Origin: Methanogenium sp. S4BF
Lineage (GTDB): Archaea; Halobacteriota; Methanomicrobia; Methanomicrobiales; Methanomicrobiaceae
Length of the DNA stretch: 64,000 bases
Direction of reading: 5' to 3'
Assembly (NCBI RefSeq): GCF_029633965.1
Contig: NZ_CP091277.1
Location: 1,671,940 to 1,735,939, forward strand
The stretch's first letter is position 1, and each line of letters begins with the position of its first letter. Shown here in pieces: positions 1 to 64,000 of the stretch. The notes under the pieces were generated by a model. It did not search any database. It saw only the letters and a program-made list of their open reading frames with translations, and had not been told where the DNA came from. Both the position numbers and the translations under genes were made by a program.

Positions 1-985
1 CAAAACGACCATACAGGGCACCGGATGCATACCCGGCAGCCATCAGGGTCACCGAGGGGACGGTCAGGTAGAGGCCGGCGACCGATGTCGGCATTCCCTG
101 CACATACTCGAGGAAGAAGGGCAGCAGGAAGTTTGACCCGCAATAGGCAAACATCATCAAAAGCGCCCCGATGTTTGCAAAGAGGAAATCCCGGTGCCGG
201 TAGAGCTGCAGGTCGAGCAGGGGATCAGGCGCTGAGCGTTCCTGACGGACAAAGAGAACAGCGCCTGCGGCACAGATGACACCCGCCGTGAGAATCGGGG
301 CCGAGGTGAACCCGAGGGAGATGCCCATGTTCAGGGCATAGATGAGGGCGGCAAGCGTGATGAAGAGGTACAGGGCACCCCGGCGGTCGAACGACGCGGT
401 CTTTTCACGGGCGGGCAGAGAGGGGATGACGGCCGCACCGAGGATACAGGCGAGAATGCCCACCGGGACGTTGATTAAAAAGATCCAGTGCCACGAGAGC
501 ATCCCGGTGAGAATCCCGCCCAGAAAGGGTCCTGCGGCGACACCGAGGGAGGCCATCGTCACCACAAACCCGATCGCCTTTGCCCGTGACTCAGGCGGCA
601 GAAAGACCGTCACCATCGCGGTGCTGATGGCGCCGAGCATCGCCCCGCCCACCGCCTGGATGGCACGGGAGCCGACCAGCATGAGAAATGACGGAGAGAG
701 GGCACAGAAGAGCGACCCGGCGGCAAAGACAAGAAACCCGGCAAGAAAGATCCGGCGAAAGCCGATTCGGTCCGAGAGCTTCCCGAAGATCATCAGGCAG
801 CTCGTAAGAACGAGCAGGTACATCGTCGAAACCCAGGAGACGAGTCCCGTTGAAACATCAAAGGATGTCGAGATGGTCGGCAGGGCAATATTGACGATGG
901 AACTGTCCAGTGCGCTCATGAATGCGGCGACGGATATCGCAAAAAGCAGGAGTTTCTGGTTTGTTAGTGCCGGGGGTGTTTCCAT
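1..985 (-). CDS. DHA2-family MFS drug exporter (C-terminus outside window)
   Basis: Reading the minus strand from the ATG at 985 gives about 328 residues without a stop, so the 3' end lies beyond the window. The protein starts METPPALTNQKLLLFAISVA and shows the EmrB/QacA pattern: an early 'FMSALDSSIVNIALPTI' motif in TM1, a 'GKLSDRIGFRR' loop after TM2 (MFS motif A) and 'GPFLGGILTG' in TM5 (motif C of antiporters). About ten hydrophobic segments are visible. AGGAG lies about 8 nt before the ATG. DHA2 exporters carry 14 TM segments and expel hydrophobic compounds by proton antiport; the substrate here cannot be told. No neighbour shares its direction closely (270 bp gap to the next gene). Confidence 0.9.
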   Translation of the reverse strand, partial: METPPALTNQKLLLFAISVAAFMSALDSSIVNIALPTISTSFDVSTGLVSWVSTMYLLVLTSCLMIFGKLSDRIGFRRIFLAGFLVFAAGSLFCALSPSFLMLVGSRAIQAVGGAMLGAISTAMVTVFLPPESRAKAIGFVVTMASLGVAAGPFLGGILTGMLSWHWIFLINVPVGILACILGAAVIPSLPAREKTASFDRRGALYLFITLAALIYALNMGISLGFTSAPILTAGVICAAGAVLFVRQERSAPDPLLDLQLYRHRDFLFANIGALLMMFAYCGSNFLLPFFLEYVQGMPTSVAGLYLTVPSVTLMAAGYASGALYGRF

Positions 986-1211
986 GGAGGGCTCCTGATG
1001 TAAGTATCAAACGGTTAAACAGGAGGATATTTGAGGGTTGCTTTTGGGATTGACCGGAAATTTTTCAGGCGCAGTAAGGAAAAATGAGCGATCACAGTCA
1101 ACTTCTAATGGTGATGCCCATATGTCAGAACCAAACCCTGATCAGCAAAGGTCGCTGCAGTACCCTCTCATACCCTTAAAAAATTAGAATCTGCCGGAAG
1201 AATAGGAGTGG

Positions 1212-1238
1212 CAGGTGCATGAAATGGCAATGCACCTG
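1212..1238. terminator. Hairpin after the secreted-protein operon
   Basis: A perfect 9-bp inverted repeat (CAGGTGCAT / ATGCACCTG) surrounds a 9-nt loop. It sits 18-44 bases past the stop of the minus-strand gene ending at 1256. It has no long T tract, so termination or mRNA 3'-end protection is an inference from position. The rest of 986-1255 shows no gene. Confidence 0.4.
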
Positions 1239-1255
1239 TCTGTCCACTGTTTCCA

Positions 1256-2644
1256 TCAGATAAAGACCGAATCAAATGAGAGAGAGACGTGGTAATCCCC
1301 GGCCAGGCAGGAATGAATATCGGGAACCGGCTGGTTCAGGATGAGCGGCTCAATGGTGAGACCACCGGAATCGTCTTCCCAGATGGGAAATGTGAGTACG
1401 ACTTCCGAACAATTCAGGTTTTGATACTCAAAGGCGTCCCCACCCTTCACCTGAAGCGGAAGAGAAAGCGTATAGCCGTCTGAAGCAAGGAAGCCAGGCA
1501 GAAGTTCATTCGTATCACACACCGTAATCTCAACCGCCGTCACATCCGGATCATTGGTCTCAATATCAAAGGTGACGGATTCCTCATTGGGACCCTCTTC
1601 CAAGGTGCCAAAGGAAATATCACCCACGATATTGCAGACGTACCAATACTCTTCGCTTCCACCCCCATCATCTGAAGATGGCTCCACGGTTTCGTTTTCC
1701 ACGACAGGAACATCAACGCTCCTGTTAACATAGACAAAACCAGAGATACCCTCAATGTCCATTACAGTGCCATTTTCATCATCCATTTGGTGAATGGTGA
1801 CTATTATGGGAGACACACCCGGAGTAATACCCCTTACATGCATTGATGCCAGCAGGGTCGTGTCCACGCTCTCATTCACCATCTGAGAATCACCCGTCAC
1901 CTGCAGATTCACCGAAGAATTGGGGAAGGTAATATTTTCGAAGGGGGTCACCCACGAGGGGAATTCTACACCAACCCATTCTGCCACGGACGCATTTTCA
2001 ATCGAGAGAGTAAGATTGCACACAGAGAGTCCCTGAGTCACTGCATCAGAGGTTACATTAACAACCTCTTCTGCGCCGGTTTCCACGGTGACATTGAGTA
2101 TACGTACTCCCGGAACATCCACACCATCTTCCACAGGATCATCTGCAGGAGGGTTGTCCGTTGGTGGAACGGCGACACTCTCGTTGACAGAAATCACACC
2201 GGCCATGCACTCAACATCCATCATCGTGCCGTTGCCATCATAGAACTGATGAACGGATATTGCCACAGGAGATTCTCCCGCACCAATGCCCCGCACACGC
2301 AGAGTTGCAAGAAGCACAGGTACGGGAACTGCTTCAGACGATTGGGATTCGTCCACTCCCTTCAGATCAACCAGCGATGCGGGAAAGGTAGTGTTCTCAG
2401 AAGATATGACCCATTCAGGAAATTCAACCCCGGTAAACTCAGCTACAGACCCATTCTCCAGTGAGAGAGTAAGATTGTAGATGCTGATTCCCGCTGGCGC
2501 TGCATCAAGGGCCACAACAATCACTTCTTCTTCACCGGCACCGACCGTGACATTTGTCATGTTCACGCTCAGAGCAGCCCCCGCAGTGCAGCACACCGCC
2601 GCAAGGCAGAACAGGGAAAGCATGACAACGTTCAGTGCCTGCAT
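1256..2644 (-). CDS. Secreted protein with two cohesin-like repeats
   Basis: 462 residues with a signal peptide (first ~24 residues, ending 'CCTAGAALS'). Two homologous beta-rich modules follow, about residues 27-155 and 180-310. Each runs 'G.EE.V.V..DA...G.S..NLTLS.ENGSVAE..GVEFP.WV...EN.TFP.S' and ends in an 'ISVHQ.YD.NGT' type strand. The spacing and the 'fP.W' feature recall cohesin/carbohydrate-surface beta-sandwiches, but the assignment is by pattern only. A Pro/Asp/Val linker joins them. A third, different domain (330-462, 'GDISFGTLEEG...') ends the protein. No membrane anchor is visible, so it may bind other surface proteins. It is the last gene of a four-gene minus-strand operon (5126 to 1256). 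Confidence 0.8.
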   Translation of the reverse strand: MQALNVVMLSLFCLAAVCCTAGAALSVNMTNVTVGAGEEEVIVVALDAAPAGISIYNLTLSLENGSVAEFTGVEFPEWVISSENTTFPASLVDLKGVDESQSSEAVPVPVLLATLRVRGIGAGESPVAISVHQFYDGNGTMMDVECMAGVISVNESVAVPPTDNPPADDPVEDGVDVPGVRILNVTVETGAEEVVNVTSDAVTQGLSVCNLTLSIENASVAEWVGVEFPSWVTPFENITFPNSSVNLQVTGDSQMVNESVDTTLLASMHVRGITPGVSPIIVTIHQMDDENGTVMDIEGISGFVYVNRSVDVPVVENETVEPSSDDGGGSEEYWYVCNIVGDISFGTLEEGPNEESVTFDIETNDPDVTAVEITVCDTNELLPGFLASDGYTLSLPLQVKGGDAFEYQNLNCSEVVLTFPIWEDDSGGLTIEPLILNQPVPDIHSCLAGDYHVSLSFDSVFI

Positions 2645-2687
2645 CTGCCCACCTCCCGGAAAATGATCCCCACATTTTCAGGAATTT

Positions 2688-3194
2688 TCATTTGGAACAA
2701 TCTCCTTCCCAGCCCCAGTCCCAGGCCCATCCCCGACAGTGGCGCCATCTCCAGCGCCAGCAGTTGTTATCAGAATCTTCTTTCTCAGGGGTAGTAAACT
2801 GGTATTCGTCCGAGACAGCTGCTTCATCCCGATCCATCACGGACAGGACACGGAAATAGTATGTCTCGTCCGGGGTGAGGTCTTCAATCAATACCGTATG
2901 CTCATACACCAGCTGGAATATGTCACCAGATGCCTGGAAGGAATAGTCCTCAAACACGGGACGGGACTCAGTATCATACCCAACCCGCGAGATAGACTTC
3001 CCGTTGGTCTTCCACACAATCTCCACCGCGTCGCAGGTTACATCGACGACATGCACATCATAGATCCAGAGCGGGACGTGCCCCGTAATAACAACAGACG
3101 CAGAATCAGATGGGGCGGCTCCTGTGGCTCCTCCGGTACTGGCAAGCACGACGCCAATACACACAAAAAGAAAGAGAAGGATTTTGCCCCTCAT
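2688..3194 (-). CDS. Secreted fibronectin type III protein with Trp-rich tail
   Basis: 168 residues. Signal peptide (about 1-26, 'LLFLFVCIGVVLASTGGATGAA'). A single fibronectin type III-like domain follows at about 45-137 ('VTCDAVEIVWKTNGKSIS', 'H.V.IEDLTPDETYYFRVLSVM', ending 'YQFTTPEKE'). The last 25 residues are very unusual: Trp alternates with other residues (WRWRWRHC..WAWDWGW). The +1 frame of the same DNA instead encodes a Gly/Ala/Thr-rich linker (TAGAGDGATVGDGPGTGAG), so a frameshift is possible. The gene starts 3 bases after the preceding DUF916-like gene and is co-transcribed with it. Confidence 0.75.
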   Translation of the reverse strand: MRGKILLFLFVCIGVVLASTGGATGAAPSDSASVVITGHVPLWIYDVHVVDVTCDAVEIVWKTNGKSISRVGYDTESRPVFEDYSFQASGDIFQLVYEHTVLIEDLTPDETYYFRVLSVMDRDEAAVSDEYQFTTPEKEDSDNNCWRWRWRHCRGWAWDWGWEGDCSK

Positions 3195-3197
3195 CTC

Positions 3198-4571
3198 TCA
3201 GCGCTCCCGCCGCATCTTCAGGCCGACCGCGACCACAAGGAGGGCTGCAAGGCTCAGGATGGGAGACAGCGGGGTTGATTCCTGGCTGCCGGTTGTGGAT
3301 CCTGTATTTCCATCACTACTTGACGCGAGAACTGCCCACATACTAAAATGATTGGTACTTGTTGTGAGAGTCATCTCATTTTCATTCACCTTGGTCGGCA
3401 TGACTTCCCACTGATGCTCAGCCTCATTAAAGAAACCAAGTTTAAGAAGCGAAGGTTTTCCTCCCGCCACTGCGAGGTCATCCTCAGAATATCTGACAAT
3501 CAATGTTGCATCTTTACTCAGTAGACCGGAGAGCCCGTTCACACAGAAGCAGGTCGTGCCGAGTTTCACATCTGGGTTAGTACTCGGAAGATCGCTCTTT
3601 TCGACCGCTTTCAGCGACACTTCTGTATCTCCGAATACTGCTCCCTGAGGGAAGCTAATGCTACATCTACCATCGGAGGAGGCAAGTTCTGTTGGACTCC
3701 CTGGGCTCACGATGACTGAACATCTAGCAAAGGGCGGCACATATTCTTCACTGACTTCAAATGAGGTGCTCATTTCATCGATCAGTGCACCATCTTCAAA
3801 CAATATTTTTGAATTTACTGTATATACGCCCAAGTCGATCGGACCAACATATTGTTGTTCAAATTTCTGAATACTCATGGGAAGAAGCATGGTATCTGTT
3901 GGATCAGTAGTAATTTCCTCGAATAATTCATCATTTTGGTTGAAAATTTCAATACGGTTAATCAAATGGCCATAGTAATAATTTCCAGTGTTTTCAAACA
4001 TCGTTGAAATTTTTAGAGGTTGACTATCTGTCACATCTCCAATCGTTATTTCAGAAATTTTTCCCGTTTTAATAATCTCTTCACCCGAAATTGTTATCAA
4101 AACAGGAATGTCCACAGCTGTAGAGAATCCTACAGATCCTGAACCTGAAGGTAGTGTGTAAATATGAATCATTGCATATCTACCTCCTGTCCCAACATCA
4201 CGTGGCAAATCAATATTTGCTCGAACAGTTTGAGTTTCACCGGGATTCAAATGTATTGATACCTTATCCAGAGAAATGTATTCACGAGCGGAGTATGGAC
4301 TGTTGTCTTCAGATGGAACAATTCGCACAGTTTCACCGGATATAATATTGGATAACCCATGAACTTCGATGGAAATATCCACAGGTGATTCGGTATCAAT
4401 TAGACTCAGTGTCATGGTATGAGTGGCCGCATCACCAGGTGACATCTCTGCAATGAATTTAACATTTGTAACTTTAAGGCCAGCAGAAGCAGAATTTATA
4501 CAAAGGACAAGAAGGAGCAATAAGCAAAAAATAAGTCGTAAATTTCTTTTTTTATCGGTATCAGATTCCAT
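3198..4571 (-). CDS. DUF916-like membrane-anchored surface protein
   Basis: 457 residues: signal peptide/TM (about 12-31), then an immunoglobulin-like region (about 33-160). That region reads 'MSPGDAATHTMTLSLID...VDISIEVHG' and 'VSIHLNPGETQTVRANIDLPRDVGTGGRYAMIHI', which recalls the peptidoglycan-binding DUF916 half of WxL-interacting proteins. A second beta region (170-275) is followed by a ZU5-like domain (about 285-415: 'SSDGRCSISFPQGAVFGDTEVSLKAV', 'EHQWEVMPT', 'NHFSMWAVL'). A Ser/Thr linker then leads to a C-terminal TM segment and a basic MRRER tail, a surface anchor. It lies between a small secreted protein and the FnIII gene. Family calls rest on motif pattern; lower A+T-rich codons at its 5' half differ from its neighbours. 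Confidence 0.8.
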   Translation of the reverse strand: MESDTDKKRNLRLIFCLLLLLVLCINSASAGLKVTNVKFIAEMSPGDAATHTMTLSLIDTESPVDISIEVHGLSNIISGETVRIVPSEDNSPYSAREYISLDKVSIHLNPGETQTVRANIDLPRDVGTGGRYAMIHIYTLPSGSGSVGFSTAVDIPVLITISGEEIIKTGKISEITIGDVTDSQPLKISTMFENTGNYYYGHLINRIEIFNQNDELFEEITTDPTDTMLLPMSIQKFEQQYVGPIDLGVYTVNSKILFEDGALIDEMSTSFEVSEEYVPPFARCSVIVSPGSPTELASSDGRCSISFPQGAVFGDTEVSLKAVEKSDLPSTNPDVKLGTTCFCVNGLSGLLSKDATLIVRYSEDDLAVAGGKPSLLKLGFFNEAEHQWEVMPTKVNENEMTLTTSTNHFSMWAVLASSSDGNTGSTTGSQESTPLSPILSLAALLVVAVGLKMRRER

Positions 4572-4649
4572 AATTTAAACCTCATTATAATCTCATCGTT
4601 AAAATAAATCTATAAATGGGTGAATATGATTAACCCATTTATGGAAACT

Positions 4650-5126
4650 CTAATCCACGTCTGCGGAAACTGCAAAGGTTATAGTGATACCGTATTTATC
4701 AGGTTTATCACCGTACTCAGTGGTTTGTTCAAAATAGACATTTTTACTGTACTGGCCTGTTGGAGCCGCACCAGATACAACAGAATAACTTGTTCCGAGC
4801 GGTGTTTTTACGGAAGAGCTATCACCAATATAAATCCCCTGTATTAAGGTAGCCGGGGTCGTTAATGTCGTACTCAGCATTTTTCCATCATTAGTGCCAG
4901 TTGCCGTGCAATCCCAGTCAATATTTGAACTTACTTCAATTTTCGGTACACTGGTAGACTGAGTACCAACATTCGCAAATGTCCAGTCAATATCGGCGCC
5001 TTCAGTAACACTAATTGAGAGAGAAGACTGAACCTCTGCATCAATTTGAACTGTGTCTCCAGCCATAACCCCCGGCACCATCGCCAGAGCAACAAGCAGC
5101 ACTGCTGCTATAACAAACTTTTTCAT
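4650..5126 (-). CDS. Small secreted beta-rich surface protein (WxL-like)
   Basis: 158 residues with a clean signal peptide (MKKFVIAAVLLVALAMVPGVMA, cleaved before GDTVQ). The mature part is a beta-sandwich-like domain with 'SLSISVTEGADIDWTFANVGTQS', 'VSSNIDWDCTATGTNDG' and a C-terminal 'YGITITFAVSADVD'. Many tiny Gram-positive and archaeal surface proteins encoded beside DUF916 proteins have this size and end in a similar beta strand. No LPXTG or PGF anchor is present. AAAGGAGAATTG lies just upstream of the ATG, a strong ribosome-binding site. It is the first gene of the operon and probably the most expressed. Confidence 0.8.
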   Translation of the reverse strand: MKKFVIAAVLLVALAMVPGVMAGDTVQIDAEVQSSLSISVTEGADIDWTFANVGTQSTSVPKIEVSSNIDWDCTATGTNDGKMLSTTLTTPATLIQGIYIGDSSSVKTPLGTSYSVVSGAAPTGQYSKNVYFEQTTEYGDKPDKYGITITFAVSADVD

Positions 5127-6040
5127 GTTTTCAATTCTCCTTTAACTCAGGGACCGGAATTGTGGTCCCACCATTTCGACATGCAAGAACTCCCCCCTTG
5201 CCGCTTTCGAAGCACGGGGTGCTGCCGCCATCAACCTGGGGAGAAGGCAGCACCTCTTCGGAAGCCTTACACACTGAACACTATTTTTGAAAGAATATTA
5301 ACATATTGCAAGGCCAAATATGGCCCCGATACCGCATTCGCGAGCGCACAGACATTTCCGTGCAGTAGTGCATGCATTCCCAGAATCCACATTCCTGAGA
5401 TCGTTTCCGCAATGACGGACACAGTGGCGATACATCACCCAACCAGAGGCTGAAGACAAATGATATGAATGTTTGAATGGGGAAAAGGCGATTTATTCGG
5501 GTGGATGAGGAAGAAGAGAGTGCGGCACTCTTATACACCCTTTCACAATTCCCCTGCGGCATCTCACATCCATCACCATCGGGGTAATCCCCACTCCGTC
5601 CAGGAAAATAATACCTCATCCAAAGTCCCGGTCTCATTTTACGAACACCGAAATAAGATGAATAGCACTTTTTTTTGAAAATAGCCCAGATATAAACCAA
5701 AATCAAGGCGCACATGCATGCAGTGCCGCGCCTTCCCGTGAGCATAAAACCACCCACATTGAACGCGCGCGCGAAATTAAAGCGATAAATGGCATCAGGT
5801 AACAAAACAAATCCAGAATAATCCACGGAAAAAAACAAAAAAAATCTTCAGAATTCTGGCAGAAACTACCTTACGGGACCCACACCTCCCTGATACGACT
5901 GCTGCACCGCCCTCATCATCAGCGAAAAAACAGCATAACCATCAGCGTCCGGCACCCGACGAAGGGAGGGACGAGCCGCATATATGAGGTTAATTTTATC
6001 TTACTGATTACAACAGGTTTTATTGTGGTGAACGCCTTCC
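5127..6040. other. Long intergenic region without convincing gene
   Basis: This 914-base stretch separates the divergent surface operon (minus) and the HTH-PAS regulator (plus). It contains the leader hairpin at 5218-5254. Near 5979-5986 there is a TATA-like catatatg about 55 bases before the regulator gene. An open frame at 5281-5838 (minus) has irregular composition with many Cys/Arg/Ser and no recognisable domain; I do not regard it as a gene. Confidence 0.5.
5218..5254 (-). promoter_or_regulatory. Stem-loop in leader of the surface-protein operon
   Basis: A perfect 9-bp inverted repeat GGTGCTGCC / GGCAGCACC with a 19-nt loop lies about 100 bases upstream of the ATG at 5126. An AT-rich stretch (around 5285-5300) that could hold the promoter lies farther upstream, so the hairpin would be in a roughly 150-base 5' leader. 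A regulatory or stabilising role is inferred. Confidence 0.35.
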
Positions 6041-7540
6041 ATGCTTGACTATTCTGACGAACTCGGAGAGATAAGCCAGCTCCTTGCTGAACAGCCGCAT
6101 GGAATGACGATCACCTCAATCGCTGCAGAAAGCGGCATCGGCCGAAACCGCGTGGCAAAATATCTCGATGTCCTCTCCCTCTCCGGCAGGACAGGGATGA
6201 AACAGATCGGCAACGCAAAGGTCTTCTTTCTCATTAACCGGATTCCCGTCACTTCGATGCTGAATCTCTCGTCTGACTTCATCATCGTCGTCAACAACAG
6301 GCGTGAGGTGGCCTATGTGAGTGACAATCTCCTTGAAACCGAACAGCTCCGGCGGCAGGAGGTCATCGGCACTGACATCTCACACCTCGGCATCTCACTC
6401 CTCCCGTTCCCCGACCTTGCAGACTACATCCTCCAGGCGATTGGCGGCAGGGAGATGATGACCGAATACGCTGTGCCGGGCAACGAAGGGCCGCAATGGT
6501 TTCGGGCAAAGATCATTCCCACTGCATTTGAGGGAGGAGTGAAGGGTGCAGGCATCATGCTGGAGGACATCACCGATCTGAAGGCATATCAGGCACAGCT
6601 TGAGGAGCGGATTCATGCAGACGGAATCAGGCTTGCCACCACCACAGACGACCTGAACCGTGAGATCGAGGGACACGGTGAGGCATTAAAAGCCCTTAAA
6701 AAGAGTGAACGGCGCTACCATGCCCTCGTCGACCATGCCCGTGAGGGGATTCTCGCCCTCGACCCAAACGACGGCATCATCACCTTCGTCAACCCGACCA
6801 TGGCCACCATGCTTGGCTATGCCATCGGTGAGATGCAGGGCCGCTCTGCCTTTACCTTCACGGACGATGCAGGCACCCGCATGCTCCGGGAGGCGCAGGC
6901 ACGCCTGACAGAAAACGGCGACCACGAAGGGGAGATCAAACTGTTTCGCAGAGACGGGACAATGGTATACGCAGAAATAACATCCACCCCCATGCACACC
7001 CCCGGCGATAATGACCGGCGCTGGCTGCTTTTAATCAACGATGTGACCGACAAAAAAAAGAAGGAGGCTGCCCTGAAGTTCACAAACACCCTCCTGAACG
7101 GCATCATCGAGGGAAGCGACCGCATGGTCGCCGCTATCGACACCAACTTCGCCTTCATCACTTCAAACTCCGCCTATAAAAATGAGTTTGAACGGGTCTT
7201 TGGAAGACCCCCGGAAGCCGGCATGAGGATTGAAGAGATACTCTCGCACCTGCCGGATGATCTGGAGAAGGCCCAAACACTCTGGGCACGGGCGCTGGAG
7301 GGGGAGGACTTCCGCGTCGTTGAACGATTCGGAGAAGAGAATGAGTACGAGATCCGCTTCTTCCCCCTCAGAGACAATGAGGGTACAATATTCGGCGCCG
7401 TCAACCTCCTCTATGATATCACAAGCCTTGAAAAGGCGGTCAGGGTGTTTCAGGAACAGGACATCGAGCTTCGAAAACTCCTGGGACAATCAGAGGTGTC
7501 ATCCATCCAAACACAAACAATGGACAGTGCCAGACCGTAA
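6041..7540 (+). CDS. HTH-PAS one-component sensory regulator
   Basis: 499 residues. The N-terminus (1-65) is a winged helix-turn-helix ('GMTITSIAAESGIGRNRVAKYLDVLSLSGR', then a 'VFFLI' wing). A first PAS-like domain follows (about 75-185, ending 'IMLEDITDLKAYQAQLEER'), then a coiled coil (about 185-225), a canonical PAS domain (about 225-345: 'YHALVDHAREGILALDPNDGIITFVNPTMATMLGY', 'LLLINDVTDKKKKE') and a third PAS (about 345-475). No histidine-kinase or response domain is present, so signals sensed by the PAS domains probably act directly on the DNA-binding head. Such HTH-PAS proteins are common in Methanomicrobiales. Transcribed alone; ligand unknown. Confidence 0.85.
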   Translation: MLDYSDELGEISQLLAEQPHGMTITSIAAESGIGRNRVAKYLDVLSLSGRTGMKQIGNAKVFFLINRIPVTSMLNLSSDFIIVVNNRREVAYVSDNLLETEQLRRQEVIGTDISHLGISLLPFPDLADYILQAIGGREMMTEYAVPGNEGPQWFRAKIIPTAFEGGVKGAGIMLEDITDLKAYQAQLEERIHADGIRLATTTDDLNREIEGHGEALKALKKSERRYHALVDHAREGILALDPNDGIITFVNPTMATMLGYAIGEMQGRSAFTFTDDAGTRMLREAQARLTENGDHEGEIKLFRRDGTMVYAEITSTPMHTPGDNDRRWLLLINDVTDKKKKEAALKFTNTLLNGIIEGSDRMVAAIDTNFAFITSNSAYKNEFERVFGRPPEAGMRIEEILSHLPDDLEKAQTLWARALEGEDFRVVERFGEENEYEIRFFPLRDNEGTIFGAVNLLYDITSLEKAVRVFQEQDIELRKLLGQSEVSSIQTQTMDSARP

Positions 7541-7555
7541 AACCCATTTTTCCAT

Positions 7556-8419
7556 CTATTCCCAGTAATGCGAATACCCCGCCTTCTCAAGCGGTTTCCC
7601 GTCCAGAAACACCCCTTCTCCCTCAGAAACCCGCCCAATACAGGTCCCATCCACACCTTCAACCGGGAACACGTCCTCAGGACAGGTGAACAAGAGGCCG
7701 AAGTCGCCGCCGCCAAAAAGGGCATAGCGGGCCGCATCCCCGTCAGGCACCCCCTCCGGCCGGGGGATGGCAGCCTCCACTATATCCAGCCGCACCCCGG
7801 ACGCCTCGGCAAGGTCGTGCAGGGATATCGAGAGCCCGTCAGAGACATCCATCATGGCAGTCGCCCCGGCACGCCCGAGGGCCTGCCCCTCGAATACACC
7901 CGGCCGGGGAGTCACCAGTGCCTGCCAGTGGGCCGGATACCCGTCCAGCCCCGCCTGCGCCTGCCCGGGAGTCCCGGTGACCGCCACAATATCGCCGGGC
8001 CGGGCACCCCGCCGCCGTACCAGACAGTCACACGGAACCCGCCCGAGGCCGGTCGAGACCAGCGTGCACTCCGTATGGGCGTCGAGATCGCCACCCATTA
8101 AACGGCAGCCATAGGCACGGCAGCAATCGTCTGCGCCGCGGATAATCGCCTCAACGCGGTCCGCACGGTTCACCCCTGCTGCCAGAAGCAGGGCAACGGG
8201 GGCCGCCCCCATCGACGCCACATCGGAGAGGGTGACGGCCGCTGCCATCCAGCCGCATTCATAATCCGTCATTCCTTTCGGGAAATCGGTCGTCTCATGG
8301 AGCATATCAGTCGACATCACCAGATAGTTCCCGCCATCGTCGATGACCGCACAGTCGTCATCCGTCGCTGCAGTCCCGATGATCGCACGAATCGCCTTCA
8401 CCAGTGCCCTGTCATCCAT
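7556..8419 (-). CDS. thiL: Thiamine-monophosphate kinase
   Basis: 287 residues of the AIR-synthase/ThiL fold; it phosphorylates thiamine phosphate with ATP to thiamine diphosphate. Visible motifs: 'DDDCAVIDDGGNYLVMSTDMLHETTDFP' (Mg/ATP site), 'AAAVTLSDVASMGAAPVALL', 'LMGGDLDA', 'DVSDGLSISLHDLA' and 'FGGGDFGLLFTCPE'. Length is slightly below the usual ~320. The start codon overlaps the 3' end of the DUF460 gene by 8 bases, so it is the last gene of a RIO2-DUF460-ThiL operon. Convergent with the HTH-PAS gene, with only 15 bases between. Confidence 0.95.
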   Translation of the reverse strand: MDDRALVKAIRAIIGTAATDDDCAVIDDGGNYLVMSTDMLHETTDFPKGMTDYECGWMAAAVTLSDVASMGAAPVALLLAAGVNRADRVEAIIRGADDCCRAYGCRLMGGDLDAHTECTLVSTGLGRVPCDCLVRRRGARPGDIVAVTGTPGQAQAGLDGYPAHWQALVTPRPGVFEGQALGRAGATAMMDVSDGLSISLHDLAEASGVRLDIVEAAIPRPEGVPDGDAARYALFGGGDFGLLFTCPEDVFPVEGVDGTCIGRVSEGEGVFLDGKPLEKAGYSHYWE

Positions 8420-10349
8420 CCCGCTTCACCTCACGCTCCCGTTGTGTCCGGTACTCCCGGAAAATTGATTCAATCATCTCTGACTTCTTCCCCTGCTCAT
8501 AGGCGGCGATCTCTTTTTGCCACGCCTCCTCTGCCGCCGCAACACGGGCGGCATCCGCACTCCCGACCGGGCCGCGGATCTCAAGGGCCGTCTCTTTGGA
8601 GCCGAGGAGCACAATCCCCCGTTCGAGGCAGGCGTCTTTGAGGCGGCCGTCACCGCCGCCGATAAGCGCCCGGATCCGGAGTTCTGCAAGGGTGTCAAGC
8701 ACCGTCGTCCCCCACCCGGCCGTCGTCTTCACCGCGATGATGTCGCCTTCTGCAATCCCGAAATCGCTTTCCACCCGACGGATTGCATCGCGGGAGAGGG
8801 ACTCGGCCGCCTTCACAAGCAGGCGATCATCTCCCGCCTGGCTGCTCGACAGGCGGCGGAGGCGGTCCACCTGCTTTCTCAGCTGTTTTGTCCGTCGCTC
8901 CTCCCGCCGGAGCTTCTTCTTCTGGTTTGCGATGATCGTATCGAGCTTTGCAACCTCGGTATCCCTGCGCAGGGCCTGACTCTCCGTCGTCCGTTCCCGG
9001 TCCAGAAGCGCGTTCAGGCGGGCGATCTCTTGGTCCTTTGCCTCCCCTTCCGCCTGCAGGTCAGCGACATGCCCCCGCAGGGACTTCACCATCCCGTCGA
9101 GCTGGAGCAGGCGGTCGTCCCGCGGGCCGGGGGCAGGAACAGCCTCTTCTTCCCCTTCCCCCTCCGGTGCAGGGGCAGGCACGCCCTTTCCCAGGATCTG
9201 CTCGAGAGAGAGGCCCCGGACAACACCAGCCCGGACGTCATCCATGTCATGGCCGGGCGGCACCCGTTTTGCGACGTTCCTGAACTTCGGCTGGTAGGCG
9301 CGGAAGGCGTCCATCGCCGCCGAGAGGGAGTCGCGCTCATGATCGTTCCCGTAGGGGATATCACCGCAGAGTGTTTTCTTCTCCTCTACCGTCCGGTCAG
9401 CCTTCGGCGTATAGCCGACCGCCGAGAAGGCCCGGCGGATGCGCTCGACCGAGGCGGGCATCGGGTGCACATCGGTGGCCACCACCAGCGGCCGCCCCGC
9501 GGTGTAGAGCGCTTCAATCACATCCGGCATCGCCATCGTCCGGGAGCTCCTGACAAGCACCGGTTCGCCGTCCAGCGTGACCGCGGCGATGCCCACTGTC
9601 GTCCCCGGATCGATGCCCACAAAGAGATACCGCTGTCCGCCGCCCCGCGTCCGGTAGCGGATACGGTCGAGCCGGCGTCCCGCCACCTTCACCTGCACAT
9701 CTGCCGACCGGACAGTGGTGACCGGCACATCCTCCCGCGGGGAGGCGACCGTAAAATGCACCCGGCCGAGGCCGCCGAACGCCTTCACCTCCTCTGTCGT
9801 ATACGAGAGGCCGTGCTCCCGCAGTGTCGCCTCCACATCGCGGGACGTCTGCCGCACCGCCCCGTGCACCTTGCGTGCGTAGCGGTTCTGGCTCCATCCC
9901 CCTTTCCCGAGCGACCGGCCCCGCGAGACGAACACATCAGTCGTATTCTCAAAGGCCACCACCTCCGCACCGCCGCCGAGTTCGGCGACCACCGCGGATG
10001 CGCGGGCCTCTGCAAACGGATCCAACCGGTTGAACTTCATATTGTACCGGGCGGCCACCCGCGGGAGGGACTGCTGCTTCTCCCCGCCGGTGGACTGCAC
10101 CAGCATAGTCTGCGGGGGCAGGGACTGCAGAAACGAAAAAAGAGCCCGCTGATCACGGGCAATCTCCTGCACCGAGTCGACGGCGAGGATGTCGGGTTTT
10201 TCACGCGCGATACGGCGGAGCAGACGGAATACCGAAACCTCGGCAGTGTCCTGTTCCTGACTGTCCTCGCGGATTACAAGGGCAAAACGCGGTCTCTCGC
10301 CCCGCGAACGTACTGATCCATGGATAATATCGATCCCAAAGACCTTCAC
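8412..10349 (-). CDS. DUF460 protein, predicted RNase H-fold nuclease/ATPase-like
   Basis: 645 residues from a GTG at 10349, which overlaps the stop of RIO2 (GTGA). That start is preferred to an in-frame ATG at 10478 because homologues begin 'KVFGIDI'. The N-terminal half carries RNase H-like features ('VFGIDIIHGSV', 'ILAVDSVQEIA') and a second similar unit in the middle ('LFVGIDPGTTVGIAAVTLDG', 'VVATDVHP', 'DHERDSLSAAMDAFRAY'). The C-terminal half has a long coiled coil (about 450-530) and a compact end domain. DUF460 proteins are conserved in archaea and their function is not established; nucleic-acid processing is the usual prediction. Position next to RIO2 suggests a link with ribosome or RNA metabolism. 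Confidence 0.9.
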   Translation of the reverse strand: MKVFGIDIIHGSVRSRGERPRFALVIREDSQEQDTAEVSVFRLLRRIAREKPDILAVDSVQEIARDQRALFSFLQSLPPQTMLVQSTGGEKQQSLPRVAARYNMKFNRLDPFAEARASAVVAELGGGAEVVAFENTTDVFVSRGRSLGKGGWSQNRYARKVHGAVRQTSRDVEATLREHGLSYTTEEVKAFGGLGRVHFTVASPREDVPVTTVRSADVQVKVAGRRLDRIRYRTRGGGQRYLFVGIDPGTTVGIAAVTLDGEPVLVRSSRTMAMPDVIEALYTAGRPLVVATDVHPMPASVERIRRAFSAVGYTPKADRTVEEKKTLCGDIPYGNDHERDSLSAAMDAFRAYQPKFRNVAKRVPPGHDMDDVRAGVVRGLSLEQILGKGVPAPAPEGEGEEEAVPAPGPRDDRLLQLDGMVKSLRGHVADLQAEGEAKDQEIARLNALLDRERTTESQALRRDTEVAKLDTIIANQKKKLRREERRTKQLRKQVDRLRRLSSSQAGDDRLLVKAAESLSRDAIRRVESDFGIAEGDIIAVKTTAGWGTTVLDTLAELRIRALIGGGDGRLKDACLERGIVLLGSKETALEIRGPVGSADAARVAAAEEAWQKEIAAYEQGKKSEMIESIFREYRTQREREVKRDG

Positions 10350-11203
10350 CCGACCACCTGCGCAAGTGTCTCTTCCACCGGCGCATCGACCCGGTACTTC
10401 CGGGAGAAGAAGGTACAGATATTGGTGATGTCGCGCAGCAGGATCTCTGCTGCTGTCGGGTGTGCGGGATCGATCCACTGCGGCCAGTCAATCAGCCAGA
10501 CATCCTTCCCGTCCACCATGACATTAAATTCCGAGAGATCGCCGTGAATATAGCCGAGCTGATAGGCTTTGGCCACATTCTCCACAATGACCGCAAAGAC
10601 ATCATCCGGATTCTCCAGAGTCGCCTGTGCGATGGGCACCCCGTGGATAAACGTCATCACAATGAGATTGCGGTTGATGTCTACCGGCACCGGCACCGAA
10701 ACCTCTGCGTGCAGGGCAGTGAGGGCGTCATACTCCTGACGGGCCGAGAAGGTTGAGGCAAATATCCACGGGAAATGCTTGTACTGCGGCATATAGGTCC
10801 GCGACCGGCGCACGGTCTGGAACGACTGCTGGCCGACCCGGTGAAACTTCAGGGCAACAACCCCCATCCCCATCGCCTCATAGACTGTCGCCTCCTTCCC
10901 GACGCCGAGGAGGCACCCGAGGGAGGTGACCGACCCTTTGCGCACCGCACCCTGCAGGGCGAGGGCGTCAAATCCGGTGAAGACCATCTGGTATCCTTTG
11001 TAAGGCACAGAACTGCTCTTCACCATGTTGCGCTCCATCAGGTGTCCGAGGCGGTAGGCCAGTTCAGACTCGGAGAGCTTCGTCTGGTGGCGGAGAACAT
11101 CCTCCGGGACCCAGCGGTAGTGTTTCATCAGTCGTTCCAGGGCGAGCAGGATCTTGATTTCGAAGCGGTGAAGGCCACGCACATCGTCAGCACAGATGGA
11201 CAT
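10346..11203 (-). CDS. rio2: RIO2-type atypical serine protein kinase
   Basis: 285 residues. An N-terminal winged helix (about 1-90: 'LHRFEIKILLALERLMKHYRWVPEDVL') is followed by the RIO kinase domain. Motifs: 'LGVGKEATVYEA' (P-loop), 'VALKFHRVGQQSF' (catalytic Lys), 'YIHGDLSEFNVMV' (catalytic loop) and 'WLIDWPQWIDPAHP' (metal-binding Asp). RIO2 acts in late small-subunit ribosome maturation. First gene of the minus-strand operon; its promoter must lie in the 20-53 bases shared with the divergent tRNA thiolase gene. Confidence 0.95.
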   Translation of the reverse strand: MSICADDVRGLHRFEIKILLALERLMKHYRWVPEDVLRHQTKLSESELAYRLGHLMERNMVKSSSVPYKGYQMVFTGFDALALQGAVRKGSVTSLGCLLGVGKEATVYEAMGMGVVALKFHRVGQQSFQTVRRSRTYMPQYKHFPWIFASTFSARQEYDALTALHAEVSVPVPVDINRNLIVMTFIHGVPIAQATLENPDDVFAVIVENVAKAYQLGYIHGDLSEFNVMVDGKDVWLIDWPQWIDPAHPTAAEILLRDITNICTFFSRKYRVDAPVEETLAQVVG

Positions 11204-11223
11204 TATTGTAGTATGGATTTAAC

Positions 11224-12159
11224 ATGAGAGATGATATATCTTTGATTGACACCCCCATGAACTGTTCAAAATGCCGCCGGGAGGCGATCATATACCAGCG
11301 GTACTCAGGAATGCACCTCTGCCGCGAGCACTTCACCGAGAGCGTCGAGTCCCGGGTGAAACGCGAGATACGCAAACACCGGTGGGTGGAGCACGGCGAT
11401 ACGATAGGCGTTGCCCTTTCGGGCGGGAAGGATTCCACATCTCTCCTGCATTTTCTCATCAAAACGTTTGGCCATCGCCCGGACATCACCATCCATGCGA
11501 TCACAATCGATGAGGGCATCGCCGGCTATCGTGACCTCTCTGAGATGAAAGCAATTGTCGAACGCTACGGGGTGCCCTGGCATACCGCTTCCTTTGCTGA
11601 GGAGTATGGCATCACCCTGGACGGCATTGTGGAAGGCCAGGGGGACGACCGGCGCTCCTGCTCATTCTGCGGGGTGCTGCGCCGCCGGGTGATGAACCGC
11701 ATTGCACGTGAGGCCGGGTGCACGAAAATTGCATTCGGATTTAATCTCGACGACGAGGCACAGTCCGTGATGATGAACGTCCTCCGGGGAGACACCGAAC
11801 GCCTGACCATGCCGCAGCGGGAGAATCCGGGGATGATACCGCGGATACGCCCCTTTGCCGCCATCCCTGAGCGTGAGGTCGCACTCTACGCCCATCTGCA
11901 TGTCGGGCCTCTTGCAGACCACGGGTGCCCGTATGCCCACAATGCCCTCCGCGGGGATGTGCGCAGGCTCTTAAACGAGTATAACTGGCTGCACCCGGCC
12001 ACCAAATACGCGGTACGGGGCCTGGGAGAAGACCTGCAGGGACTGGGCGCCGGCCCTGCCGCACCGCCGGAGATCTGCCCAAGATGCGGCGAACCGGCAT
12101 TCGGAAACTGCCGGACCTGTGCAGTCCTCGATGAGGTGAGACGGGGCGAAGGGCGATGA
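11224..12159 (+). CDS. tRNA 2-thiolation ATP pyrophosphatase (NcsA/TtuA family)
   Basis: Up to 311 residues. It activates wobble uridine of tRNA with ATP for thiolation. Seen: an N-terminal zinc finger (C14, C17, C33 ... H36 region), a PP-loop 'VALSGGKDS' (64-71), the catalytic 'CSFCGVLRRR' Cys pair (146, 149), 'FGFNLDDEAQS', and a C-terminal 'CPRCGEPAFGNCRTC' finger. A start at Met12 (11257, 'MNCSKC') fits homologues better. It would place a TATA-like gatatatct (about 11233-11241) upstream of a leaderless mRNA, so 11224 is uncertain. Its stop overlaps the channel gene's ATG (ATGA). Confidence 0.9.
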   Translation: MRDDISLIDTPMNCSKCRREAIIYQRYSGMHLCREHFTESVESRVKREIRKHRWVEHGDTIGVALSGGKDSTSLLHFLIKTFGHRPDITIHAITIDEGIAGYRDLSEMKAIVERYGVPWHTASFAEEYGITLDGIVEGQGDDRRSCSFCGVLRRRVMNRIAREAGCTKIAFGFNLDDEAQSVMMNVLRGDTERLTMPQRENPGMIPRIRPFAAIPEREVALYAHLHVGPLADHGCPYAHNALRGDVRRLLNEYNWLHPATKYAVRGLGEDLQGLGAGPAAPPEICPRCGEPAFGNCRTCAVLDEVRRGEGR

Positions 12160-13883
12160 AACCCCATAAGAGTCTGAAACGGATCATCCAGGGTGTGGCG
12201 CCGCCCAAGCGTCTGCGCCTCTATGTCACTGCTCTTGCGGCCCAGATCATCATCTATGCCCTCCTCATCTACCTTTTAATCCCCATACTGGAAGGGTATA
12301 CCCTCACCCCGATAGAATCACTCTACTTTGTGGTCATGACCATCTCGACCGTGGGCTATGGCCTCACGTTCCCGATGGAGAGTGACATCACCCATGTGCT
12401 CGTCATCATCATCATCATCGCCGGGGTGACCACGGTCCTCTTCATCATCCCCGCCCTGCTCTCCCCGTATCTCGAACGGGCCTTCCGCACAGGGCCTCCC
12501 CGCCGGACTTCAATCCGTCCGGACGGCCACACCGTTGTGGCGGGCTTCAATGAGGTCACGCGATCACTGCTTCAAATGCTCCCGATTGCTGAAAATGACA
12601 TCATCCTCGTTGAGGAGAGTGAAGAACGTGCAAAGAAGGCACTCGGGATGAAAGGGGATGCACCGCAGGTCATATGGGGCAAATACAATGACGAGGAGAC
12701 CTGGAAGAATGCCTGGATCTCAAAGGCGGACTACGTCATCATCAATGAAGAAGAGCACACTGCGGCAAAGATCATCCTCGGGATTACACGTATGACCGAT
12801 GCGAAGATCATCACCATTGTAGAAGACATCTCCAAGGACCGCTTTCTCCGCTACGCCGGGTCTGAATATATCCTCTCCCCGAAAAGCGTTGCCGGAAAGA
12901 GCCTTGCCCGCTATGCCGTCCCCGGCCCCTTCTTCGAGACCATCTATGATGAAAACCCGTACTGCACCCTCCAGTCCACGGAGGGACCCGAAAACGGCGG
13001 GGAAAAACGGAAGATATTCATGCTTCCCGTCCTCGAAGGATTCCGCTTCGTGGGGCACACGGTGGGTGATATTAACCGGAATGACGAACACCCGATTGAG
13101 ATCGTCTCATACTGGAAGGGACACGACTTCATCATGTACCCGGATGAAATGGCGATCATCGACAAGTCGATGATCCTCTTTGTCCACGGGGCGGAGGCGG
13201 ATGTCCATGCCACGCTCGATGAGAGCCTCACCCCCGGGACGACCGATGCCTATGCGGTTATTGTCGGATTCGGCCGGATCGGGAGGACCGTGTATACGGA
13301 ACTGGAGGAGATCGGCATCCATGCCACGGTCATCGATCCGGTGGCAGACGAGGTGCCCGGGATCCACGGCAGCGGGGAGTCAGAGGCTGACCTCATTGCA
13401 GCGGGCATCACCCATGCCTCGGTATGCATTATCGCAACCTCGGATGACGACGTGAACATCTTCAGCACCCTGATGGCACGGACGCTCAACCAGAAGATGC
13501 GGGTGCTCTCGGTTGCCACCGAGCCGGAATCGGTGGAGAAGCTCTACCGGGCGGGTGCTGACTATGTCGTCGATCTCCCGACCCACGGGGCGATTCTCGC
13601 AGCAAACATCGTCCTTGCCGACCTCATCCACCTCATTCTTGACCTGCCGGGCATCCAGGGGCAGAAGATTGCAGCCAAGCATATTATGAATAAACTCCCC
13701 ATTACGGTAGAGGGTATTGAGGCACGGACGGGCGTGCAGGTCATCGGGTTTCGCGGGCGCCATAAATATGTGATACACCCGGAGAAAAACCGGATTTTAA
13801 TGGAAGGTGACGAAGTGATCGTTATCGGCACCCGGGACCAGCTGCAGGCATTCATCCGCGCAACATCACCAGGAGATAACTGA
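12156..13883 (+). CDS. Potassium channel with two RCK/TrkA domains
   Basis: 575 residues. Two TM segments (about 25-45 and 75-100) flank a pore helix and the selectivity filter 'TISTVGYG' (TVGYG at 65-69). A first RCK unit (about 120-345: 'HTVVAGFNEVTRSLLQML', 'VIINEEEHTAAKII') ends in a TrkA-C-like domain. A second TrkA-N unit (about 362-480: 'YAVIVGFGRIGRTVYTELEE', Rossmann GxGxxG) is followed by a final TrkA-C (about 500-572). Fused tandem RCK halves recall GsuK/MthK-type gated channels. It likely controls potassium flux in response to nucleotides or ions. Overlaps the thiolase gene by 4 bases and precedes nadE by 1 base. Confidence 0.9.
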   Translation: MKPHKSLKRIIQGVAPPKRLRLYVTALAAQIIIYALLIYLLIPILEGYTLTPIESLYFVVMTISTVGYGLTFPMESDITHVLVIIIIIAGVTTVLFIIPALLSPYLERAFRTGPPRRTSIRPDGHTVVAGFNEVTRSLLQMLPIAENDIILVEESEERAKKALGMKGDAPQVIWGKYNDEETWKNAWISKADYVIINEEEHTAAKIILGITRMTDAKIITIVEDISKDRFLRYAGSEYILSPKSVAGKSLARYAVPGPFFETIYDENPYCTLQSTEGPENGGEKRKIFMLPVLEGFRFVGHTVGDINRNDEHPIEIVSYWKGHDFIMYPDEMAIIDKSMILFVHGAEADVHATLDESLTPGTTDAYAVIVGFGRIGRTVYTELEEIGIHATVIDPVADEVPGIHGSGESEADLIAAGITHASVCIIATSDDDVNIFSTLMARTLNQKMRVLSVATEPESVEKLYRAGADYVVDLPTHGAILAANIVLADLIHLILDLPGIQGQKIAAKHIMNKLPITVEGIEARTGVQVIGFRGRHKYVIHPEKNRILMEGDEVIVIGTRDQLQAFIRATSPGDN

Positions 13884-13884
13884 A

Positions 13885-14637
13885 ATGAAACAAACATGTG
13901 AAACAGGCTGTGAATGCGAACGAATTGAACAGATGATACGCCACACGCTCTGGTCCTCCGGGGCCAAAGGATTTGTCGTGGGCATCAGCGGCGGAGTGGA
14001 CTCGGCCCTCGCCGCAGCACTCTGTGCACGGGCGGTGGGCGGAGAACGGGTGGTGGGCATCGCCCTTCCGTCCCCGGTCACCCCTGAAGCCGACCTGAAA
14101 GACGGTGCCGACCTCTGCGCCGCGTTTGACATCCCCTTCAAAACGATATCCATTGAACCGATGCTCAATGCCTTTGCCGGCATGGAAGAGTTTGAGAAGA
14201 CCCCGTATCTGAACGGCAACCTGATGGCCCGCATCCGCATGACGACACTCTATTACCATGCAAACCGTCTGCATCATCTCGTCTGCGGGACCTCCAACCG
14301 GTCTGAATACATGCTTGGCTACTGCACCAAATACGGCGACAATGCGGCCGACATCCAGCCGATTCTGCACTGCTACAAGACGAGGGTCTTTGCACTCGCC
14401 GAAGAGGTCGGCGTGCCGGCACCCATCATCGAGAAAGCCCCCTCCGCAGGACTCTGGCCGGGCCAGAGTGATGAGGCGGATATCGGGTTTACCTATGCAG
14501 AGATTGACCGTGCACTCGCCTCTCTTGAGGCGAACAACTGGACGGCGTCAAATGCACAGGAAGAGCTTATCCTCGGGAAAGTGCAGGCATCCATGCACAA
14601 ACGCATGGGCCCGCCAAACCTGATGGATATCTCATAA
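13885..14637 (+). CDS. nadE: NAD synthetase, ammonia-dependent type
   Basis: 250 residues; adenylates deamido-NAD and amidates it with ammonia. The PP-loop 'GISGGVDSALAAALC' (SGGVDS 35-40), 'RIRMTTLYYHAN', 'LVCGTSNRSEYMLGYCTKYGD' and 'EKAPSAGLWPGQSDEADIG' are all present. There is no glutaminase domain, so it uses free ammonia, as is usual for archaea. An N-terminal 'CETGCECE' cluster is an extra feature. It starts 2 bases after the channel stop and so is co-transcribed with it. Confidence 0.95.
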   Translation: MKQTCETGCECERIEQMIRHTLWSSGAKGFVVGISGGVDSALAAALCARAVGGERVVGIALPSPVTPEADLKDGADLCAAFDIPFKTISIEPMLNAFAGMEEFEKTPYLNGNLMARIRMTTLYYHANRLHHLVCGTSNRSEYMLGYCTKYGDNAADIQPILHCYKTRVFALAEEVGVPAPIIEKAPSAGLWPGQSDEADIGFTYAEIDRALASLEANNWTASNAQEELILGKVQASMHKRMGPPNLMDIS

Positions 14638-14641
14638 TCAT

Positions 14642-15337
14642 CTATTTTAACGTACGAAACAATGCCGCGTAGTTCCCGGGATCGTTCAGGTAGCCAAGGG
14701 CGTCCCCGCCGATAAGATCGTATATCTCCCTGCCGTGGACGATGCCCGCCTCAGGGAATTCCGGGGCATCCCGTATGGTAAGGGGACCCGCACCAGGATA
14801 TCGTGGATTCTTTATCCACCCGTCAGTGCAGTGGTAGTATGCCGCCCCCCGGTGTTCTTCATACGCTGCATATTCACTTGAAAACTCTTCGGATACCAGA
14901 TTTACCATGCAGAGTTCAGTATCTGCCGGATTGATGGTGACATGCCCGTATCCCGGCGGAACGAGGACGGCATCGCCGGGCCCTGCCCGTACGACAATCA
15001 CATCTGCTGCATCCCGTGTCTGAAGCAGGTATTCAGCCCTGCCGGAGAGCACCTGATAGAGTTCGGGATAGCCGGTGCCGTCCGGTGCTGCCGGGTGATA
15101 ATGGCCCTTGGTCTTAGCAAATTCCCCGCATACGCTCATCGGGGGAATGACCGTATAATCAAACCGTATCCTGTTGGCGGTCAGCCAGTCCCGGTCCTCT
15201 GCCGTGCGGGCAAGGTTCCGGTACATAAAATAGAGGGGGCCGGATGCACTGCACCCTGCCTCGGCAAGGACCGGACGCATCTGGCCTATTGTTCGTATCT
15301 GCGGTTCGGGCAGATCGATGTCCCGGTACAGTTCCAT
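14642..15337 (-). CDS. pgiA: Cupin-type glucose-6-phosphate isomerase
   Basis: 231 residues of the archaeal cupin phosphoglucose isomerase family; it interconverts glucose-6-P and fructose-6-P using a bound metal. The metal and substrate motif 'TKGHYHP......YPELYQVLSG' (H79, H81, E92) and a later 'VPPGYGHVTIN' supply the cupin ligands. Length is somewhat above the ~190 typical because of a C-terminal extension with 'GWIKNPRYPGAGPLTIRD'. The ATG overlaps the stop of the upstream surface-protein gene by one base, suggesting co-transcription of unrelated genes. Confidence 0.93.
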   Translation of the reverse strand: MELYRDIDLPEPQIRTIGQMRPVLAEAGCSASGPLYFMYRNLARTAEDRDWLTANRIRFDYTVIPPMSVCGEFAKTKGHYHPAAPDGTGYPELYQVLSGRAEYLLQTRDAADVIVVRAGPGDAVLVPPGYGHVTINPADTELCMVNLVSEEFSSEYAAYEEHRGAAYYHCTDGWIKNPRYPGAGPLTIRDAPEFPEAGIVHGREIYDLIGGDALGYLNDPGNYAALFRTLK

Positions 15338-16632
15338 TATTGTTGTTTCTGTTTCCGCTGTTGATATAGATAGTACCCGGCACCAAGGATTACGAAGAGC
15401 AGCACCGTGATGAAAATGGGGTTCGTGAAGATGGTTCCAAGGCCGCTTCTGCTCTGGATGGTCACTTCAGCCTTCATCGGGTCTGAGATGACACTGTTTT
15501 TCAGGGAGTCCTTGTACCGGACCTCAGTGTCCAGTCCATAGGTCTTGATGGTGGCATCATCAGAGACGCTGACCTGATAATAGGCTGTTGCCGTTTCACC
15601 GGGTGCCAGGTCCCCGAGGTATGCAGTGTCGTCATTGCTCGTGAACGGGTCAACGGCACTGATACGGGAGGTGGCATCATAGGCAGTGGCACCGCCGGTG
15701 TTTTTGTAAACCACTTCAATCGTGCCCTTCTCTGCCGGATACATCGTAAATGCCTCAGAGACTACCTCGAAAGTTATCTCCTCTCCGACCGGGACACCGA
15801 TGGTCACCAGCTTTGAGGTGACTTTGTCGCCTTCACTGTTCTCATAGGTGACAGCGAGATTCATCGGATAGGATGAGCCGGAGGCATCCTTTGATGCGGC
15901 TACCTTGAAGTGCGCTGTTACTGTTTCGCCGGGGGCGAACTCACCGATAAAGAAACTGCCGTCGGTCGGGGTGACCGGGCTTCCGGAGACCGGTGAGAGA
16001 ACGAGTGTCGCCTGCTGTCCCGTGTCCTGTCCGCTGTTTTTTACGGAAACGGTCAGATAGCCTTCCGTGCCGGCATTGAGTTCAACGACATCTGCCGAGA
16101 GTACGGTGGCCTGCACATCCGGTTTGATGACGACTTCAAGGGAGAGGGTATCTGTTTTAGTCCGGTATTCATACTTCAGTGCGTCATTGCTGAACTCATT
16201 TGCCTGATAGAGGTATGTGTATTCCAGGGTGACCGGCAAAACGTAGGTTCCTGCTGGCGCACCATCGTTGATTCTGACCTCAAATGGCGCCTGCACGCGT
16301 GCACCGCCTTTAATGTCGCCCACCAGCTGTGCATCAGTCTTGACGGAGACCGGGGCATTCCCCTCGCCGAGGGTGACAACCACGTTCTTTGCGGTGTTCG
16401 GCCGGTCTTCACGGGCCACATTTGCCGGATTCTGTGAGGAGAAGTCAATGGTCCCGATGTTCTCCACCTTCACCGGGATCGTTACCATGGTATCAGGATA
16501 GTATTCATTGCTGCCCTCGATACTGACACGCAGATCCGGTGGTCCGGAGATCACTTTCTCTGCTGCCATCACCGGTGCGCAGAGGCACACAATGAGGACA
16601 ATTCCTATGATTGCAGTACGTGAAAAATTCAT
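15337..16632 (-). CDS. Membrane-anchored surface protein with NEW3/CARDB-like repeats
   Basis: 431 residues from the ATG at 16632, which begins a proper signal peptide (MNFSRTAIIGIVLIVCLCAPVMAAE). An in-frame upstream ATG at 16719 would add 29 polar residues overlapping the trmB promoter and is unlikely. The ectodomain has at least three immunoglobulin-like repeats of the COG1361 type, each with 'G....V.V.V.NTG' and 'G.LAPGETATAYYQVSVSDDA' signatures. One TM segment near the C-terminus (about 403-421) and a short 'YYLYQQRKQKQQ' cytosolic tail follow. Function unknown; in archaea such proteins often accompany transporters or S-layer parts. Divergent from trmB with a shared operator-like dyad. 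Confidence 0.85.
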   Translation of the reverse strand: MNFSRTAIIGIVLIVCLCAPVMAAEKVISGPPDLRVSIEGSNEYYPDTMVTIPVKVENIGTIDFSSQNPANVAREDRPNTAKNVVVTLGEGNAPVSVKTDAQLVGDIKGGARVQAPFEVRINDGAPAGTYVLPVTLEYTYLYQANEFSNDALKYEYRTKTDTLSLEVVIKPDVQATVLSADVVELNAGTEGYLTVSVKNSGQDTGQQATLVLSPVSGSPVTPTDGSFFIGEFAPGETVTAHFKVAASKDASGSSYPMNLAVTYENSEGDKVTSKLVTIGVPVGEEITFEVVSEAFTMYPAEKGTIEVVYKNTGGATAYDATSRISAVDPFTSNDDTAYLGDLAPGETATAYYQVSVSDDATIKTYGLDTEVRYKDSLKNSVISDPMKAEVTIQSRSGLGTIFTNPIFITVLLFVILGAGYYLYQQRKQKQQ

Positions 16633-16640
16633 AATATCAC

Positions 16641-16662
16641 TGTTGTTGTATTTGTAACAACA
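16641..16662. promoter_or_regulatory. Inverted repeat between surface-protein gene and trmB
   Basis: Seven-base arms TGTTGTT (16641-16647) and AACAACA (16656-16662) are separated by 8 bases. The dyad lies 9-30 bases before the minus-strand ATG and upstream of the TATA-like ttatatatt (about 16679-16686) of trmB. A candidate operator for the TrmB regulator, inferred from position. The 9-mer TTGTTGTAT recurs downstream of trmB. Confidence 0.45.
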
Positions 16663-16690
16663 TTTATCTGCATTCTCATTATATATTCCT

Positions 16691-17476
16691 ATGCCAATGG
16701 CTAAGACTGCCCCCAGCACCTCAATGATACAGGAACACCTGAAATCCCTCGGCCTGACAAAATATGAGAGCCTCGTCTATATCGCACTCCTTCAGGTCGA
16801 CGGCGCGACAGCAACCGAAATACACGAGATTTCCGGAGTGCCGCGGGCATCCGTCTATCCCGTTCTTGACAAACTCAGCAAAAAACAGCTGGTCAATATC
16901 TCAACCACCTCCCCGAAACGCTTTGCAGCCACCCCCCCGGATGAAGCCATAGACGGCCTTATCGCGCACATCACACAGGACTCTGCTGAAGTCAAAAAGG
17001 AGCTTTCTGCCATCTATGATGAGCGTGTCAGCATGAACCATGCAGAACGGCAGGAGATGATCTGGAGCATCCACGGCGCAGAGAATATCGGCAGCCGGGC
17101 GGTTGACCTGATACGGTCTGCAGAATCAGAAGTGGCCATATTAAGCGGCAACACCATCCTGACGGCGCCCATCCAGGAGGCGATCAGCGCTCTTGGCCCG
17201 GAGGTAACAGTGGAGATTGCCACCGCAGGCGGCCGGGAAAGGCATGACATCCCCCCGAATGCACGGGAACTGGTAATAGGAATGGTCCCGCATCCCGAGA
17301 GTTTTCCGGGGGAGAAGAAGCCGCCCTGCATCATCATCGTCGACCACCGGCGGGTGATGGCATTTGTGCATGATGATGCCAATGTCCTCAGCGCACTCTA
17401 TTCAGAGTCACCGGCGTTTTTCAGTCTCTTTGCCGGGTACTGGAGTTTTGTCAAAGGGCATGTATCCACCCCCTGA
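16691..17476 (+). CDS. TrmB-family transcriptional regulator
   Basis: 261 residues from the first ATG. A start at the ATG of 16724 ('MIQEHLKSLGLTKYESLVYIALL') fits the family better, because the TATA-like box ends only about 5 bases before 16691. The TrmB winged helix (about 12-80: 'GLTKYESLVYIALLQVDGATATEIHEISGVPRASVYPVLDKLSKKQLV') is followed by a coiled linker. A C-terminal PLD-like ligand domain is also present (about 115-255, 'IHGAENIGSRAVDLIRSAESEVAILSGN', 'IIIVDHRRVMAFV'). TrmB proteins sense sugars or other metabolites; the effector is unknown. It is flanked on both sides by TTGTTGTAT-containing dyads. Confidence 0.9.
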   Translation: MPMAKTAPSTSMIQEHLKSLGLTKYESLVYIALLQVDGATATEIHEISGVPRASVYPVLDKLSKKQLVNISTTSPKRFAATPPDEAIDGLIAHITQDSAEVKKELSAIYDERVSMNHAERQEMIWSIHGAENIGSRAVDLIRSAESEVAILSGNTILTAPIQEAISALGPEVTVEIATAGGRERHDIPPNARELVIGMVPHPESFPGEKKPPCIIIVDHRRVMAFVHDDANVLSALYSESPAFFSLFAGYWSFVKGHVSTP

Positions 17477-17516
17477 GAACGAAAAGCTATTGAGTCCGGT
17501 ATGAAACCGGAAAGTT

Positions 17517-17539
17517 TGTTGTATCCAACATCCAACAAT
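17517..17539. promoter_or_regulatory. Second TTGTTG/CAACAA dyad
   Basis: Arms TTGTTG (17517-17522) and CAACAA (17534-17539) with an 11-base spacer lie just before the ATG at 17548. The site shares TTGTTGTAT with the dyad at 16641-16662. A second operator for the same regulator is inferred. Confidence 0.4.
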
Positions 17540-17547
17540 CTCCTTTA

Positions 17548-18495
17548 ATGATTCCCCGAAGAGCCCAAGACGTTGTTCGATGGATATTCAAAGCTGCATC
17601 CTACGAGGTGGATGACGGCGATGGGGCAATAGACCTCTCTGCGTTCCGCGGTGACGAGTGTGTTGTGATCCTCTGTTCTGAAGATGCTACTGAAATACAG
17701 GAGTTTGACCGCCTGAAATATCGGGTCACCCTTGAATCAGGCCCGGTGCTCTGTACAAAACTCCTGATCTCGTTCGCACTGCCGGTGCAGGTGCAGTCCT
17801 GCACCGTCTGGGGGGAGAAGGAGCTCACCGAAACCATTGCCCGTGCCGCGGGCTCTTATATCCGGGGGGAGACCGCAAGCCTGCCCCTCTCTCCATCTGC
17901 CGGCTCCACCGCACCCCGTGGAGCGGTGCAGACATATGCGGAACCCGAACCTGAACCCGGCCCCGAAATACCGCACCTGCCGGTGGCGATCACTGCCTCA
18001 CGGGCACAGGCCATCTGCGGAGTGAAGGGCACCGCTACCCTGCGGTTCATCCCCTACTGGTCATACCGGGCGGAGAGTCACGGGGAGAAGATCTACAAGA
18101 GCCATATCATCAGTTTTGAGCGTGAGGAGAACGGTGTTGTGAGTGCGGTGAACGGCCTGAAAGGAGACTTCACCGCAGAGATCACCGAGACAAAGGCAGT
18201 GCCCGGCGATGCGGACATCCTGCCGCCCAAACTGACCAAAAACGACATCAGAGAACGGGTGCTCACAGCCCTCGTCGAAGAGCTCTCCCAGACCGTACGC
18301 ATCAGCCAGACCGAGGGAGACACTATCTTCTATGAAGACCGGGATTTCTCCCCTGACCCGCAGAATATCAATATCTCTTCTGAGATCGTGTATGTGCCGG
18401 TCTGGCAGATTCGCGGCAACCGGATCGCTGAGGTGAACGCGTTCACCGGGGATCTCCTTGAGATGCCCATGGACGACGGAGTAGAGGTTCTCTGA
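17548..18495 (+). CDS. Uncharacterised archaeal protein
   Basis: 315 residues, no signal peptide or TM segment. The N-terminal ~110 residues ('MIPRRAQDVVRWIFKAASYE', 'GDECVVILCSEDATEIQEFDRLKY') have an alpha/beta character like restriction-endonuclease-fold or DUF domains. A Pro/Glu-rich linker (about 118-148) follows, and then a C-terminal domain with 'LRFIPYWSYRAESHGEKIYKSHIISFERE' and a closing 'EIVYVPVWQIRGNRIAEVNAFTGDLLEMP', which resembles PepSY/YPEB-like strands. I do not recognise the family. It follows trmB by 71 bases and precedes the FAD oxidoreductase by 24, so the three may form a unit. GAP between dyad and start is only 8 bases. Confidence 0.75.
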   Translation: MIPRRAQDVVRWIFKAASYEVDDGDGAIDLSAFRGDECVVILCSEDATEIQEFDRLKYRVTLESGPVLCTKLLISFALPVQVQSCTVWGEKELTETIARAAGSYIRGETASLPLSPSAGSTAPRGAVQTYAEPEPEPGPEIPHLPVAITASRAQAICGVKGTATLRFIPYWSYRAESHGEKIYKSHIISFEREENGVVSAVNGLKGDFTAEITETKAVPGDADILPPKLTKNDIRERVLTALVEELSQTVRISQTEGDTIFYEDRDFSPDPQNINISSEIVYVPVWQIRGNRIAEVNAFTGDLLEMPMDDGVEVL

Positions 18496-18519
18496 ACAGA
18501 GAAGAGAGGAGGGGAAAGC

Positions 18520-19857
18520 ATGGGAGTGGCAGTCATCGGCGGAGGGCCTGCGGGACGGATTGCAGCGATGCGCCTTGCCGCACACGGAAAAGAGGTCATC
18601 CTCTTTGACAAACGGCCGGAGGGGCTGGGCGGCCAGTGCCTCCACGAGGGCTGCATGGTCATCTGTGCCCAGAATGATGCGGCCCGCGCCTGTGAGGAGA
18701 CACGGACACTGCACCGGTTCGGGATCACCGACACCGCACCCCGGATTGACTATGCCTGCCTGCAGGAGAAGATGGCAGGCATTCAGGAGACAATAGCAGG
18801 CGTTCTTGACACCGAAACCAGGGAGGCAGGCGTCACCGTCGTCTGTGAAGACGCCCGCGTGGAGGGAAAACGGGTCTATGCAGGCGGCAAAGAGTATGCA
18901 GCGGAGGCAGTCCTGATTGCCACCGGATCGGTTCCCCGCATCCCTGCCATTCCGGGAACCGGCCTTTCAGAGGTGTATACCGCCCATTCCCTCTCCCGCC
19001 TCAGGCGTTCCCCCCGGCGGATGGTCATCATCGGCAGCGGCGTTATCGCGGTCGAGTATGCATACATCTTCCATGCCGCAGGGGCAGAAGTGGAGATCGT
19101 GGCACGAAGCACCCTTCTCCGGGGATTTCCCGGCCCGCTGGTGAAAGGTGCCAAAAAGGACCTTGAAGGGGTCCGGATCCACGAGGAGACGGAGACTATT
19201 GCCATTGAAGGCACCGGCGCAGGTGCCGCCACCGGTGTCCGGGTCAGGACCGGAGGGAGCGAAGAGCTAATTCCCTGCGACACCGTGCTGATTGCAGCAG
19301 GGCTTATTCCCCGGACAGACGGGATTTCCGGCATCGCGCTCGGACCGAACGGAGAAATCCGGGTGAACGAACGGATGGAGACGAGTGTTCCCGGCGTGTA
19401 TGCGGCGGGCGATGTAACAGGCCCCCCGTATCTCACCCCCGTGGCACGGCGGGAAGGCCGCACTGCAGCAGACGCCATTCTCGGGCTGCCCCTGAAGCCC
19501 GCACCCGCCTGTATTCCGCAGTCAATCAGGCTGCGCCATGAACATTCCATCGCTCTTCACCCGGATGCGGATGAAAAGGGCATCATAATCCCCTCTCCGG
19601 CAGGACCGGGATCATTCTGGCTTGTCCCCGAGCGCAATACCGGCCGGTCCCTTCTGATGACAGACACCACAACCGGGAGGATGACCGGATTTTATGAAGC
19701 GGCACCACAGTCATCGTCTGCCGCAGGCTACCTGGCATACCTGATAAACAGGGAGTTCAGTGTGGATGAGATGGACATGTTTACCGAAGTGCACCCCTCG
19801 ACGGAAGGAGTGGCATGGCTGATGCGATATTGTGCAGAACAGCGGGAAGACAGATAA
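18520..19857 (+). CDS. FAD-dependent pyridine nucleotide-disulfide oxidoreductase
   Basis: 445 residues, dihydrolipoamide dehydrogenase-like. FAD-binding 'VAVIGGGPAGRIAAMRL' starts at residue 3. A redox-active pair sits in 'GLGGQCLHEGCMV' (C40, C45), 'ATGSVPRIPAIPG' follows, and an NAD(P) site 'MVIIGSGVIAVEYAYIF' and a second FAD motif 'VPGVYAAGDVTGPPYLTPVA' are present. The dimer-interface 'EVHPSTEGVAW' supplies the catalytic His-Glu pair of class I enzymes. No lipoyl-bearing partner is encoded nearby, so the substrate may be CoA disulfide, another thiol or a quinone. Likely co-transcribed with the uncharacterised gene 24 bases upstream. Confidence 0.9.
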   Translation: MGVAVIGGGPAGRIAAMRLAAHGKEVILFDKRPEGLGGQCLHEGCMVICAQNDAARACEETRTLHRFGITDTAPRIDYACLQEKMAGIQETIAGVLDTETREAGVTVVCEDARVEGKRVYAGGKEYAAEAVLIATGSVPRIPAIPGTGLSEVYTAHSLSRLRRSPRRMVIIGSGVIAVEYAYIFHAAGAEVEIVARSTLLRGFPGPLVKGAKKDLEGVRIHEETETIAIEGTGAGAATGVRVRTGGSEELIPCDTVLIAAGLIPRTDGISGIALGPNGEIRVNERMETSVPGVYAAGDVTGPPYLTPVARREGRTAADAILGLPLKPAPACIPQSIRLRHEHSIALHPDADEKGIIIPSPAGPGSFWLVPERNTGRSLLMTDTTTGRMTGFYEAAPQSSSAAGYLAYLINREFSVDEMDMFTEVHPSTEGVAWLMRYCAEQREDR

Positions 19858-19860
19858 TTT

Positions 19861-19876
19861 TCCAAAAAAAAAAAAG
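19861..19876. terminator. Poly-A/T tract between convergent genes
   Basis: A run of about 12 A residues on the plus strand (U-rich when read from the minus strand's viewpoint) lies between convergent stops at 19857 and 19882. T-rich tracts end archaeal transcripts; this one would serve the aquaporin transcript. Confidence 0.4.
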
Positions 19877-19881
19877 AATTA

Positions 19882-20631
19882 TTAGTCCTCTTTTACGATC
19901 CAGTCGTAGAAGAATACAGCAACAAGTGCTCCGATGATGGGGCCGACAATATAGATGGGGAATGCTCCCATCACATCAGGTCCGCCCAGGAGAAGATCAC
20001 CCATCGCAGGACCGAAACTGCGGGCAGGGTTCAGGGAAGAACCGGTCACCCCACCAATGGTGGTGATGATACCTGCGACCGTAAGGCCGATGATCAGACC
20101 GGCAAATCCCGGGGGTGCTTTTTCATCGACCGCCACCCCCATGATGACCATCATCAGGACAAAGGTGCCGATGACTTCTGCAAGAACCGCCATCCCGAAC
20201 GTAATACCCGGTGCGGGTGCGGTCGCTCCAAGCCCGCCAATGGTGACAGCATCCATCCCTACCGAGAGGTAGAAGAAGATACTCCCCAGAAGCCCACCCA
20301 CCAGCTGCGCAACGATATATGACACCGTATCAGTGACAGGGAACCTTCTGGAGGCAAAGAGGGCAATCGTCACCGCCGGATTAATGTGAGCGCCCGATAC
20401 CCGGCCAAGACCATAGATAACAGCAGCTATCACAATACCGAAGGCAAGACCAATAGCCAGCCAGTCCCCGAGCCCCCCCAGTGAACCGATTGTCAGAGAC
20501 TGGAGCGGACCCGACTCCCGTGCGGCAGTCGTCAGGGTGATCACTGCTGCCCCACAGCCGAAGTAGACCAGCAGCATGGTACCGACCAGTTCAGCCACTG
20601 AACGTTTCATGAGGGAGGCCATTTCACCCAT
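19882..20631 (-). CDS. aqpM: Aquaporin (MIP family)
   Basis: 249 residues, six TM segments and both NPA boxes: 'GAHINPAVTIAL' (N84-P85-A86) and 'GSSLNPARSFGPA' (N201-P202-A203). The first loop is long and contains 'ESGPLQSLTIGSLGGLGDW', as in the archaeal AqpM group that passes water and possibly small gases or glycerol. The start overlaps the stop of the DUF2180 gene by 8 bases, so the two are translationally coupled. Confidence 0.93.
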   Translation of the reverse strand: MGEMASLMKRSVAELVGTMLLVYFGCGAAVITLTTAARESGPLQSLTIGSLGGLGDWLAIGLAFGIVIAAVIYGLGRVSGAHINPAVTIALFASRRFPVTDTVSYIVAQLVGGLLGSIFFYLSVGMDAVTIGGLGATAPAPGITFGMAVLAEVIGTFVLMMVIMGVAVDEKAPPGFAGLIIGLTVAGIITTIGGVTGSSLNPARSFGPAMGDLLLGGPDVMGAFPIYIVGPIIGALVAVFFYDWIVKED

Positions 20632-20836
20632 CTCCTTTCAATGCAAGAGAACACTCGGGGCAGAGGATACGCGGGAGACGCTGTTTTATCTTTTTTGCCG
20701 GGAACGGATACCCGCCTTCCCAGACATCATTCTCCTCACGGATTGCATGATCCATGCAGAGCCCCATCCCGCAGACGATACATACGGCTACAGCATCGGT
20801 ATCCCTGCCCTCTTTTGCGCATACATAGCACTTCAT
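20624..20836 (-). CDS. DUF2180 small zinc-binding protein
   Basis: 70 residues from the ATG at 20836 (MKCYVCAKEG...); an in-frame upstream ATG at 20848 would add four residues. Cysteine pairs 'CYVC', 'CIVCGMGLC' with 'DHAIREE', and 'CPEC' near the end form a two-site treble-clef-like zinc module. The family is found in methanogens and is uncharacterised. Its coupling to the aquaporin gene is seen here; a functional link is only inference. Confidence 0.88.
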   Translation of the reverse strand: MKCYVCAKEGRDTDAVAVCIVCGMGLCMDHAIREENDVWEGGYPFPAKKIKQRLPRILCPECSLALKGDG

Positions 20837-20898
20837 TTCACATACCACCCCGTCCGGTCAGACGTCTTCCCGGACAGCGGGCGTGAGGGGGAGCCCCC

Positions 20899-22404
20899 TC
20901 ACACCGCCTCACGGTACTCACAGTACTGGTGCCTGAAGTCGACGAGTGAGGCCGAGGCGCAGTTCTTGCATGCACGGACCGGTGCTGCCGGCGTCGCCTT
21001 GTCGAGGGCGATGACATTGGTCATCATCGTCGCGGTGACCGGTTCGGATGTGAGCAGGCACGGGTAATCAGCAAGGCTCATCATTGCAGCAAACCGGACC
21101 GTGATGGCACAGGCCGGATAGACATACCGCTGCGGATTGTTGATCACATCATGGGCCATGAGCGGCCCGAGGTCAATGGGGAGGCCGCTCACATTCGGTT
21201 TCAGGTCAGCCCCGGTCCCTGCCTTCATCTTGCGTGCCCGGTCAATGATACCCCAGCCACGGTGGACCATGTCCATGAAGTCGCAGTTGTGCAGTTCGGC
21301 TGCAGCACCGCGTGTCGGGTAGAGCTGGACATAGTTGTGGAACCGGCGGGTCAGGAATTCAACGACAGACGGCCCGTTGAACCCGTCCATTTCAAGCAGG
21401 CACTCCGCTGCGGCGGCACCACTGCCGGTGGCAAGAGCGAGCACCTGACCGGGGTTCTTGAACTTTGGAATCGCGGCACGCAGGGAAGAGTCCACCACCT
21501 GGGTCACGCCTTCGATGATGCCCATCACCATGTCATCCTTGCACATGTTGAACGTGGACTGTGCGATATGGTGAGCGATGTCACCCACACAGTAGGCAGG
21601 AATTGTTACGATATTGGCATAGTGCACGCCATCGTCAACCGCTGCTTTTACGACGGGCTCCATCTTTTTGCGGTATTCCGCCATGTACTTCCGTGGATCA
21701 AACGAGTCCATGCCAAGGCTGTCCATCAGTTTGGCCTGTGCCTCGACCGGGTTTTCGTAAATACCCTTTAGCATGGCAATCTCCTTATCAACGGCCGCAG
21801 CAAGGGTGTCACCGCCTTCAACAGACTGTGCAAAGACCTCCCCCACCCCATATGAGGTGTTCATACCCCAGGATTTGGCTGCAAGGAGCGTCTTTTTGTG
21901 ATCTGCAGGGATGTCGGTCTTTTTGAGGATCTGGTTCACTACATTGCTGGTGGAACCGGGAATCATCGCAAAGTCAACCACACAGGTCGGCCCGTAGAAT
22001 CCGGCATATCTGCGGGCGGATTCAAGGCCGATCATCGCATTCATATCGCCAATCTTTGCAATGAACGTCTCCACACTCTTGCGGAATTTTTCGTCATGAT
22101 CACAGAGGATTTCAAGCATCACCGGTGTCTGGTAGTGCTCGACAAAGGGGTCATCCTCAGGCTTTACGTAGTTTGTGAGTCCCGTCAGGGTATCGTAGTG
22201 GGCATTCACCGACTTCACGTGCAGGTCAATAACGGCCTTCGACTGACCTTCGCCCACCGTCATCTTGTTCACTGCATCGACGTACGCCTTTCCGTCCGTC
22301 ACATGGAATTCCTTTCCTCTCTTCTCTTTCAGAACATTGACGTCGGCCCACTGGGCGCCCATGGCCTCGTCAACCATCTTTTCATATATGTTTTTCACTT
22401 CCAT
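20899..22404 (-). CDS. DUF2193 methanogen-conserved protein
   Basis: 501 residues from the ATG at 22404, which has GAGAAGGTG immediately upstream; an in-frame ATG at 22431 is less likely. It matches the pattern of DUF2193: 'IYEKMVDEAMGAQWADVNVLKEKRGKEF', 'AEGQSKAVIDLHVKSVNAHYD' (here GEGQS), 'VRPEDDPFVEHYQTPVMLEIL'-like, and 'MIPGSTSNVVNQIL'. Several Cys and His residues cluster in the C-terminal half (CNTCASA-like 'CKNCASASL' at the end), suggesting metal binding. Function is unknown. A TATA-like aaatataaa (22453-22461) is well placed for a short leader. Stand-alone transcript. Confidence 0.88.
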   Translation of the reverse strand: MEVKNIYEKMVDEAMGAQWADVNVLKEKRGKEFHVTDGKAYVDAVNKMTVGEGQSKAVIDLHVKSVNAHYDTLTGLTNYVKPEDDPFVEHYQTPVMLEILCDHDEKFRKSVETFIAKIGDMNAMIGLESARRYAGFYGPTCVVDFAMIPGSTSNVVNQILKKTDIPADHKKTLLAAKSWGMNTSYGVGEVFAQSVEGGDTLAAAVDKEIAMLKGIYENPVEAQAKLMDSLGMDSFDPRKYMAEYRKKMEPVVKAAVDDGVHYANIVTIPAYCVGDIAHHIAQSTFNMCKDDMVMGIIEGVTQVVDSSLRAAIPKFKNPGQVLALATGSGAAAAECLLEMDGFNGPSVVEFLTRRFHNYVQLYPTRGAAAELHNCDFMDMVHRGWGIIDRARKMKAGTGADLKPNVSGLPIDLGPLMAHDVINNPQRYVYPACAITVRFAAMMSLADYPCLLTSEPVTATMMTNVIALDKATPAAPVRACKNCASASLVDFRHQYCEYREAV

Positions 22405-22452
22405 CACCTTCTCAAGGTCGTTCGACCACACGACTCCCTATGACTCAACCTC

Positions 22453-22461
22453 AAATATAAA
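22453..22461 (-). promoter_or_regulatory. TATA box of the DUF2193 gene
   Basis: The minus strand reads TTTATATTT here, about 50 bases upstream of the ATG at 22404. This predicts a start near 22430 and a leader of roughly 27 bases containing the ribosome-binding site. Confidence 0.5.
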
Positions 22462-22623
22462 CCTATGCCAGAACACGGCGCGCGCAGGGCAGAATATATA
22501 TTAAATAAACCCCATATTCCCGAGTGACATAAAGAATAGATTTAAATCAGGCAATTTGGCAGTTTTCAGGCACAATTCGTCGATTCATGCAGAAATGTGC
22601 GGTTTTTACAGCAAAATATATAT

Positions 22624-22890
22624 TCAGCCATTCAACCGGGCATCTATCCATCGGTGCACCACAGCCTTCAGATACTCTGCATCCTGTGGAGCAGACACCT
22701 CGGATTTAAGATAATCCTCCAGTTCATCAAGGAGGGGATGAATCACGCATTCAAGCATTTCCTGAGGACTTATTCCGGATTTATCGCGTGCATAATGATG
22801 GAGAAGCTCCTTCATATGATCCATCTCTCCGGTCAGAAGCAGGATCGCTTCAAGGTCCATACCCGTATTCTCACCGGTTGCCATACACAT
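22624..22890 (-). CDS. Small uncharacterised acidic protein
   Basis: Up to 88 residues; a start at Met3 (22884, 'MATGENTGMDLEAILLLTG') follows a GGGGGT ribosome-binding site. Predominantly helical, with conserved-looking 'MDHMKELLHHYARD' and 'HPLLDELEDYLKSE' segments and no cysteines or TM segment. I do not recognise a family. Even amino-acid composition and the ribosome-binding site support a real gene; it stands alone. Confidence 0.5.
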   Translation of the reverse strand: MCMATGENTGMDLEAILLLTGEMDHMKELLHHYARDKSGISPQEMLECVIHPLLDELEDYLKSEVSAPQDAEYLKAVVHRWIDARLNG

Positions 22891-23597
22891 ACCCCCGAAA
22901 AGCGGATCTAAAAGCGATATTTACCTCTAAAAGCAGCATAACAGAGAATAATCTCAATTTCAATATCAAATAACTACCGCAAGACGCTAATGCATATCAG
23001 AATTGCCTAGCGTACCAACGAAATGTTAAACTACTTTGAAGAGCAACAAAGAGGATGGCAGAGTCATGTCCAGATGACGCAGGGAAGAGGTATGATTATT
23101 GTCCCATCGGTGTCGATGATCCATCCAAACACATATAAGGACAACATTCAGTAATTTCCGGCCGGACGCCAAACCCCCCCCAACATGGCGGACGGCTGTA
23201 TAGAACGTTGTTCACCTCTTCAACAACACCCCCCCAAATGAAACAGAGGAGAATATACCCGGGGGACAGGCAAAGTCTGAAGGGAACCCGGGCATGTTTC
23301 TCTGCCACCAAATAGGACAGGCAGTGATTATTCACTGCTCTATTGACAGCATTACTGACCTTCCTTCAGACCCATACCTCTTTCTGAGAAAATCCGTGCA
23401 GAGGAGCCTTTGCCCTGCCGATTTGTATGAATAAGCGATTTTGGCTGTTATCCGCGTAATTCTCATCCCCGTACATCACCGGACCCCTTTTCATCCCGCA
23501 TGGGAGTGCCCTCCCCGGATTCTGATTTCCCTGAAGAGAAACACATTTTGCTTCACAGCAGGATAGTGTACTCAACCACAGCGGGTGATTTCTGTTC
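22891..23597. other. 707-base gene-free region
   Basis: No credible protein gene is seen. It holds two C-runs (about 23176-23183 and 23228-23235), paired CCCGGG elements and a 7-bp hairpin GCAGTGA/TCACTGC with a 4-base loop (23321-23338). Short open frames on the minus strand (23096-23335, 23366-23599) have no recognisable domain. It could contain a non-coding RNA or decayed gene. Confidence 0.4.
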
Positions 23598-26500
23598 ATG
23601 GCGCTTTTTGATAATTTATTCGGACAGGGAGACCAGAATCCCTGGATTGAAAAAGGGAAAAATCACTTCACCCAGGGCAGATATGAAGAGGCTGCCCGGG
23701 ATCTGGGAAAGGCCCTTGATATCGCTGACGACCCCGCCATCCATTATCTGCGGGGAGAGGCATTCTTTTATCTTGGGGAACCGATGCAGGCCGCCCGGGA
23801 ATTCCGGGCCAGTGTGGAGAAAAATCCGGAGGACATCGCCGGGTGGGAGTCATTCGGTGAAGCTCTGATGCGGACCGGCAGTTATGCAGAGGCCGTGAAA
23901 TGCTACGACGTCGTCACCGCACACCGGCCGGATGCCCTGAACGGATGGCTCAGAAAGACCGACTGCCTTGAACGCCTTGCCCGCTACTCCGATGCAGCAG
24001 CGGCCGCCGAGGCGGCACTCAGGATTGACCCGGATGACCGCAGACTTCGCGAACGGGCGGCACGGCTCCACCTGCGGGCCGGCAATACGGGAGACGCACT
24101 CACCTACCTCACCCAGGTGCTGAAGTTTTGCCCCGACAACACCGAACTGCTCACGCTCACCGGTGATGCCCTGGAACGGGCAGGGAGGCGAAAAGAGGCG
24201 GCCGAAGTCTATGCACGGGTCCTGGAGACAGACGGGAATGCGGTGGCTGTTGCAATGCGGTTTGCCGGACTCTGTGAATCCCTTGGACGGTTTGGCGAAG
24301 CGGCAGATGCCTACCGTAAGGCCGCAATGGCCATGCCGGAGAATCCGGTGCCCGGATATTACCGGGCAGCCTCCCTCTTCTGGAAGGGAGACTTCCGTGA
24401 ATGTGCACAGTCACTCGAGATTGTGGTGAAGAAAAATCCGGAGGATATGCAGGCGTGGTACCTGATGGGCGCCTCTTTGGAGCACACCGGCGACTACCGC
24501 CGGGCAGCCGACTGTTTTGATGCAATGCTCCGTGTGGACCAGACAAACAGTCTCGCCTGGTACCACCGCGGCATCTGCCTCTCCGGCCTCGGCCAGTATG
24601 ACGAGGCATATACCAGCCTCAGGAAAGTCACCGAAGAGGATAACGACGGGGCGGTCTCATGGATCAGCACGGAGGCTGAACTCAGCCTCTTCTCGAGTGA
24701 CAAGCGAAACAAAGGCGTCCGGTCCATGGACATCGATGTCCGGATGAATGCCCTTGCTGCGATGCAGGCAGATGCTCTCATGCACCTCGGCCGGGAACGT
24801 GAAGCCATCACCCTGTACTCGCGTCTTATCGACGCAGACAGAAACGACCTCAGCGCCTGGCGCCGGAAAGGCGAAGCACTCATGCATATCGGGGACTATG
24901 CACGGGCAACTGAGGCCCTCACCCATGTAACGGCTGCCGAAGCGGGTGACTGGAACTCAGTCATCCTGCTGGGCGATGCATGCCTGCACACCGGCAACAC
25001 AGCACAGGCTGCCGCACACTATGCCGCGGCGATCCAAGCCGGGATAACAGACCGGAATGCACGCAGAAAACTGGGAATCATCTATCAGACGTCCGGGGAT
25101 CATGCAAAGGCCCTTGCCGTGTTTGACCGCATCCTGGAAGAGCACCCCGGCGATCCGGGCATTCTCGCCCTGAAGGGCAGCTCCCTTCTCGAGATGGGCC
25201 GGTATGAAGCAGCCCTTGATGCACTGGAACCGGTTGATGCAAAGGCAGGGACGGATCTTGTTGTAAAGCGCCAGATGGCTTCTGCCCTGGAATACTTAGG
25301 CAGATACCGGGAGGCGCTGGAGGTCATCGAAGAGGCCCGTGCGATTGCACCTGCAGATATCAGCCTGCTTGCCCAGAAGGCGGCCCTCTTAGAGAAGGCA
25401 GGGGACCTCGAGGATGCAGCCGGAGTCTATATTCAGGTGGTTGAGGCGGAACCCGGCCGGGCGGGAGCATCGCTGCGTCTCGGCGAGTCCCTTGCCTCCC
25501 TCGGAAAGTATGATGAGGCGATATTCTTCTTCCAGCGGTCCCTTGAACGCAATCAGGAGAATACCGATGCCTGGATCGCCCTCGGGCAGACATATCTGCG
25601 CAAAGGAGACATGGAAGACGCACGAAAATGTCTCATATCTGCCGCAAAGACCCGGCCCTCCGATCCGGCGGTGCATTACGAAGCCGGGCGAATCGGGCTC
25701 GCCCTCGGAAACACCGGTGAGGCGCTGGCATCCTTTGACCGGACCCTCAGCCTGAAGCCGGACCACGCACCGGCACTCCGCGAGCGGGCCGCAGCCCTTC
25801 TTGCGACCGGACGGGCAGCGGAAGCGGCGGACGCGTTCTCTGCCTATCTCCGGATCGTCCCCGCTGACAATACCGCCCGCAGCCTCCGGGCCCGTGCCTA
25901 TGAGAAGGCAGGACGGTTCACAGACGCCGCAGCCGAATACCGGGAGGTGCTCGCCGTCAACCCGCATGATACCGACAGCTGGCTCTCCCTTGCCGCCTGT
26001 CTGCTCTTCACCGGCGAGTATGCGGCGGTCGCTGATGTCACCGAAAAAATCACCGCCATTGACCCCGAAAACTGTCAGGCATGGGAATACCGGGCATCTG
26101 CCCTGGAGCGGCTCGGCCGGTACGAAGAGGCGGCCAAAGCCTACCGGACCGCGTTCTCATCCGGCGGCAGGAGTACCCTGATGCAGATGCGGCTTGGGAG
26201 CACGATGATGCATGCGGGGGACTATGCCGGGGCGGCCCGGGTCTTCTCGGAGGCGGCGGCGGCAGAACCGGACCGGGCAGAACCGAAGTATCTGCTCAGC
26301 GAGGCAGCCCTCGCCGCAGGTGACCTGAAAGGCGCACTCGCGGCAGCAGAGGCGTTCAGGGACGCAAATCCGGACATGGCCTATGCCCGCTTCTTCGCAG
26401 GCACACTCTACGAACGCATGGGGAGAATGGACGAGGCAGTCACCGCCATCCAGTCGGCGATTGAGGCGGACCGGAAGAACGGCACCTACTGGGCTGTGCT

Positions 26501-26792
26501 CGGCGCCGTGCTTACCTCTGCAGGAAAATACCAGGATGCAGGAAAGGCGTTCGACCAGCTCACCGCCCTCGGGGGCGGGACGGCTGCCGCATGGTACGGG
26601 AAAGGGCGTGCCCTTGCAGAGACCGGCCGGTATGAACAGGCCATTCCCTGTTTTGAGGAGGCCGTCAAGGCAAACCCCTCAGACGATGCCGCACGCTCCC
26701 GCCTGGGTGCCGCATACATGGCTGTCGGACGCTTCAAAGAGGCCGCAGCGGCTCTGAATATGCTCTCTTCTGGTGATGAAGAGACATTCTGA
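23598..26792 (+). CDS. Giant TPR repeat protein
   Basis: 1064 residues, almost wholly tetratricopeptide repeats: about 30 units of 34 residues with the W-LG-Y-A-P consensus, from residue 13 to near the C-terminus ('GKNHFTQGRYEEAARDLGKAL', 'YEAGRIGLALGNTGEALASFDRTLSLKP'). No signal peptide, TM segment or enzymatic domain is visible, so it is a cytosolic superhelical scaffold for protein-protein contacts. One repeat is interrupted around residues 350-380 ('STEAELSLFSSDKRNKGVRSMDIDVRMN'). GGTGAT about 9 bases before the ATG. Followed by a T-rich tract (26795-26802). Smaller TPR proteins at 43955 and 54593 show similar repeats. Confidence 0.9.
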   Translation: MALFDNLFGQGDQNPWIEKGKNHFTQGRYEEAARDLGKALDIADDPAIHYLRGEAFFYLGEPMQAAREFRASVEKNPEDIAGWESFGEALMRTGSYAEAVKCYDVVTAHRPDALNGWLRKTDCLERLARYSDAAAAAEAALRIDPDDRRLRERAARLHLRAGNTGDALTYLTQVLKFCPDNTELLTLTGDALERAGRRKEAAEVYARVLETDGNAVAVAMRFAGLCESLGRFGEAADAYRKAAMAMPENPVPGYYRAASLFWKGDFRECAQSLEIVVKKNPEDMQAWYLMGASLEHTGDYRRAADCFDAMLRVDQTNSLAWYHRGICLSGLGQYDEAYTSLRKVTEEDNDGAVSWISTEAELSLFSSDKRNKGVRSMDIDVRMNALAAMQADALMHLGREREAITLYSRLIDADRNDLSAWRRKGEALMHIGDYARATEALTHVTAAEAGDWNSVILLGDACLHTGNTAQAAAHYAAAIQAGITDRNARRKLGIIYQTSGDHAKALAVFDRILEEHPGDPGILALKGSSLLEMGRYEAALDALEPVDAKAGTDLVVKRQMASALEYLGRYREALEVIEEARAIAPADISLLAQKAALLEKAGDLEDAAGVYIQVVEAEPGRAGASLRLGESLASLGKYDEAIFFFQRSLERNQENTDAWIALGQTYLRKGDMEDARKCLISAAKTRPSDPAVHYEAGRIGLALGNTGEALASFDRTLSLKPDHAPALRERAAALLATGRAAEAADAFSAYLRIVPADNTARSLRARAYEKAGRFTDAAAEYREVLAVNPHDTDSWLSLAACLLFTGEYAAVADVTEKITAIDPENCQAWEYRASALERLGRYEEAAKAYRTAFSSGGRSTLMQMRLGSTMMHAGDYAGAARVFSEAAAAEPDRAEPKYLLSEAALAAGDLKGALAAAEAFRDANPDMAYARFFAGTLYERMGRMDEAVTAIQSAIEADRKNGTYWAVLGAVLTSAGKYQDAGKAFDQLTALGGGTAAAWYGKGRALAETGRYEQAIPCFEEAVKANPSDDAARSRLGAAYMAVGRFKEAAAALNMLSSGDEETF

Positions 26793-26794
26793 CG

Positions 26795-26802
26795 TTTTTT
26801 TT
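26795..26802 (+). terminator. T-tract after the TPR gene
   Basis: A run of eight T residues 3 bases after the TGA, the simple archaeal terminator signal. Confidence 0.4.
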
Positions 26803-26942
26803 ACCCGCAACCATTCCGGCCGAAAAGGGATTGGACGTGCATCACACCCATTTCATCATAATGCGGGGCCGATTGTTATTTTCGCTAGTAAATGACCATT
26901 CATTTATCAAATTAACGAAGAACAACCATAATTCTGCAATAG

Positions 26943-26970
26943 GATTATATATTTTTAAAAGATAGTGCTA
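26943..26970 (+). promoter_or_regulatory. Promoter of first DUF4013 gene
   Basis: An attatatattttt TATA element followed by gatagtgcta lies about 25-50 bases before the ATG at 26995. Nearly the same block recurs at 27956-27981 before the paralogue. Confidence 0.5.
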
Positions 26971-26994
26971 GTCACCCTGAAAAAGGTGATAATT

Positions 26995-27642
26995 ATGGGA
27001 ATTGGAGATAATCTTGGCGAATCCTTTGAGTATGCAAAGGAAGCACTGGTAGGAAAATGGGTCCGGTGGATTCTGCTTATCATCATCAGCATCATTCCGA
27101 TAGTAGACTTTATTCTGTATGGTTACACCATCCGGGTGCTCCGGGGTACAAAACCGGCACCCGAACTTGAGGATTATGTGCAGCTCTTCATCGACGGACT
27201 GTTGTATTTTATCATCTCAGTCATATGGATGATTCCTGCAATCATTGTTGCCGTGATTCTCATCGGCGGATCCATCGGCGTTGCAATGGCATCCGACCCG
27301 GCTGTGGCAGGTGCGGCGATCGCAGGCATGGGCCTCGGCCTCCTGATCACGATGATCGTCGCCATCCTCTGCGGACTGTTTGCCACCATCGGCATTGTCC
27401 GGTTTGCACGGATGGAGAAGTTCGGCGAGGCATTTGCGTTCGGCGCAATCAAAGATAAGATCGGTGAAATCGGCTGGGTCAACTATATCATCGCACTCAT
27501 CGTGATGGGTATCGTGGTTGGAGTCATCTACTTTGTTCTTGCGCTCATCCCGATCATCGGATGGCTGCTCATGTTCATTATGATCCCGTTCCTTGCCATC
27601 TTCTCGTCACGGTTCATCTGCAACCTGTATGACAGTGCATAA
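26995..27642 (+). CDS. DUF4013 membrane protein, copy 1
   Basis: 215 residues from the ATG at 26995 (MGIGDNLGESFEYAKEAL), which has AAGGTGATAATT upstream; a GTG/ATG farther upstream at 26965 is not needed. Four to five TM segments. Family signature: 'YAKEALVGKWVRWILLIIISIIPIV', 'GYTIRVLRGTKPAPELEDYVQLFIDGL' and a C-terminal 'PFLAIFSSRFICNLYDSA'. Uncharacterised family, likely an integral membrane protein. Almost identical to the gene at 28009. Confidence 0.88.
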   Translation: MGIGDNLGESFEYAKEALVGKWVRWILLIIISIIPIVDFILYGYTIRVLRGTKPAPELEDYVQLFIDGLLYFIISVIWMIPAIIVAVILIGGSIGVAMASDPAVAGAAIAGMGLGLLITMIVAILCGLFATIGIVRFARMEKFGEAFAFGAIKDKIGEIGWVNYIIALIVMGIVVGVIYFVLALIPIIGWLLMFIMIPFLAIFSSRFICNLYDSA

Positions 27643-28008
27643 ACAGCCTGAAATACACATAAAACCCCTCCTTTTCATTTTTTGCAGCACTACCGGGATA
27701 GTGCATTCAGCTCACAGAAATTAGTCAGACCATTTATTCATACCCTGAAACCGGGAGCCATTTCGTTCACGACCGCCCACTACGGGAAATTACTTCCCTG
27801 AATGCAGGGTGGACACGCTCTGCCGGACATCCGGATGGCATACCGGAGTTGCAGAGAAATAATGCAGCCGGTATGACGAAACAATCAGTCATTATCGTAG
27901 CAAATGACAGGTTATTCTTCTCTTTTTACAAAAATTATCTCCATTCCGGAATAAGATTAAATATTTTTAAGAGATAGTGCTATTTACCCCTGAAACAAGG
28001 TGAATACT
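27643..28008. other. Spacer between DUF4013 copies
   Basis: No gene. It starts with a 3' flank shared with the second copy (cataaacagcctgaaatac, then a T-rich terminator-like tract at about 27670-27682). It ends with a duplicated promoter block (27956-27981). Confidence 0.5.
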
Positions 28009-28656
28009 ATGGCAATTGGAGAAAATCTTGGCGAATCCTTTGAGTATACAAAGGAAGCCCTGTTCGGAAAATGGGTTCGGTGGATCCTGCTTATGATCAT
28101 CAGCATCATCCCCATTGTGAACTTTATCCTGTATGGCTACACCATCCGGGTGCTCCGGGGAACGAAACCGGCACCTGAGCTGGAAGACTACGTGCAGCTC
28201 TTCATCGACGGGCTGTTGTATGTGATCATCTCGATCATATGGATGATTCCGGCGATCATTGTTGCCGTGATTCTCATCGGCGGGTCCGTCGGCGTTGCAA
28301 TGGCATCCGACCCCGCTGTGGCAGGTGCGGCAATCGCAGGCATGGGCCTCGGCCTCCTGATCACGTTCATCATCGCCATCCTCTGCGGACTGTTTGCCAC
28401 CATCGGCCTTGTCCGGTTTGCACGGATGGAGAAGTTCGGGGAGGCATTTGCTTTCGGGGAAATTAAAGACAAAATAGCAGCTATTGGCTGGGTCAACTAC
28501 ATCATCGCACTCATCGTGCTGAGTATTGTGGTTGGAGTCGTTTACTTCGTCCTGACACTCATCCCGATCATCGGATGGCTCCTGATGTTCATTCTGGCTC
28601 CGTTCCTTGCCATCTTCTCGTCACGGTTCATCTGCAACCTGTACGACAGTGCATAA
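28009..28656 (+). CDS. DUF4013 membrane protein, copy 2
   Basis: 215 residues from the ATG at 28009 (MAIGENLGESFEYTKEAL), preceded by CAAGGTGAAT. Same length and topology as copy 1 with substitutions scattered along the protein (e.g. 'VDFILYG' to 'VNFILYG', 'AIKDKIGEIGW' to 'EIKDKIAAIGW'). Promoter, leader and 3' flank are also conserved, so a whole transcription unit was duplicated. Function unknown. Confidence 0.88.
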   Translation: MAIGENLGESFEYTKEALFGKWVRWILLMIISIIPIVNFILYGYTIRVLRGTKPAPELEDYVQLFIDGLLYVIISIIWMIPAIIVAVILIGGSVGVAMASDPAVAGAAIAGMGLGLLITFIIAILCGLFATIGLVRFARMEKFGEAFAFGEIKDKIAAIGWVNYIIALIVLSIVVGVVYFVLTLIPIIGWLLMFILAPFLAIFSSRFICNLYDSA

Positions 28657-29114
28657 ACAGCCTGAAATACTCAAAACCACCCTCTTTTCATTTTTTTAAT
28701 TCAGGAAACGGAAGAGAAGGCAGTGCCTTCTCCTGCATATTCCTGCATATGAATGCCACAATGCTGTCCGATACAAAAAGCAGGAACCCCATGGAAAACG
28801 ACCGTCCAGCGTCCAGGGTATTCTTCTCAAACGATATGACTGCCTGCTCAACCGCAGACACCCCGATACCTCAAAGAGCAGGGGCACAACACATTCAGGG
28901 ATCAGCCGTCCCTTACACGAAACAATGGGAAAAGAGGATGAAAAAAGACATTAAGAGAATATCTTTGCCGACAGAACCCCGGCTCCTCCAGGGAAACAGC
29001 CAACGGCATTGTGTTCTCTTGCGTCCTGATGGAATAGAAAGGATGTGACGATCTAAATGGCAGCATGATCTGCTCCAAAGGCAGTGCAATCCCTGTTAAA
29101 TCGATAGCCTGAAC
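28657..29114. other. Gene-poor region after DUF4013
   Basis: Starts with the conserved 3' flank and T-rich tract (about 28684-28697) of the second copy. A possible short frame (about 28749-29048, plus) has no recognisable domain or good ribosome-binding site, and I do not call it. Confidence 0.4.
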
Positions 29115-29336
29115 CTATTCAGAGTTTTCGGTTGCTCCCTCAGGTGCAGACCCTCCTGCGGCATTCCCGTCTGTTCCCGTGAACAGATCAATGAATGAAG
29201 AAAAACACTCGTACATCGTCACCGTAAACGGAGTTTTTGTCTGCAGTTCAGCCTCACCCGTCACCGCCCCTCCAATACAAAATCCAACCATCAGGACAAG
29301 TATAAAACCTGTCACCATCATTATCCTGAGCCCCAT
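29115..29336 (-). CDS. Small exported or membrane protein
   Basis: 73 residues. A strong hydrophobic N-terminal segment (MMVTGFILVLMVGFCIGGAVTG) is followed by a short polar tail rich in Gly, Glu and Ser. GAAGAGGT lies just before the ATG. Either a signal peptide with a ~50-residue mature peptide or a single-span membrane protein. No family recognised. Lies downstream of nothing obvious and convergent with no gene. Confidence 0.5.
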   Translation of the reverse strand: MGLRIMMVTGFILVLMVGFCIGGAVTGEAELQTKTPFTVTMYECFSSFIDLFTGTDGNAAGGSAPEGATENSE

Positions 29337-29455
29337 ACCTCTTCATACCCCCCCGGGTTATATGGCGTGAGGAATAATATGCCGAACAGCATAAATAATT
29401 TTCGCCCATATTTGCATTTCCTGAGCAGATTTTATATTGAAGGACAATTCGTTTG

Positions 29456-30574
29456 TTATGGCCCGTATTCGATCCACCAGACCACAAAACGGACCCATTC
29501 TTCAGGTATCATCCCGTTGCCGGTGCAAAAACCATCGGGACGGACAGGCCGTTTTATCCCGATAGCAGCAGGGATTCCCGTCATCATCGAACAGACAGCC
29601 TGCCTCCCGGCTTCGTCAGGCACAAGACCCCATGCCACCTCATCTGCAATGTGGAGGACAGCGGCAGTGGCCGCCACCAGCACCGGATCCGTGGCACGTA
29701 CCCGGAGGGCAGCCAGAAAGGAGACCCGGTCCTGCACACCGGGAAGGGCAGCGGCAGCCTCCCAAAAATCCTCTTCCCCGATGCCGAAGCGTGCGAGCCG
29801 GACCAGCATGTTGTGCTGACTCGCAGGCCCGAGGCCGGTCTGCCGGGCGAGTGCGTCCCGCGTCGCCTCCCGGACGCACCGCCCGATGAGTTCTCCCAGT
29901 TTTGCGTGCTTGCCCGCGTTGGTAAGATAGAGTGGATGGGCAGGGTTGCTTACGATTGTGATCATATCCGTCCCGGACCCGGTGGCAATGCCTGCTGAGT
30001 AGCAGGACGGGGCCATCAGCTCCTGGAGCACAGACGCCTTCGCTTCCGCGGCCATCATCACCGTACGGGCCATGGTCTCCGGCGGAAGCGAAGCACCGAT
30101 GATAAGGAGGGTGTTGATTGTCCCCCCAGCATCACCAAATTCACCGTTCTCTTCGTAAAACGAGGCCGGGTCGCCGGCCCGGCCACCGTTCGCCTCGATG
30201 CCGCCCGTTACGACCGCGGTCACCGTGAGGTCACGGAAGGTATGCGTGACAGTGGCGGCATTGCACATATCCGCCTTTGTGAGCATTCCCGTCGACAGAT
30301 CAGGGTCAAAGCCGAGGCGGGCGGCGGTGAGGCGGAGGTATCCCTCAACGCTCCCCCCTTCGAGTGCATCCGACCGGCAGGCATCCTCCGACAGATGGTG
30401 GTTGAAGACCATCCGGATGCCTTCCCGGTAGCCGCCGTTCAGCCATGAGGTGGAGAGCACCGCCCGGCCCGGCGGGAGTACGGCCACGATACTTGTTTCG
30501 TCACGGTACACCGTCTCCCCCCCTTCGGTCTTACAGAGAACGACGTTTCCATCACCAGTACTCACTTCCGTCAT
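29456..30574 (-). CDS. cbiZ: Adenosylcobinamide amidohydrolase
   Basis: 372 residues. CbiZ removes the aminopropanol arm from salvaged adenosylcobinamide to give adenosylcobyric acid, the archaeal route for cobinamide salvage. Visible motifs: 'NGGYREGIRMVFNHHLSED', 'TKADMCNAATVTHTF.DLTVTAVVTGGIEANGGRAGDP' and 'GGTINTLLIIGASLPPETMARTVMMAAEAKASVLQEL', 'SGTDMITIVSNPAHP'. Longer than the ~230-residue core by a C-terminal helical region. A methanogen needs cobamides for methyl transfer, consistent with the organism inferred. Monocistronic. Confidence 0.92.
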   Translation of the reverse strand: MTEVSTGDGNVVLCKTEGGETVYRDETSIVAVLPPGRAVLSTSWLNGGYREGIRMVFNHHLSEDACRSDALEGGSVEGYLRLTAARLGFDPDLSTGMLTKADMCNAATVTHTFRDLTVTAVVTGGIEANGGRAGDPASFYEENGEFGDAGGTINTLLIIGASLPPETMARTVMMAAEAKASVLQELMAPSCYSAGIATGSGTDMITIVSNPAHPLYLTNAGKHAKLGELIGRCVREATRDALARQTGLGPASQHNMLVRLARFGIGEEDFWEAAAALPGVQDRVSFLAALRVRATDPVLVAATAAVLHIADEVAWGLVPDEAGRQAVCSMMTGIPAAIGIKRPVRPDGFCTGNGMIPEEWVRFVVWWIEYGP

Positions 30575-30675
30575 GACCCACCGAAATTTTACGAATAGTT
30601 AGTATTCAGAACGCAGAACAGATAAATTCGGATGATTTGCCCTACCTGCCGGAAAATACCCTCATCCGGCATTCG

Positions 30676-31353
30676 TTACCCACCAATATGGAACACAGCA
30701 AAGAGATAGTAAAGTGCAACCGCGATCAGAAAGAGGCCGGACCCGATGCGGATGGGGACCGCCCGGCGGATGAGAAACCCGGTGACTCGGCGGGTGCGCT
30801 CCTCCGAGAGGAGGGAAAGCAGCAGAAGGGGCAGCGCCATCCCGACCCCGAAGAAGAGGAAATTGATAAAATTGTCCAGAAATGCGAGGGCCGTTGACGA
30901 TAGGGAAAAGAGGACGACGATGCCCGCCGGGTTGCAGGGGAGGGCGATGAGGCCGAAGAAGAGGCCGAAGAGAACGGCGGCGGCATAGGGCGATGCGGCA
31001 CCGGGGGCGGTGACATGCGGCAGGAACCGGGAAAGGTCGATGCCTGCGATCATCAGCACACCCAAAAGAGCGAGGAACCCGAAGAGCAGGGGTGAGAGAA
31101 CGGTCGTCACCTCATCGGCGGAGAGGCCAAAGAGGGTAATGACGACAAAGCCAAAGAGCAGGCTTGCTGCAAGCACTCCCCCGGTGACGCAAAGCCCGAG
31201 GTACAGGGGCCGGGCCCGTGACCCTGCAGCGCACTGCCCGGCAAGAAAGGCCAGATACCCGGGATAGAGCGGGAGGACACAGACGGCACCCAGGGGAGTG
31301 AGCACTCCTGCCAGAAACGAGAGAGCCCATGAGAGGAGGAATGGAACGCTCAT
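30676..31353 (-). CDS. CcdA-type membrane thiol transporter
   Basis: 225 residues from the ATG at 31353, which overlaps the stop of the TlpA-like gene (ATGA). Six TM segments in two halves. Motifs 'FLAGVLTPLGAVCVLPLYPGYLAFL' and 'FGLIALPCNPAGIVVLFSL' carry the Cys residues of the CcdA/DsbD pair that carries reducing equivalents across the membrane. A start at 31380 is possible but adds only nine residues. Its tight coupling with the extracytoplasmic thioredoxin-like gene supports an electron route from cytosolic thioredoxin to outside thiols. Confidence 0.9.
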   Translation of the reverse strand: MSVPFLLSWALSFLAGVLTPLGAVCVLPLYPGYLAFLAGQCAAGSRARPLYLGLCVTGGVLAASLLFGFVVITLFGLSADEVTTVLSPLLFGFLALLGVLMIAGIDLSRFLPHVTAPGAASPYAAAVLFGLFFGLIALPCNPAGIVVLFSLSSTALAFLDNFINFLFFGVGMALPLLLLSLLSEERTRRVTGFLIRRAVPIRIGSGLFLIAVALYYLFAVFHIGG

Positions 31354-31910
31354 GCACAGGAGTCGGATACCGACTGCCACACCTCTTCTGATGATTTCAG
31401 CCCGTTTCTCAGTTTATAAGCAGTGTTTCCCGTCGGACAGAAGAGAACAACCGGGGCATATGCGGGTACAAGCATATCCCTCCCCCACCCTTCGACAAGG
31501 CCTGTAGTAAGAGAAGCCGGGGACGCAGCCATGATCACCGTAAGCCCGTTATCCTCCGCATGAGCCTCCAGGGCCCCTGCCGACACCGACGCATCCAGGG
31601 AGAGGCCGACGACAACGACATCCTGCGGATAGTCAGCCTGCAGGCGGGTAAGTTCGCCAAGCTGGGCGGTGCAGATGGGACAGGAAAGGGTGAATGTCTG
31701 CACGATGACCGTCTGCCCCCCGTCCCGCAGGCCCTGTAGCGTGACCGTCTCCCCGGTGAGGGCATCCGTGAGCGGAACCGTGAGCCATCCCGCAGATGAG
31801 ATGTCATACGGCCTCGCAGCCCCGGGATCGCCGGGAAACAGCAAAGCCGCCACAATCACAATGCCGACGAGAGCGATGAGGAGCAGAACGAGAATAGTTT
31901 TCTTCTCCAT
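31350..31910 (-). CDS. TlpA-like membrane-anchored thioredoxin-fold protein
   Basis: 186 residues: N-terminal TM anchor (about 6-24) and an outside thioredoxin fold with the redox site 'FTLSCPICTAQL' (C77, C80), preceded by 'VTLQGLRDGGQTVIVQTF' and followed by 'VVVGLSLDA'. It would be reduced by the CcdA-like partner encoded by the overlapping downstream gene and reduce disulfides or methionine-type targets at the surface. The pair is a two-gene operon. Confidence 0.9.
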   Translation of the reverse strand: MEKKTILVLLLIALVGIVIVAALLFPGDPGAARPYDISSAGWLTVPLTDALTGETVTLQGLRDGGQTVIVQTFTLSCPICTAQLGELTRLQADYPQDVVVVGLSLDASVSAGALEAHAEDNGLTVIMAASPASLTTGLVEGWGRDMLVPAYAPVVLFCPTGNTAYKLRNGLKSSEEVWQSVSDSCA

Positions 31911-31968
31911 ATGTCACCATGACATGAAAGAGAATATAATACCTCCGGGAAAAAAGGGCGAATGTCTC

Positions 31969-33180
31969 TTACCAGAAACGGGTTTTTGACACCGCAAGGG
32001 CCTCTACTGCCGGGAGGGTCTTCCCGGTTAAAAATTCAATGCAGGCGCCGCCGCCGGTGGAGATATGGGAGAACATCTGGTCAATGCCCATCGATTCGAT
32101 GACCGCCGCGGTGTGTCCACCGCCTACCACGGAGAATTCTGCGGCTGCAGCGGCCCGCAGGATTTCATTGGTGCCGGTCGCAAAGAGCGGGTCTTCAAAG
32201 ACGCCGGCAGGCCCGTTTAAGACCACCGTGCCGGATTCACGGATGAGATCCGTTATGGGGCCGATGGATTCAAGGCCGCAGTCAAGGACCGGCAGGTCAG
32301 GGATGGCCGTGACCGGACACTCATCGCGGGAGTCACCGGTACGGACCGCGACCGTCTCCGGCAGAACAACCTTATCCCCGTATCCGGCAAGAATATCACG
32401 TGCCTTCTCGACCTCCGGGAGGTAGCCGAGCTTGCGGATGAGATCTTCGGATGGCGATCCGATACTTATGCCCTGTGCCTTGAAGAAGACATTTGCCACC
32501 ACGCCGACTGCGATGACCCGGTCTGCGATGCCGCCGGAGAGGACATTTGCCGCCACATCGAGGGAGTCATCCACCTTGGTGCCGCCGAGGACAAAAGTGA
32601 CGGGCCCCGGTGCCCCGGAAAGGACCCGCGAGAGGGTGGCAATCTCTTTTTCCATGAGAAGCCCCGCCACCGCAGGCATCGCACGCGGGAGGCCGACGAT
32701 GGTCGGCTGCGACCGGTGTGCGGTGCCGAATGCATCGTTCACGTAGAGATCCCCCATGGCGGCGAGATTGCGCACCAGATGCGTCCCGAGGGCATCTTCA
32801 CCTGACATCTTCAGGTTCTCTTCGGCATTGAACCGGACATTCTCGAGCATCAGGACGTCGCCGTTCTCCATCTCCGCCACCGCATCACGGGCGCATCGCC
32901 CGAATATATCATCAATGTAGGTGACCGGACGGCCGATGAGGCGCTCCAGCCGGGCGGCATGAGCCTCCAGCGTGGTGAAATCCTTCTTCTGCGGACGGGA
33001 CTGATGGGTGATGACCACACACTTTGCATCACCCAGCGCCTGCACCGTCGGTGCATGTTCCCGGAACCGTTTATCGTCAAGGATGATACTGGAGGCAGGA
33101 TCTATCGGGGAGTTAAAATCGACACGCAGGAGTACGGTTTCACCGGCAGTTTCCGTTTCAGTGAGCGTTGCGAATTTCAT
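31969..33180 (-). CDS. pgk: Phosphoglycerate kinase
   Basis: 403 residues. Glycolytic/gluconeogenic enzyme: 1,3-bisphosphoglycerate + ADP = 3-phosphoglycerate + ATP. Motifs 'LLRVDFNSPID', 'LLENVRFNAEENLK', 'YVNDAFGTAHRSQPTIVGLPR', 'FVLGGTKVDDSL' and 'VLNGPAGVFEDPLFATGTNEILRAAAAAEFSVVGGGHTAAVI' are all in place. Archaeal length. Transcribed alone, 58 bases after the TlpA-like gene in the same direction. Confidence 0.97.
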   Translation of the reverse strand: MKFATLTETETAGETVLLRVDFNSPIDPASSIILDDKRFREHAPTVQALGDAKCVVITHQSRPQKKDFTTLEAHAARLERLIGRPVTYIDDIFGRCARDAVAEMENGDVLMLENVRFNAEENLKMSGEDALGTHLVRNLAAMGDLYVNDAFGTAHRSQPTIVGLPRAMPAVAGLLMEKEIATLSRVLSGAPGPVTFVLGGTKVDDSLDVAANVLSGGIADRVIAVGVVANVFFKAQGISIGSPSEDLIRKLGYLPEVEKARDILAGYGDKVVLPETVAVRTGDSRDECPVTAIPDLPVLDCGLESIGPITDLIRESGTVVLNGPAGVFEDPLFATGTNEILRAAAAAEFSVVGGGHTAAVIESMGIDQMFSHISTGGGACIEFLTGKTLPAVEALAVSKTRFW

Positions 33181-33298
33181 ATTATATTACACCTGGGGGG
33201 CACGAAAGAGAACAGACGGTTTTCTCTCTATGGATTATCATTTGCACCGGATTTGCAATATTGGTTTCTTCGGGAAAACGGTGCAGGGGCAGGCACGG

Positions 33299-34102
33299 TC
33301 ACTTCACCCCATACCGGCGGACATGCTCCCAGGCACGGTGGCAGGCTTCGGCACCACTACGGTCACGGTATATTCCGGTATCCTCCCGGCAGTAGAGCAC
33401 GCGGTCCTCACCCACCGGGCAGACCTTGACACAGACGCCGCAGGGAGAGCGGTAGTGTTTGGCAAGGCTCTGGCTGTATCCGGCGCAGGTGGCTTTATCC
33501 GTCAGGCCGTCCGGGTAATCCTCTTCACTGAGCGCCTGCACAGGACACTGTTCAACACACTGCATGCACCGGGTGCAGAGCATGCCCTCCATCACCGGGT
33601 CGGACGCAAGGGAAGCTGCCGTAAGGACCGACCCAAACCGGACACGTGGCCCATACTGCGGGGTAAGGAGCATATTATTGACGCCGAAGGTGCCGAGCCC
33701 CGCAAGGTATGCCGCATGCCGGTGGGAAAAGAAGGCCACCGGGGTGTCCACCAGCACACTCACATGCCCATACCCGTCCCGGGGGACAGAGACGGACGGA
33801 TACCCTGCTGAATTGAGATACTCCGCCAGCCGGTAAGTATACTGGTCAAGGAGACTGTTGATGGTGCGATATTCCTCGCGGTACCAGATGGAGGGCGACG
33901 TCTCGAGGGCGGGAAGATGCACCGGGAGACCGATCACCAGCACGGACTGTGCTTCGGGCCATACGGAACGGGGATAGAATGCCTCCGGCATATCGGGATT
34001 GAGGGACAGGTCCTCCCACCGGGAGACATGGGCCATGCCCAACAGAGGAATATCCATCCCGCGGCATTTTGTCTGTATCATCTGCTTCAGGTCATCAGTC
34101 AT
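33299..34102 (-). CDS. QueG-like 4Fe-4S oxidoreductase
   Basis: 267 residues. The N-terminal half resembles the epoxyqueuosine reductase (cobalamin-binding) domain ('SVLVIGLPVHL', 'YREEYRTINSLLDQYTYRLAEYLNSAGYP', 'HRHAAYLAGLGTFGVNNMLLTPQYGPRVRFGSVLT'). It is followed by two ferredoxin clusters 'CTRCMQCVEQCP' and 'CGVCVKVCP'. True QueG is ~350 residues; this shorter archaeal form may reduce another substrate. The role is inferred from the family. Confidence 0.85.
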   Translation of the reverse strand: MTDDLKQMIQTKCRGMDIPLLGMAHVSRWEDLSLNPDMPEAFYPRSVWPEAQSVLVIGLPVHLPALETSPSIWYREEYRTINSLLDQYTYRLAEYLNSAGYPSVSVPRDGYGHVSVLVDTPVAFFSHRHAAYLAGLGTFGVNNMLLTPQYGPRVRFGSVLTAASLASDPVMEGMLCTRCMQCVEQCPVQALSEEDYPDGLTDKATCAGYSQSLAKHYRSPCGVCVKVCPVGEDRVLYCREDTGIYRDRSGAEACHRAWEHVRRYGVK

Positions 34103-34308
34103 AAAAACCAGTCAGTCTCCTTCTCTTGCGTGCAAGGGGAAAAGGACTCCCTTTTTTTACCTGCAGATGCAGGAGGAGCGGCAGCAGGAGTCATGCGGCC
34201 GAAACAGATCAAAGCGAAACTGACCATTCAGGGAACAAATGGGAAAACAACAGACAGGACAACCTGCCGGAAGAAACGAAATAGTAAAAGTAGGATACTA
34301 ATAAGGTA

Positions 34309-34506
34309 TTAGTATCTGGGTTTTCTGTGCTTTGGGAAGCAATCGTTGCAGTACACAGGTCTTCCCTCTGTAGGCTTGAATGGAACGTCACATTCCTTTC
34401 CGCAGTCTGCGCAGGTTGCCTTATGCATTTCGCGGGGCCCGCCAAAGGAGCGCTGTCCGCCATCGTGACCACGGCTTCCGCCCCGGTAATTGTTTCTGTC
34501 GTTCAT
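34309..34506 (-). CDS. CxxC-x17-CxxC zinc-ribbon protein
   Basis: 65 residues: a Gly/Arg/Asn-rich head (about 1-25), then 'CADCGKECDVPFKPTEGRPVYCNDCFPKHRKPRY', the CxxC...VPFKP.EGRPVYC..C signature of a small methanogen zinc domain. The Arg-Gly-rich head suggests RNA or DNA binding. Function unknown. A dyad at 34615-34631 lies about 110 bases upstream. Confidence 0.88.
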   Translation of the reverse strand: MNDRNNYRGGSRGHDGGQRSFGGPREMHKATCADCGKECDVPFKPTEGRPVYCNDCFPKHRKPRY

Positions 34507-34941
34507 GAGATAAACTCAGATAAATAGAGGTCGTATGAGATAATAGATATTCGCATCACACCCATTTTTTGCGCAACGGCAGAAGTATGGCAATATTCAG
34601 ATTACATGACAGGATATCGTTTGAAACGATACAATCACCCCATAACCGCAGGGTTCATGCAGACACAATTTTCTTCCGGAATCAACCAGATACCTGCGCG
34701 GCGGATGGTGCCGCATACCTGCGCCACAGTGGCACAATCTGTCCATCCCGGCACAGAACAGAACTGCCAAAACAGCAGGCCATCCCCGGCAGCGGCCGGA
34801 GGGATGACTGCGGGCCGGGAGGATTTTTTACCCAACAGACCAAGTACAATGCGACAGCAGGGCAGGGTAACTGTCTGCAGCACCCGCACGGCAGAGGGCA
34901 GGCCCGCAATCCCCGCCACCTCCGGAAACGAGGCTTAAGAA
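34507..34941. other. Intergenic region between divergent genes
   Basis: Separates the zinc-ribbon gene (minus) and the YqhA gene (plus). It contains the perfect dyad TATCGTTTGAAACGATA (34615-34631). Open frames inside (34606-34938 plus, 34635-34919 minus) have no recognisable protein features. Confidence 0.45.
34615..34631. promoter_or_regulatory. 17-base perfect dyad
   Basis: TATCGTTT and AAACGATA flank a single G. An operator-sized symmetric site in the shared intergenic region; regulator unknown. Confidence 0.4.
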
Positions 34942-35484
34942 ATGGATAACACAAATCGTCCCCGAAAACAGACCAACGGGAAGGAAATAAACCCGATTGA
35001 AGAGAAATTTGAAAAAGGCCTCTGGAGCATCCGGTATATTGTACTGCTGGGTGTCCTCTTCGGCGCGCTATCGGCCATCGTACTCTTTGTGGCAGGCTCG
35101 CTTGAGATCTATTCGACGCTCGTCGATTTCATCTTCAAATCGAACGCCCATGTCGGCCACGAAGAGATCCTCATAGCGATCATCGGCGCCATCGACTTCT
35201 ACCTGATAGCCCTCGTCCTGTTGATCTTCACCTTCGGCATCTATGAACTCTTCATCTCCAAAATTGATATCGCCCATGAGGAAGGGGAGTTCGGCAATAT
35301 CCTTGAGGTGAAAAACCTCGATGACCTCAAAAACAAGATCGTGAAGGTCATCATCATGGTCCTCATCGTGAGTTTCTTCCAGCGGATTCTCTCGATGGAA
35401 TTTTCCACCGCCTATGACATGCTTGCCATGGCAATATCCATCTGTGTCATCTGTGTGGGCGTCTACTTTTTGGGACGCCATTAA
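34942..35484 (+). CDS. YqhA (UPF0114) family membrane protein
   Basis: 180 residues with an N-terminal cytosolic tail ('NPIEEKFEKGLWSIRYIVLLGVLFGALSAIVLFVAGSLEIYSTL'), four TM segments, and the family-like 'AIDFYLIALVLLIFTFGIYELFISKIDIAH' centre and 'NLDDLKNKIVKVIIMVLIVSFFQRIL' end. UPF0114 proteins are integral membrane proteins of unknown role. Stand-alone gene. Confidence 0.85.
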   Translation: MDNTNRPRKQTNGKEINPIEEKFEKGLWSIRYIVLLGVLFGALSAIVLFVAGSLEIYSTLVDFIFKSNAHVGHEEILIAIIGAIDFYLIALVLLIFTFGIYELFISKIDIAHEEGEFGNILEVKNLDDLKNKIVKVIIMVLIVSFFQRILSMEFSTAYDMLAMAISICVICVGVYFLGRH

Positions 35485-35697
35485 CTCATTTTTCCAAAAA
35501 TCAGTTCCGATTTTTTCATGCTATGGAAAGTTTCAGCACATCAGCATCCGGAAATCAGACACCTGCCCGCAAGAGAGAAAGAGAGAAACGGGCATGATGG
35601 GAACGACATCTGATCTGTGTGCAACCAGAGGTATCCTACTCTTTTTTAATCGTCCGTTTCCCATGCTGATCAGACCTTATACGACCCGGTGCCTGAG

Positions 35698-36933
35698 ATG
35701 AATATCCCCCTAATCCGAAGAATCCTCCCGGCAGGAGTTGCAGGAACTGCCGTGATAACCGCCCCCGTCTGCGCAGCCGTCTGCCCGAAAGGCATCGGCA
35801 ACTGTCCCTACCCCGGCAGATGCATGCTCTTCACGGATGCGGATGGCAACAGGCTCTGCGACTTTACGCTGACGGACGGGGGCACCACGCCGCCGGACGG
35901 TTCTGCATCCACCGGCACAGCCATCGATACCGCATCATCGGTCTCACCGGACCAGGCCCTTGCAGGCGGTGCAGACATCCTCATGGGAAGCACCGTTCTT
36001 CTCTGGGCAATGCTCTTTCTGGTCTTCAATGCCGGAATTCTCTGGTTCATGCACTCCGGGAGGGCAGGGATTTCAAGGGAACTGAATGCAGGCACCATCG
36101 CACTTTCATCCCTTATATCCCTCGGCATATCCGGCATCGCTGTGTACCTTCTGACCGGTGACGTCTCCCTCGGGTCCTCGGGAGCTGTCGTCTATATGCT
36201 CGCAGGGACCGTCCTTGCCACAGTTGTCTGGTCACGCGGCCTGATGAGCAAAAAGACAGCTTTCCTCCTGCTCGCGGTGACGACCGCATTCGGATTTGTC
36301 TTCGCAGCCCCCCTCATGCCGGTATATTTCTACGGCCTTGCGGCAGCGCTGGGGGACATCAGGGTTATCGCACCGGGCATGGCGGCCATCATCATCCTCG
36401 TGATGCTGACCTTTGTCACCGGAAGAACCTTTTGCGCCCATATCTGCCCGGTAGGGACCATTCAGGAGCTCGCATCCCGCGTGCCCGGGAGGAAATATCT
36501 GATACAGAACCGTGCGGTTCCGCAGGGAGTACGGCTGGTGGTGCTTGCCGGAGCCATCATTGGCATTCGGTATTCTGTGAATATTCCGGCATACACGGGG
36601 GTGGAGGCATTCTTTTCCTTCGCCCTGACAACAGGTGCCCTCGTCTTTGCGGCAGTCCTTGCCGTTTCGGTGGTTGTCTACCGTCCGCTCTGCCGATTCC
36701 TCTGTCCCTTCGGTGCGGTCTTTTCGGCCTGCACAGCGGCAGGAAAGACCTGCGTCACCCGGACCGAGGCTTGCATCAACTGCAGAAAATGTGAAAAGGT
36801 CTGCCCGACCGGTGAGGCGGGGCCGTGGGAAAGAAAGCCGGAATGCTATCTCTGCGGGCGCTGTATTGATGTCTGCCCCGTTGAAGGGGCACTCACCTTC
36901 ACCGATCCCGTCTCCCGGGATGTAAAGGAATAA
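35698..36933 (+). CDS. NapH-like membrane polyferredoxin
   Basis: 411 residues from the ATG at 35698 (a GTG at 35689 is an alternative). Outside-facing N-terminal Cys cluster ('VCAAVCPKGIGNCPYPGRC'), about seven TM segments, two 'CAHICPVGT'/'CRFLCPFGA' motifs in TM loops typical of NapH/RnfA-like proteins, and a C-terminal two-[4Fe-4S] ferredoxin domain ('CINCRKCEKVCP', 'CYLCGRCIDVCP'). It probably moves electrons between membrane donors and a cytosolic partner. Followed by two small membrane proteins on the same strand; see 37025 and 37651. Confidence 0.88.
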   Translation: MNIPLIRRILPAGVAGTAVITAPVCAAVCPKGIGNCPYPGRCMLFTDADGNRLCDFTLTDGGTTPPDGSASTGTAIDTASSVSPDQALAGGADILMGSTVLLWAMLFLVFNAGILWFMHSGRAGISRELNAGTIALSSLISLGISGIAVYLLTGDVSLGSSGAVVYMLAGTVLATVVWSRGLMSKKTAFLLLAVTTAFGFVFAAPLMPVYFYGLAAALGDIRVIAPGMAAIIILVMLTFVTGRTFCAHICPVGTIQELASRVPGRKYLIQNRAVPQGVRLVVLAGAIIGIRYSVNIPAYTGVEAFFSFALTTGALVFAAVLAVSVVVYRPLCRFLCPFGAVFSACTAAGKTCVTRTEACINCRKCEKVCPTGEAGPWERKPECYLCGRCIDVCPVEGALTFTDPVSRDVKE

Positions 36934-37024
36934 ACGCCCCCGTCCGGCAGGATGAAAGACAGACACCGGGCACACACACCCCTTGAGAAAGGACTATGCA
37001 CCGGGAGGGCGAGACATCTGTCGT

Positions 37025-37552
37025 GTGGACCCCTCCTATATTCTCCTCTTTCTGGTATTCGGCCTCGTCTTCGGCATCGCAGGGACACTCACCGTGTTTG
37101 CCGCGGGTTGTCTCCCTGTTGACCGGCGGGTGGCAGGGCCGGGGATATTTCTCTGCGGGTGTGCGGCCTCAGTCTGGTACAATCTTCAGATGCCCCCCAC
37201 ACCGTTTGTTCCGATACCCCTTCTCACCACAGCAACCGGATTTCTGATTCATCCGCTCTTCTTTGCAGGAGGTGCACTCGTCATATCCGGGTTCAGCAGA
37301 TATATCCCATGCCTGAGAAAGGAGACGGTATTTCCTGCCCTGTTCTTTACCGGCGGCATCACCGCACTGCTGGGTGGACTGGGATTATATACCGCCCTGT
37401 CTTTACTGACAGGCAGAACTGATTTTGCGATTATTCATGCACTTCTTACCGGAATTGTCGACGCATCCATCGCTGTGGTCTTCTTTATTGGTGCATGTGA
37501 AGTCCGCACGCTGATGCAGGAGAACTGTGACCGGCGTGCGCCGGAGAGGTAA
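37025..37552 (+). CDS. Small membrane protein A
   Basis: 175 residues from the GTG at 37025 (VDPSYILLFLVFGLVFG); an upstream ATG at 36983 adds 14 residues. Five predicted TM segments and no cofactor motif. Its N-terminus ('P..ILLFLVF......A') and size match the gene at 37651, so they may be distant paralogues. Likely part of an operon with the polyferredoxin 91 bases upstream. Confidence 0.7.
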   Translation: MDPSYILLFLVFGLVFGIAGTLTVFAAGCLPVDRRVAGPGIFLCGCAASVWYNLQMPPTPFVPIPLLTTATGFLIHPLFFAGGALVISGFSRYIPCLRKETVFPALFFTGGITALLGGLGLYTALSLLTGRTDFAIIHALLTGIVDASIAVVFFIGACEVRTLMQENCDRRAPER

Positions 37553-37650
37553 GGGAAATCCCTTCCACCGGCTGAGCAGGCAATGCGGATTTCAAAGGAG
37601 CGGGCGCACATGCCAAAAGACTGAAGTGATGGCACACTGACCACCCTGTA

Positions 37651-38202
37651 ATGATCTCTGCCTCATCGCCTGCGTTTATTCTGGTCTTTCTGGTCTTCAT
37701 GCAGGGCCTGACAACAGCTGTACTCGGCGGCATCCTCTATGCAGCCCTCTCACTGATGCCTGCCAGGGGATGGGTGAAGGCAGGTGCTGCTCTCGGATGC
37801 GCCTTCGCGGGAGCAGTAATCTTTGCTGCGATGGGAAATGTGACCGGGATGGGGCCTGCAACCATTTTTGGCGGAATTTTTCTCACCGTTGCCGGGCCGC
37901 TCATCATCCTTTCACCGATCTTCATCCTCGCAGAACGACCGGAATACACACCCTATGCAGGCATCATGACGGTGATTGCGGCACTCTTCTGTGCTGCAGC
38001 CACCGGAGGACTCATTCAGGCCCTGAACATCACCGCATTTCTGGGCGCGGGGTCACCCATGTTCCCGCCTGCCATCCTGTACCTCTTCTCCTTTGGTATC
38101 ATGGGCGGCATTCATATCGTTCTCGGGGCAGAGTTCTTCATTTTCGCCTGTCTGGTTCGGCAGGGGCGGGAGGAGAAGCGTGGCAATAAAGCAGGAGAAT
38201 GA
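37651..38202 (+). CDS. Small membrane protein B
   Basis: 183 residues, five TM segments ('PAFILVFLVFMQGLTTAVLGGILYAALSLMPARG', 'FSFGIMGGIHIVLGAEFFIFACL'), basic C-terminal tail. No family recognised. 98 bases after membrane protein A and in the same direction, probably in the same operon. Confidence 0.75.
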   Translation: MISASSPAFILVFLVFMQGLTTAVLGGILYAALSLMPARGWVKAGAALGCAFAGAVIFAAMGNVTGMGPATIFGGIFLTVAGPLIILSPIFILAERPEYTPYAGIMTVIAALFCAAATGGLIQALNITAFLGAGSPMFPPAILYLFSFGIMGGIHIVLGAEFFIFACLVRQGREEKRGNKAGE

Positions 38203-38342
38203 GAGGGGGGGTGCCCCTGTTTTTTCCGGACAAACCAGCAACAGAGACGGGGGAGTCCCGGGAACCGCGGCACAGGAGCAGACCCCGTTACACCGCACCG
38301 GACCACTAAGACTAATAAACTATGCAGGCGAAAAATTTCGCT

Positions 38343-39023
38343 ATGATTCGGAAAACAATTACCGTTCTCCTTTCAGCCGCATTTCTTGTTTCCATGGCTT
38401 CTGCCATGACAGGAACCGTCGGCGGCGATATCGGGTATTATAACGTGAATGCAGGAATAAGCGGAGCATCTGTTTACTTCGATAATGACTATAAGGGCGA
38501 GACAGGTGGCACGGACGGCTCACTCCTTGTCGATGTCTATGTAACAGGCACCCCGTACACCACCTACAGCGTGGAGAAGCAGGGATATGAGACCTACTCC
38601 GGCAAAATAACCCAGTACCCGTCGGCAGGCGAGATCATCCAGCTCTCCGCGACCCTCGAACAGCAGATGATCGGCGGCGACAAGGGCTACTACAAGGTTG
38701 TTACCAATGGTGTCGCGGGCGCATCCGTCTACCTCGACAACGACTATAAAGGTCTGACCGGGAATGACGGCACTCTGACCGTTGAGGTATACACCACCGG
38801 CACCCCGTACACCACCTACAAGGTAGAAAAGGCCGGGTACACCACCTATGACGGCAGGATCACGGATTATCCCGCAGAAGGCCAGATCGTCGAGCTCGAC
38901 GCTACGCTGGATATGATCCCGGTGACCGCACCCGTGACCGAGCCCACACAGAGCCCCTTCCCCCTGGCAGGAGTCTTCGGACTGGCAGCACTCGGTGCAA
39001 TTGTCCTTTCCCGGAAGGAATAA
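38343..39023 (+). CDS. PEGA-like repeat surface protein
   Basis: 226 residues from the ATG at 38343; a nearby upstream ATG at 38322 lies in a TATA-like stretch (aataaac), so 38343 may be the leaderless start. Signal peptide (about 4-23, ending 'SMASAM'). Two homologous ~80-residue repeats (about 24-102 and 105-182) each contain 'GASVY.DNDYKG.TG', 'V.V..TGTPYTTY.VEK.GY.TY.G.IT.YP' and 'L.ATL', close to PEGA beta-sandwiches. A Thr/Pro linker, then 'QSPFPLAGVFGLAALGAIVL' TM anchor and a 'SRKE' tail. Surface protein; ligand unknown. Confidence 0.85.
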   Translation: MIRKTITVLLSAAFLVSMASAMTGTVGGDIGYYNVNAGISGASVYFDNDYKGETGGTDGSLLVDVYVTGTPYTTYSVEKQGYETYSGKITQYPSAGEIIQLSATLEQQMIGGDKGYYKVVTNGVAGASVYLDNDYKGLTGNDGTLTVEVYTTGTPYTTYKVEKAGYTTYDGRITDYPAEGQIVELDATLDMIPVTAPVTEPTQSPFPLAGVFGLAALGAIVLSRKE

Positions 39024-39252
39024 TCCTCTTTTTTTCCTCAGTCCGGCAGGGTCAGGATTTCACAGCGAAGCGTTTGTTCCCAAAGGGCCGGTAATGCACT
39101 CCGTTTTACCCGCAGCAGCAGTGCCACATCATTCCTGCCGTCACCGCCTGCGGAGGACTGATGCTTGCCGCAGGACAACCGGCTGATCAGACCCTCCCCC
39201 GGGGCAGACTGCAAGACCATATTTCAGCAGCGACAATATCATATGAGTGACC

Positions 39253-40086
39253 ATGACCGCAGAGAAGATCCCCATCGGAGCGTTCTCGGACGTGACACGC
39301 CTCTCGAAGAAGGCACTGTACTGTTATGAAAAGAAGGGACTCCTGGTTCCGGTGGAGCGGGACATCTGCAGCGGATACCGGTATTATTCACCCGGTCAGA
39401 TTGAACGCGGCATCTGGATTGGAAGCCTCTGCAGCCTCGGGTTCACGCTGGACGAGACAGCCCGGATTCTCTCCGAAGAGGACCGGAACAGTCCGGTTGT
39501 CCAGACGCTTCTTAAAAACCGCCTCCGGGAAACACGGGTGGAGATGCAGCGGCTGTCCATGGTCGAGCGGGTCCTCGCAGCAGACGACCCGTTTGAGGAG
39601 CTGTTTAAAATGGAACTGAACAACTGGACGAAAAAAGATATCCCTCCCATCCGTGCGATGACCATCCGTGGAGAAGGGCCGTATGAAGCACTGCTCACCG
39701 AACTCATCGGCAGAATCTGTCGTGAGATGGCATCACCCGAGAACGCCAGGAACTCGGTCCGCGCCGTGGGCCCCATCGGATCGGTTTATGTCGGGGAGGA
39801 CTGTGACGAGACCGGCGGTCTGGTGGAAGTGATACTGCCGGTCGCCGGTAAACTGACCATTGCAGACCCTGATGTCGAGGTAAAGACCCTGCCCGCCGTG
39901 ACGGTGATCTCGGTCATCTGCAAAGGGCCCTACCGCAATCTCGGACTGGCCCACACACGGATGTATGCCTATCTGGAGGAGAACAAATTTACCTGCACCG
40001 GATCTCCCCGTGAACTCTACCTGAATGATCCGTCGGAAACGCCGGAAGAGGAACTCCTCACCGAGATCCAGTATCCGGTGGGCTGA
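39253..40086 (+). CDS. MerR-type regulator with GyrI-like effector domain
   Basis: 277 residues from the ATG at 39253. The N-terminus is a MerR helix-turn-helix ('IPIGAFSDVTRLSKKALYCYEKKGLL', 'YRYYSPGQIERG', 'LGFTLDETARILSEED') and the coiled linker runs to about residue 115. The C-terminal ~155 residues match GyrI/AraC-effector domains ('DIPPIRAMTIRGEGPYEALLTELIGRI', 'YVGEDCDETGGLVEVILPVAGKLT', 'CKGPYRNLGLAHTRMYAYLEENKF'). Like BltR/BmrR-type multidrug sensors. Target gene unknown. Confidence 0.9.
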   Translation: MTAEKIPIGAFSDVTRLSKKALYCYEKKGLLVPVERDICSGYRYYSPGQIERGIWIGSLCSLGFTLDETARILSEEDRNSPVVQTLLKNRLRETRVEMQRLSMVERVLAADDPFEELFKMELNNWTKKDIPPIRAMTIRGEGPYEALLTELIGRICREMASPENARNSVRAVGPIGSVYVGEDCDETGGLVEVILPVAGKLTIADPDVEVKTLPAVTVISVICKGPYRNLGLAHTRMYAYLEENKFTCTGSPRELYLNDPSETPEEELLTEIQYPVG

Positions 40087-40183
40087 AACAGGATAAAAAC
40101 ATCTTTTTTGCATCCCGTTCACCCCATCCCTTTATTACGTTATCCTGCAAGGACAGATCAGGGACTCCCGAAAGAGAGGAACA

Positions 40184-41458
40184 GTGATGGATCAGGAAAC
40201 GCATGAGACACCGGGGCCACGGATTGAGATCGCCTCCCGGAACGTGATGATTGACAGAAAAGCAGACATCCGGCTGCGGGGATTTAAACCCCACGCCAAA
40301 GTGACCGTTACCACGGAGACGATGGATGACGACGGCAGACACTGGCAGGGAGTCGTTCCATATACCCTGAACCCGCAGGGATGTCTGGAGATTGCCTCTG
40401 CAGAATCTGACGGTGAGAGTTTTGACGAAATAGACCCATGGGAGATTTTTGACTCCATGCGCCCGGTCGATGAGCCGGACGAACCGGTACCGCTCTTTGC
40501 AAAGACAACGACCGATCCACTGCTGATTGAGATCCGGGCCCGGGCAGCCAACGGTGATTCCGCACGGGGCAGCCTGAGGCTCCATGTCTTTAACGATGCG
40601 ACGACCGTCAGGGAAGAGGTCCGGGACGGCCCCCTGCAGGGCACCCTCTTCTGCCCGACAGGGGACGGGCCGTTTCCGGTGGTCATCTGTCTCGGTGGTT
40701 CGGACGGCTGGTTCACCGAGCCCCGCCCGGCACTGCTGGCATCCCACGGCATCGCCACATTCTCGGTGGCCTACTTCGGGAGAAAACCACTCACCGAAGA
40801 GCTCTGCCAGGTGCCGCTCGAGTTTTTTGACCGTGCCGTTGCCTTTCTTGAGGCATACCCTGCCGTGGATGCCAGACGGATGGGCATCTACGGCTACTCC
40901 AAGGGCGGAGAACTGGCGCTGCTTCTTGCGTCCCGCACCGAACGGGTGCGGGCGGTGGCCGCATACTCGCCGTCCTCTGTTGTCTGGCAGAGCCCGAAGG
41001 CAGGGGCGCCAAAGAGTTCCTGGACCGCAGATAAGGTGCCGCTTCCCTTCATGCCGATGCATTTCTCAGGGATGAAGCTGCTGAAGCTCATGAGCGGGCG
41101 CCCGATTGCCTTCCGTGAGGTCTATGAACAGGGCATGCAAAAACACCCGGAGAAGAGGGAGAAAACCCGGATTCCGGTCGAAAATATTCATGGTCCCGTC
41201 TTTTTGGTCTCCGGAACCGAGGATGCGGTCTGGCCCTCAGACCGGATGGCAGATGCCGTGGAGGCATCCCTGAAGGCTGCGGGCGTGCCGGTGACCCACC
41301 TGAAATACCGCGGGGCAGGCCACCTCACCACCCTTCCCGGACTGCCTGCACCGGAGATCATGGACACCCTGATTTTCGGCGGTTCGTCTTCCGAATCCTC
41401 CCGTGCGCTGGAGGATGCCTGGCAGAAGATGGTGGCATTCTTTACAGAAACCCTCTGA
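40184..41458 (+). CDS. BAAT-family acyl-CoA thioesterase/acyltransferase
   Basis: 424 residues. N-terminal Bile_Hydr_Trans domain (about 12-145: 'IEIASRNVMIDRKADIRLRGFKPHAKVTVTTETMDDDGRHW') and C-terminal BAAT_C alpha/beta hydrolase (about 148-424: 'GPLQGTLFCPTGDGPFPVVICLGGSDGW', 'LASHGIATFSVAYFG'). Nucleophile in 'YGYSKGGELAL'; Asp in 'GTEDAVWPSD'; His in 'GAGHLTTLPG'. These enzymes hydrolyse acyl-CoA or transfer the acyl group to amino acids in animals and bacteria; a microbial thioesterase role is most likely. Monocistronic. Confidence 0.93.
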   Translation: MMDQETHETPGPRIEIASRNVMIDRKADIRLRGFKPHAKVTVTTETMDDDGRHWQGVVPYTLNPQGCLEIASAESDGESFDEIDPWEIFDSMRPVDEPDEPVPLFAKTTTDPLLIEIRARAANGDSARGSLRLHVFNDATTVREEVRDGPLQGTLFCPTGDGPFPVVICLGGSDGWFTEPRPALLASHGIATFSVAYFGRKPLTEELCQVPLEFFDRAVAFLEAYPAVDARRMGIYGYSKGGELALLLASRTERVRAVAAYSPSSVVWQSPKAGAPKSSWTADKVPLPFMPMHFSGMKLLKLMSGRPIAFREVYEQGMQKHPEKREKTRIPVENIHGPVFLVSGTEDAVWPSDRMADAVEASLKAAGVPVTHLKYRGAGHLTTLPGLPAPEIMDTLIFGGSSSESSRALEDAWQKMVAFFTETL

Positions 41459-41676
41459 TCCCTTCCTTTTTTAAACCGTCCCGTCCACGGACACCAGCCC
41501 GGTCCATACCGTTTCCGTCATCTGTCTGACTTCTGAAAGGCAGACCCGGAGCACCGGCGAGGGGCTCCCTGTACGGGGTGCATCTTCCTGATTCCTCCGG
41601 TGCCACAGAAAGGCTCAATACCACACCGGACAATCAGCAACCAAATCCCGTGGTGGACGGGGGGAGAAAAGAGACA

Positions 41677-42321
41677 ATGCTGGTGATGGCCTTTAACGGA
41701 AGCCCGCGGAAAGGGTGGAATACGGCAACGCTGCTTGAACATGCATGTGAGGGGGCGGCATCGGCAGGGGCCGAAGCGCGGCTCATCCATCTTATCGATC
41801 TGGACTTCTCCGGATGCACAAGCTGTTATGCCTGCAAACGGCTGGGGGGAAACAGTTACGGGAGGTGCGCCATCGAAGACGACCTGACGCCCCTGCTTGC
41901 AGAGGTGGAGGAGGCGGATGCAGTCATCCTCGGGACGCCGATCTATCTGGGTGCAGAGAGCGGACTGATGCGCAATCTGATGGAGCGGCTCTTCTTCCCC
42001 TACATCACGTACAGCGACGGGCCAAACATCTTTCCCAGGGATGTCAGGGGAGGATTTATCTACACGATGAACATGAACAGGGAACAGCTGGCCGACATAG
42101 GCCTGCAGAGCAGGGTCGATCTGAATGAATACCTTCTGCGGGCGGTGTTCGGCGATGGGGAGTCGCTGCTCTGCTGCGACACCTATCAGTTCAGCGATTA
42201 TGCCCTCTATGAGAGCAGTATATTTGACCCGGACGCGAAGGCAAAGCGGCGTGCAGAGGTCTTCCCGCAGGACTGTGAGGCCGCCTATGAAATGGGGGCC
42301 CGGCTTGTCAGGGGGGCCTGA
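41677..42321 (+). CDS. Flavin reductase of the NADPH-dependent FMN reductase/flavodoxin family
   Basis: 214 residues from the ATG at 41677, which has GGGGAGAAA upstream; the longer frame from 41578 has a poor-quality N-terminus. FMN-binding 'FNGSPRKGWNTATLLE', a Cys motif 'CTSCYACK......GRCAIEDDL', and 'DAVILGTPIYLGAESGLMRNLMERL' identify the iron-sulfur flavoprotein-like NADPH-FMN reductase group. Monocistronic; substrate unknown. Confidence 0.9.
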   Translation: MLVMAFNGSPRKGWNTATLLEHACEGAASAGAEARLIHLIDLDFSGCTSCYACKRLGGNSYGRCAIEDDLTPLLAEVEEADAVILGTPIYLGAESGLMRNLMERLFFPYITYSDGPNIFPRDVRGGFIYTMNMNREQLADIGLQSRVDLNEYLLRAVFGDGESLLCCDTYQFSDYALYESSIFDPDAKAKRRAEVFPQDCEAAYEMGARLVRGA

Positions 42322-42409
42322 TCCACGGTATCTGTTCTTCGTAGTGCCGGACCCCGTGTGACCGGTTCCGGCAAATCGGGCACCGTTGCGGGTGAGGGGA
42401 ACACAGTAT

Positions 42410-43618
42410 ATGAGGGGGAACACGAACACGAATGATACCGTGAGTATCAGACGGTTTGGCTGCCGGAGAAACAACAATGCAGCAGGCACCTCTCCCTGTG
42501 GCGTTGTAACGCTTTTTTTTGCGGGGATGCTCGTCCTCAGCCTCCTGCTCATCACCCCTGCCGCCGCCCATGTCCCCCTCACCTCCGGCGGCAATGCCCA
42601 CATCGATGACGCCTTTCCCGTCGCCGACCCGACGAAGTCATGGGTGGTCTACGGAGCACTCTCCGGCGGCGGGGACGTCCGGTATTACCGGATGGATATG
42701 GAAGCGGGCGACGAGCTGCGCCTGAGCCTCTTTACGCCGGAGGGGGCGGCATCGTTCGTGCCGGGGATTGTCGTGACGGGCCCGGGACTCCCCTCCGCCG
42801 GGGCACTTCCCCCGTTTGTGGAGATGCCGCACCCCGACGGCGGGCACCATGATGAAGACCATATGAACCCCCTCACCGGGGAGCCGATGGACGATGCCGG
42901 CGGGGAAACGGCAGCCTATGGTGCGGTAGTCATCGAAGGGACGGTTCCCGCCGGAGCGGAGTTTGAACCGTTCACCCCCTCGGCCCTCTATCCGGCAGCG
43001 GGGTACTCCCATGACGTGGCCGAACCGGGTGTCTGGTACGTGGCAATCTATGCCCCGGAGACCTCCGCATCGGGCGGCAACTTCGGGCTTGCCGTCGGTT
43101 ACCGGGAGGAGTTCACCCTGTCCGAGTGGCTGCTCGTCCCGTTCTCGGTTCTGGGGATCCACCGGTGGGAGGGGCAGTCGTGGATGCTCATCCTCGGGCC
43201 GCTGGCGGTGGTCATGGGGGCGGGGTTCGGACTGATTTTCCGCCGGGGCCGGCAGAACAACAGGGAAGGGATGCCCATCGACGGGCCATTCGGGTGGCTC
43301 ACGGTAACCGCGGGACTCCTCTTTCTGGGGACCGGGGTGATGCTTCTTGTACAGACGCTCATCGCACTCTCAAAGGCCGGGATGACCGCAGCGGCCATCC
43401 TTCCCGCAGTCTATATTACGGCCGCCGTCCTCCTCGGAGCGGTTGCTCTCCGGGCCGGTCTGCACAGCACCGGCTGGGGAATAAAGACGGACGGGGTGCT
43501 GATGGCTGTCGTGGGAATTGTGGCGCTCGTTGTGTGGGCAGGACTTCTTATCGGCCCGGCGTGTGCGATTGCAGCAGGTGCGGGGGCGCTTGTATGGGGC
43601 AGGAAGATAACCATTTAA
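42410..43618 (+). CDS. Extracytoplasmic beta domain with C-terminal membrane domain, His-rich loop
   Basis: 402 residues from the ATG at 42410. Signal/TM (about 32-55), an outside region of about 170 residues with a His/Asp cluster ('HPDGGHHDEDHMN', about residues 139-151), and then four or five TM segments (about 245-400) with a basic 'RRGRQNNRE' loop. The His-rich patch suggests metal binding. Uncharacterised; codons and length are consistent with a real gene. Between a flavin reductase and a TPR gene. Confidence 0.75.
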   Translation: MRGNTNTNDTVSIRRFGCRRNNNAAGTSPCGVVTLFFAGMLVLSLLLITPAAAHVPLTSGGNAHIDDAFPVADPTKSWVVYGALSGGGDVRYYRMDMEAGDELRLSLFTPEGAASFVPGIVVTGPGLPSAGALPPFVEMPHPDGGHHDEDHMNPLTGEPMDDAGGETAAYGAVVIEGTVPAGAEFEPFTPSALYPAAGYSHDVAEPGVWYVAIYAPETSASGGNFGLAVGYREEFTLSEWLLVPFSVLGIHRWEGQSWMLILGPLAVVMGAGFGLIFRRGRQNNREGMPIDGPFGWLTVTAGLLFLGTGVMLLVQTLIALSKAGMTAAAILPAVYITAAVLLGAVALRAGLHSTGWGIKTDGVLMAVVGIVALVVWAGLLIGPACAIAAGAGALVWGRKITI

Positions 43619-43954
43619 GCGGGATTGTCTCGAAATCAGACAATCCATCCGGTACCCTGCAGGATGGATAATCCGGTATCATTCGGTGTGGTGACATACC
43701 GTTTGATCCGATGCAGGTACGCAAAAGCAGTGAGACAAAAACATACAAAATGAGAAGTGAACGACCCCCTTATTCTGAAGACAATATCGGCACAATTCCA
43801 CTTTTTTACCGCTTTCAGAACCTTTGGGAAACACCATCACAGACCACCGGTGCTGATCTGGTGCATGAGCACTCCGCATGCGTGAACATGCCGCATTACG
43901 GCACGGACAGGCGTGTCTTCGTCAGGGTCCATCGGAACCACCCTTCTTACCGTA

Positions 43955-44971
43955 TCACGAAGACGCCTGTTTTAACGATTGCCAGATCTGTTGGGCTTTT
44001 ATCGCCTCTTCATACCGGTGCAGCTGAAAGAGGGCAGTCCCTTTATTGCACCAGGCGGAGGCAAACCCCGGGTCAAGGACAGTTGCACGGTCAAAGGCAG
44101 CAAGCGCCTCTTCATAGCGGCGCAGCAAAAAGAGTGCATTGCCTTTATGATACCAGGCAGTGGTGTACTCCGAATCCAGCGCAAGTGCCCGCTCAAACAC
44201 CACCAGTGCCTCATCATATCGCTTGAGGGAGTTCAGGGCACAGCCGATGTTGTGCCATGCAGATGCCATCTTCAGGGGATCTTCATCAAAAGCCCGGGTA
44301 TAGGCATCCAGTGTCTCAATCTCCTCTTCATAGCGGTGCAGGAAGGAGAGAACCATTCCCTTGTTATACAGGGCATCGGCACACGAGGGAGAACGTGCAA
44401 GGGCCTGTTCATAGGATGCAAGCGCCTCCTCATACCGATGCAGGCACTCGAGAGCACACCCTTTCCTGTACCAGGCCAATGATACATCATCCCCCGTTCC
44501 ATACACAATGGCCTCTTCGAATGCCGTTATGGCATCCTCATACCGGGTCTCTGCATAGAGAGCAAGTCCTTTGTTGTACCATGCAGAGGCCTTGTACGGA
44601 TCGATATCGGTAGCCTCCTCAAAGGCTTTTGCGGCCTCTTCATATCGTTTCAGCTGGTAGAGTGCAATTCCCTTGTTGTAGCGGGCAGAGGCATCATATG
44701 GATCCAGCTGTGCCGCCTGTCCAAAACATGCACGTGCCTCTTCGTATCGCTGCAGTGCATTCAGGGCACACCCTTTGTTGTACCAGGCAGACGCAAAACA
44801 CCGGTCAAAATCAATTGCCCGGTCATACACTGCAATCGCCTCATCGTACCGCTCCTGGGATCTGAGCACATTTCCTTCCTTAACCCAGCCATCTGCCCTG
44901 CTACTAAAAAATGGTCTCAATCCCGTCACCTCTTCCCCATTCTTATCCCCGCTCCTGCTGACACACAGCAC
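43955..44971 (-). CDS. TPR repeat protein, 9 units
   Basis: Up to 338 residues; a TTG at 44920 with GAGGTGA upstream gives a 321-residue start 'RPFFSSRADGWVKEGN'-like that may be better than the GTG at 44971. About nine 34-residue TPRs ('SAWYNKGCALNALQRYEEARACFGQAAQLDP' and similar) fill the protein. No enzymatic domain. A cytosolic scaffold. A short TPR-like remnant lies 200 bases upstream. Confidence 0.88.
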   Translation of the reverse strand: MLCVSRSGDKNGEEVTGLRPFFSSRADGWVKEGNVLRSQERYDEAIAVYDRAIDFDRCFASAWYNKGCALNALQRYEEARACFGQAAQLDPYDASARYNKGIALYQLKRYEEAAKAFEEATDIDPYKASAWYNKGLALYAETRYEDAITAFEEAIVYGTGDDVSLAWYRKGCALECLHRYEEALASYEQALARSPSCADALYNKGMVLSFLHRYEEEIETLDAYTRAFDEDPLKMASAWHNIGCALNSLKRYDEALVVFERALALDSEYTTAWYHKGNALFLLRRYEEALAAFDRATVLDPGFASAWCNKGTALFQLHRYEEAIKAQQIWQSLKQASS

Positions 44972-45498
44972 TGGTTTGGATGCGCTTTTTCCACACGCAT
45001 ATGTACATCGTGCGGAATCGTTACAGATACTCCTTTTCTTCAGATGACATGATAGAACTTTGTGCGGTTTTTGTGATTCGCTGAAAGATCCGGATTTGAG
45101 AATTAATATCCGGATAATGCCACCGATCAGGCAAAATTGAATTCAGATGATGGAAAAGCTGAAATATCGCTATTCTCAGGTGTCACCCGGATTACCTGCA
45201 GGTGACCGGCTGTATGCCGCAACCGCGTCCTCATACTCCCGTTTTTGCATCGGATCACCGTATTTTATGTGCTGGTTCACCTCACCTTCCTGCCCTTTTG
45301 AAGCCGTTTTTCTTCCGGGTACCGTTCAATGCCGGAATAGATCAGGCACTCCCCCGTGGTCGCTCCATTTTGTGGGGGGGTCACTCATTCCGGAAAAATA
45401 TGGTGAGATCTGATGCCACGAAAAAAAGAGTCATTTGGTCAATTGCCAAGCAAATCTATAACTATTCGGAAAACCACAAGGTCCGGCGGTGATAAACC
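44972..45498. other. Region before the TPR gene, with dyads and TPR remnant
   Basis: Two copies of the palindrome ATCCGGAT at 45088-45095 and 45108-45115, 20 bases apart and flanking an AT-rich element, could serve the minus-strand TPR gene. The remaining sequence includes the TPR-like remnant at 45176-45332 and the start region of the DUF1059 gene. Confidence 0.4.
45176..45332 (-). pseudogene. TPR-like remnant
   Basis: A frame of about 50 codons (from after a TGA near 45332 to the stop at 45176-45178) ends in 'KYGDPMQKREYEDAVAAYSR', a clear TPR-like helix pair, with a degenerate front. An ATG at 45250 would give only 24 residues. Probably a decayed end of a TPR gene. Confidence 0.35.
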
Positions 45499-45666
45499 AT
45501 GGTTTCGTTTAAATGCAAAGATATCGGCATGGACTGCGATTTCGAGGCCACCGCAGCCAATGTGCAGGAACTGGACGAGAAAATCGCCCGACATGCCCGC
45601 GAGGTTCATCAAATCGACCCGGTGGACAAGGAGCTGTGGATGAAAATCCACAAAGCAGAAAAGTAA
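45499..45666 (+). CDS. DUF1059 small protein
   Basis: 55 residues, beginning 'MVSFKCKDIGMDCDFEA' and containing 'ELDEKIARHAREVHQID', the signature of DUF1059 proteins (two Cys in 'CKDIGMDC' and a helical HAR.VH motif). Function unknown; small metal-binding regulators are one suggestion for the family. It sits upstream of the PNPOx-like gene with 77 bases between. Confidence 0.8.
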   Translation: MVSFKCKDIGMDCDFEATAANVQELDEKIARHAREVHQIDPVDKELWMKIHKAEK

Positions 45667-45743
45667 CTCCCTTAAAAGGAGCTCCCTTTTTCCCGTTATC
45701 CTTATGCCCATTACGGCCAATAGGACATTTTGAGGATAGGCAT

Positions 45744-46220
45744 ATGGACCCACTGAAGATACCCCGGATGACCAAAGATGAGTATGATGCCCTGATAGAA
45801 CGGCAGTTCATCTCCCGGATTGCCTTTGCAGGCACCGGGAACCCGTATATTGCACCCTTCATGTACGTCTTTGACAAAGAGTACCTGTACTTCCTTTCCA
45901 CGAAATACGGCAGAAAAATGCAATATTTTGCCGCAAACCCGCAGGTATCGGTCGAGATTGAAGAGTACATGCCGGATCTCTCCTCGTTTACTTTTATAAG
46001 CCTGCAGGGGAAACTCGAAGAAGTCACAGAACCGGCCAAAAAAAAGGACGTGCGGGAACAGTTCGTTGCGATGATGAAACGGCACAATCTCTCGCCACGC
46101 GTCCTCTCTGCACTGGGATACAGTCCGGATGACCCCCCGGAAATCATCATCAACGGAGAGCGTGCCGCGGTCTGGAAACTGGTTGCGGTCAAAGATATAG
46201 TGGCCCTGAAAAACGGCTGA
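45744..46220 (+). CDS. Pyridoxamine 5'-phosphate oxidase-like FMN protein
   Basis: 158 residues from the ATG at 45744 (GAGGAT before it). 'RMTKDEYDALIERQFISRIAFAGTGNPYIAPFMYVFDKEYLYFLSTKYGRKMQYFAANPQVSVEIEEY' follows the split-barrel FMN-binding family. Such proteins are often F420- or FMN-linked reductases; the cofactor cannot be told. Follows DUF1059 in the same direction. Confidence 0.88.
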   Translation: MDPLKIPRMTKDEYDALIERQFISRIAFAGTGNPYIAPFMYVFDKEYLYFLSTKYGRKMQYFAANPQVSVEIEEYMPDLSSFTFISLQGKLEEVTEPAKKKDVREQFVAMMKRHNLSPRVLSALGYSPDDPPEIIINGERAAVWKLVAVKDIVALKNG

Positions 46221-46351
46221 ATATCCCTTCATCCCATATTTTCAATCAATTTCGTACCCGTATCTTTCAGGAGAACCCATCAGGGGGTGTTCAGGTTATG
46301 AACCGATTCACCATGAATTCGGGGACGATTTTCCATCCGGTCGCCTCTGTT

Positions 46352-46870
46352 TCACCGTTTGATCTCCAGCCCCACCTCGTTTCTTCGCAGGAAACCGGGT
46401 GTCCAGGGAGGATTATACCGCATCAGAAATGGCGCTCCGACCGGTTCAATCCCGGCTGATCTGAGTTCGTCCCGCAGCCGGACCTCTGCTGCCGCCACCT
46501 CATCCTTTCGGGCATATCCCCGGAAACGGATGACGGCAACCTCCCGGGCGGGCAGCGTTGAAATCTGTACCCGGCTGTCCAGCGGGTCCGGGATCTCGTC
46601 CCGGGTTTTTCCCGGGGGCATGACAAATGACATCGATGCCGCATCGGAAACGACCGGTGCCGTCATCGCAATCTGTTGGGACGTGATCACCGGGGAAGTC
46701 ATTGATATGCTGTTGCGGGCGGTATTTTTACCCGTGATATAGGCAAAGAGCAGATTGAAACCGGCGTTATCACCCGAACTGTCAACTGTCGCCAGCACCA
46801 CGGCGGGATACTTACGGAACTCAATTTCTCCCGCCTCACCGGTTATTTCATAGGGAATGGTATCAGTCAT
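46352..46870 (-). CDS. SOUL heme-binding family protein
   Basis: 172 residues: 'IPYEITGEAGEIEFRKYPAVVLATVDSSGDNAGFNLLFAYITGKNTARNSISMTSPVITSQQIAMTAPVVSD' and 'MSFVMPPGKTRDEIPDPLDSRVQISTLPAREVAVIRFRGYA' match the SOUL/HBP heme-binding fold. A putative heme transport or storage protein. Convergent with the PNPOx-like gene. Confidence 0.93.
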   Translation of the reverse strand: MTDTIPYEITGEAGEIEFRKYPAVVLATVDSSGDNAGFNLLFAYITGKNTARNSISMTSPVITSQQIAMTAPVVSDAASMSFVMPPGKTRDEIPDPLDSRVQISTLPAREVAVIRFRGYARKDEVAAAEVRLRDELRSAGIEPVGAPFLMRYNPPWTPGFLRRNEVGLEIKR

Positions 46871-46966
46871 GGTCCTTTTTCATCTCCATAGGGGCAACTC
46901 CCCCTTCGTCCTCAGGAGTGGTTCGCCGGAGAAATCCCGTCTCCTTTGCTGACGACTCTGCTGACC

Positions 46967-47725
46967 TTACTGCAGCAGGCGCTCTATCTGTTTCCGGTCA
47001 AACCCGAAGATAAACTCGTCGCCGATTTGGACAACAGGGGCCCCGATGAACCCGGCCTTTTGGATGAGCATATCTCTCGCCTCGCTGTTGGCGGTGATAT
47101 CAATGTCCTCAAATGCCACATTCTTCTCCCTGAGAAACGCTTTTACCGCATGACAGGTCATGCACCGCGGTGTTGAGTAGACAATGACATTTTTCGTGTG
47201 CCACGTTCTCTCAATAAACGACTCACGGCCGGAATAGGTCTTATACAATCCGTATTCCCGGGGATTTTTCTGTGCATAATTCTGGTGGTATTCTTCGGCA
47301 GGGTAAAACGCAGAGTATGCCAGAATTTCGGTCGCAACGGGTTTCGCAAACTTCCCGGAATCGTCCAGAGCCTTCTTCGAGGCTTCTGCCGCCCGTTTCT
47401 GCTCTTCATCGTGGAAGAAAACGGCGGTCCGGTACTGGGAACCCTTGTCTGCGAACTGACCGGCATCATCGGTTGGATCAATCTGCGTCCAGAACACATC
47501 CAGCAGTCTTTCGTACGAGACCAGTGCGGGATCATAGGTGACCTGCACTGCTTCGAGATGCCCCGTTGTGCCGGAAGAGACCTCCTCGTATGTCGGATTT
47601 TTCTTCGTTCCGCCGGCATACCCGGCCACCGCCGAGACGACCCCCTCAACCTCTTCAAACGGCAGCTGCATGCACCAGAAGCAGCCGCCGGCAAATGTTG
47701 CCTTCTTCAGGCTTCTCTCCTCCAT
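46967..47725 (-). CDS. msrA: MsrA-glutaredoxin fusion
   Basis: 252 residues. Residues 1-~165 are peptide methionine-(S)-sulfoxide reductase ('KATFAGGCFWCMQLPFEEVEGVVSAVAGYAGG', catalytic C15, second C18; 'EAVQVTYDP', 'YRTAVFFHDEEQK', 'EYHQNYAQKNPREYGLYK'). Residues ~178-252 are a glutaredoxin domain with 'VIVYSTPRCMTCHAVKAFL' (CMTC at 188-191) and 'GFIGAPVVQIGDEFIFGFDRKQIERLL'. The fused Grx would recycle the MsrA disulfide in the same polypeptide. Monocistronic. Confidence 0.95.
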   Translation of the reverse strand: MEERSLKKATFAGGCFWCMQLPFEEVEGVVSAVAGYAGGTKKNPTYEEVSSGTTGHLEAVQVTYDPALVSYERLLDVFWTQIDPTDDAGQFADKGSQYRTAVFFHDEEQKRAAEASKKALDDSGKFAKPVATEILAYSAFYPAEEYHQNYAQKNPREYGLYKTYSGRESFIERTWHTKNVIVYSTPRCMTCHAVKAFLREKNVAFEDIDITANSEARDMLIQKAGFIGAPVVQIGDEFIFGFDRKQIERLLQ

Positions 47726-47957
47726 ACCTGTTCAACCTCTCTCGTCATCCCGGAAGTGACGGATATGCACACGCACCAGGGTATGGATGCCGGGGGGGCA
47801 GCAGATCCCTTCGATTCCTTCCGATGGTCTGTAATGGGAACACCCCGTATTAAATGATCGCATCGTCCGGGAACAGCGGTCTTCGTTGCCGGGCAAATAT
47901 CGCCGAACCACTTTTTCCCGGCAGGCTGATGGCGATTGCGAAGCGGTTCGCCGGTCC

Positions 47958-47965
47958 GGTGCACC
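47958..47965. promoter_or_regulatory. GGTGCACC box before MBL gene
   Basis: The perfect 8-base palindrome GGTGCACC lies about 50 bases upstream of the MBL ATG. A half-site ggtgca follows at 47977-47982. The same palindrome clusters at 58087-58353. Confidence 0.3.
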
Positions 47966-48013
47966 ACTCTATTTTTGGTGCATGCCGACCGTTCACACCA
48001 CAGGAGATAAACG

Positions 48014-48682
48014 ATGACACCAATCGAGGTGCACCCGATCAGACTCGGGATAGCAAATGCCTACCTTGTCAGGCAGGAGGGGACCATTCTCGTCGATACG
48101 GGAGACGCGGGAAGCGAGGATGCCATCCTTGAGGCGGCGAAGCAACTGGGGATTGCACCGGGTGATATCCGGCTGATCCTGCTCACCCACGGGCATGCCG
48201 ACCATGCCGGTTCAGCATCCTCCCTCCGGACGATGACCGGGGCGAAGGTGGCCATTCACCGGGATGATGCTGAAAAACTCAGGAGCGGCAACCAGGGAAG
48301 GCTGCGGGCGAGGTGCATCACGGGCAGAATCCTGGGACTCTTCTTCAATGCAAAGAAAAAGGCACACTACCCGCCGCTTGAGCCGGACATTCTCATCACC
48401 GATTCACTCGATCTCCGCACATACGGGGTTGACGGCACGGTGATCCCAACGCCGGGGCATACCCCCGGTTCGGTCTCGGTGATCCTTGGAGACAATGAGG
48501 CGATTGTCGGGGATCTGATCTTCCCGTCCATCCCGTCCGAAAAACCCGGCCTGCCATTCTGGGCGGATGACTCCGATGAAGTAAACCGAAGCATCGGGAT
48601 CATCCGGGAACAACAGCCGCAGAAGATCTATACAGGCCACGGAGGGCCGTTTTCGGGCGAGGAGATTGACACGATCAGGTGA
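48014..48682 (+). CDS. MBL-fold metallo-hydrolase
   Basis: 222 residues with 'LILLTHGHADHAGSAS' (HGHADH at 59-64), 'GTVIPTPGHTPGSVSVIL', 'AIVGDLIFPS' and 'TGHGGPFSGEEID', the metallo-beta-lactamase superfamily metal ligands. Substrate not identifiable from sequence; many are glyoxalase II-like or nucleases. Monocistronic. Confidence 0.92.
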   Translation: MTPIEVHPIRLGIANAYLVRQEGTILVDTGDAGSEDAILEAAKQLGIAPGDIRLILLTHGHADHAGSASSLRTMTGAKVAIHRDDAEKLRSGNQGRLRARCITGRILGLFFNAKKKAHYPPLEPDILITDSLDLRTYGVDGTVIPTPGHTPGSVSVILGDNEAIVGDLIFPSIPSEKPGLPFWADDSDEVNRSIGIIREQQPQKIYTGHGGPFSGEEIDTIR

Positions 48683-48776
48683 GGAGGCAACCGGACCCGT
48701 CATCGATCCGGATGCCTGTTTGTGACGGTATTAATCCCCATAACATCCCAATACTACGGCAGGGATGAGACAGACC

Positions 48777-49049
48777 ATGAAGAAAACCATCATCACTGTC
48801 GTAGGAAAAGACACCGTCGGCATTATCGCAAAGGTATGCACGTACCTCGCAGAAAACGACGTCAATGTCGAAGACATTTCACAGACCATCATACAGGGCT
48901 ACTTCAACATGATGATGATCGTTGACACCAGCAGCTCCTCCAAACCGTTTGGTGAGATGGTAACGGATTTAGAGGCTATTGGTGATGAGATCGGTCTGAA
49001 GATCCGATGCCAGCATGAAGATATTTTTACCCGGATGCACCGGATCTGA
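48777..49049 (+). CDS. ACT domain protein (UPF0237)
   Basis: 90 residues from the ATG at 48777. '[49 protein letters not shown]' is a single ACT domain that would bind an amino acid or similar ligand. Gene pair ACT + PFL is conserved across bacteria and archaea. The PFL gene starts 13 bases later and is co-transcribed. Confidence 0.9.
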
Positions 49050-49062
49050 GGGAATTTTCAAT

Positions 49063-50427
49063 ATGATCAATATCTTTGAGGTCCATGAAACGAACGCGAT
49101 GATCGAGCAGGAGAAGCTGGATGTCCGTACGATTACGATGGGCATCAGCCTCCTGGACTGCTGTGATTCGGATCTGGATACCGTAAACCGGAATATCTAC
49201 GATAAGATCACCTGTGCAGCAAAGGATCTCGTCGCCGTCGGCAGGGACATTGAACGCGAATATGGCATTCCTATTGTAAACAAACGCATCTCTGTCACCC
49301 CGATTGCACTTGTGGGAGGACGGGCCTGCTCGTCTCCTGAGGATTTTGTCACCATCGCACAGACGCTGGAAAGAGCGGCCGAAACGACGCGGGTCAATTT
49401 TCTGGGAGGCTATTCCGCACTCGTCTCCAAGGGCATGACCCCTGCGGATGAACATCTCATCCGCTCCATTCCTCTGGCGCTCTCGTCTACCGAACGGGTC
49501 TGCAGTTCGGTCAATATCGGCTCCACCCGGACCGGCATCAACATGGACGCCGTAAAACTGATGGGGGAGATTGTGAAGGAGACGGCAGAGTCCACCAAAG
49601 AGAACAGCTCAATGGGCTGTGCAAAACTGGTCGTCTTCTGCAACGCCCCGGACGACAACCCGTTCATGGCCGGAGCCTTTCATGGCGTAACCGAAGCAGA
49701 TATGGTGATACATGTGGGTGTCAGCGGACCGGGTGTGGTGAAGCGTGCCCTCGAGGGAGTCCGGGGCGAGAACTTTGAAGTGCTCTGCGAGACGGTGAAA
49801 AAGACGGCATTCAAGGTCACGCGTGCCGGACAGCTGGTGGCGCAGGAAGCCTCTGAACGGCTGGGTGTGCCGTTTGGCATCGTCGATCTCTCGCTTGCGC
49901 CGACACCTTCCGTGGGGGACAGTGTGGCGGAGATTTTAGAGGAGATGGGCCTTGCATCGGTGGGCGCTCCGGGCACCACCGCCGCTCTTGCCCTGTTAAA
50001 TGATCAGGTAAAGAAGGGAGGAGTGATGGCAAGTTCGTTTGTTGGCGGACTCAGTGGCGCCTTTATCCCCGTCAGCGAGGATCAGGGGATGATCGATGCG
50101 GTGAACCGCGGCGCCCTCACGATTGAAAAACTGGAGGCGATGACCTGTGTCTGCTCGGTCGGCCTTGATATGATCGCCATCCCCGGAACCACATCTGCTG
50201 CCACCATCTCCGGCATCATCGCCGATGAGGCGGCAATCGGCATGATTAACCAGAAGACAACCGCCGTCCGTTTGATTCCTGTTATCGGAAAAGATGTCGG
50301 AGATACCGTGGAATTCGGCGGGCTTTTAGGGCATGCGCCCATCCAGCGGGTCAATACCTTCAGCTGTGAGGCGTTTGTGAACCGCGGCGGCAGGATTCCT
50401 GCACCGATTCACAGTTTTAAGAACTGA
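49063..50427 (+). CDS. PFL-family (UPF0210) protein
   Basis: 454 residues from the ATG at 49063 with GAGGGAA upstream; the longer frame from 49015 overlaps the ACT gene. '[19 protein letters not shown]', '[48 protein letters not shown]', '[23 protein letters not shown]', '[26 protein letters not shown]' identify UPF0210/DUF711, with a pyruvate-formate-lyase-like fold but no glycyl radical motif recognised. Role unknown; likely partnered by the ACT protein. Confidence 0.93.
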
Positions 50428-50679
50428 TACGAAGAAGCTCCGTTACTCATTCCTTTTTTATAGTCCATTCAGCCTGTCTGTACGGGGTGCCGTCTATCGA
50501 CAAAACCCCGTCCTGCATACATATCTGAATACATTCAGGCCCTGTTCTGTCGCTGAAATGGTTATTTCATTCAATAAACCGGGAATCTCCCCGTTCGGAC
50601 AAATCATTATCTTTGAATAAATATTATTTGAAAAAGAAGGAGATTTCCTTAAAATATCTGCTTGTGAGATGAGACGAAT

Positions 50680-53600
50680 ATGATTAACCATTATATACAC
50701 GAATGTACAGCACCGTGCATCGTATTCTGCCTGATTGCGGGGTTCCTCCTCATCCCCGCCGGTGCAGGCGCGACCACCTGGAACGTCTCCCCCGTTGCGG
50801 GAGGGGAGTATGCCAACGTCACCAGTCTTCTGGACATCCCTGCCCTGAGTGACGGGGACACCATCCGCATCTGGGGCGTGGACGGACAGACCTTTGAAGG
50901 CGGCATTACGATCGACACACCGGATGTCCTCATCACCCGCTGGGAAGGGTCACCCGCAAGACCGCTCATCACCAATACCTCGCACACTGCTCCCGCGGTC
51001 ACGGTCACGGCGGACAACGTCACCCTCCGGGGCCTCGATATTTCAAATAACCGTCTGGAAAATGAGGACGGCGCAGGGGTATGTGTCGCGGGGACGTCGT
51101 GGGACAACCATCTCCAGGGGTTCACAGTGACGGACTGTGTCTTTTCCGGGAATGCAGTGACAGGCAATACGCCTGCGACCGGGTCGTACAGTTCCGGGGG
51201 CGCAATCGGGTGCCGCTACGTCGACGCCGCCCTCATCACCAACACGACATGTGCGGACAATACGGCACATTATGGCGGAGGGGCGTATTTCATTCGTTCT
51301 TTTTCTGACACCGTGACAAACACGACATTCACGAACAATACGGCAGAAGAATCTGGCGGGGGGGCATATTTCGATCGCTCCGATTATGCCACCGTGACGA
51401 ACACCACATTCACGAACAATACGGCCCATTTTGGCGGGGGGGCATGGTTCTGTATGTCCACGGAAGTCACCGTGAAGAACTCCACATTCACGAACAATAC
51501 GGCACCAGATGGAGGGGGGGCGTTTTTCACAACATCCTTTTTTAGCACCGTGACGAACTGCCTCTTTGAGAACGATAATAACCTCCATACCATCGGTTCA
51601 GTTGGAATGACCCTGAGCGAACCGAACCTCATTGAATCGGCCAATATCATCGGCGGGCCGTACCGGGGCGGCAATGTCTGGCTGCGTGACCCCGCACAGA
51701 ACATCTCCGAGTGGGGTGCTGATGCCGACTTCAACGGCATCTGTGACCAGTCCCTGACAATTCCCCCAGATCTTGCCACCGATTCCTTCCCGCTCATCTC
51801 CGGCGGCGGCACCGTAGCGTTCTCCGCGACACCGCAGGACGCCTTCGTGTATGTGGACGGCGTGAACAGCACCCGGACGGCAGAAGACCCGTTCTATCTC
51901 CGGGTGGGGGAGCATTGCATCACCCTCCAAAAGGACGGCTACATCCCCCGTGATGCAACGGTTACCGTCGTTGCGGAATCAACAGTCTCACTCGACATAC
52001 ACCTCACCGCCATTGTCCATCCCATGACATGGAATGTCTCGCCGGTTGCGGGGTATGGCAATTATTCCAATATGTCCCTCATCCCGGAGATCGGCGAGGG
52101 GGACACCATCCGTATCTGGGGCATGGACGGGCACACGTATGAGGGCGGCATCACCATCGACACACCGGATGTCCTCATCACCCGCTGGGAAGGGTCACCC
52201 GCAAGACCGCTCATCACCAATACCTCGCACACTGCTCCCGCGGTCACGGTCACGGCGGACAACGTCACCCTCCGGGGCCTCGATATTTCAAATAACCGTC
52301 TGGAAAATGAGGACGGCGCAGGGGTATGTGTCGCGGGGCCGTCGTGGGACAACCATCTCCAGGGGTTCACCGTGACGGACTGTGTCTTTTCCGGGAATGC
52401 AGTGACAGGCAATACGCCTGCGACCGGGTCGTACAGTTCCGGGGGCGCAATCGGGTGCCGCTACGTCGACGCCGCCCTCATCACCAACACGACATGTGCG
52501 GACAATACGGCACATTATGGCGGAGGGGCGTATTTCATTCGTTCTTTTTCTGCCACCGTGACAAACACGACATTCACGAACAATACGGCAGAAGAATCTG
52601 GCGGGGGGGCATGGTTCTATATGTCCCCGGATGTCACCGTGAAGAACTCCACATTCACGAACAATACGGCACCAGGTGGAGGGGGGGCGTTTTTCGATAC
52701 ATCCTTTTTTAGCACCGTGACGAACTGCCTCTTTGAGAACGATAAGAACCTGCTCACCGTGAGTTCAGAGGGAATGATCCTGAGCAAACCGAACCTCATA
52801 GAATCGACAAACATCATCGGCGGGCCGTACCTTGGCGGCAATGTCTGGCTGCGCGACCCCGCACAGAACATCTCCGAGTGGGGGGCCGATGCCGACTTCG
52901 ACGGCATCTGCGATCAGTCTCTATCCTTCCAGTCTCTATCCGTCCAATATGGCACCGATTTCTTCCCGCTCGTCTATGGCGGCACGGTGGCAATCACTTC
53001 GACGCCGCAGGACGCCTTTGTCTATGTGGACGGGGTGAACACCACCCGCACGACGGATGCGTCCCTCTATCTCCCGGTCGGCGATCACCAGATGACAGTC
53101 GCACTCAGGGGGTATGTGACCCCCGCCAACAGGACGGTGACCGTCACCGCCGGGACCACCACCACCCTCGACTTCGACCTCGTGCGGGAGACCGGGTACC
53201 TCGAAGTCACGTCCGTCCCGGACGGGGCAGCGATTATTCTCGACGGCACGGATACCAATACTCGCACCAATGCAACCCTCGCAGACCCACTCCCCACCGG
53301 AGATTACAATGTGACCGTCACCCTGGACGGGTACATCACGCCCGCGGAAGAGGTGGTCACCATTACGACAGGCGACACCACTACCGTCAACTTTGACCTT
53401 GTCCGCGAGACCGGGTTCCTCGAGGTTACATCCGTCCCCGCAGGGGCGCATATCTTCCTCGACGGCACGGATACCCATACCCTGACCAACGCGACCCTCG
53501 CAGACCCACTTCCCACCGGGGAGTATAACGTCACCGTCGCCCTCGATGGCTATCTCACTCCTGAAAACAGAACCGTGACCATCACCGCAGGCGCAACGAC

Positions 53601-54285
53601 ATCGGTTTCCTTTACTCCCGAACGGATTCCCACCCCAATCCATCACGGTTCGGGCGGCGGGAACTCCGGTCTCTCGGCAGGGGCGGCAAACAGTCTTTCT
53701 GCCGGTGACACCGTCTCCTTTGCGGTGCAGAACTCCGCGTTTTGCGAAGTAAACATTACCGCCGGGGAACCGATCTCAGACATCCTCATCACCGTGGGAA
53801 GAACCACCCTGCCCTCCGGCACCGACGCCCCGCCGGGGGAGATCTATGAGTATGACGAGATACTCCTCTACCACACCACCGATGACAGGATCGCAGATGA
53901 GACCCTGAACTTCACGGTCTCAAAGACATGGCTCGCAGAGAATGACTTTGGTCCCGGTGATGTCACCCTCTACCGCCTTCACGATGGTGTGTGGGAGGAA
54001 CTCGCAGTCCGCCTGACCGGTGAGGACGCCCAATCCTGTTTCTTCACGGCGGCAACGCCCGGGTTCTCGACCTTTGCAATCGCTGCGGTGCATGGCACCG
54101 GTGCCGCGGCCACCCTGGCACCAGCACCCGCACCCGCCATTGCAGAGCAGGCACCCGGTACTGCAAAACCCGCGACGCCCACATCCGCCGCAGCCGGCCC
54201 GACTCCGACACAGAGCCCGGTGCCGTACGGGTGTGCCGTCCTTGCAGCCGGTCTGATCTGCCTCATGAAAAAACGACGGGAATAA
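50680..54285 (+). CDS. Giant secreted beta-helix/PEGA surface protein
   Basis: 1201 residues. Signal peptide (about 1-31). Two large modules (about 32-380 and 447-770) carry parallel beta-helix repeats (Pmp-like 'TNTTFTNNTA..GGGA.F' units). A PEGA domain follows the first and three PEGA domains (about 770-985, 'LEVTSVP.GA.I.LDGTDT') follow the second. A PGF-pre-PGF-like domain (about 1000-1130: 'LNFTVSKTWLAEND..DVTLYRLHDGVWEELAV', 'ATPGFSTFAIA') and a Pro/Ala/Thr-rich linker precede a TM anchor and KKRRE tail. The two modules share 456 near-identical bases. A likely adhesin or S-layer-associated protein; ligand unknown. Monocistronic. Confidence 0.9.
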   Translation: MINHYIHECTAPCIVFCLIAGFLLIPAGAGATTWNVSPVAGGEYANVTSLLDIPALSDGDTIRIWGVDGQTFEGGITIDTPDVLITRWEGSPARPLITNTSHTAPAVTVTADNVTLRGLDISNNRLENEDGAGVCVAGTSWDNHLQGFTVTDCVFSGNAVTGNTPATGSYSSGGAIGCRYVDAALITNTTCADNTAHYGGGAYFIRSFSDTVTNTTFTNNTAEESGGGAYFDRSDYATVTNTTFTNNTAHFGGGAWFCMSTEVTVKNSTFTNNTAPDGGGAFFTTSFFSTVTNCLFENDNNLHTIGSVGMTLSEPNLIESANIIGGPYRGGNVWLRDPAQNISEWGADADFNGICDQSLTIPPDLATDSFPLISGGGTVAFSATPQDAFVYVDGVNSTRTAEDPFYLRVGEHCITLQKDGYIPRDATVTVVAESTVSLDIHLTAIVHPMTWNVSPVAGYGNYSNMSLIPEIGEGDTIRIWGMDGHTYEGGITIDTPDVLITRWEGSPARPLITNTSHTAPAVTVTADNVTLRGLDISNNRLENEDGAGVCVAGPSWDNHLQGFTVTDCVFSGNAVTGNTPATGSYSSGGAIGCRYVDAALITNTTCADNTAHYGGGAYFIRSFSATVTNTTFTNNTAEESGGGAWFYMSPDVTVKNSTFTNNTAPGGGGAFFDTSFFSTVTNCLFENDKNLLTVSSEGMILSKPNLIESTNIIGGPYLGGNVWLRDPAQNISEWGADADFDGICDQSLSFQSLSVQYGTDFFPLVYGGTVAITSTPQDAFVYVDGVNTTRTTDASLYLPVGDHQMTVALRGYVTPANRTVTVTAGTTTTLDFDLVRETGYLEVTSVPDGAAIILDGTDTNTRTNATLADPLPTGDYNVTVTLDGYITPAEEVVTITTGDTTTVNFDLVRETGFLEVTSVPAGAHIFLDGTDTHTLTNATLADPLPTGEYNVTVALDGYLTPENRTVTITAGATTSVSFTPERIPTPIHHGSGGGNSGLSAGAANSLSAGDTVSFAVQNSAFCEVNITAGEPISDILITVGRTTLPSGTDAPPGEIYEYDEILLYHTTDDRIADETLNFTVSKTWLAENDFGPGDVTLYRLHDGVWEELAVRLTGEDAQSCFFTAATPGFSTFAIAAVHGTGAAATLAPAPAPAIAEQAPGTAKPATPTSAAAGPTPTQSPVPYGCAVLAAGLICLMKKRRE
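50911..51367 (+). repeat. Near-identical internal repeat, copy 1
   Basis: A 457-base stretch that recurs at 52156-52612 (offset 1245) with only three base differences seen by eye. It encodes the N-terminal beta-helix part of module 1. Confidence 0.9.
52156..52612 (+). repeat. Near-identical internal repeat, copy 2
   Basis: Second copy of the 50911-51367 block; the three differences are T/P and D/A-type substitutions and one silent change. Flanks diverge more, so the near-identity is limited to this block. Confidence 0.9.
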
Positions 54286-54592
54286 TCCGGCAACGGAGCA
54301 TATCCCTATCTCACCATTTTTCTGAAACGGCACCCTCTCCCTTTCGGAATCTGAAAAGAGCAGATGGCTGATGATAGCAACGGGTATGAAAACGAATCCA
54401 CTTTGGATCATCATGGATCCTTTTTTTTGGCTGATCTTCTGACCCGGGGAGACCCGGATATACAGGCGGTGATACACCGTATTAGATCCGGTTCACACCC
54501 GGGAACTGCTCCGTAAGCATCATGCCGTATCCCTGCAGGGGGGATAAAAAATGAAAGAACGGTCTCTTTTGCAGGCACGGGTGATGTAAAAT
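54286..54592. other. Gene-free stretch after the giant surface gene
   Basis: No credible protein gene is seen. A T-rich run (54420-54428) is present. It lies between the convergent surface protein and TPR genes, so terminators are expected. Confidence 0.4.
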
Positions 54593-55291
54593 TCAGCAGC
54601 TGTCGCACGGACGCAGCCTGCTCAGTGCCACTCCCTTGCTGAACCATGCATGGGAATGTTCGGGGTCTATCGCAAGCGCCCGGTTGTAGGCATGAAGTGC
54701 CTCCTTATAGTTCTTCAGACCCATCAGTGCGTCCCCTTTGGTGTTCCAGGCATATGCGTCATCCGGATCCAGGGCAAGAGAGAGATCAGCCGCATCAATC
54801 GCCTCTTCAAACCGTTCCAGGAAATTCAGGGTGATGCCAAGGCTCACCCAGGAAGAGGTGTCGTCCGGATCGCATTCAAGTGCCTGGCAATAGGCCCTGA
54901 CTGCCTCTTCGTAATCTTCGAGTTCATCAAGGGCGCACCCTTTATGATACCAGACGGAAGCGAGCGTAGAATCAAGGGCAAGAGCCAGATCGAAGGCATC
55001 AACTGCCTCTTCAAACTGTTCCAGATTCATCAGTGCAATGCCGAGGGAATCCCACGACGAGACGTCATCCGGGTCACATTCGAGTGAGCGGCTGTATGCC
55101 AGGGCCGCCTCACCGTATCGCTCCAGTTCAGCAAGGGCACAGCCTTTCTGATGCCATGCAGCGGCATAATCCGGACTGCATGCTATCGCCTGATCATATG
55201 CCGCAACCGCTTCCTCGTATTTTTCCTGATCTGTGAGCGCATTTCCTTCGGCAAAATATTCATCTGCGCATTGGGTTTCGGATTTTTCCAT
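54593..55291 (-). CDS. TPR repeat protein, 6 units
   Basis: 232 residues, six tetratricopeptide repeats ('AEGNALTDQEKYEEAVAAYDQAIACSP' onward to 'GDALMGLKNYKEALHAYNRALAIDP') and a C-terminal 'RPCDSC'. No signal peptide, TM or protease domain. Divergent from the gasdermin-like gene with 277 bases between; whether the two are functionally linked is unknown. Acidic composition (many D/E). Confidence 0.9.
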   Translation of the reverse strand: MEKSETQCADEYFAEGNALTDQEKYEEAVAAYDQAIACSPDYAAAWHQKGCALAELERYGEAALAYSRSLECDPDDVSSWDSLGIALMNLEQFEEAVDAFDLALALDSTLASVWYHKGCALDELEDYEEAVRAYCQALECDPDDTSSWVSLGITLNFLERFEEAIDAADLSLALDPDDAYAWNTKGDALMGLKNYKEALHAYNRALAIDPEHSHAWFSKGVALSRLRPCDSC

Positions 55292-55520
55292 GTTGCTCCC
55301 TCCCTTTCGGTATCATTATTTCATTTCCTGCAATTCATACCCTTTTCTTTTCGAATCGGTGAACACTTTGGTTGACATCACCGGACGGACAAGGCTCCGT
55401 ACCGCAGATGAGGCCCGCTCCGAAAGTGAATGAAAAAATTCTGCGTATGAACGGGATAGCTAAGGGTGCCGGATGGAACGTTCACATCAGGATTTTTTCT
55501 TTTCCGGATGGAGTGAGGAT

Positions 55521-55528
55521 TATTATAC
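55521..55528 (+). promoter_or_regulatory. TATA-like element of the gasdermin-like gene
   Basis: tattatac about 45 bases before the ATG at 55569 could place a start near 55550; the GGGGGG stretch before the ATG is the ribosome-binding site. Confidence 0.4.
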
Positions 55529-55568
55529 TTGGAAAGACCTGATTTCAATCATATAACGGGGGGAAAAA

Positions 55569-56468
55569 ATGTCAGACAGTCCTGTTGGCATAAAAGGATC
55601 GGCCATGATTGGAACGCTTGCGCATGAAGGATACTGTTTCATCCTTCCTGACCGGGACTATGTCCCGCTGGTCGTGACAAAAGCAACAGATAAAAACGGC
55701 CCCCCCGAGATACTGGGGCCGGTAACATCATTCGTAAAAAATCCAAAGGCGGCATTCCCCCATATCAGAACAGATGAACAAAAATGGGACATTACCGATT
55801 CCTATCAGGACAGGGATAAGGCGTCTATCGGTTTTACCACCCATGACCTGATCGCAAAGGTGCTGTCCGGGATGCTGAACATCAGCATTGCCGCCACGTA
55901 TTCCGGGTTTGATTCAATCAGGATATCCTATACCAACGTCACGTCTGACAGTATCTATAAAACAGAAGTGCTGGATTACCTGCATGGCGGGGTTGTGACG
56001 GATAATCAGAGTATCAGCCGTTTATGCAGGAAATCGGACAAATGCTTTGTTATTTATGAAACCCTGAAAGCCCGCAGGTTTTCCATCTCTTTTCTGAACA
56101 GGCAGGAGGCTGCGACCGATAATGACATCCGTTTTTTCCTGGAGAGTGCCGGTGTTTCCGGAACAGGCGATTTTTCAGCAGTGAAGGATGGATCAATACA
56201 CTATTCCGGAAAAGAGCCCCAGACGTTTGCCTTCAAGGGCGTTGGATTTCATCTCAAAAAAAGCCTCTTTTCCTCTGCACATTCCGTTGAAACCGGAGAT
56301 CGATCGAAAGGGATATCCCATGGCAGAAAGGGTGTGCGGGAGTCTTCAGAAACACGGCCGGTTGCATCCGGAAAGAATCGCACGGTAAATGTGGTCTCGC
56401 TGCATCCGGAGAGAGTCGAAATTATGACGGATCAAAAAATGACCTTCAGTCCGTTCCGGTTTATATAA
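55569..56468 (+). CDS. Gasdermin-like protein (putative pore-forming effector)
   Basis: 299 residues, ribosome-binding GGGGGGAA before the ATG (a start at Met13 is an alternative). No family match can be computed, but the motif order follows bacterial gasdermins. It has a 'GYCFILPDRDYVPLVV' first strand (21-36), 'EILGPVTSF' (47-55) and 'FPHIRTDEQKWDIT' (63-76). It then has 'SIRISYTNVTSDSIYKTEVLDYL' (116-138), 'LCRKSDKCFVIYETLKARRFSI' (152-173) and a closing 'IHYSGKEPQTFAFKGVGFHL' (210-229). Residues 235-299 form a basic tail in the position of the autoinhibitory C-terminus. Gasdermins punch membrane pores after cleavage. No signal peptide or TM segment is seen, and no protease gene is adjacent. 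More A/T-rich than neighbours. Confidence 0.5.
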   Translation: MSDSPVGIKGSAMIGTLAHEGYCFILPDRDYVPLVVTKATDKNGPPEILGPVTSFVKNPKAAFPHIRTDEQKWDITDSYQDRDKASIGFTTHDLIAKVLSGMLNISIAATYSGFDSIRISYTNVTSDSIYKTEVLDYLHGGVVTDNQSISRLCRKSDKCFVIYETLKARRFSISFLNRQEAATDNDIRFFLESAGVSGTGDFSAVKDGSIHYSGKEPQTFAFKGVGFHLKKSLFSSAHSVETGDRSKGISHGRKGVRESSETRPVASGKNRTVNVVSLHPERVEIMTDQKMTFSPFRFI

Positions 56469-56605
56469 GTGCCATGCGGTGCAGGGAGACCCATCTTCCC
56501 CATGCAGAAGCACCGGGGCTTTCAATCGGACCTGACAGTTCCCTTTTTGTATCCCCGGCACCGAACCGGATGACAAACGGTTTTCATACTGTTCCCGGTG
56601 ATCGG

Positions 56606-56614
56606 AATATATAT
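56606..56614 (+). promoter_or_regulatory. TATA box for the carbonic anhydrase transcript
   Basis: aatatatat, predicting a start around 56635, which overlaps the palindrome just downstream. It gives a leader of about 160 bases before the GTG at 56795. Confidence 0.45.
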
Positions 56615-56624
56615 CTGTCTTCAG

Positions 56625-56640
56625 TATCCCCTAGGGGGTA
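56625..56640. promoter_or_regulatory. Palindrome TATCCCCTAGGGGGTA
   Basis: 8-base arms around a TA centre with one G/T mismatch, overlapping the predicted start. The GC core with A/T flanks is reminiscent of CsoR/RcnR-type metal-repressor operators (TACCC...GGGTA), but no such repressor is seen nearby; the link is speculative. Confidence 0.35.
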
Positions 56641-56798
56641 TGCGATCGAATGTCTTTGGCGTCAGAAACATTCCGGAGACGCGTTTTGGGGGACCGGCCG
56701 ACAGGGGTGTCGGCGACGGTGAAACAGCAGACGGGGTAACACCACTCCGTTCAGATTCCCGGCCTTTCATACGCAGCACAGGGGGGAAAAGCCGGTGA
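56640..56798 (+). CDS. Possible 52-residue leader ORF
   Basis: Reads 'MRSNVFGVRNIPETRFGG' onward to 'STGGKSR' and its stop TGA overlaps the carbonic anhydrase GTG (GTGA). Its ATG lies at the expected transcription start, so it would be leaderless. No homologue known to me; it may be coincidental. Confidence 0.2.
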   Translation: MRSNVFGVRNIPETRFGGPADRGVGDGETADGVTPLRSDSRPFIRSTGGKSR

Positions 56799-57460
56799 CG
56801 AATCCGTCCGAAACCGGTGGTCAGGCCACTGAAGATACCAAATCCGGTTCTGCCACCGGCACCGGGGCCAAAACCCCACTCATTGAACAGCTCCTCGAAG
56901 GGAACCAGGCATTCAGGGACAATGAGTTCAGGGACAATCCTGAGCGATACCGGGAACTGGCCGTGGCACAGAGTCCCGGCGTCCTCTGGATCGGGTGTTC
57001 TGATTCGCGGGCGGCCCCGGAGCGCATTACCAGCGCCCCGCCCGGTGAGCTGTTTGTCACCCGGAATGTCGGCAATATTGTGCCCACCCATGACTGGAGC
57101 CTCTCGGCGGTTGTTGAATATTCCATCAGCCACCTGAAAGTGCAGGAGATCGTTGTTGTCGGCCATTCCGACTGCGGTGCCGTAAAGGCACTGGACAAGG
57201 ATCTGCAGGACCCCTACATCCCGCTCTGGCTCAATGATGCCCGCGAGGCAAAGGCACGGGTCGATGCCCGGATTCCCAAAGCAGAGTCTCCTGAGGAATT
57301 AAAGGAACGCACGCACCAGATAGAGCTGGAAAATGTCAGGCTCCAGATTGAGCACCTGATGACCTACCCGTCCGTCCGGCAGGCCGTCGATGAGGGAAGA
57401 ATCGAGGTGCACGGTCTGTACTATGACCTTACAACAGGCACCCTGTCCCGGGTGGTCTGA
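56795..57460 (+). CDS. Beta-class carbonic anhydrase
   Basis: 221 residues from a GTG (GGGGGG upstream). 'VLWIGCSDSRAAPERITS' (C68, D70, R72) and 'VVVGHSDCGAVKAL' (H124, C127) hold the zinc ligands and catalytic dyad; 'ELFVTRNVGNIVPTHD' is also typical. It interconverts CO2 and bicarbonate, relevant to CO2 supply in a methanogen. A ~28-residue extension precedes 'LIEQLLEGNQAFRD', where typical proteins begin, so the start may be later. Confidence 0.95.
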   Translation: MTNPSETGGQATEDTKSGSATGTGAKTPLIEQLLEGNQAFRDNEFRDNPERYRELAVAQSPGVLWIGCSDSRAAPERITSAPPGELFVTRNVGNIVPTHDWSLSAVVEYSISHLKVQEIVVVGHSDCGAVKALDKDLQDPYIPLWLNDAREAKARVDARIPKAESPEELKERTHQIELENVRLQIEHLMTYPSVRQAVDEGRIEVHGLYYDLTTGTLSRVV

Positions 57461-57528
57461 ACCGGCGGGTATCCAGCCCCATCCCTGAACAATGAGAAAT
57501 CAGACGAGGGGCATCTTCCCTTCCGGAA

Positions 57529-57547
57529 TATCATCTGCCGGATGATA
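57529..57547. terminator. Hairpin between convergent genes
   Basis: 7-bp stem (TATCATC/GATGATA) with a 5-base loop, between the stops at 57460 and 57551. It could stop either transcript. Confidence 0.4.
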
Positions 57548-57550
57548 CGG

Positions 57551-58063
57551 TCACTCAGATATCCGGCCGGGGTATCTGATCCCTCCCCATTTCAGGCCAC
57601 GATATACCATCGCTGCAAGACCGACATCCAGTGCGATTACGCATAGATAGACAAGACCATTGGAAAGAGGGGTGTGCCAGTATATCGCCGGAACCATCGA
57701 AAGGCCGGACCAGACAAGGAAAAACGGGAGGAAAGCCCCGATAACCGATACCAGAATACCGCAGATGAGAATGCGGGTGAACCGCACGCCCTCACCGAAC
57801 CAACCGGAAAAAACGAAGGGAGGGATGAGCACGGCCATGGGCACCACGGATATCAGTGCCCCGACAAGAAGCATCGGGGCATCACCCGGCATAAAAAGGA
57901 CAAAGCCCGCTGCCATGACAAGAGCGGGGAGTCCGAAGCGGATCATACGGTTTTTCGTCCGGCTGAGGACGGCATAGACAAAAGAGAGCAGCACGACGCC
58001 CATAAGGCAGGCGATAATCTCCAAGAGTATCACCAGAAAAAGAAAGCCATCAACAACATCCAT
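57551..58063 (-). CDS. Uncharacterised polytopic membrane protein
   Basis: 170 residues from the ATG at 58063 (MDVVDGFLFLVILLEI); a GTG at 58093 is an alternative. Five TM segments, a short basic loop 'RTKNRMIRFG' and a basic C-terminus 'KWGGIRYPGRISE'. No family recognised. A GGTGCACC palindrome (58087-58094) lies at its promoter, and a TATA-like tatatg at about 58101. Confidence 0.75.
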   Translation of the reverse strand: MDVVDGFLFLVILLEIIACLMGVVLLSFVYAVLSRTKNRMIRFGLPALVMAAGFVLFMPGDAPMLLVGALISVVPMAVLIPPFVFSGWFGEGVRFTRILICGILVSVIGAFLPFFLVWSGLSMVPAIYWHTPLSNGLVYLCVIALDVGLAAMVYRGLKWGGIRYPGRISE

Positions 58064-58377
58064 ACCCGCTCGTCCCGAATAATGCTGGTGCACCGCCTCC
58101 CATATACCTGTGGGTGATTTCCCGGCAGGCAGTCAGACAGAATCTGGCCGGATCTTTTCAGGTCCGGTGGTCAGAACGATGAGGGGCAGACGGACGCCGT
58201 GCGCACATGCACCAGGATCTCCAGAGTCAGGGCACAGGATTCACCAGAATGATCCAACTTGGTGCAATCAATTTATATTATGCACCACAACCTTAGTACA
58301 CAGGTGCACCGGCCCCCACCATCCATCACCAATCAGGAGATCTGGTGCACCAGTTTTTTGGAGCACGTGAATATTTT
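58064..58377. promoter_or_regulatory. Divergent control region with clustered GGTGCACC palindromes
   Basis: Palindromes GGTGCACC at 58087-58094, 58303-58310 and 58344-58351 (the last inside a perfect 12-base CTGGTGCACCAG, 58342-58353). An inverted pair GGTGCA (58261-58266) / TGCACC (58281-58286) also brackets the TATA-like element 58271-58280. A shared regulator for the membrane gene and the acetate transporter is the inference. Confidence 0.5.
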
Positions 58378-58968
58378 ATGGACCAAATCGAAGAAAAGAA
58401 CAGAAACAATCTCTTCCTGATGGACAACACGGCAAATCCTGCACCACTCGGCCTCTGTGCATTCGGGACGACCACGATTCTGCTCAGTCTCCACAATGCC
58501 GGAATAACCGGGCTGACGAGTCCCATCGTTGCGATGGCGCTCCTCTATGGCGGGCTTGCCCAGCTCATCGTCGGCATTATGGAATGGAAGAAGAACAACA
58601 CCTTCGGGATGGTCACGTTCGGGAGCTTTGGATTATTCTGGATATCCTTTGCGGCAATCATGATTCTGCCGGCGACAGGTCTTGCAGCAGCACCAACCGC
58701 CCAGGATCTCGCGGCATTCCTGTCCGTCTGGGGTCTTTTAATCCTCGGGCTTTTTATCTGCACCCTGAAGATGCACCGTATCCTGCAGGTCACCTTCGCA
58801 GCAGTCCTCCTGCTGGTGGTGCTGCTGGTGGCCGCAAACCTGACCGGCATCCACCTGATCCATACCCTTGCCGGTGTGACCGGTATCGCTGCCGGTGTTC
58901 TTGCGCTCTATATGGGCGTCGGGGCAGTCATCAACGAGATCTATGGCAGCCGGGTACTCCCGGTTTAA
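58378..58968 (+). CDS. Acetate/succinate transporter SatP (GPR1/FUN34/YaaH family)
   Basis: 196 residues from the ATG at 58378. Six TM segments; 'NPAPLGLCAFGTTTILLSL' is the family signature (NPAPLGL), and 'GGLAQLIVGIMEWKKNNTFGMVTFGSFGLFW' and 'RSILQVT'-like helices follow. It transports acetate and related short acids or ammonium; methanogens commonly need acetate as carbon source. Promoter region carries GGTGCACC palindromes. Confidence 0.9.
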   Translation: MDQIEEKNRNNLFLMDNTANPAPLGLCAFGTTTILLSLHNAGITGLTSPIVAMALLYGGLAQLIVGIMEWKKNNTFGMVTFGSFGLFWISFAAIMILPATGLAAAPTAQDLAAFLSVWGLLILGLFICTLKMHRILQVTFAAVLLLVVLLVAANLTGIHLIHTLAGVTGIAAGVLALYMGVGAVINEIYGSRVLPV

Positions 58969-59543
58969 CCAATCCCTTTTACCAATCCCTTTTTCTCCCG
59001 GAAGCGGACGTAGACCACTTCGTCCATGACGATGCCATTCTTCGTGATGGCGTTTTGGTGCACCGCTTCCCGGACAAACCCGCATTTCTCCAGCACCCGC
59101 ATTGAGGCTGCGTTGGATGAAAACACCCCTGCCTGGAGCCGGATAATGTCGAAGTACTCAAACGCCACCGGAACCATGGCGGTGACCGCACCGGTAGCGA
59201 TGCCCTTTCCCCAGAAGGGTTCTGCCAGCCAGTAGCCGATTTCAGCAGTCTTTTTGTAGACATCCTTCAGCGGGGTGATGCCGATGCCCCCGACGGCAGC
59301 GCCATCCAGATCAATTGCTAAGAGGAGGCCTGATGCAGGCCGGGATGCCATCGCGATGAACCGGTTCGCGTCATTCAGGGTATAGGGGGAGGGAAACCCA
59401 TCCCGCAGAGTGGCTGCGATACGGGGGTTGTCTGCATGCTGCACAAGTCCGGCGGCGTCTTTCCTGTCCCATGAGCGGAGGAATACGGTCGGACACCCGG
59501 TAGTAATCCGTTCCCCTGCCACCGGTTCATTCTGCTCTGTCAT
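58965..59543 (-). CDS. GNAT acetyltransferase (RimJ/RimL-like)
   Basis: 192 residues: 'LRSWDRKDAAGLVQHADNPRIAATLRDGFPSPYTLNDANRFI', 'LAIDLDGAAVGGIGITPLKDVYKKTAEIGYWLAEPFWGKGIATGAVTAMV' (acetyl-CoA-binding motif A, here 'GKGIATGA') and 'LQAGVFSSNAASMRVLEKCGFVREA' fix the GNAT fold. Acetylates an N-terminus or small molecule. Stop overlaps the SatP end (convergent). Confidence 0.92.
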   Translation of the reverse strand: MTEQNEPVAGERITTGCPTVFLRSWDRKDAAGLVQHADNPRIAATLRDGFPSPYTLNDANRFIAMASRPASGLLLAIDLDGAAVGGIGITPLKDVYKKTAEIGYWLAEPFWGKGIATGAVTAMVPVAFEYFDIIRLQAGVFSSNAASMRVLEKCGFVREAVHQNAITKNGIVMDEVVYVRFREKKGLVKGIG

Positions 59544-59669
59544 GGATTTATCCTGTATGTGCCCACCGCCAGGTAGGCAGGCCTCATAATCCCGGTCCTG
59601 TATGTGTGCGTGTATGTCAGGAGGGAAAAAGTGCCTGAACCAAGCCTGTCAGTGATACCGTCTTTTCTG

Positions 59670-60170
59670 TCAGACGGGTATTTTTATTTCAGCACCGCCG
59701 GCAGATTTCACGGCATCTATGAGGGCATTGATCTTTTCTGCATCCTGCACATCTTTTTTGTCGAACACAAACACTCCTCCGACCTCAACGCCCTTTGCTT
59801 TGAGCGCTTCAGCCAGGTGCGGAAGGGTATCTTTTGCCTGTGCACCACAGGTCGCAAAGAGGACGGCGGTTTTTCCCTGGCACCCGGAGAGGGCTGCAAC
59901 GGCCCCGTTGACTGCCGGAGCGGCCCTGAATGCCCAGACCGGCGTGCCGATAACGATGAGATCGGACGCAGAGACATCGATTGCAGCCGGTGTGATGGCA
60001 TCCGCCTCTCCCCTCGCTGCCCGGTAGCACCCCAGCGAATACGCGGTGATGGTGGAGTATGGCTTCACCGCCTTCACCTCGACAAGGTCACCCCCGCATT
60101 TCTCCTGGATTTTCTTCGCTACACCCCGGGTCACCCCGGAATAGGAATAGAAAATGGTTGTTAGTGTCAT
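59670..60170 (-). CDS. Flavodoxin
   Basis: 166 residues from the ATG at 60170. 'TLTTIFYSYSGVTRGVAKKIQEKCGGDLVEVKAVKPY' is the phosphate-binding flavodoxin start; 'ASDLIVIGTPVWAFRAAPAVNGAVAAL' and 'LFATCGAQAKDTLPHL' follow the FMN-binding order. Single-domain electron carrier. Monocistronic on the minus strand. Confidence 0.9.
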   Translation of the reverse strand: MTLTTIFYSYSGVTRGVAKKIQEKCGGDLVEVKAVKPYSTITAYSLGCYRAARGEADAITPAAIDVSASDLIVIGTPVWAFRAAPAVNGAVAALSGCQGKTAVLFATCGAQAKDTLPHLAEALKAKGVEVGGVFVFDKKDVQDAEKINALIDAVKSAGGAEIKIPV

Positions 60171-60361
60171 GGTTTCTTTCTCTCCCCCGGTACCCTCACG
60201 GACTCCCCTCCCAATGAGGTATGCACCGGCTTCTTCTGCATATGCCGATATCCTCAGGAAGGATTCCTGTATCGGTATAGCGGAAGTGCTCCGGCACGGT
60301 GCCGTTCGGTAACGGAGGTATCTGTTGCGGGGAGAATTAAATCCTCCGGGGGAGGTCCGCC

Positions 60362-61180
60362 CTACCGCCACGTCACCTTGACCGGGTTCCTGCGCGGGAG
60401 GCCATAGGTCGTGTACTTCGGGTGGCCGAACAGCATCGCAAAGGCACACGTCCGCCCCGCAGGGATCCCAAGCTCCTTTTTAAGCGGTTCACAGGAGAGG
60501 GCGGCCATTTCAATGAATCCCGCCCAGCAGGTGCCGATGCCAAACGCCGGGGCGGCGATATCGAAATGGGTGACGGCGATGATGCCGTCTACGGATGCAA
60601 TCGGGGTATTCTCCGGGACATGGGCAACCAGCAGGTGGGGGGCGTCGCGGCAGATGACGTCATGGCCGTTCTCCCAGGCACGGATCAGGACCGGTGCATA
60701 CACATTCAGGGGATGGGCGATATTGATCAGGGTCTTCAGCCATTCGATGGTCAGCGCGGCAACCGTTCTGACATCTTCGGGATTGTGCAGCACCGTCCAC
60801 TCCACCGGCTGCCCGTTGCTCCCCGAGGGAGCGTACCGGACGATATCGAGCACCTGAAGGATGTCCTCCTTTGAGACCGGCTCCTCCGTGAAATGGCGCA
60901 CGGACCGGCGTTTCTTCATATAATATCCGAGGTCCCGGGCATCGAGTTCTCCGGCACCGGCCGGACACTCCTCCTTCCCGTCCGGCAGGATATTCAGGAG
61001 GAGGGCCTGCGTCGGGCAGATGACTTCGCAATGTCCGCAGCCGATACACATATCGGCTTTTTCATCCCGGACCACCGGAAGGGTATTCTCATCTGCCGGG
61101 TCGACAATTGACATCGGGCAGACGACAGTGCAGAGGCCGCACCGGGTGCAGAGATCTTCATCCACGAGTATGGTTGCCAT
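60362..61180 (-). CDS. Ferredoxin-nitroreductase fusion
   Basis: 272 residues. Residues 1-66: two [4Fe-4S] motifs 'CTRCGLCTVVCP' and 'CIGCGHCEVICP'. From about 85 the nitroreductase fold ('KKRRSVRHFTEEPVSKEDILQVLDIVRYAPSGSNGQPVEWTVL', 'AFGIGTCWAGFIEMAAL', 'MLFGHPKYTTYGLPRRNP'). Ferredoxin fused to a flavin nitroreductase supports reduction of a flavin-bound substrate by ferredoxin; substrate unknown. Confidence 0.93.
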   Translation of the reverse strand: MATILVDEDLCTRCGLCTVVCPMSIVDPADENTLPVVRDEKADMCIGCGHCEVICPTQALLLNILPDGKEECPAGAGELDARDLGYYMKKRRSVRHFTEEPVSKEDILQVLDIVRYAPSGSNGQPVEWTVLHNPEDVRTVAALTIEWLKTLINIAHPLNVYAPVLIRAWENGHDVICRDAPHLLVAHVPENTPIASVDGIIAVTHFDIAAPAFGIGTCWAGFIEMAALSCEPLKKELGIPAGRTCAFAMLFGHPKYTTYGLPRRNPVKVTWR

Positions 61181-61499
61181 TTTTTCACCGTCCTTTTAGT
61201 ACCTGTATGGTTCCACTCTGTTTCCCTCTGTGCTGATAAATCTTTTATAGCTTCCCCGTAGGTCGGGGGGGTCGCATCATAAGCCGTCGGTGAGAGGGGG
61301 AGAGAGCACTGCCGGAGATACACCGGAATGACAGAGCTTGTCAGAGGAGAAATGATGGCAGTGCGGACGTACGGGGAGTCCGACAGAGTACTCTGATGCA
61401 CCACTCTGCCGAGGCGAACCGTCCCGGCTGGCGGCTTTGCACTTCTCCATTCTTTTTCAATCAGGACTGCCATACGTTCTCAGGCAAACCGGTGATAAA
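61181..61499. other. Region between ferredoxin-nitroreductase and DJ-1 gene
   Basis: Promoters of the divergent nitroreductase (minus) and DJ-1 (plus) genes. A tgcaccactct 11-mer at about 61397-61407 matches one beside the MBL gene (47960-47970). No gene found. Confidence 0.35.
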
Positions 61500-62108
61500 A
61501 TGGATAAAAATGTATACCTCTATGTATGCCCGGGCCTCGCTGACTGGGAGGCATCCCTTGCTATAGCGATGATATCGAATCTCAATACCGACATCCCGAA
61601 GACAATCAGTTACCGTATAATCACATTCGGGCTAACAGGAGAGCCGGTCACCACGTCCGGCGGCGTCACCATCCTTCCAGATACTGATGTCCGTTCCGTC
61701 GACCTCACCAAAGCGGCGATGGTCATTCTTCCCGGTTCGTCACAGTACGAGCATGATGATCCCACTCAGCTGGTCCCGCTCATCCGGGCCTGTGTTGATA
61801 CGAATATCCCGGTGGCAGCGATATGCGGCGCCACACTCTTTCTTGCAAACCATGGATTTCTCGATACGGTCCGGCACACCAGCTGCGGGCAGGAGTGGCT
61901 GAAACAACACGCCCCGGCTTACCGCGGTGAACACCTCTATGAACATGCACCGAGTGTAAGCGATGGTGGCATCATCACGGCAAACCCACTCGGTTTTGTC
62001 GATTTCGCCTACCATATCATACAAACGCTGGATGTATTCCCGCCGGAGTTTCTGGAGGTATGGTATGGTGCGGTGAAGAGCGGATACCTGAATGTGGATC
62101 AGTTTTAA
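61500..62108 (+). CDS. DJ-1/PfpI family protein
   Basis: 202 residues from the ATG at 61500 (GGTGAT upstream). 'NVYLYVCPGLADWEASLAIAMISNL', 'VILPGSSQYEHDDPTQLVPLIRACVDTNIPVAAICGATLFLANHGFLD' (nucleophilic Cys in the ICG/ACGA elbow) and 'GIITANPLGFVDFAYHIIQTLDV' fit. Possible deglycase or protease/chaperone role. Monocistronic. Confidence 0.92.
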   Translation: MDKNVYLYVCPGLADWEASLAIAMISNLNTDIPKTISYRIITFGLTGEPVTTSGGVTILPDTDVRSVDLTKAAMVILPGSSQYEHDDPTQLVPLIRACVDTNIPVAAICGATLFLANHGFLDTVRHTSCGQEWLKQHAPAYRGEHLYEHAPSVSDGGIITANPLGFVDFAYHIIQTLDVFPPEFLEVWYGAVKSGYLNVDQF

Positions 62109-62194
62109 AAGGAGAAGGCAGCCGGGGAGGAGTGAGGAGGGAAATTTGAGAGGGAAAGAGGGCCCTTCCCATGGGCATACGGAACAGATAAAAC

Positions 62195-62908
62195 CTACCA
62201 GTCCTTCTTCATCGCCTCTGCCTTCAGTTCCTTTGGCATCAGTTCAATCGCGTACCGGAGTGCGGTCCGGGGCATACTCCTCTTATGCTCCATGACAAAG
62301 GCAAAGATCTCCTCCGTATGCTGTCTGCTCGCCTCTTTTAAGAGCCACCCGTAGCCTTTCTGCACCATATCATCGGTGTCGGTCAAAAGGAGGCTGGCTA
62401 TCGCCATTGCCTCTTCGGGAAACGTTCCGTGTTTGGCAGGGACGATTAATGATACTGCCGCAGCCCGCCGCAGCCAGCGGTTCTCTGACTGCGTCCACTC
62501 TTTTAGTGCTGCGATGCACTCCGGGTACTGCTCCATGAAATCCCCCACCGTGTGGTTGCAGAAGGTATCACAGGCTGCCCAGTTGGTGATGGAGGTGTCA
62601 ATCCAGCGCCGGAAGATGGCGATATCGTCACGGTCATACCTGCCTGACAGGGCATAGGTCCAGTCTGAGGCGATAGCGGACTCCTCGATGTAGCCGGATT
62701 TGAACAGCACTTCACAGAGAGCATATATCTCCGGTTTTGGCAGGTTTATTACCTCTTTCCGGTATTTTTTGGCAATCGCTTTTGCGGTTTTGGTCTTCAT
62801 GCCGTAGCACCGGACGCCTTCTTTAAAGAACCGCTGTGAACGCTGCTGCAGTTCAGGGTCGGCGTTTTGTTCAAGTTCGGCCCGTATCCGGACAATGAGG
62901 GGGTCCAT
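62195..62908 (-). CDS. AlkD-type DNA alkylation repair protein
   Basis: 237 residues of HEAT-like helical repeats, with 'QRFFKEGVRCYGMKTKTAKAIAKKYRKEV', 'ESAIASDWTYALSGRYDRDDIAIFRRWIDTSITNWAACDTFCNHTVGDFM' and 'SENRWLRRAAAVSLIVPAKHG' typical of AlkC/AlkD. It removes N3- or N7-alkylpurines. Monocistronic. Confidence 0.93.
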   Translation of the reverse strand: MDPLIVRIRAELEQNADPELQQRSQRFFKEGVRCYGMKTKTAKAIAKKYRKEVINLPKPEIYALCEVLFKSGYIEESAIASDWTYALSGRYDRDDIAIFRRWIDTSITNWAACDTFCNHTVGDFMEQYPECIAALKEWTQSENRWLRRAAAVSLIVPAKHGTFPEEAMAIASLLLTDTDDMVQKGYGWLLKEASRQHTEEIFAFVMEHKRSMPRTALRYAIELMPKELKAEAMKKDW

Positions 62909-63236
62909 GATGAGAGGTTTGCAGGACGAGAGTTAAATGCATTTGGGGTGCGGAGGGAAAAGGCGGGTCAGGGATTTGTGGCGGTGCTGCTTCCGGACGG
63001 ATGCGGCCCCATCCCCTTTCCGCCTGTATTGAATCCAGCGCGGAAATCGCCACATCCGTTTCCAGAATACCTGCGAAACACCCAGGATTTCAAAGCAGTC
63101 ACCATGTATGAGAACAAATCCCCGAATCAAAGACAACCGTTCCGGATGAAATATCACTGCCGGAAAAAAAGAATACCAATATTAATGCAGGATTCCAAAA
63201 AGGCAGATATTGAACAGGTAAAGAGGCGAAACGACG
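62909..63236. other. Divergent intergenic region
   Basis: Promoter region between AlkD (minus) and the hydrolase (plus). A TATA-like ccaatattaatg at about 63176-63187 would serve the hydrolase with a leader containing AAGAGG. No other gene is clear. Confidence 0.4.
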
Positions 63237-64000
63237 ATGAAACGGATTGAACCAGGCGTGACAGAGGGTGCGGAGGATAGCGCAAAAGAGATCATGGAGG
63301 GTGTGTTTATCTCTCCCAGGATCATCACAACAAAATACGGGGACGTTGAGATCGACATCACCGACAGTGACGGGCCGGTCGTGATGGGCAGCCACGGCGG
63401 TCTTGGCGGCATCGACCAGTGCCGTGCGGCTATTGATTTTGCGGGGAATGACTTCCGGCTGCTCTCACTGTCCCGTCCCGGATATCTCGGAACGCCACTC
63501 GGGAGCGGGGAGTCTCTTGACGAACAGGCAGATCTCTTCGCCGCTGTCCTTGACGAACTGGGCATTGAGAAGGTGGCGGTCTTTTCCATCTCAGCAGGCG
63601 GCCCCTTTGCCTACACGTTTGCCATCCGCCACCCGGACCGCATCTGGGCGCTTATCACCGCAGACTCCGTGAGCGGGTATTACGATATGCCGGAGAAGGC
63701 CGGCGCACTCACGCAGATGTTCTTTTTGTCAGACACCGGCCAGGCACTGCTCCAGAAGCTGACGCAGGCAAAACCGGATGCATTCATCAAGGAGATCTTC
63801 AAGAGCGAAGCATACTACACGAAGCGGCAGATGCAGGAGCATCTTGACTTTGTCCTGAACGACCCATATGCACACATGTTCGTCACCGCCTTTATGAATA
63901 CGATGTACCCGTATAAGCCGCGGAAAGCGGGAACGGAAAACGACATGGTGATCACCCGCACGCTCACCCACCTGCCGGTCGAGAAGATCACCTGCCCGAC
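63237..64000 (+). CDS. Alpha/beta hydrolase (C-terminus outside window)
   Basis: About 254 residues without a stop, so cut by the window end. 'GPVVMGSHGGLGGIDQCRAAIDF', 'FRLLSLSRPGYLGTPLGSGESLDEQADLFAAVLDELGI' and 'VAVFSISAGGPFAYTFAIRHPDRIWALITAD' give the hydrolase fold with the nucleophile Ser in S-x-S-A-G-G. Substrate unknown. Its AGAGG ribosome-binding site lies before the ATG. Confidence 0.85.
   Translation, partial: MKRIEPGVTEGAEDSAKEIMEGVFISPRIITTKYGDVEIDITDSDGPVVMGSHGGLGGIDQCRAAIDFAGNDFRLLSLSRPGYLGTPLGSGESLDEQADLFAAVLDELGIEKVAVFSISAGGPFAYTFAIRHPDRIWALITADSVSGYYDMPEKAGALTQMFFLSDTGQALLQKLTQAKPDAFIKEIFKSEAYYTKRQMQEHLDFVLNDPYAHMFVTAFMNTMYPYKPRKAGTENDMVITRTLTHLPVEKITCP

What the first reader, a model, noticed from the sequence alone, without database searches (positions are those of the whole stretch)
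1256..5126. Archaeal operon resembling WxL/DUF916 surface complexes
Four minus-strand secreted genes are tightly spaced: a small beta-rich protein, a DUF916-like protein with a ZU5-like domain and a membrane anchor, an FnIII protein, and a cohesin-like protein. In Gram-positive bacteria, small WxL proteins and DUF916 proteins are encoded together and form a surface complex. A corresponding complex in a methanogen would be noteworthy, and the cohesin-like repeats add a possible docking function.
Basis: partly seen in the sequence, partly recalled or inferred. Interest (0 to 1): 0.55.

Follow-up and report, generated by a model that had tools for sequence, protein, structure and literature searches.

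The report
Archaeal WxL-like cell-surface protein complex
A methane-producing archaeon carries an operon for secreted proteins laid out like a surface complex known from Gram-positive bacteria, although its group of archaea has no peptidoglycan wall, which suggests that wall binding is not the core job of that complex.

Summary
The four-gene operon is real. P2 is a distant homologue of bacterial WxLIP (DUF916-DUF3324): its predicted structure has E. faecium WxLIP as best PDB match (Foldseek E 4.9e-12; Z 18.8 over 231 residues, next unrelated row 13.5), and profile comparison agrees (92% with Firmicutes, 98% with Actinobacteria; controls at most 1.1%). P2 also has a ZU5-like domain and a C-terminal hydrophobic anchor. 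P1 belongs to an unnamed domain family; P4, called cohesin-like, ends in a divergent copy of it (leave-out E 7e-5), giving the bacterial layout: small subunit, WxLIP, large subunit. All 24 genomes with P1 domains (of 199 searched in the order) also carry P2, and 52 of 53 P1 matches lie within 5 kb of it; 31 of 42 P2 genes have a P1-domain gene just upstream. P1 lacks the dual WxL motif and any Pfam WxL match, so WxL homology is unproven. Likely mechanism (inferred): P2, in the membrane, holds P1/P4 by strand complementation. The cohesin and docking ideas found no support. No archaeal case appeared in my literature searches. New variant of a known kind.

The parts
4650..5126 (-). P1, 158 aa small secreted protein: signal peptide plus one P1 domain (the 'small WxL' position)
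   Evidence: Found by a profile built without this genus at E 3.4e-14; AlphaFold2 pLDDT 81; PDB matches are pilin-type folds
3198..4571 (-). P2, 457 aa WxLIP-like protein: two Ig domains, ZU5-like domain, C-terminal hydrophobic anchor
4089..4481 (-). P2 first Ig domain (residues about 31-161), DUF916/PGBD-like
   Evidence: Model aligns to 9i25_C over 29-275; hhalign covers both domains
3744..4070 (-). P2 second Ig domain (residues about 168-276), DUF3324/HBD-like
3321..3731 (-). P2 ZU5-like domain (residues 281-417)
   Evidence: Ankyrin ZU5 3f59, Z 12.6, 121 residues; 19 of 36 homologues in A1 have more than 100 residues here
3204..3260 (-). P2 C-terminal hydrophobic helix (residues 438-456), probable membrane anchor
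   Evidence: Sequence inspection; helix in the model at low pLDDT
2688..3194 (-). P3, 168 aa secreted FnIII-type protein
   Evidence: Pfam Pur_ac_phosph_N 1.7e-9; homologue in the same position in L046
3075..3095 (-). P3 N-terminal strand motif (residues 34-40) shared with other cluster proteins
   Evidence: regex written after inspection
1256..2644 (-). P4, 462 aa secreted protein: two repeats plus a C-terminal P1-type domain (the 'large WxL' position)
1256..1672 (-). P4 C-terminal P1-type domain (residues about 325-462)
   Evidence: Leave-out profile E 7e-5 here, 4.3e-6 for the L046 copy; best decoy 6.3 bits against 20.5
2183..2575 (-). P4 repeat 1, unassigned beta-type domain
   Evidence: 48% identical to repeat 2; no Pfam or PDB match
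1727..2119 (-). P4 repeat 2, unassigned beta-type domain

Best explanation
The operon encodes an archaeal counterpart of the bacterial WxL-WxLIP surface complex. P2 is a distant homologue of WxLIP (shown by fold and profiles), probably held in the membrane by its C-terminal segment, with two Ig domains and an extra ZU5-like domain outside. [quoted passage not shown] shown: tight linkage to P2). Inferred: the P1 domain is an Ig-type sandwich that needs a partner strand; P2 supplies or guides that strand, as WxLIP is predicted to do for WxL, and so binds P1 and P4 to the cell. The front part of P4 and the FnIII protein P3 would face outward as adhesive modules. Because archaea of this order have no peptidoglycan (established knowledge, not tested here), the shared function would be this protein-protein assembly rather than wall binding.
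For: P2 model: best PDB match E. faecium WxLIP (Foldseek 4.9e-12; Z 18.8, 231 residues). P2 profile: EfmWxLIP1 ranks first in the PDB by sequence, E 0.041 over positions 43-251. hhalign 91.9% / 7e-7 with 9 Firmicutes WxLIP and 98.4% / 5e-15 with 6 actinobacterial DUF916; unrelated and reversed controls with the same query at most 1.1%; 0 of 60 column shuffles reach the Firmicutes score. P1-type domain in P4. Linkage: 24 of 24 P1 genomes carry P2; 52 of 53 P1 matches within 5 kb; 31 of 42 P2 genes with a P1-domain gene within 250 nt upstream; five genomes outside the order keep the linkage. In bacteria WxL genes end 55-85 nt upstream of WxLIP in four of the nine Firmicutes loci fetched. WxLIP is predicted to complete the WxL sandwich with a strand (PMC10599100, results section), and a WxLIP-WxL complex is solved (9i25).
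Against: P2 is below the Pfam cutoffs, and 0 of 199 genomes exceed the PF06030 cutoff; other Ig families reach similar or better E-values across the 36 homologues (fn3_5 1.8e-5, DUF4832 1.3e-7). The conserved bacterial N-terminal WxLIP motif is absent in 36 of 36 archaeal homologues. P1: no Pfam WxL match in 50 of 50, dual WxL in 2 of 52, hhalign 20.5% against actinobacterial WxL-like proteins while an FnIII control gives 22.7%, and 0.4% against Firmicutes WxL. The P1 model's listed PDB rows do not include the WxL chain 9i25_A. No interaction was tested. At least four P2 genes (L060, L063, L065, L067) have no P1 nearby, and P2 lacks a membrane segment in L123-L126.
Confidence: 0.6

Rival explanations
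1. A donor-strand filament, TasA- or thread-like: P1 subunits polymerise by inserting an N-terminal strand into the next subunit; P2 acts as membrane-bound chaperone or initiator (PapD or TapA role); P4 and P3 are tip or cap proteins.
For: P1 model matches TLP-1a (3.9e-4), Csu, Fim and Caf pilins, TasA fibre and the Sulfolobus thread. P2's two Ig domains also match fimbrial chaperones (CfaA Z 12.4). A strand motif sits just after the signal peptide in several small, large and FnIII/PKD proteins of these clusters (25 of 261 cluster ORFs, 0 of 301 control ORFs). TapA and TasA share their N-terminal residues in the same way (PMC10151520 passages). Clusters outside the order have two to three P1 genes and a P2 without membrane segment.
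Against: P2 is far closer to WxLIP than to any chaperone (Z 18.8 against 12.4). P1 matches have Z about 8, which models without a clear match also reach. No usher or TasA-family (PF12389) match in this genome. Window P1, P2 and P4 lack the strand motif regex, which was written after seeing the sequences.
Confidence: 0.25
2. A generic operon of secreted Ig-type adhesins with no specific complex; the P2-WxLIP resemblance reflects only two Ig domains in tandem.
For: Ig families in general score against P2; Pfam cutoffs are not met.
Against: WxLIP is the best of 350,542 chains and stands well above other tandem-Ig proteins over both domains; hhalign controls are at background; P1-P2 linkage is near exclusive.
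Confidence: 0.1
3. A cohesin-dockerin type scaffold, with the P4 repeats as cohesins.
For: The genome encodes other cohesin-domain proteins, and the P4 repeats look loosely similar by eye.
Against: No Pfam or PDB sequence match, hhalign 0.7%, weak pairwise scores. Dockerins were not searched for.
Confidence: 0.03

Closest known systems
WxL-WxLIP (DUF916-DUF3324) clusters of Firmicutes (csc-type clusters); solved WxLIP 9i1y and WxLIP-long WxL complex 9i25 of E. faecium
   Same: WxLIP homologue with two Ig domains and C-terminal anchor; a small one-domain partner directly upstream; a large partner with the same domain at its C-terminus
   Different: Archaeal host without peptidoglycan (recalled); extra ZU5-like domain in P2; P1 domain without dual WxL motif or Pfam match; extra FnIII protein; N-terminal WxLIP motif absent
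Actinobacterial WxL-like + DUF916 pairs on plasmids (Arthrobacter, Streptomyces, Curtobacterium)
   Same: Small secreted protein followed by DUF916; closest bacterial profile to P2 (98.4%); no WxL motif in 0 of 7 small proteins
   Different: Small proteins match Pfam WxL weakly to significantly, P1 does not
TasA/TapA fibres, archaeal threads (Saci_0406), TLP-1a and chaperone-usher pilins
   Same: Pilin-type predicted fold of P1; two-Ig chaperone-like arrangement of P2; N-terminal strand motif in part of the cluster proteins
   Different: P2 is closest to WxLIP and membrane-anchored; no usher or PF12389 match in the genome; polymerisation untested

Membership tests
WxLIP (DUF916-DUF3324) | Pfam PF06030 / PF11797 over gathering score | tested here: not met
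   P2 15.3 bits against 27.3 for PF06030, no PF11797 hit; 0 of 199 genomes over the PF06030 cutoff
WxLIP (DUF916-DUF3324) | Two tandem Ig domains related in sequence profile and fold to WxLIP | tested here: met
   9i1y, 9i25; 91.9% and 98.4%, controls at most 1.1%
WxLIP (DUF916-DUF3324) | N-terminal motif NQIDKxxxYFDLK (PMC10599100) | tested here: not met
   0 of 36 archaeal, 0 of 6 actinobacterial, 8 of 9 Firmicutes by a loose regex
WxLIP (DUF916-DUF3324) | C-terminal transmembrane helix | tested here: met
   Hydrophobic segment by inspection, helix 438-456 in the model at low confidence; absent in L123-L126
WxL domain (PF13731) | Two WxL motifs, the second near the C-terminus | tested here: not met
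   Two or more in 2 of 52 archaeal P1 domains, none in the last 15 residues of 52
WxL domain (PF13731) | Pfam or profile relation to WxL | tested here: inconclusive
   No PF13731 match in 50 P1 domains or 21 genomes. hhalign with actinobacterial WxL-like proteins 20.5-34.5%, with FnIII control 22.7% and 4.9%, with Firmicutes WxL 0.4%, with out-of-order archaeal P1 alone 1.0%
WxL domain (PF13731) | WxL fold | tested here: inconclusive
   9i25_A is not among the rows shown for the P1 model; no direct superposition possible
WxL gene cluster | One WxLIP with small and large partner carrying the same C-terminal domain | tested here: met
   with the P1 domain in place of WxL
Chaperone-usher pilus | Usher gene | tested here: not met
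   No PF00577 match in this genome
TasA/camelysin | PF12389 match | tested here: not met
   No match in this genome and none among the P1 domains in Pfam
Cohesin (PF00963) | Cohesin profile match of the P4 repeats | tested here: not met
   No Pfam hit (for the L046 copy); weak pairwise scores; fold not tested

The most novel reading that the evidence does not exclude
WxL-WxLIP is one branch of an old, wall-independent strand-complementation module present in Firmicutes, Actinobacteria and Archaea, related in principle to the chaperone-pilin pair. In archaea its small subunits, large adhesins and FnIII/PKD partners share an N-terminal strand that serves as a common assembly tag, so that one membrane-anchored WxLIP organises a mixed surface fibre or cluster.
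Probability: 0.3. Interest if true: 0.8.

Novelty: new variant of a known kind. Interest (0 to 1): 0.62.

Why it matters
WxL clusters are described as mainly a Firmicutes trait (over 91% of 938 WxL sequences; PMC9772566 passage), and their parts are named for peptidoglycan and host binding. A WxLIP homologue with its own small and large partners in methanogens, which have no peptidoglycan, would point to protein assembly at the surface as the conserved core. It also gives a testable role to a secreted domain family that Pfam and NCBIfam do not name, and methanogens offer peptidoglycan-free cells in which to test it.

Tried and rejected
Single-sequence searches: P2 against the PDB found nothing; the first genome-contig scan and a viral-contig scan found no relatives. 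Cohesin for P4: not supported. PF13731 in 21 related genomes: nothing. WxL homology of P1 by profile: suggestive against Actinobacteria, background against Firmicutes; the column-shuffle control is weak because it destroys the strand pattern. A chaperone-usher reading of L124-L126 was considered, but the 1095-1215 aa neighbour consists of DUF11-type repeats. Sigma-70 and terminator scans gave no more than shuffles and do not suit archaea. NCBIfam has no specific family for P1 or P2. In the fold searches the WxL chain 9i25_A does not appear among the 50 rows shown for P1.

The N-terminal motif was found by eye and the regex written afterwards. Of 25 hits in 261 cluster ORFs, three small-protein hits (L036, L048, L051) lie in the domain's own first strand; window P3 has the motif but had been dropped by my ORF picker, and window P1, P2 and P4 lack it. 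Rows dropped before counting: five of 41 P2 hits from A1 (L062, L064, L068, L069, second L039 hit) and two of 52 P1 domains from A2. In one search I counted as P2 only the 37 matches at E below 1e-70; weaker matches, ZU5-only matches and an unlisted remainder were left out. One actinobacterial neighbour (L103:4040-4828) was left out of the WxL-like set as unrelated. In one search L057 was left out for lack of upstream sequence.
Full report
Observation. The window lies in a 2.51 Mb, single-contig genome of a methanogen (MCR alpha E 1.5e-65). Relatives of P2 found with names are Methanoregula, Methanolinea and an unclassified Methanomicrobiales archaeon. Four minus-strand genes stand at the stated coordinates with gaps of 78, 3 and 43 nt. 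All begin with signal-peptide-like segments (inspection). P3 is FnIII-type. P2 has a ZU5-like third domain and a hydrophobic C-terminus. The cohesin label of P4 was not confirmed.

P2 is a WxLIP homologue. By single-sequence Pfam search the best hit is WxLIP_PGBD, E 0.021, below cutoff. Among 36 homologues from the order, 21 hit WxLIP_PGBD (best 1.9e-4) and 8 WxLIP_HBD (best 0.0077), at E-values that other families also reach or beat (fn3_5 in 22, best 1.8e-5; DUF4832 in 7, best 1.3e-7). Over 199 genomes, 10 have a PF06030 match at E 0.01 and none exceeds its cutoff. Stronger tests decide it. The profile of the 36 proteins ranks EfmWxLIP1 first among the PDB sequences (E 0.041, positions 43-251). 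The AlphaFold2 model (mean pLDDT 84) has E. faecium WxLIP as best Foldseek match (4.9e-12) and best VIA match (Z 18.8, rmsd 4.9, 231 residues), ahead of single-domain rows at 13.5 and the two-domain CfaA chaperone at 12.4. Profile-profile comparison gives 91.9% with nine Firmicutes WxLIP and 98.4% with six actinobacterial DUF916 proteins across both domains; the unrelated and reversed profiles run against the same query stay at 1.1% or less, and 0 of 60 column shuffles reach the Firmicutes score. Of the 36 homologues, 17 lack the ZU5 domain (19 have it) and are about as long as bacterial WxLIP (for example 314-346 aa; bacterial 337-365 aa in PMC10599100, results section).

P1 is a domain family, and P4 contains it. 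Iterated profile searches in 36 fetched neighbourhoods and the window gave 52 such domains, as whole small proteins or at the C-terminus of large ones. A profile built without the P1 and P4 of this genus finds window P1 at E 3.4e-14, window P4 residues 339-456 at E 7e-5 and its L046 relative at 4.3e-6, in 3428 ORFs; the best of 3428 reversed ORFs and 500 shuffled P4 ends scored 6.3 bits against 20.5 for window P4. Three large members scanned carry DUF3344 and PKD domains in front, two of them also CARDB. Pfam and NCBIfam have no specific model for the domain.

Linkage. In 199 genomes of the order, 24 have P1 domains and all 24 have P2, which 29 of 199 have (P2 counted at E below 1e-70; hypergeometric 2e-26, ignoring shared ancestry). 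Of 53 P1 matches 52 lie within 5 kb of a P2 gene and 35 within 1 kb; the other is on a contig without P2. Of 37 P2 matches 28 have a P1 domain within 1 kb. The genome search missed at least one P1 (L035:8608-9195, found), so counts are lower bounds. In the fetched loci, 31 of 42 P2 genes with at least 400 nt upstream have a P1-domain gene ending within 250 nt upstream on the same strand, and 36 of 42 have one somewhere in the stretch. The eleven exceptions: L039, L052, L060, L063, L065 and L067 with none counted, and L044, L050, L056 (second copy), L068 and L127 (second copy) with one further away; in L044 and L052 a P1 gene found overlaps the called start of P2 and was not counted. In a draw of 392 genomes of the phylum, 15 have P1 domains; five of them lie outside the order (G233, G292, G376, G427, G446) and all five also have P2. 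Their fetched stretches show two to three P1-domain genes around a P2, and in four of them P2 ends after the second Ig domain without a membrane segment.

Bacterial comparison. From PLSDB plasmids I took nine Firmicutes, six actinobacterial and one Deinococcus DUF916 loci. In L095, L096, L098 and L106 an annotated WxL gene ends 55 to 85 nt upstream of WxLIP; in L097 and L101 an otherwise named small gene does; in L100 and L102 the WxL genes follow it; L099 shows none. Of five actinobacterial small proteins scanned, the four upstream of DUF916 match Pfam WxL (E 9.1e-4 to 4.2e-6, one over cutoff) and the one downstream does not; as a set they match Firmicutes WxL at 96.8%, although none of 7 has a WxL motif. 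Archaeal P1 against them gives 20.5% (34.5% with 11 out-of-order members added; those members alone 1.0%), aligned over the first half with the tryptophan in register, but an FnIII control reaches 22.7%, apparently through the shared N-terminal segment, and Firmicutes WxL gives 0.4%. So P1 as a WxL homologue is suggestive, not shown.

Mechanism. In bacteria a WxLIP strand is predicted to complete the WxL sandwich (PMC10599100), and a WxLIP-WxL complex is now in the PDB (9i25). The P1 model (pLDDT 81) resembles pilins that need a donor strand: TLP-1a, Csu, Fim, Caf, TasA fibre and the archaeal thread (threads: PMC9715654 passages), at Z values that unmatched models also reach. A short strand motif sits near the N-terminus of small, large and FnIII/PKD proteins of these clusters (25 of 261 cluster ORFs, 0 of 301 control ORFs of the same loci; window P3 also has it, window P1, P2 and P4 do not; regex written after inspection). 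The model I think most likely is that P2, fixed in the membrane, completes and holds P1 and P4 by strand complementation; whether P1 also polymerises is open.

Novelty. Five paper searches listed no title or abstract start that reports an archaeal WxL or WxLIP; one search listed 30 of 54 papers. The two most relevant papers were seen in part (PMC10599100: abstract and results; PMC9772566: passages). I file this as a new variant: P2 is a WxLIP homologue that fails two defining sequence features, and P1 fails the WxL motif test.

Noticed in passing
window 2691-2759 (P3 C-terminus); L046 6822-7322: P3 ends in a Cys- and Trp-rich tail (about 23 residues, W alternating with R, G or D), conserved in both genus members; among the cluster ORFs only one further, probably spurious ORF has six or more W in its last 40 residues.
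   Followed up: partly
window 3732-5126: P1 and the two-Ig half of P2 are AT-rich: 38.7% GC against 55.7% for the window; 0.3% of 1.3-kb windows are as low. Possibly acquired.
   Followed up: partly
L060, L063, L065, L067: Short P2 homologues without a nearby P1, in a conserved neighbourhood beside a 401-aa gene (TraB-like, label recalled); perhaps a separate use of the fold.
   Followed up: no
L091, L092, L093, L094, L103, L104: Arthrobacter, Streptomyces and Curtobacterium plasmids carry a WxL-like small gene directly before a DUF916 gene.
   Followed up: partly
hit H15, CP069367.1 101824-102465: A record labelled Klebsiella pneumoniae plasmid holds an unannotated WxLIP match at 71.6% identity; contamination or misassembly seems likely.
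   Followed up: no
G000 C1:919866-920639: The genome has an archaeosortase (TIGR04125, E 7e-68), but the C-terminus of window P2 shows no PGF motif, whereas some homologues match PGF-CTERM.
   Followed up: no
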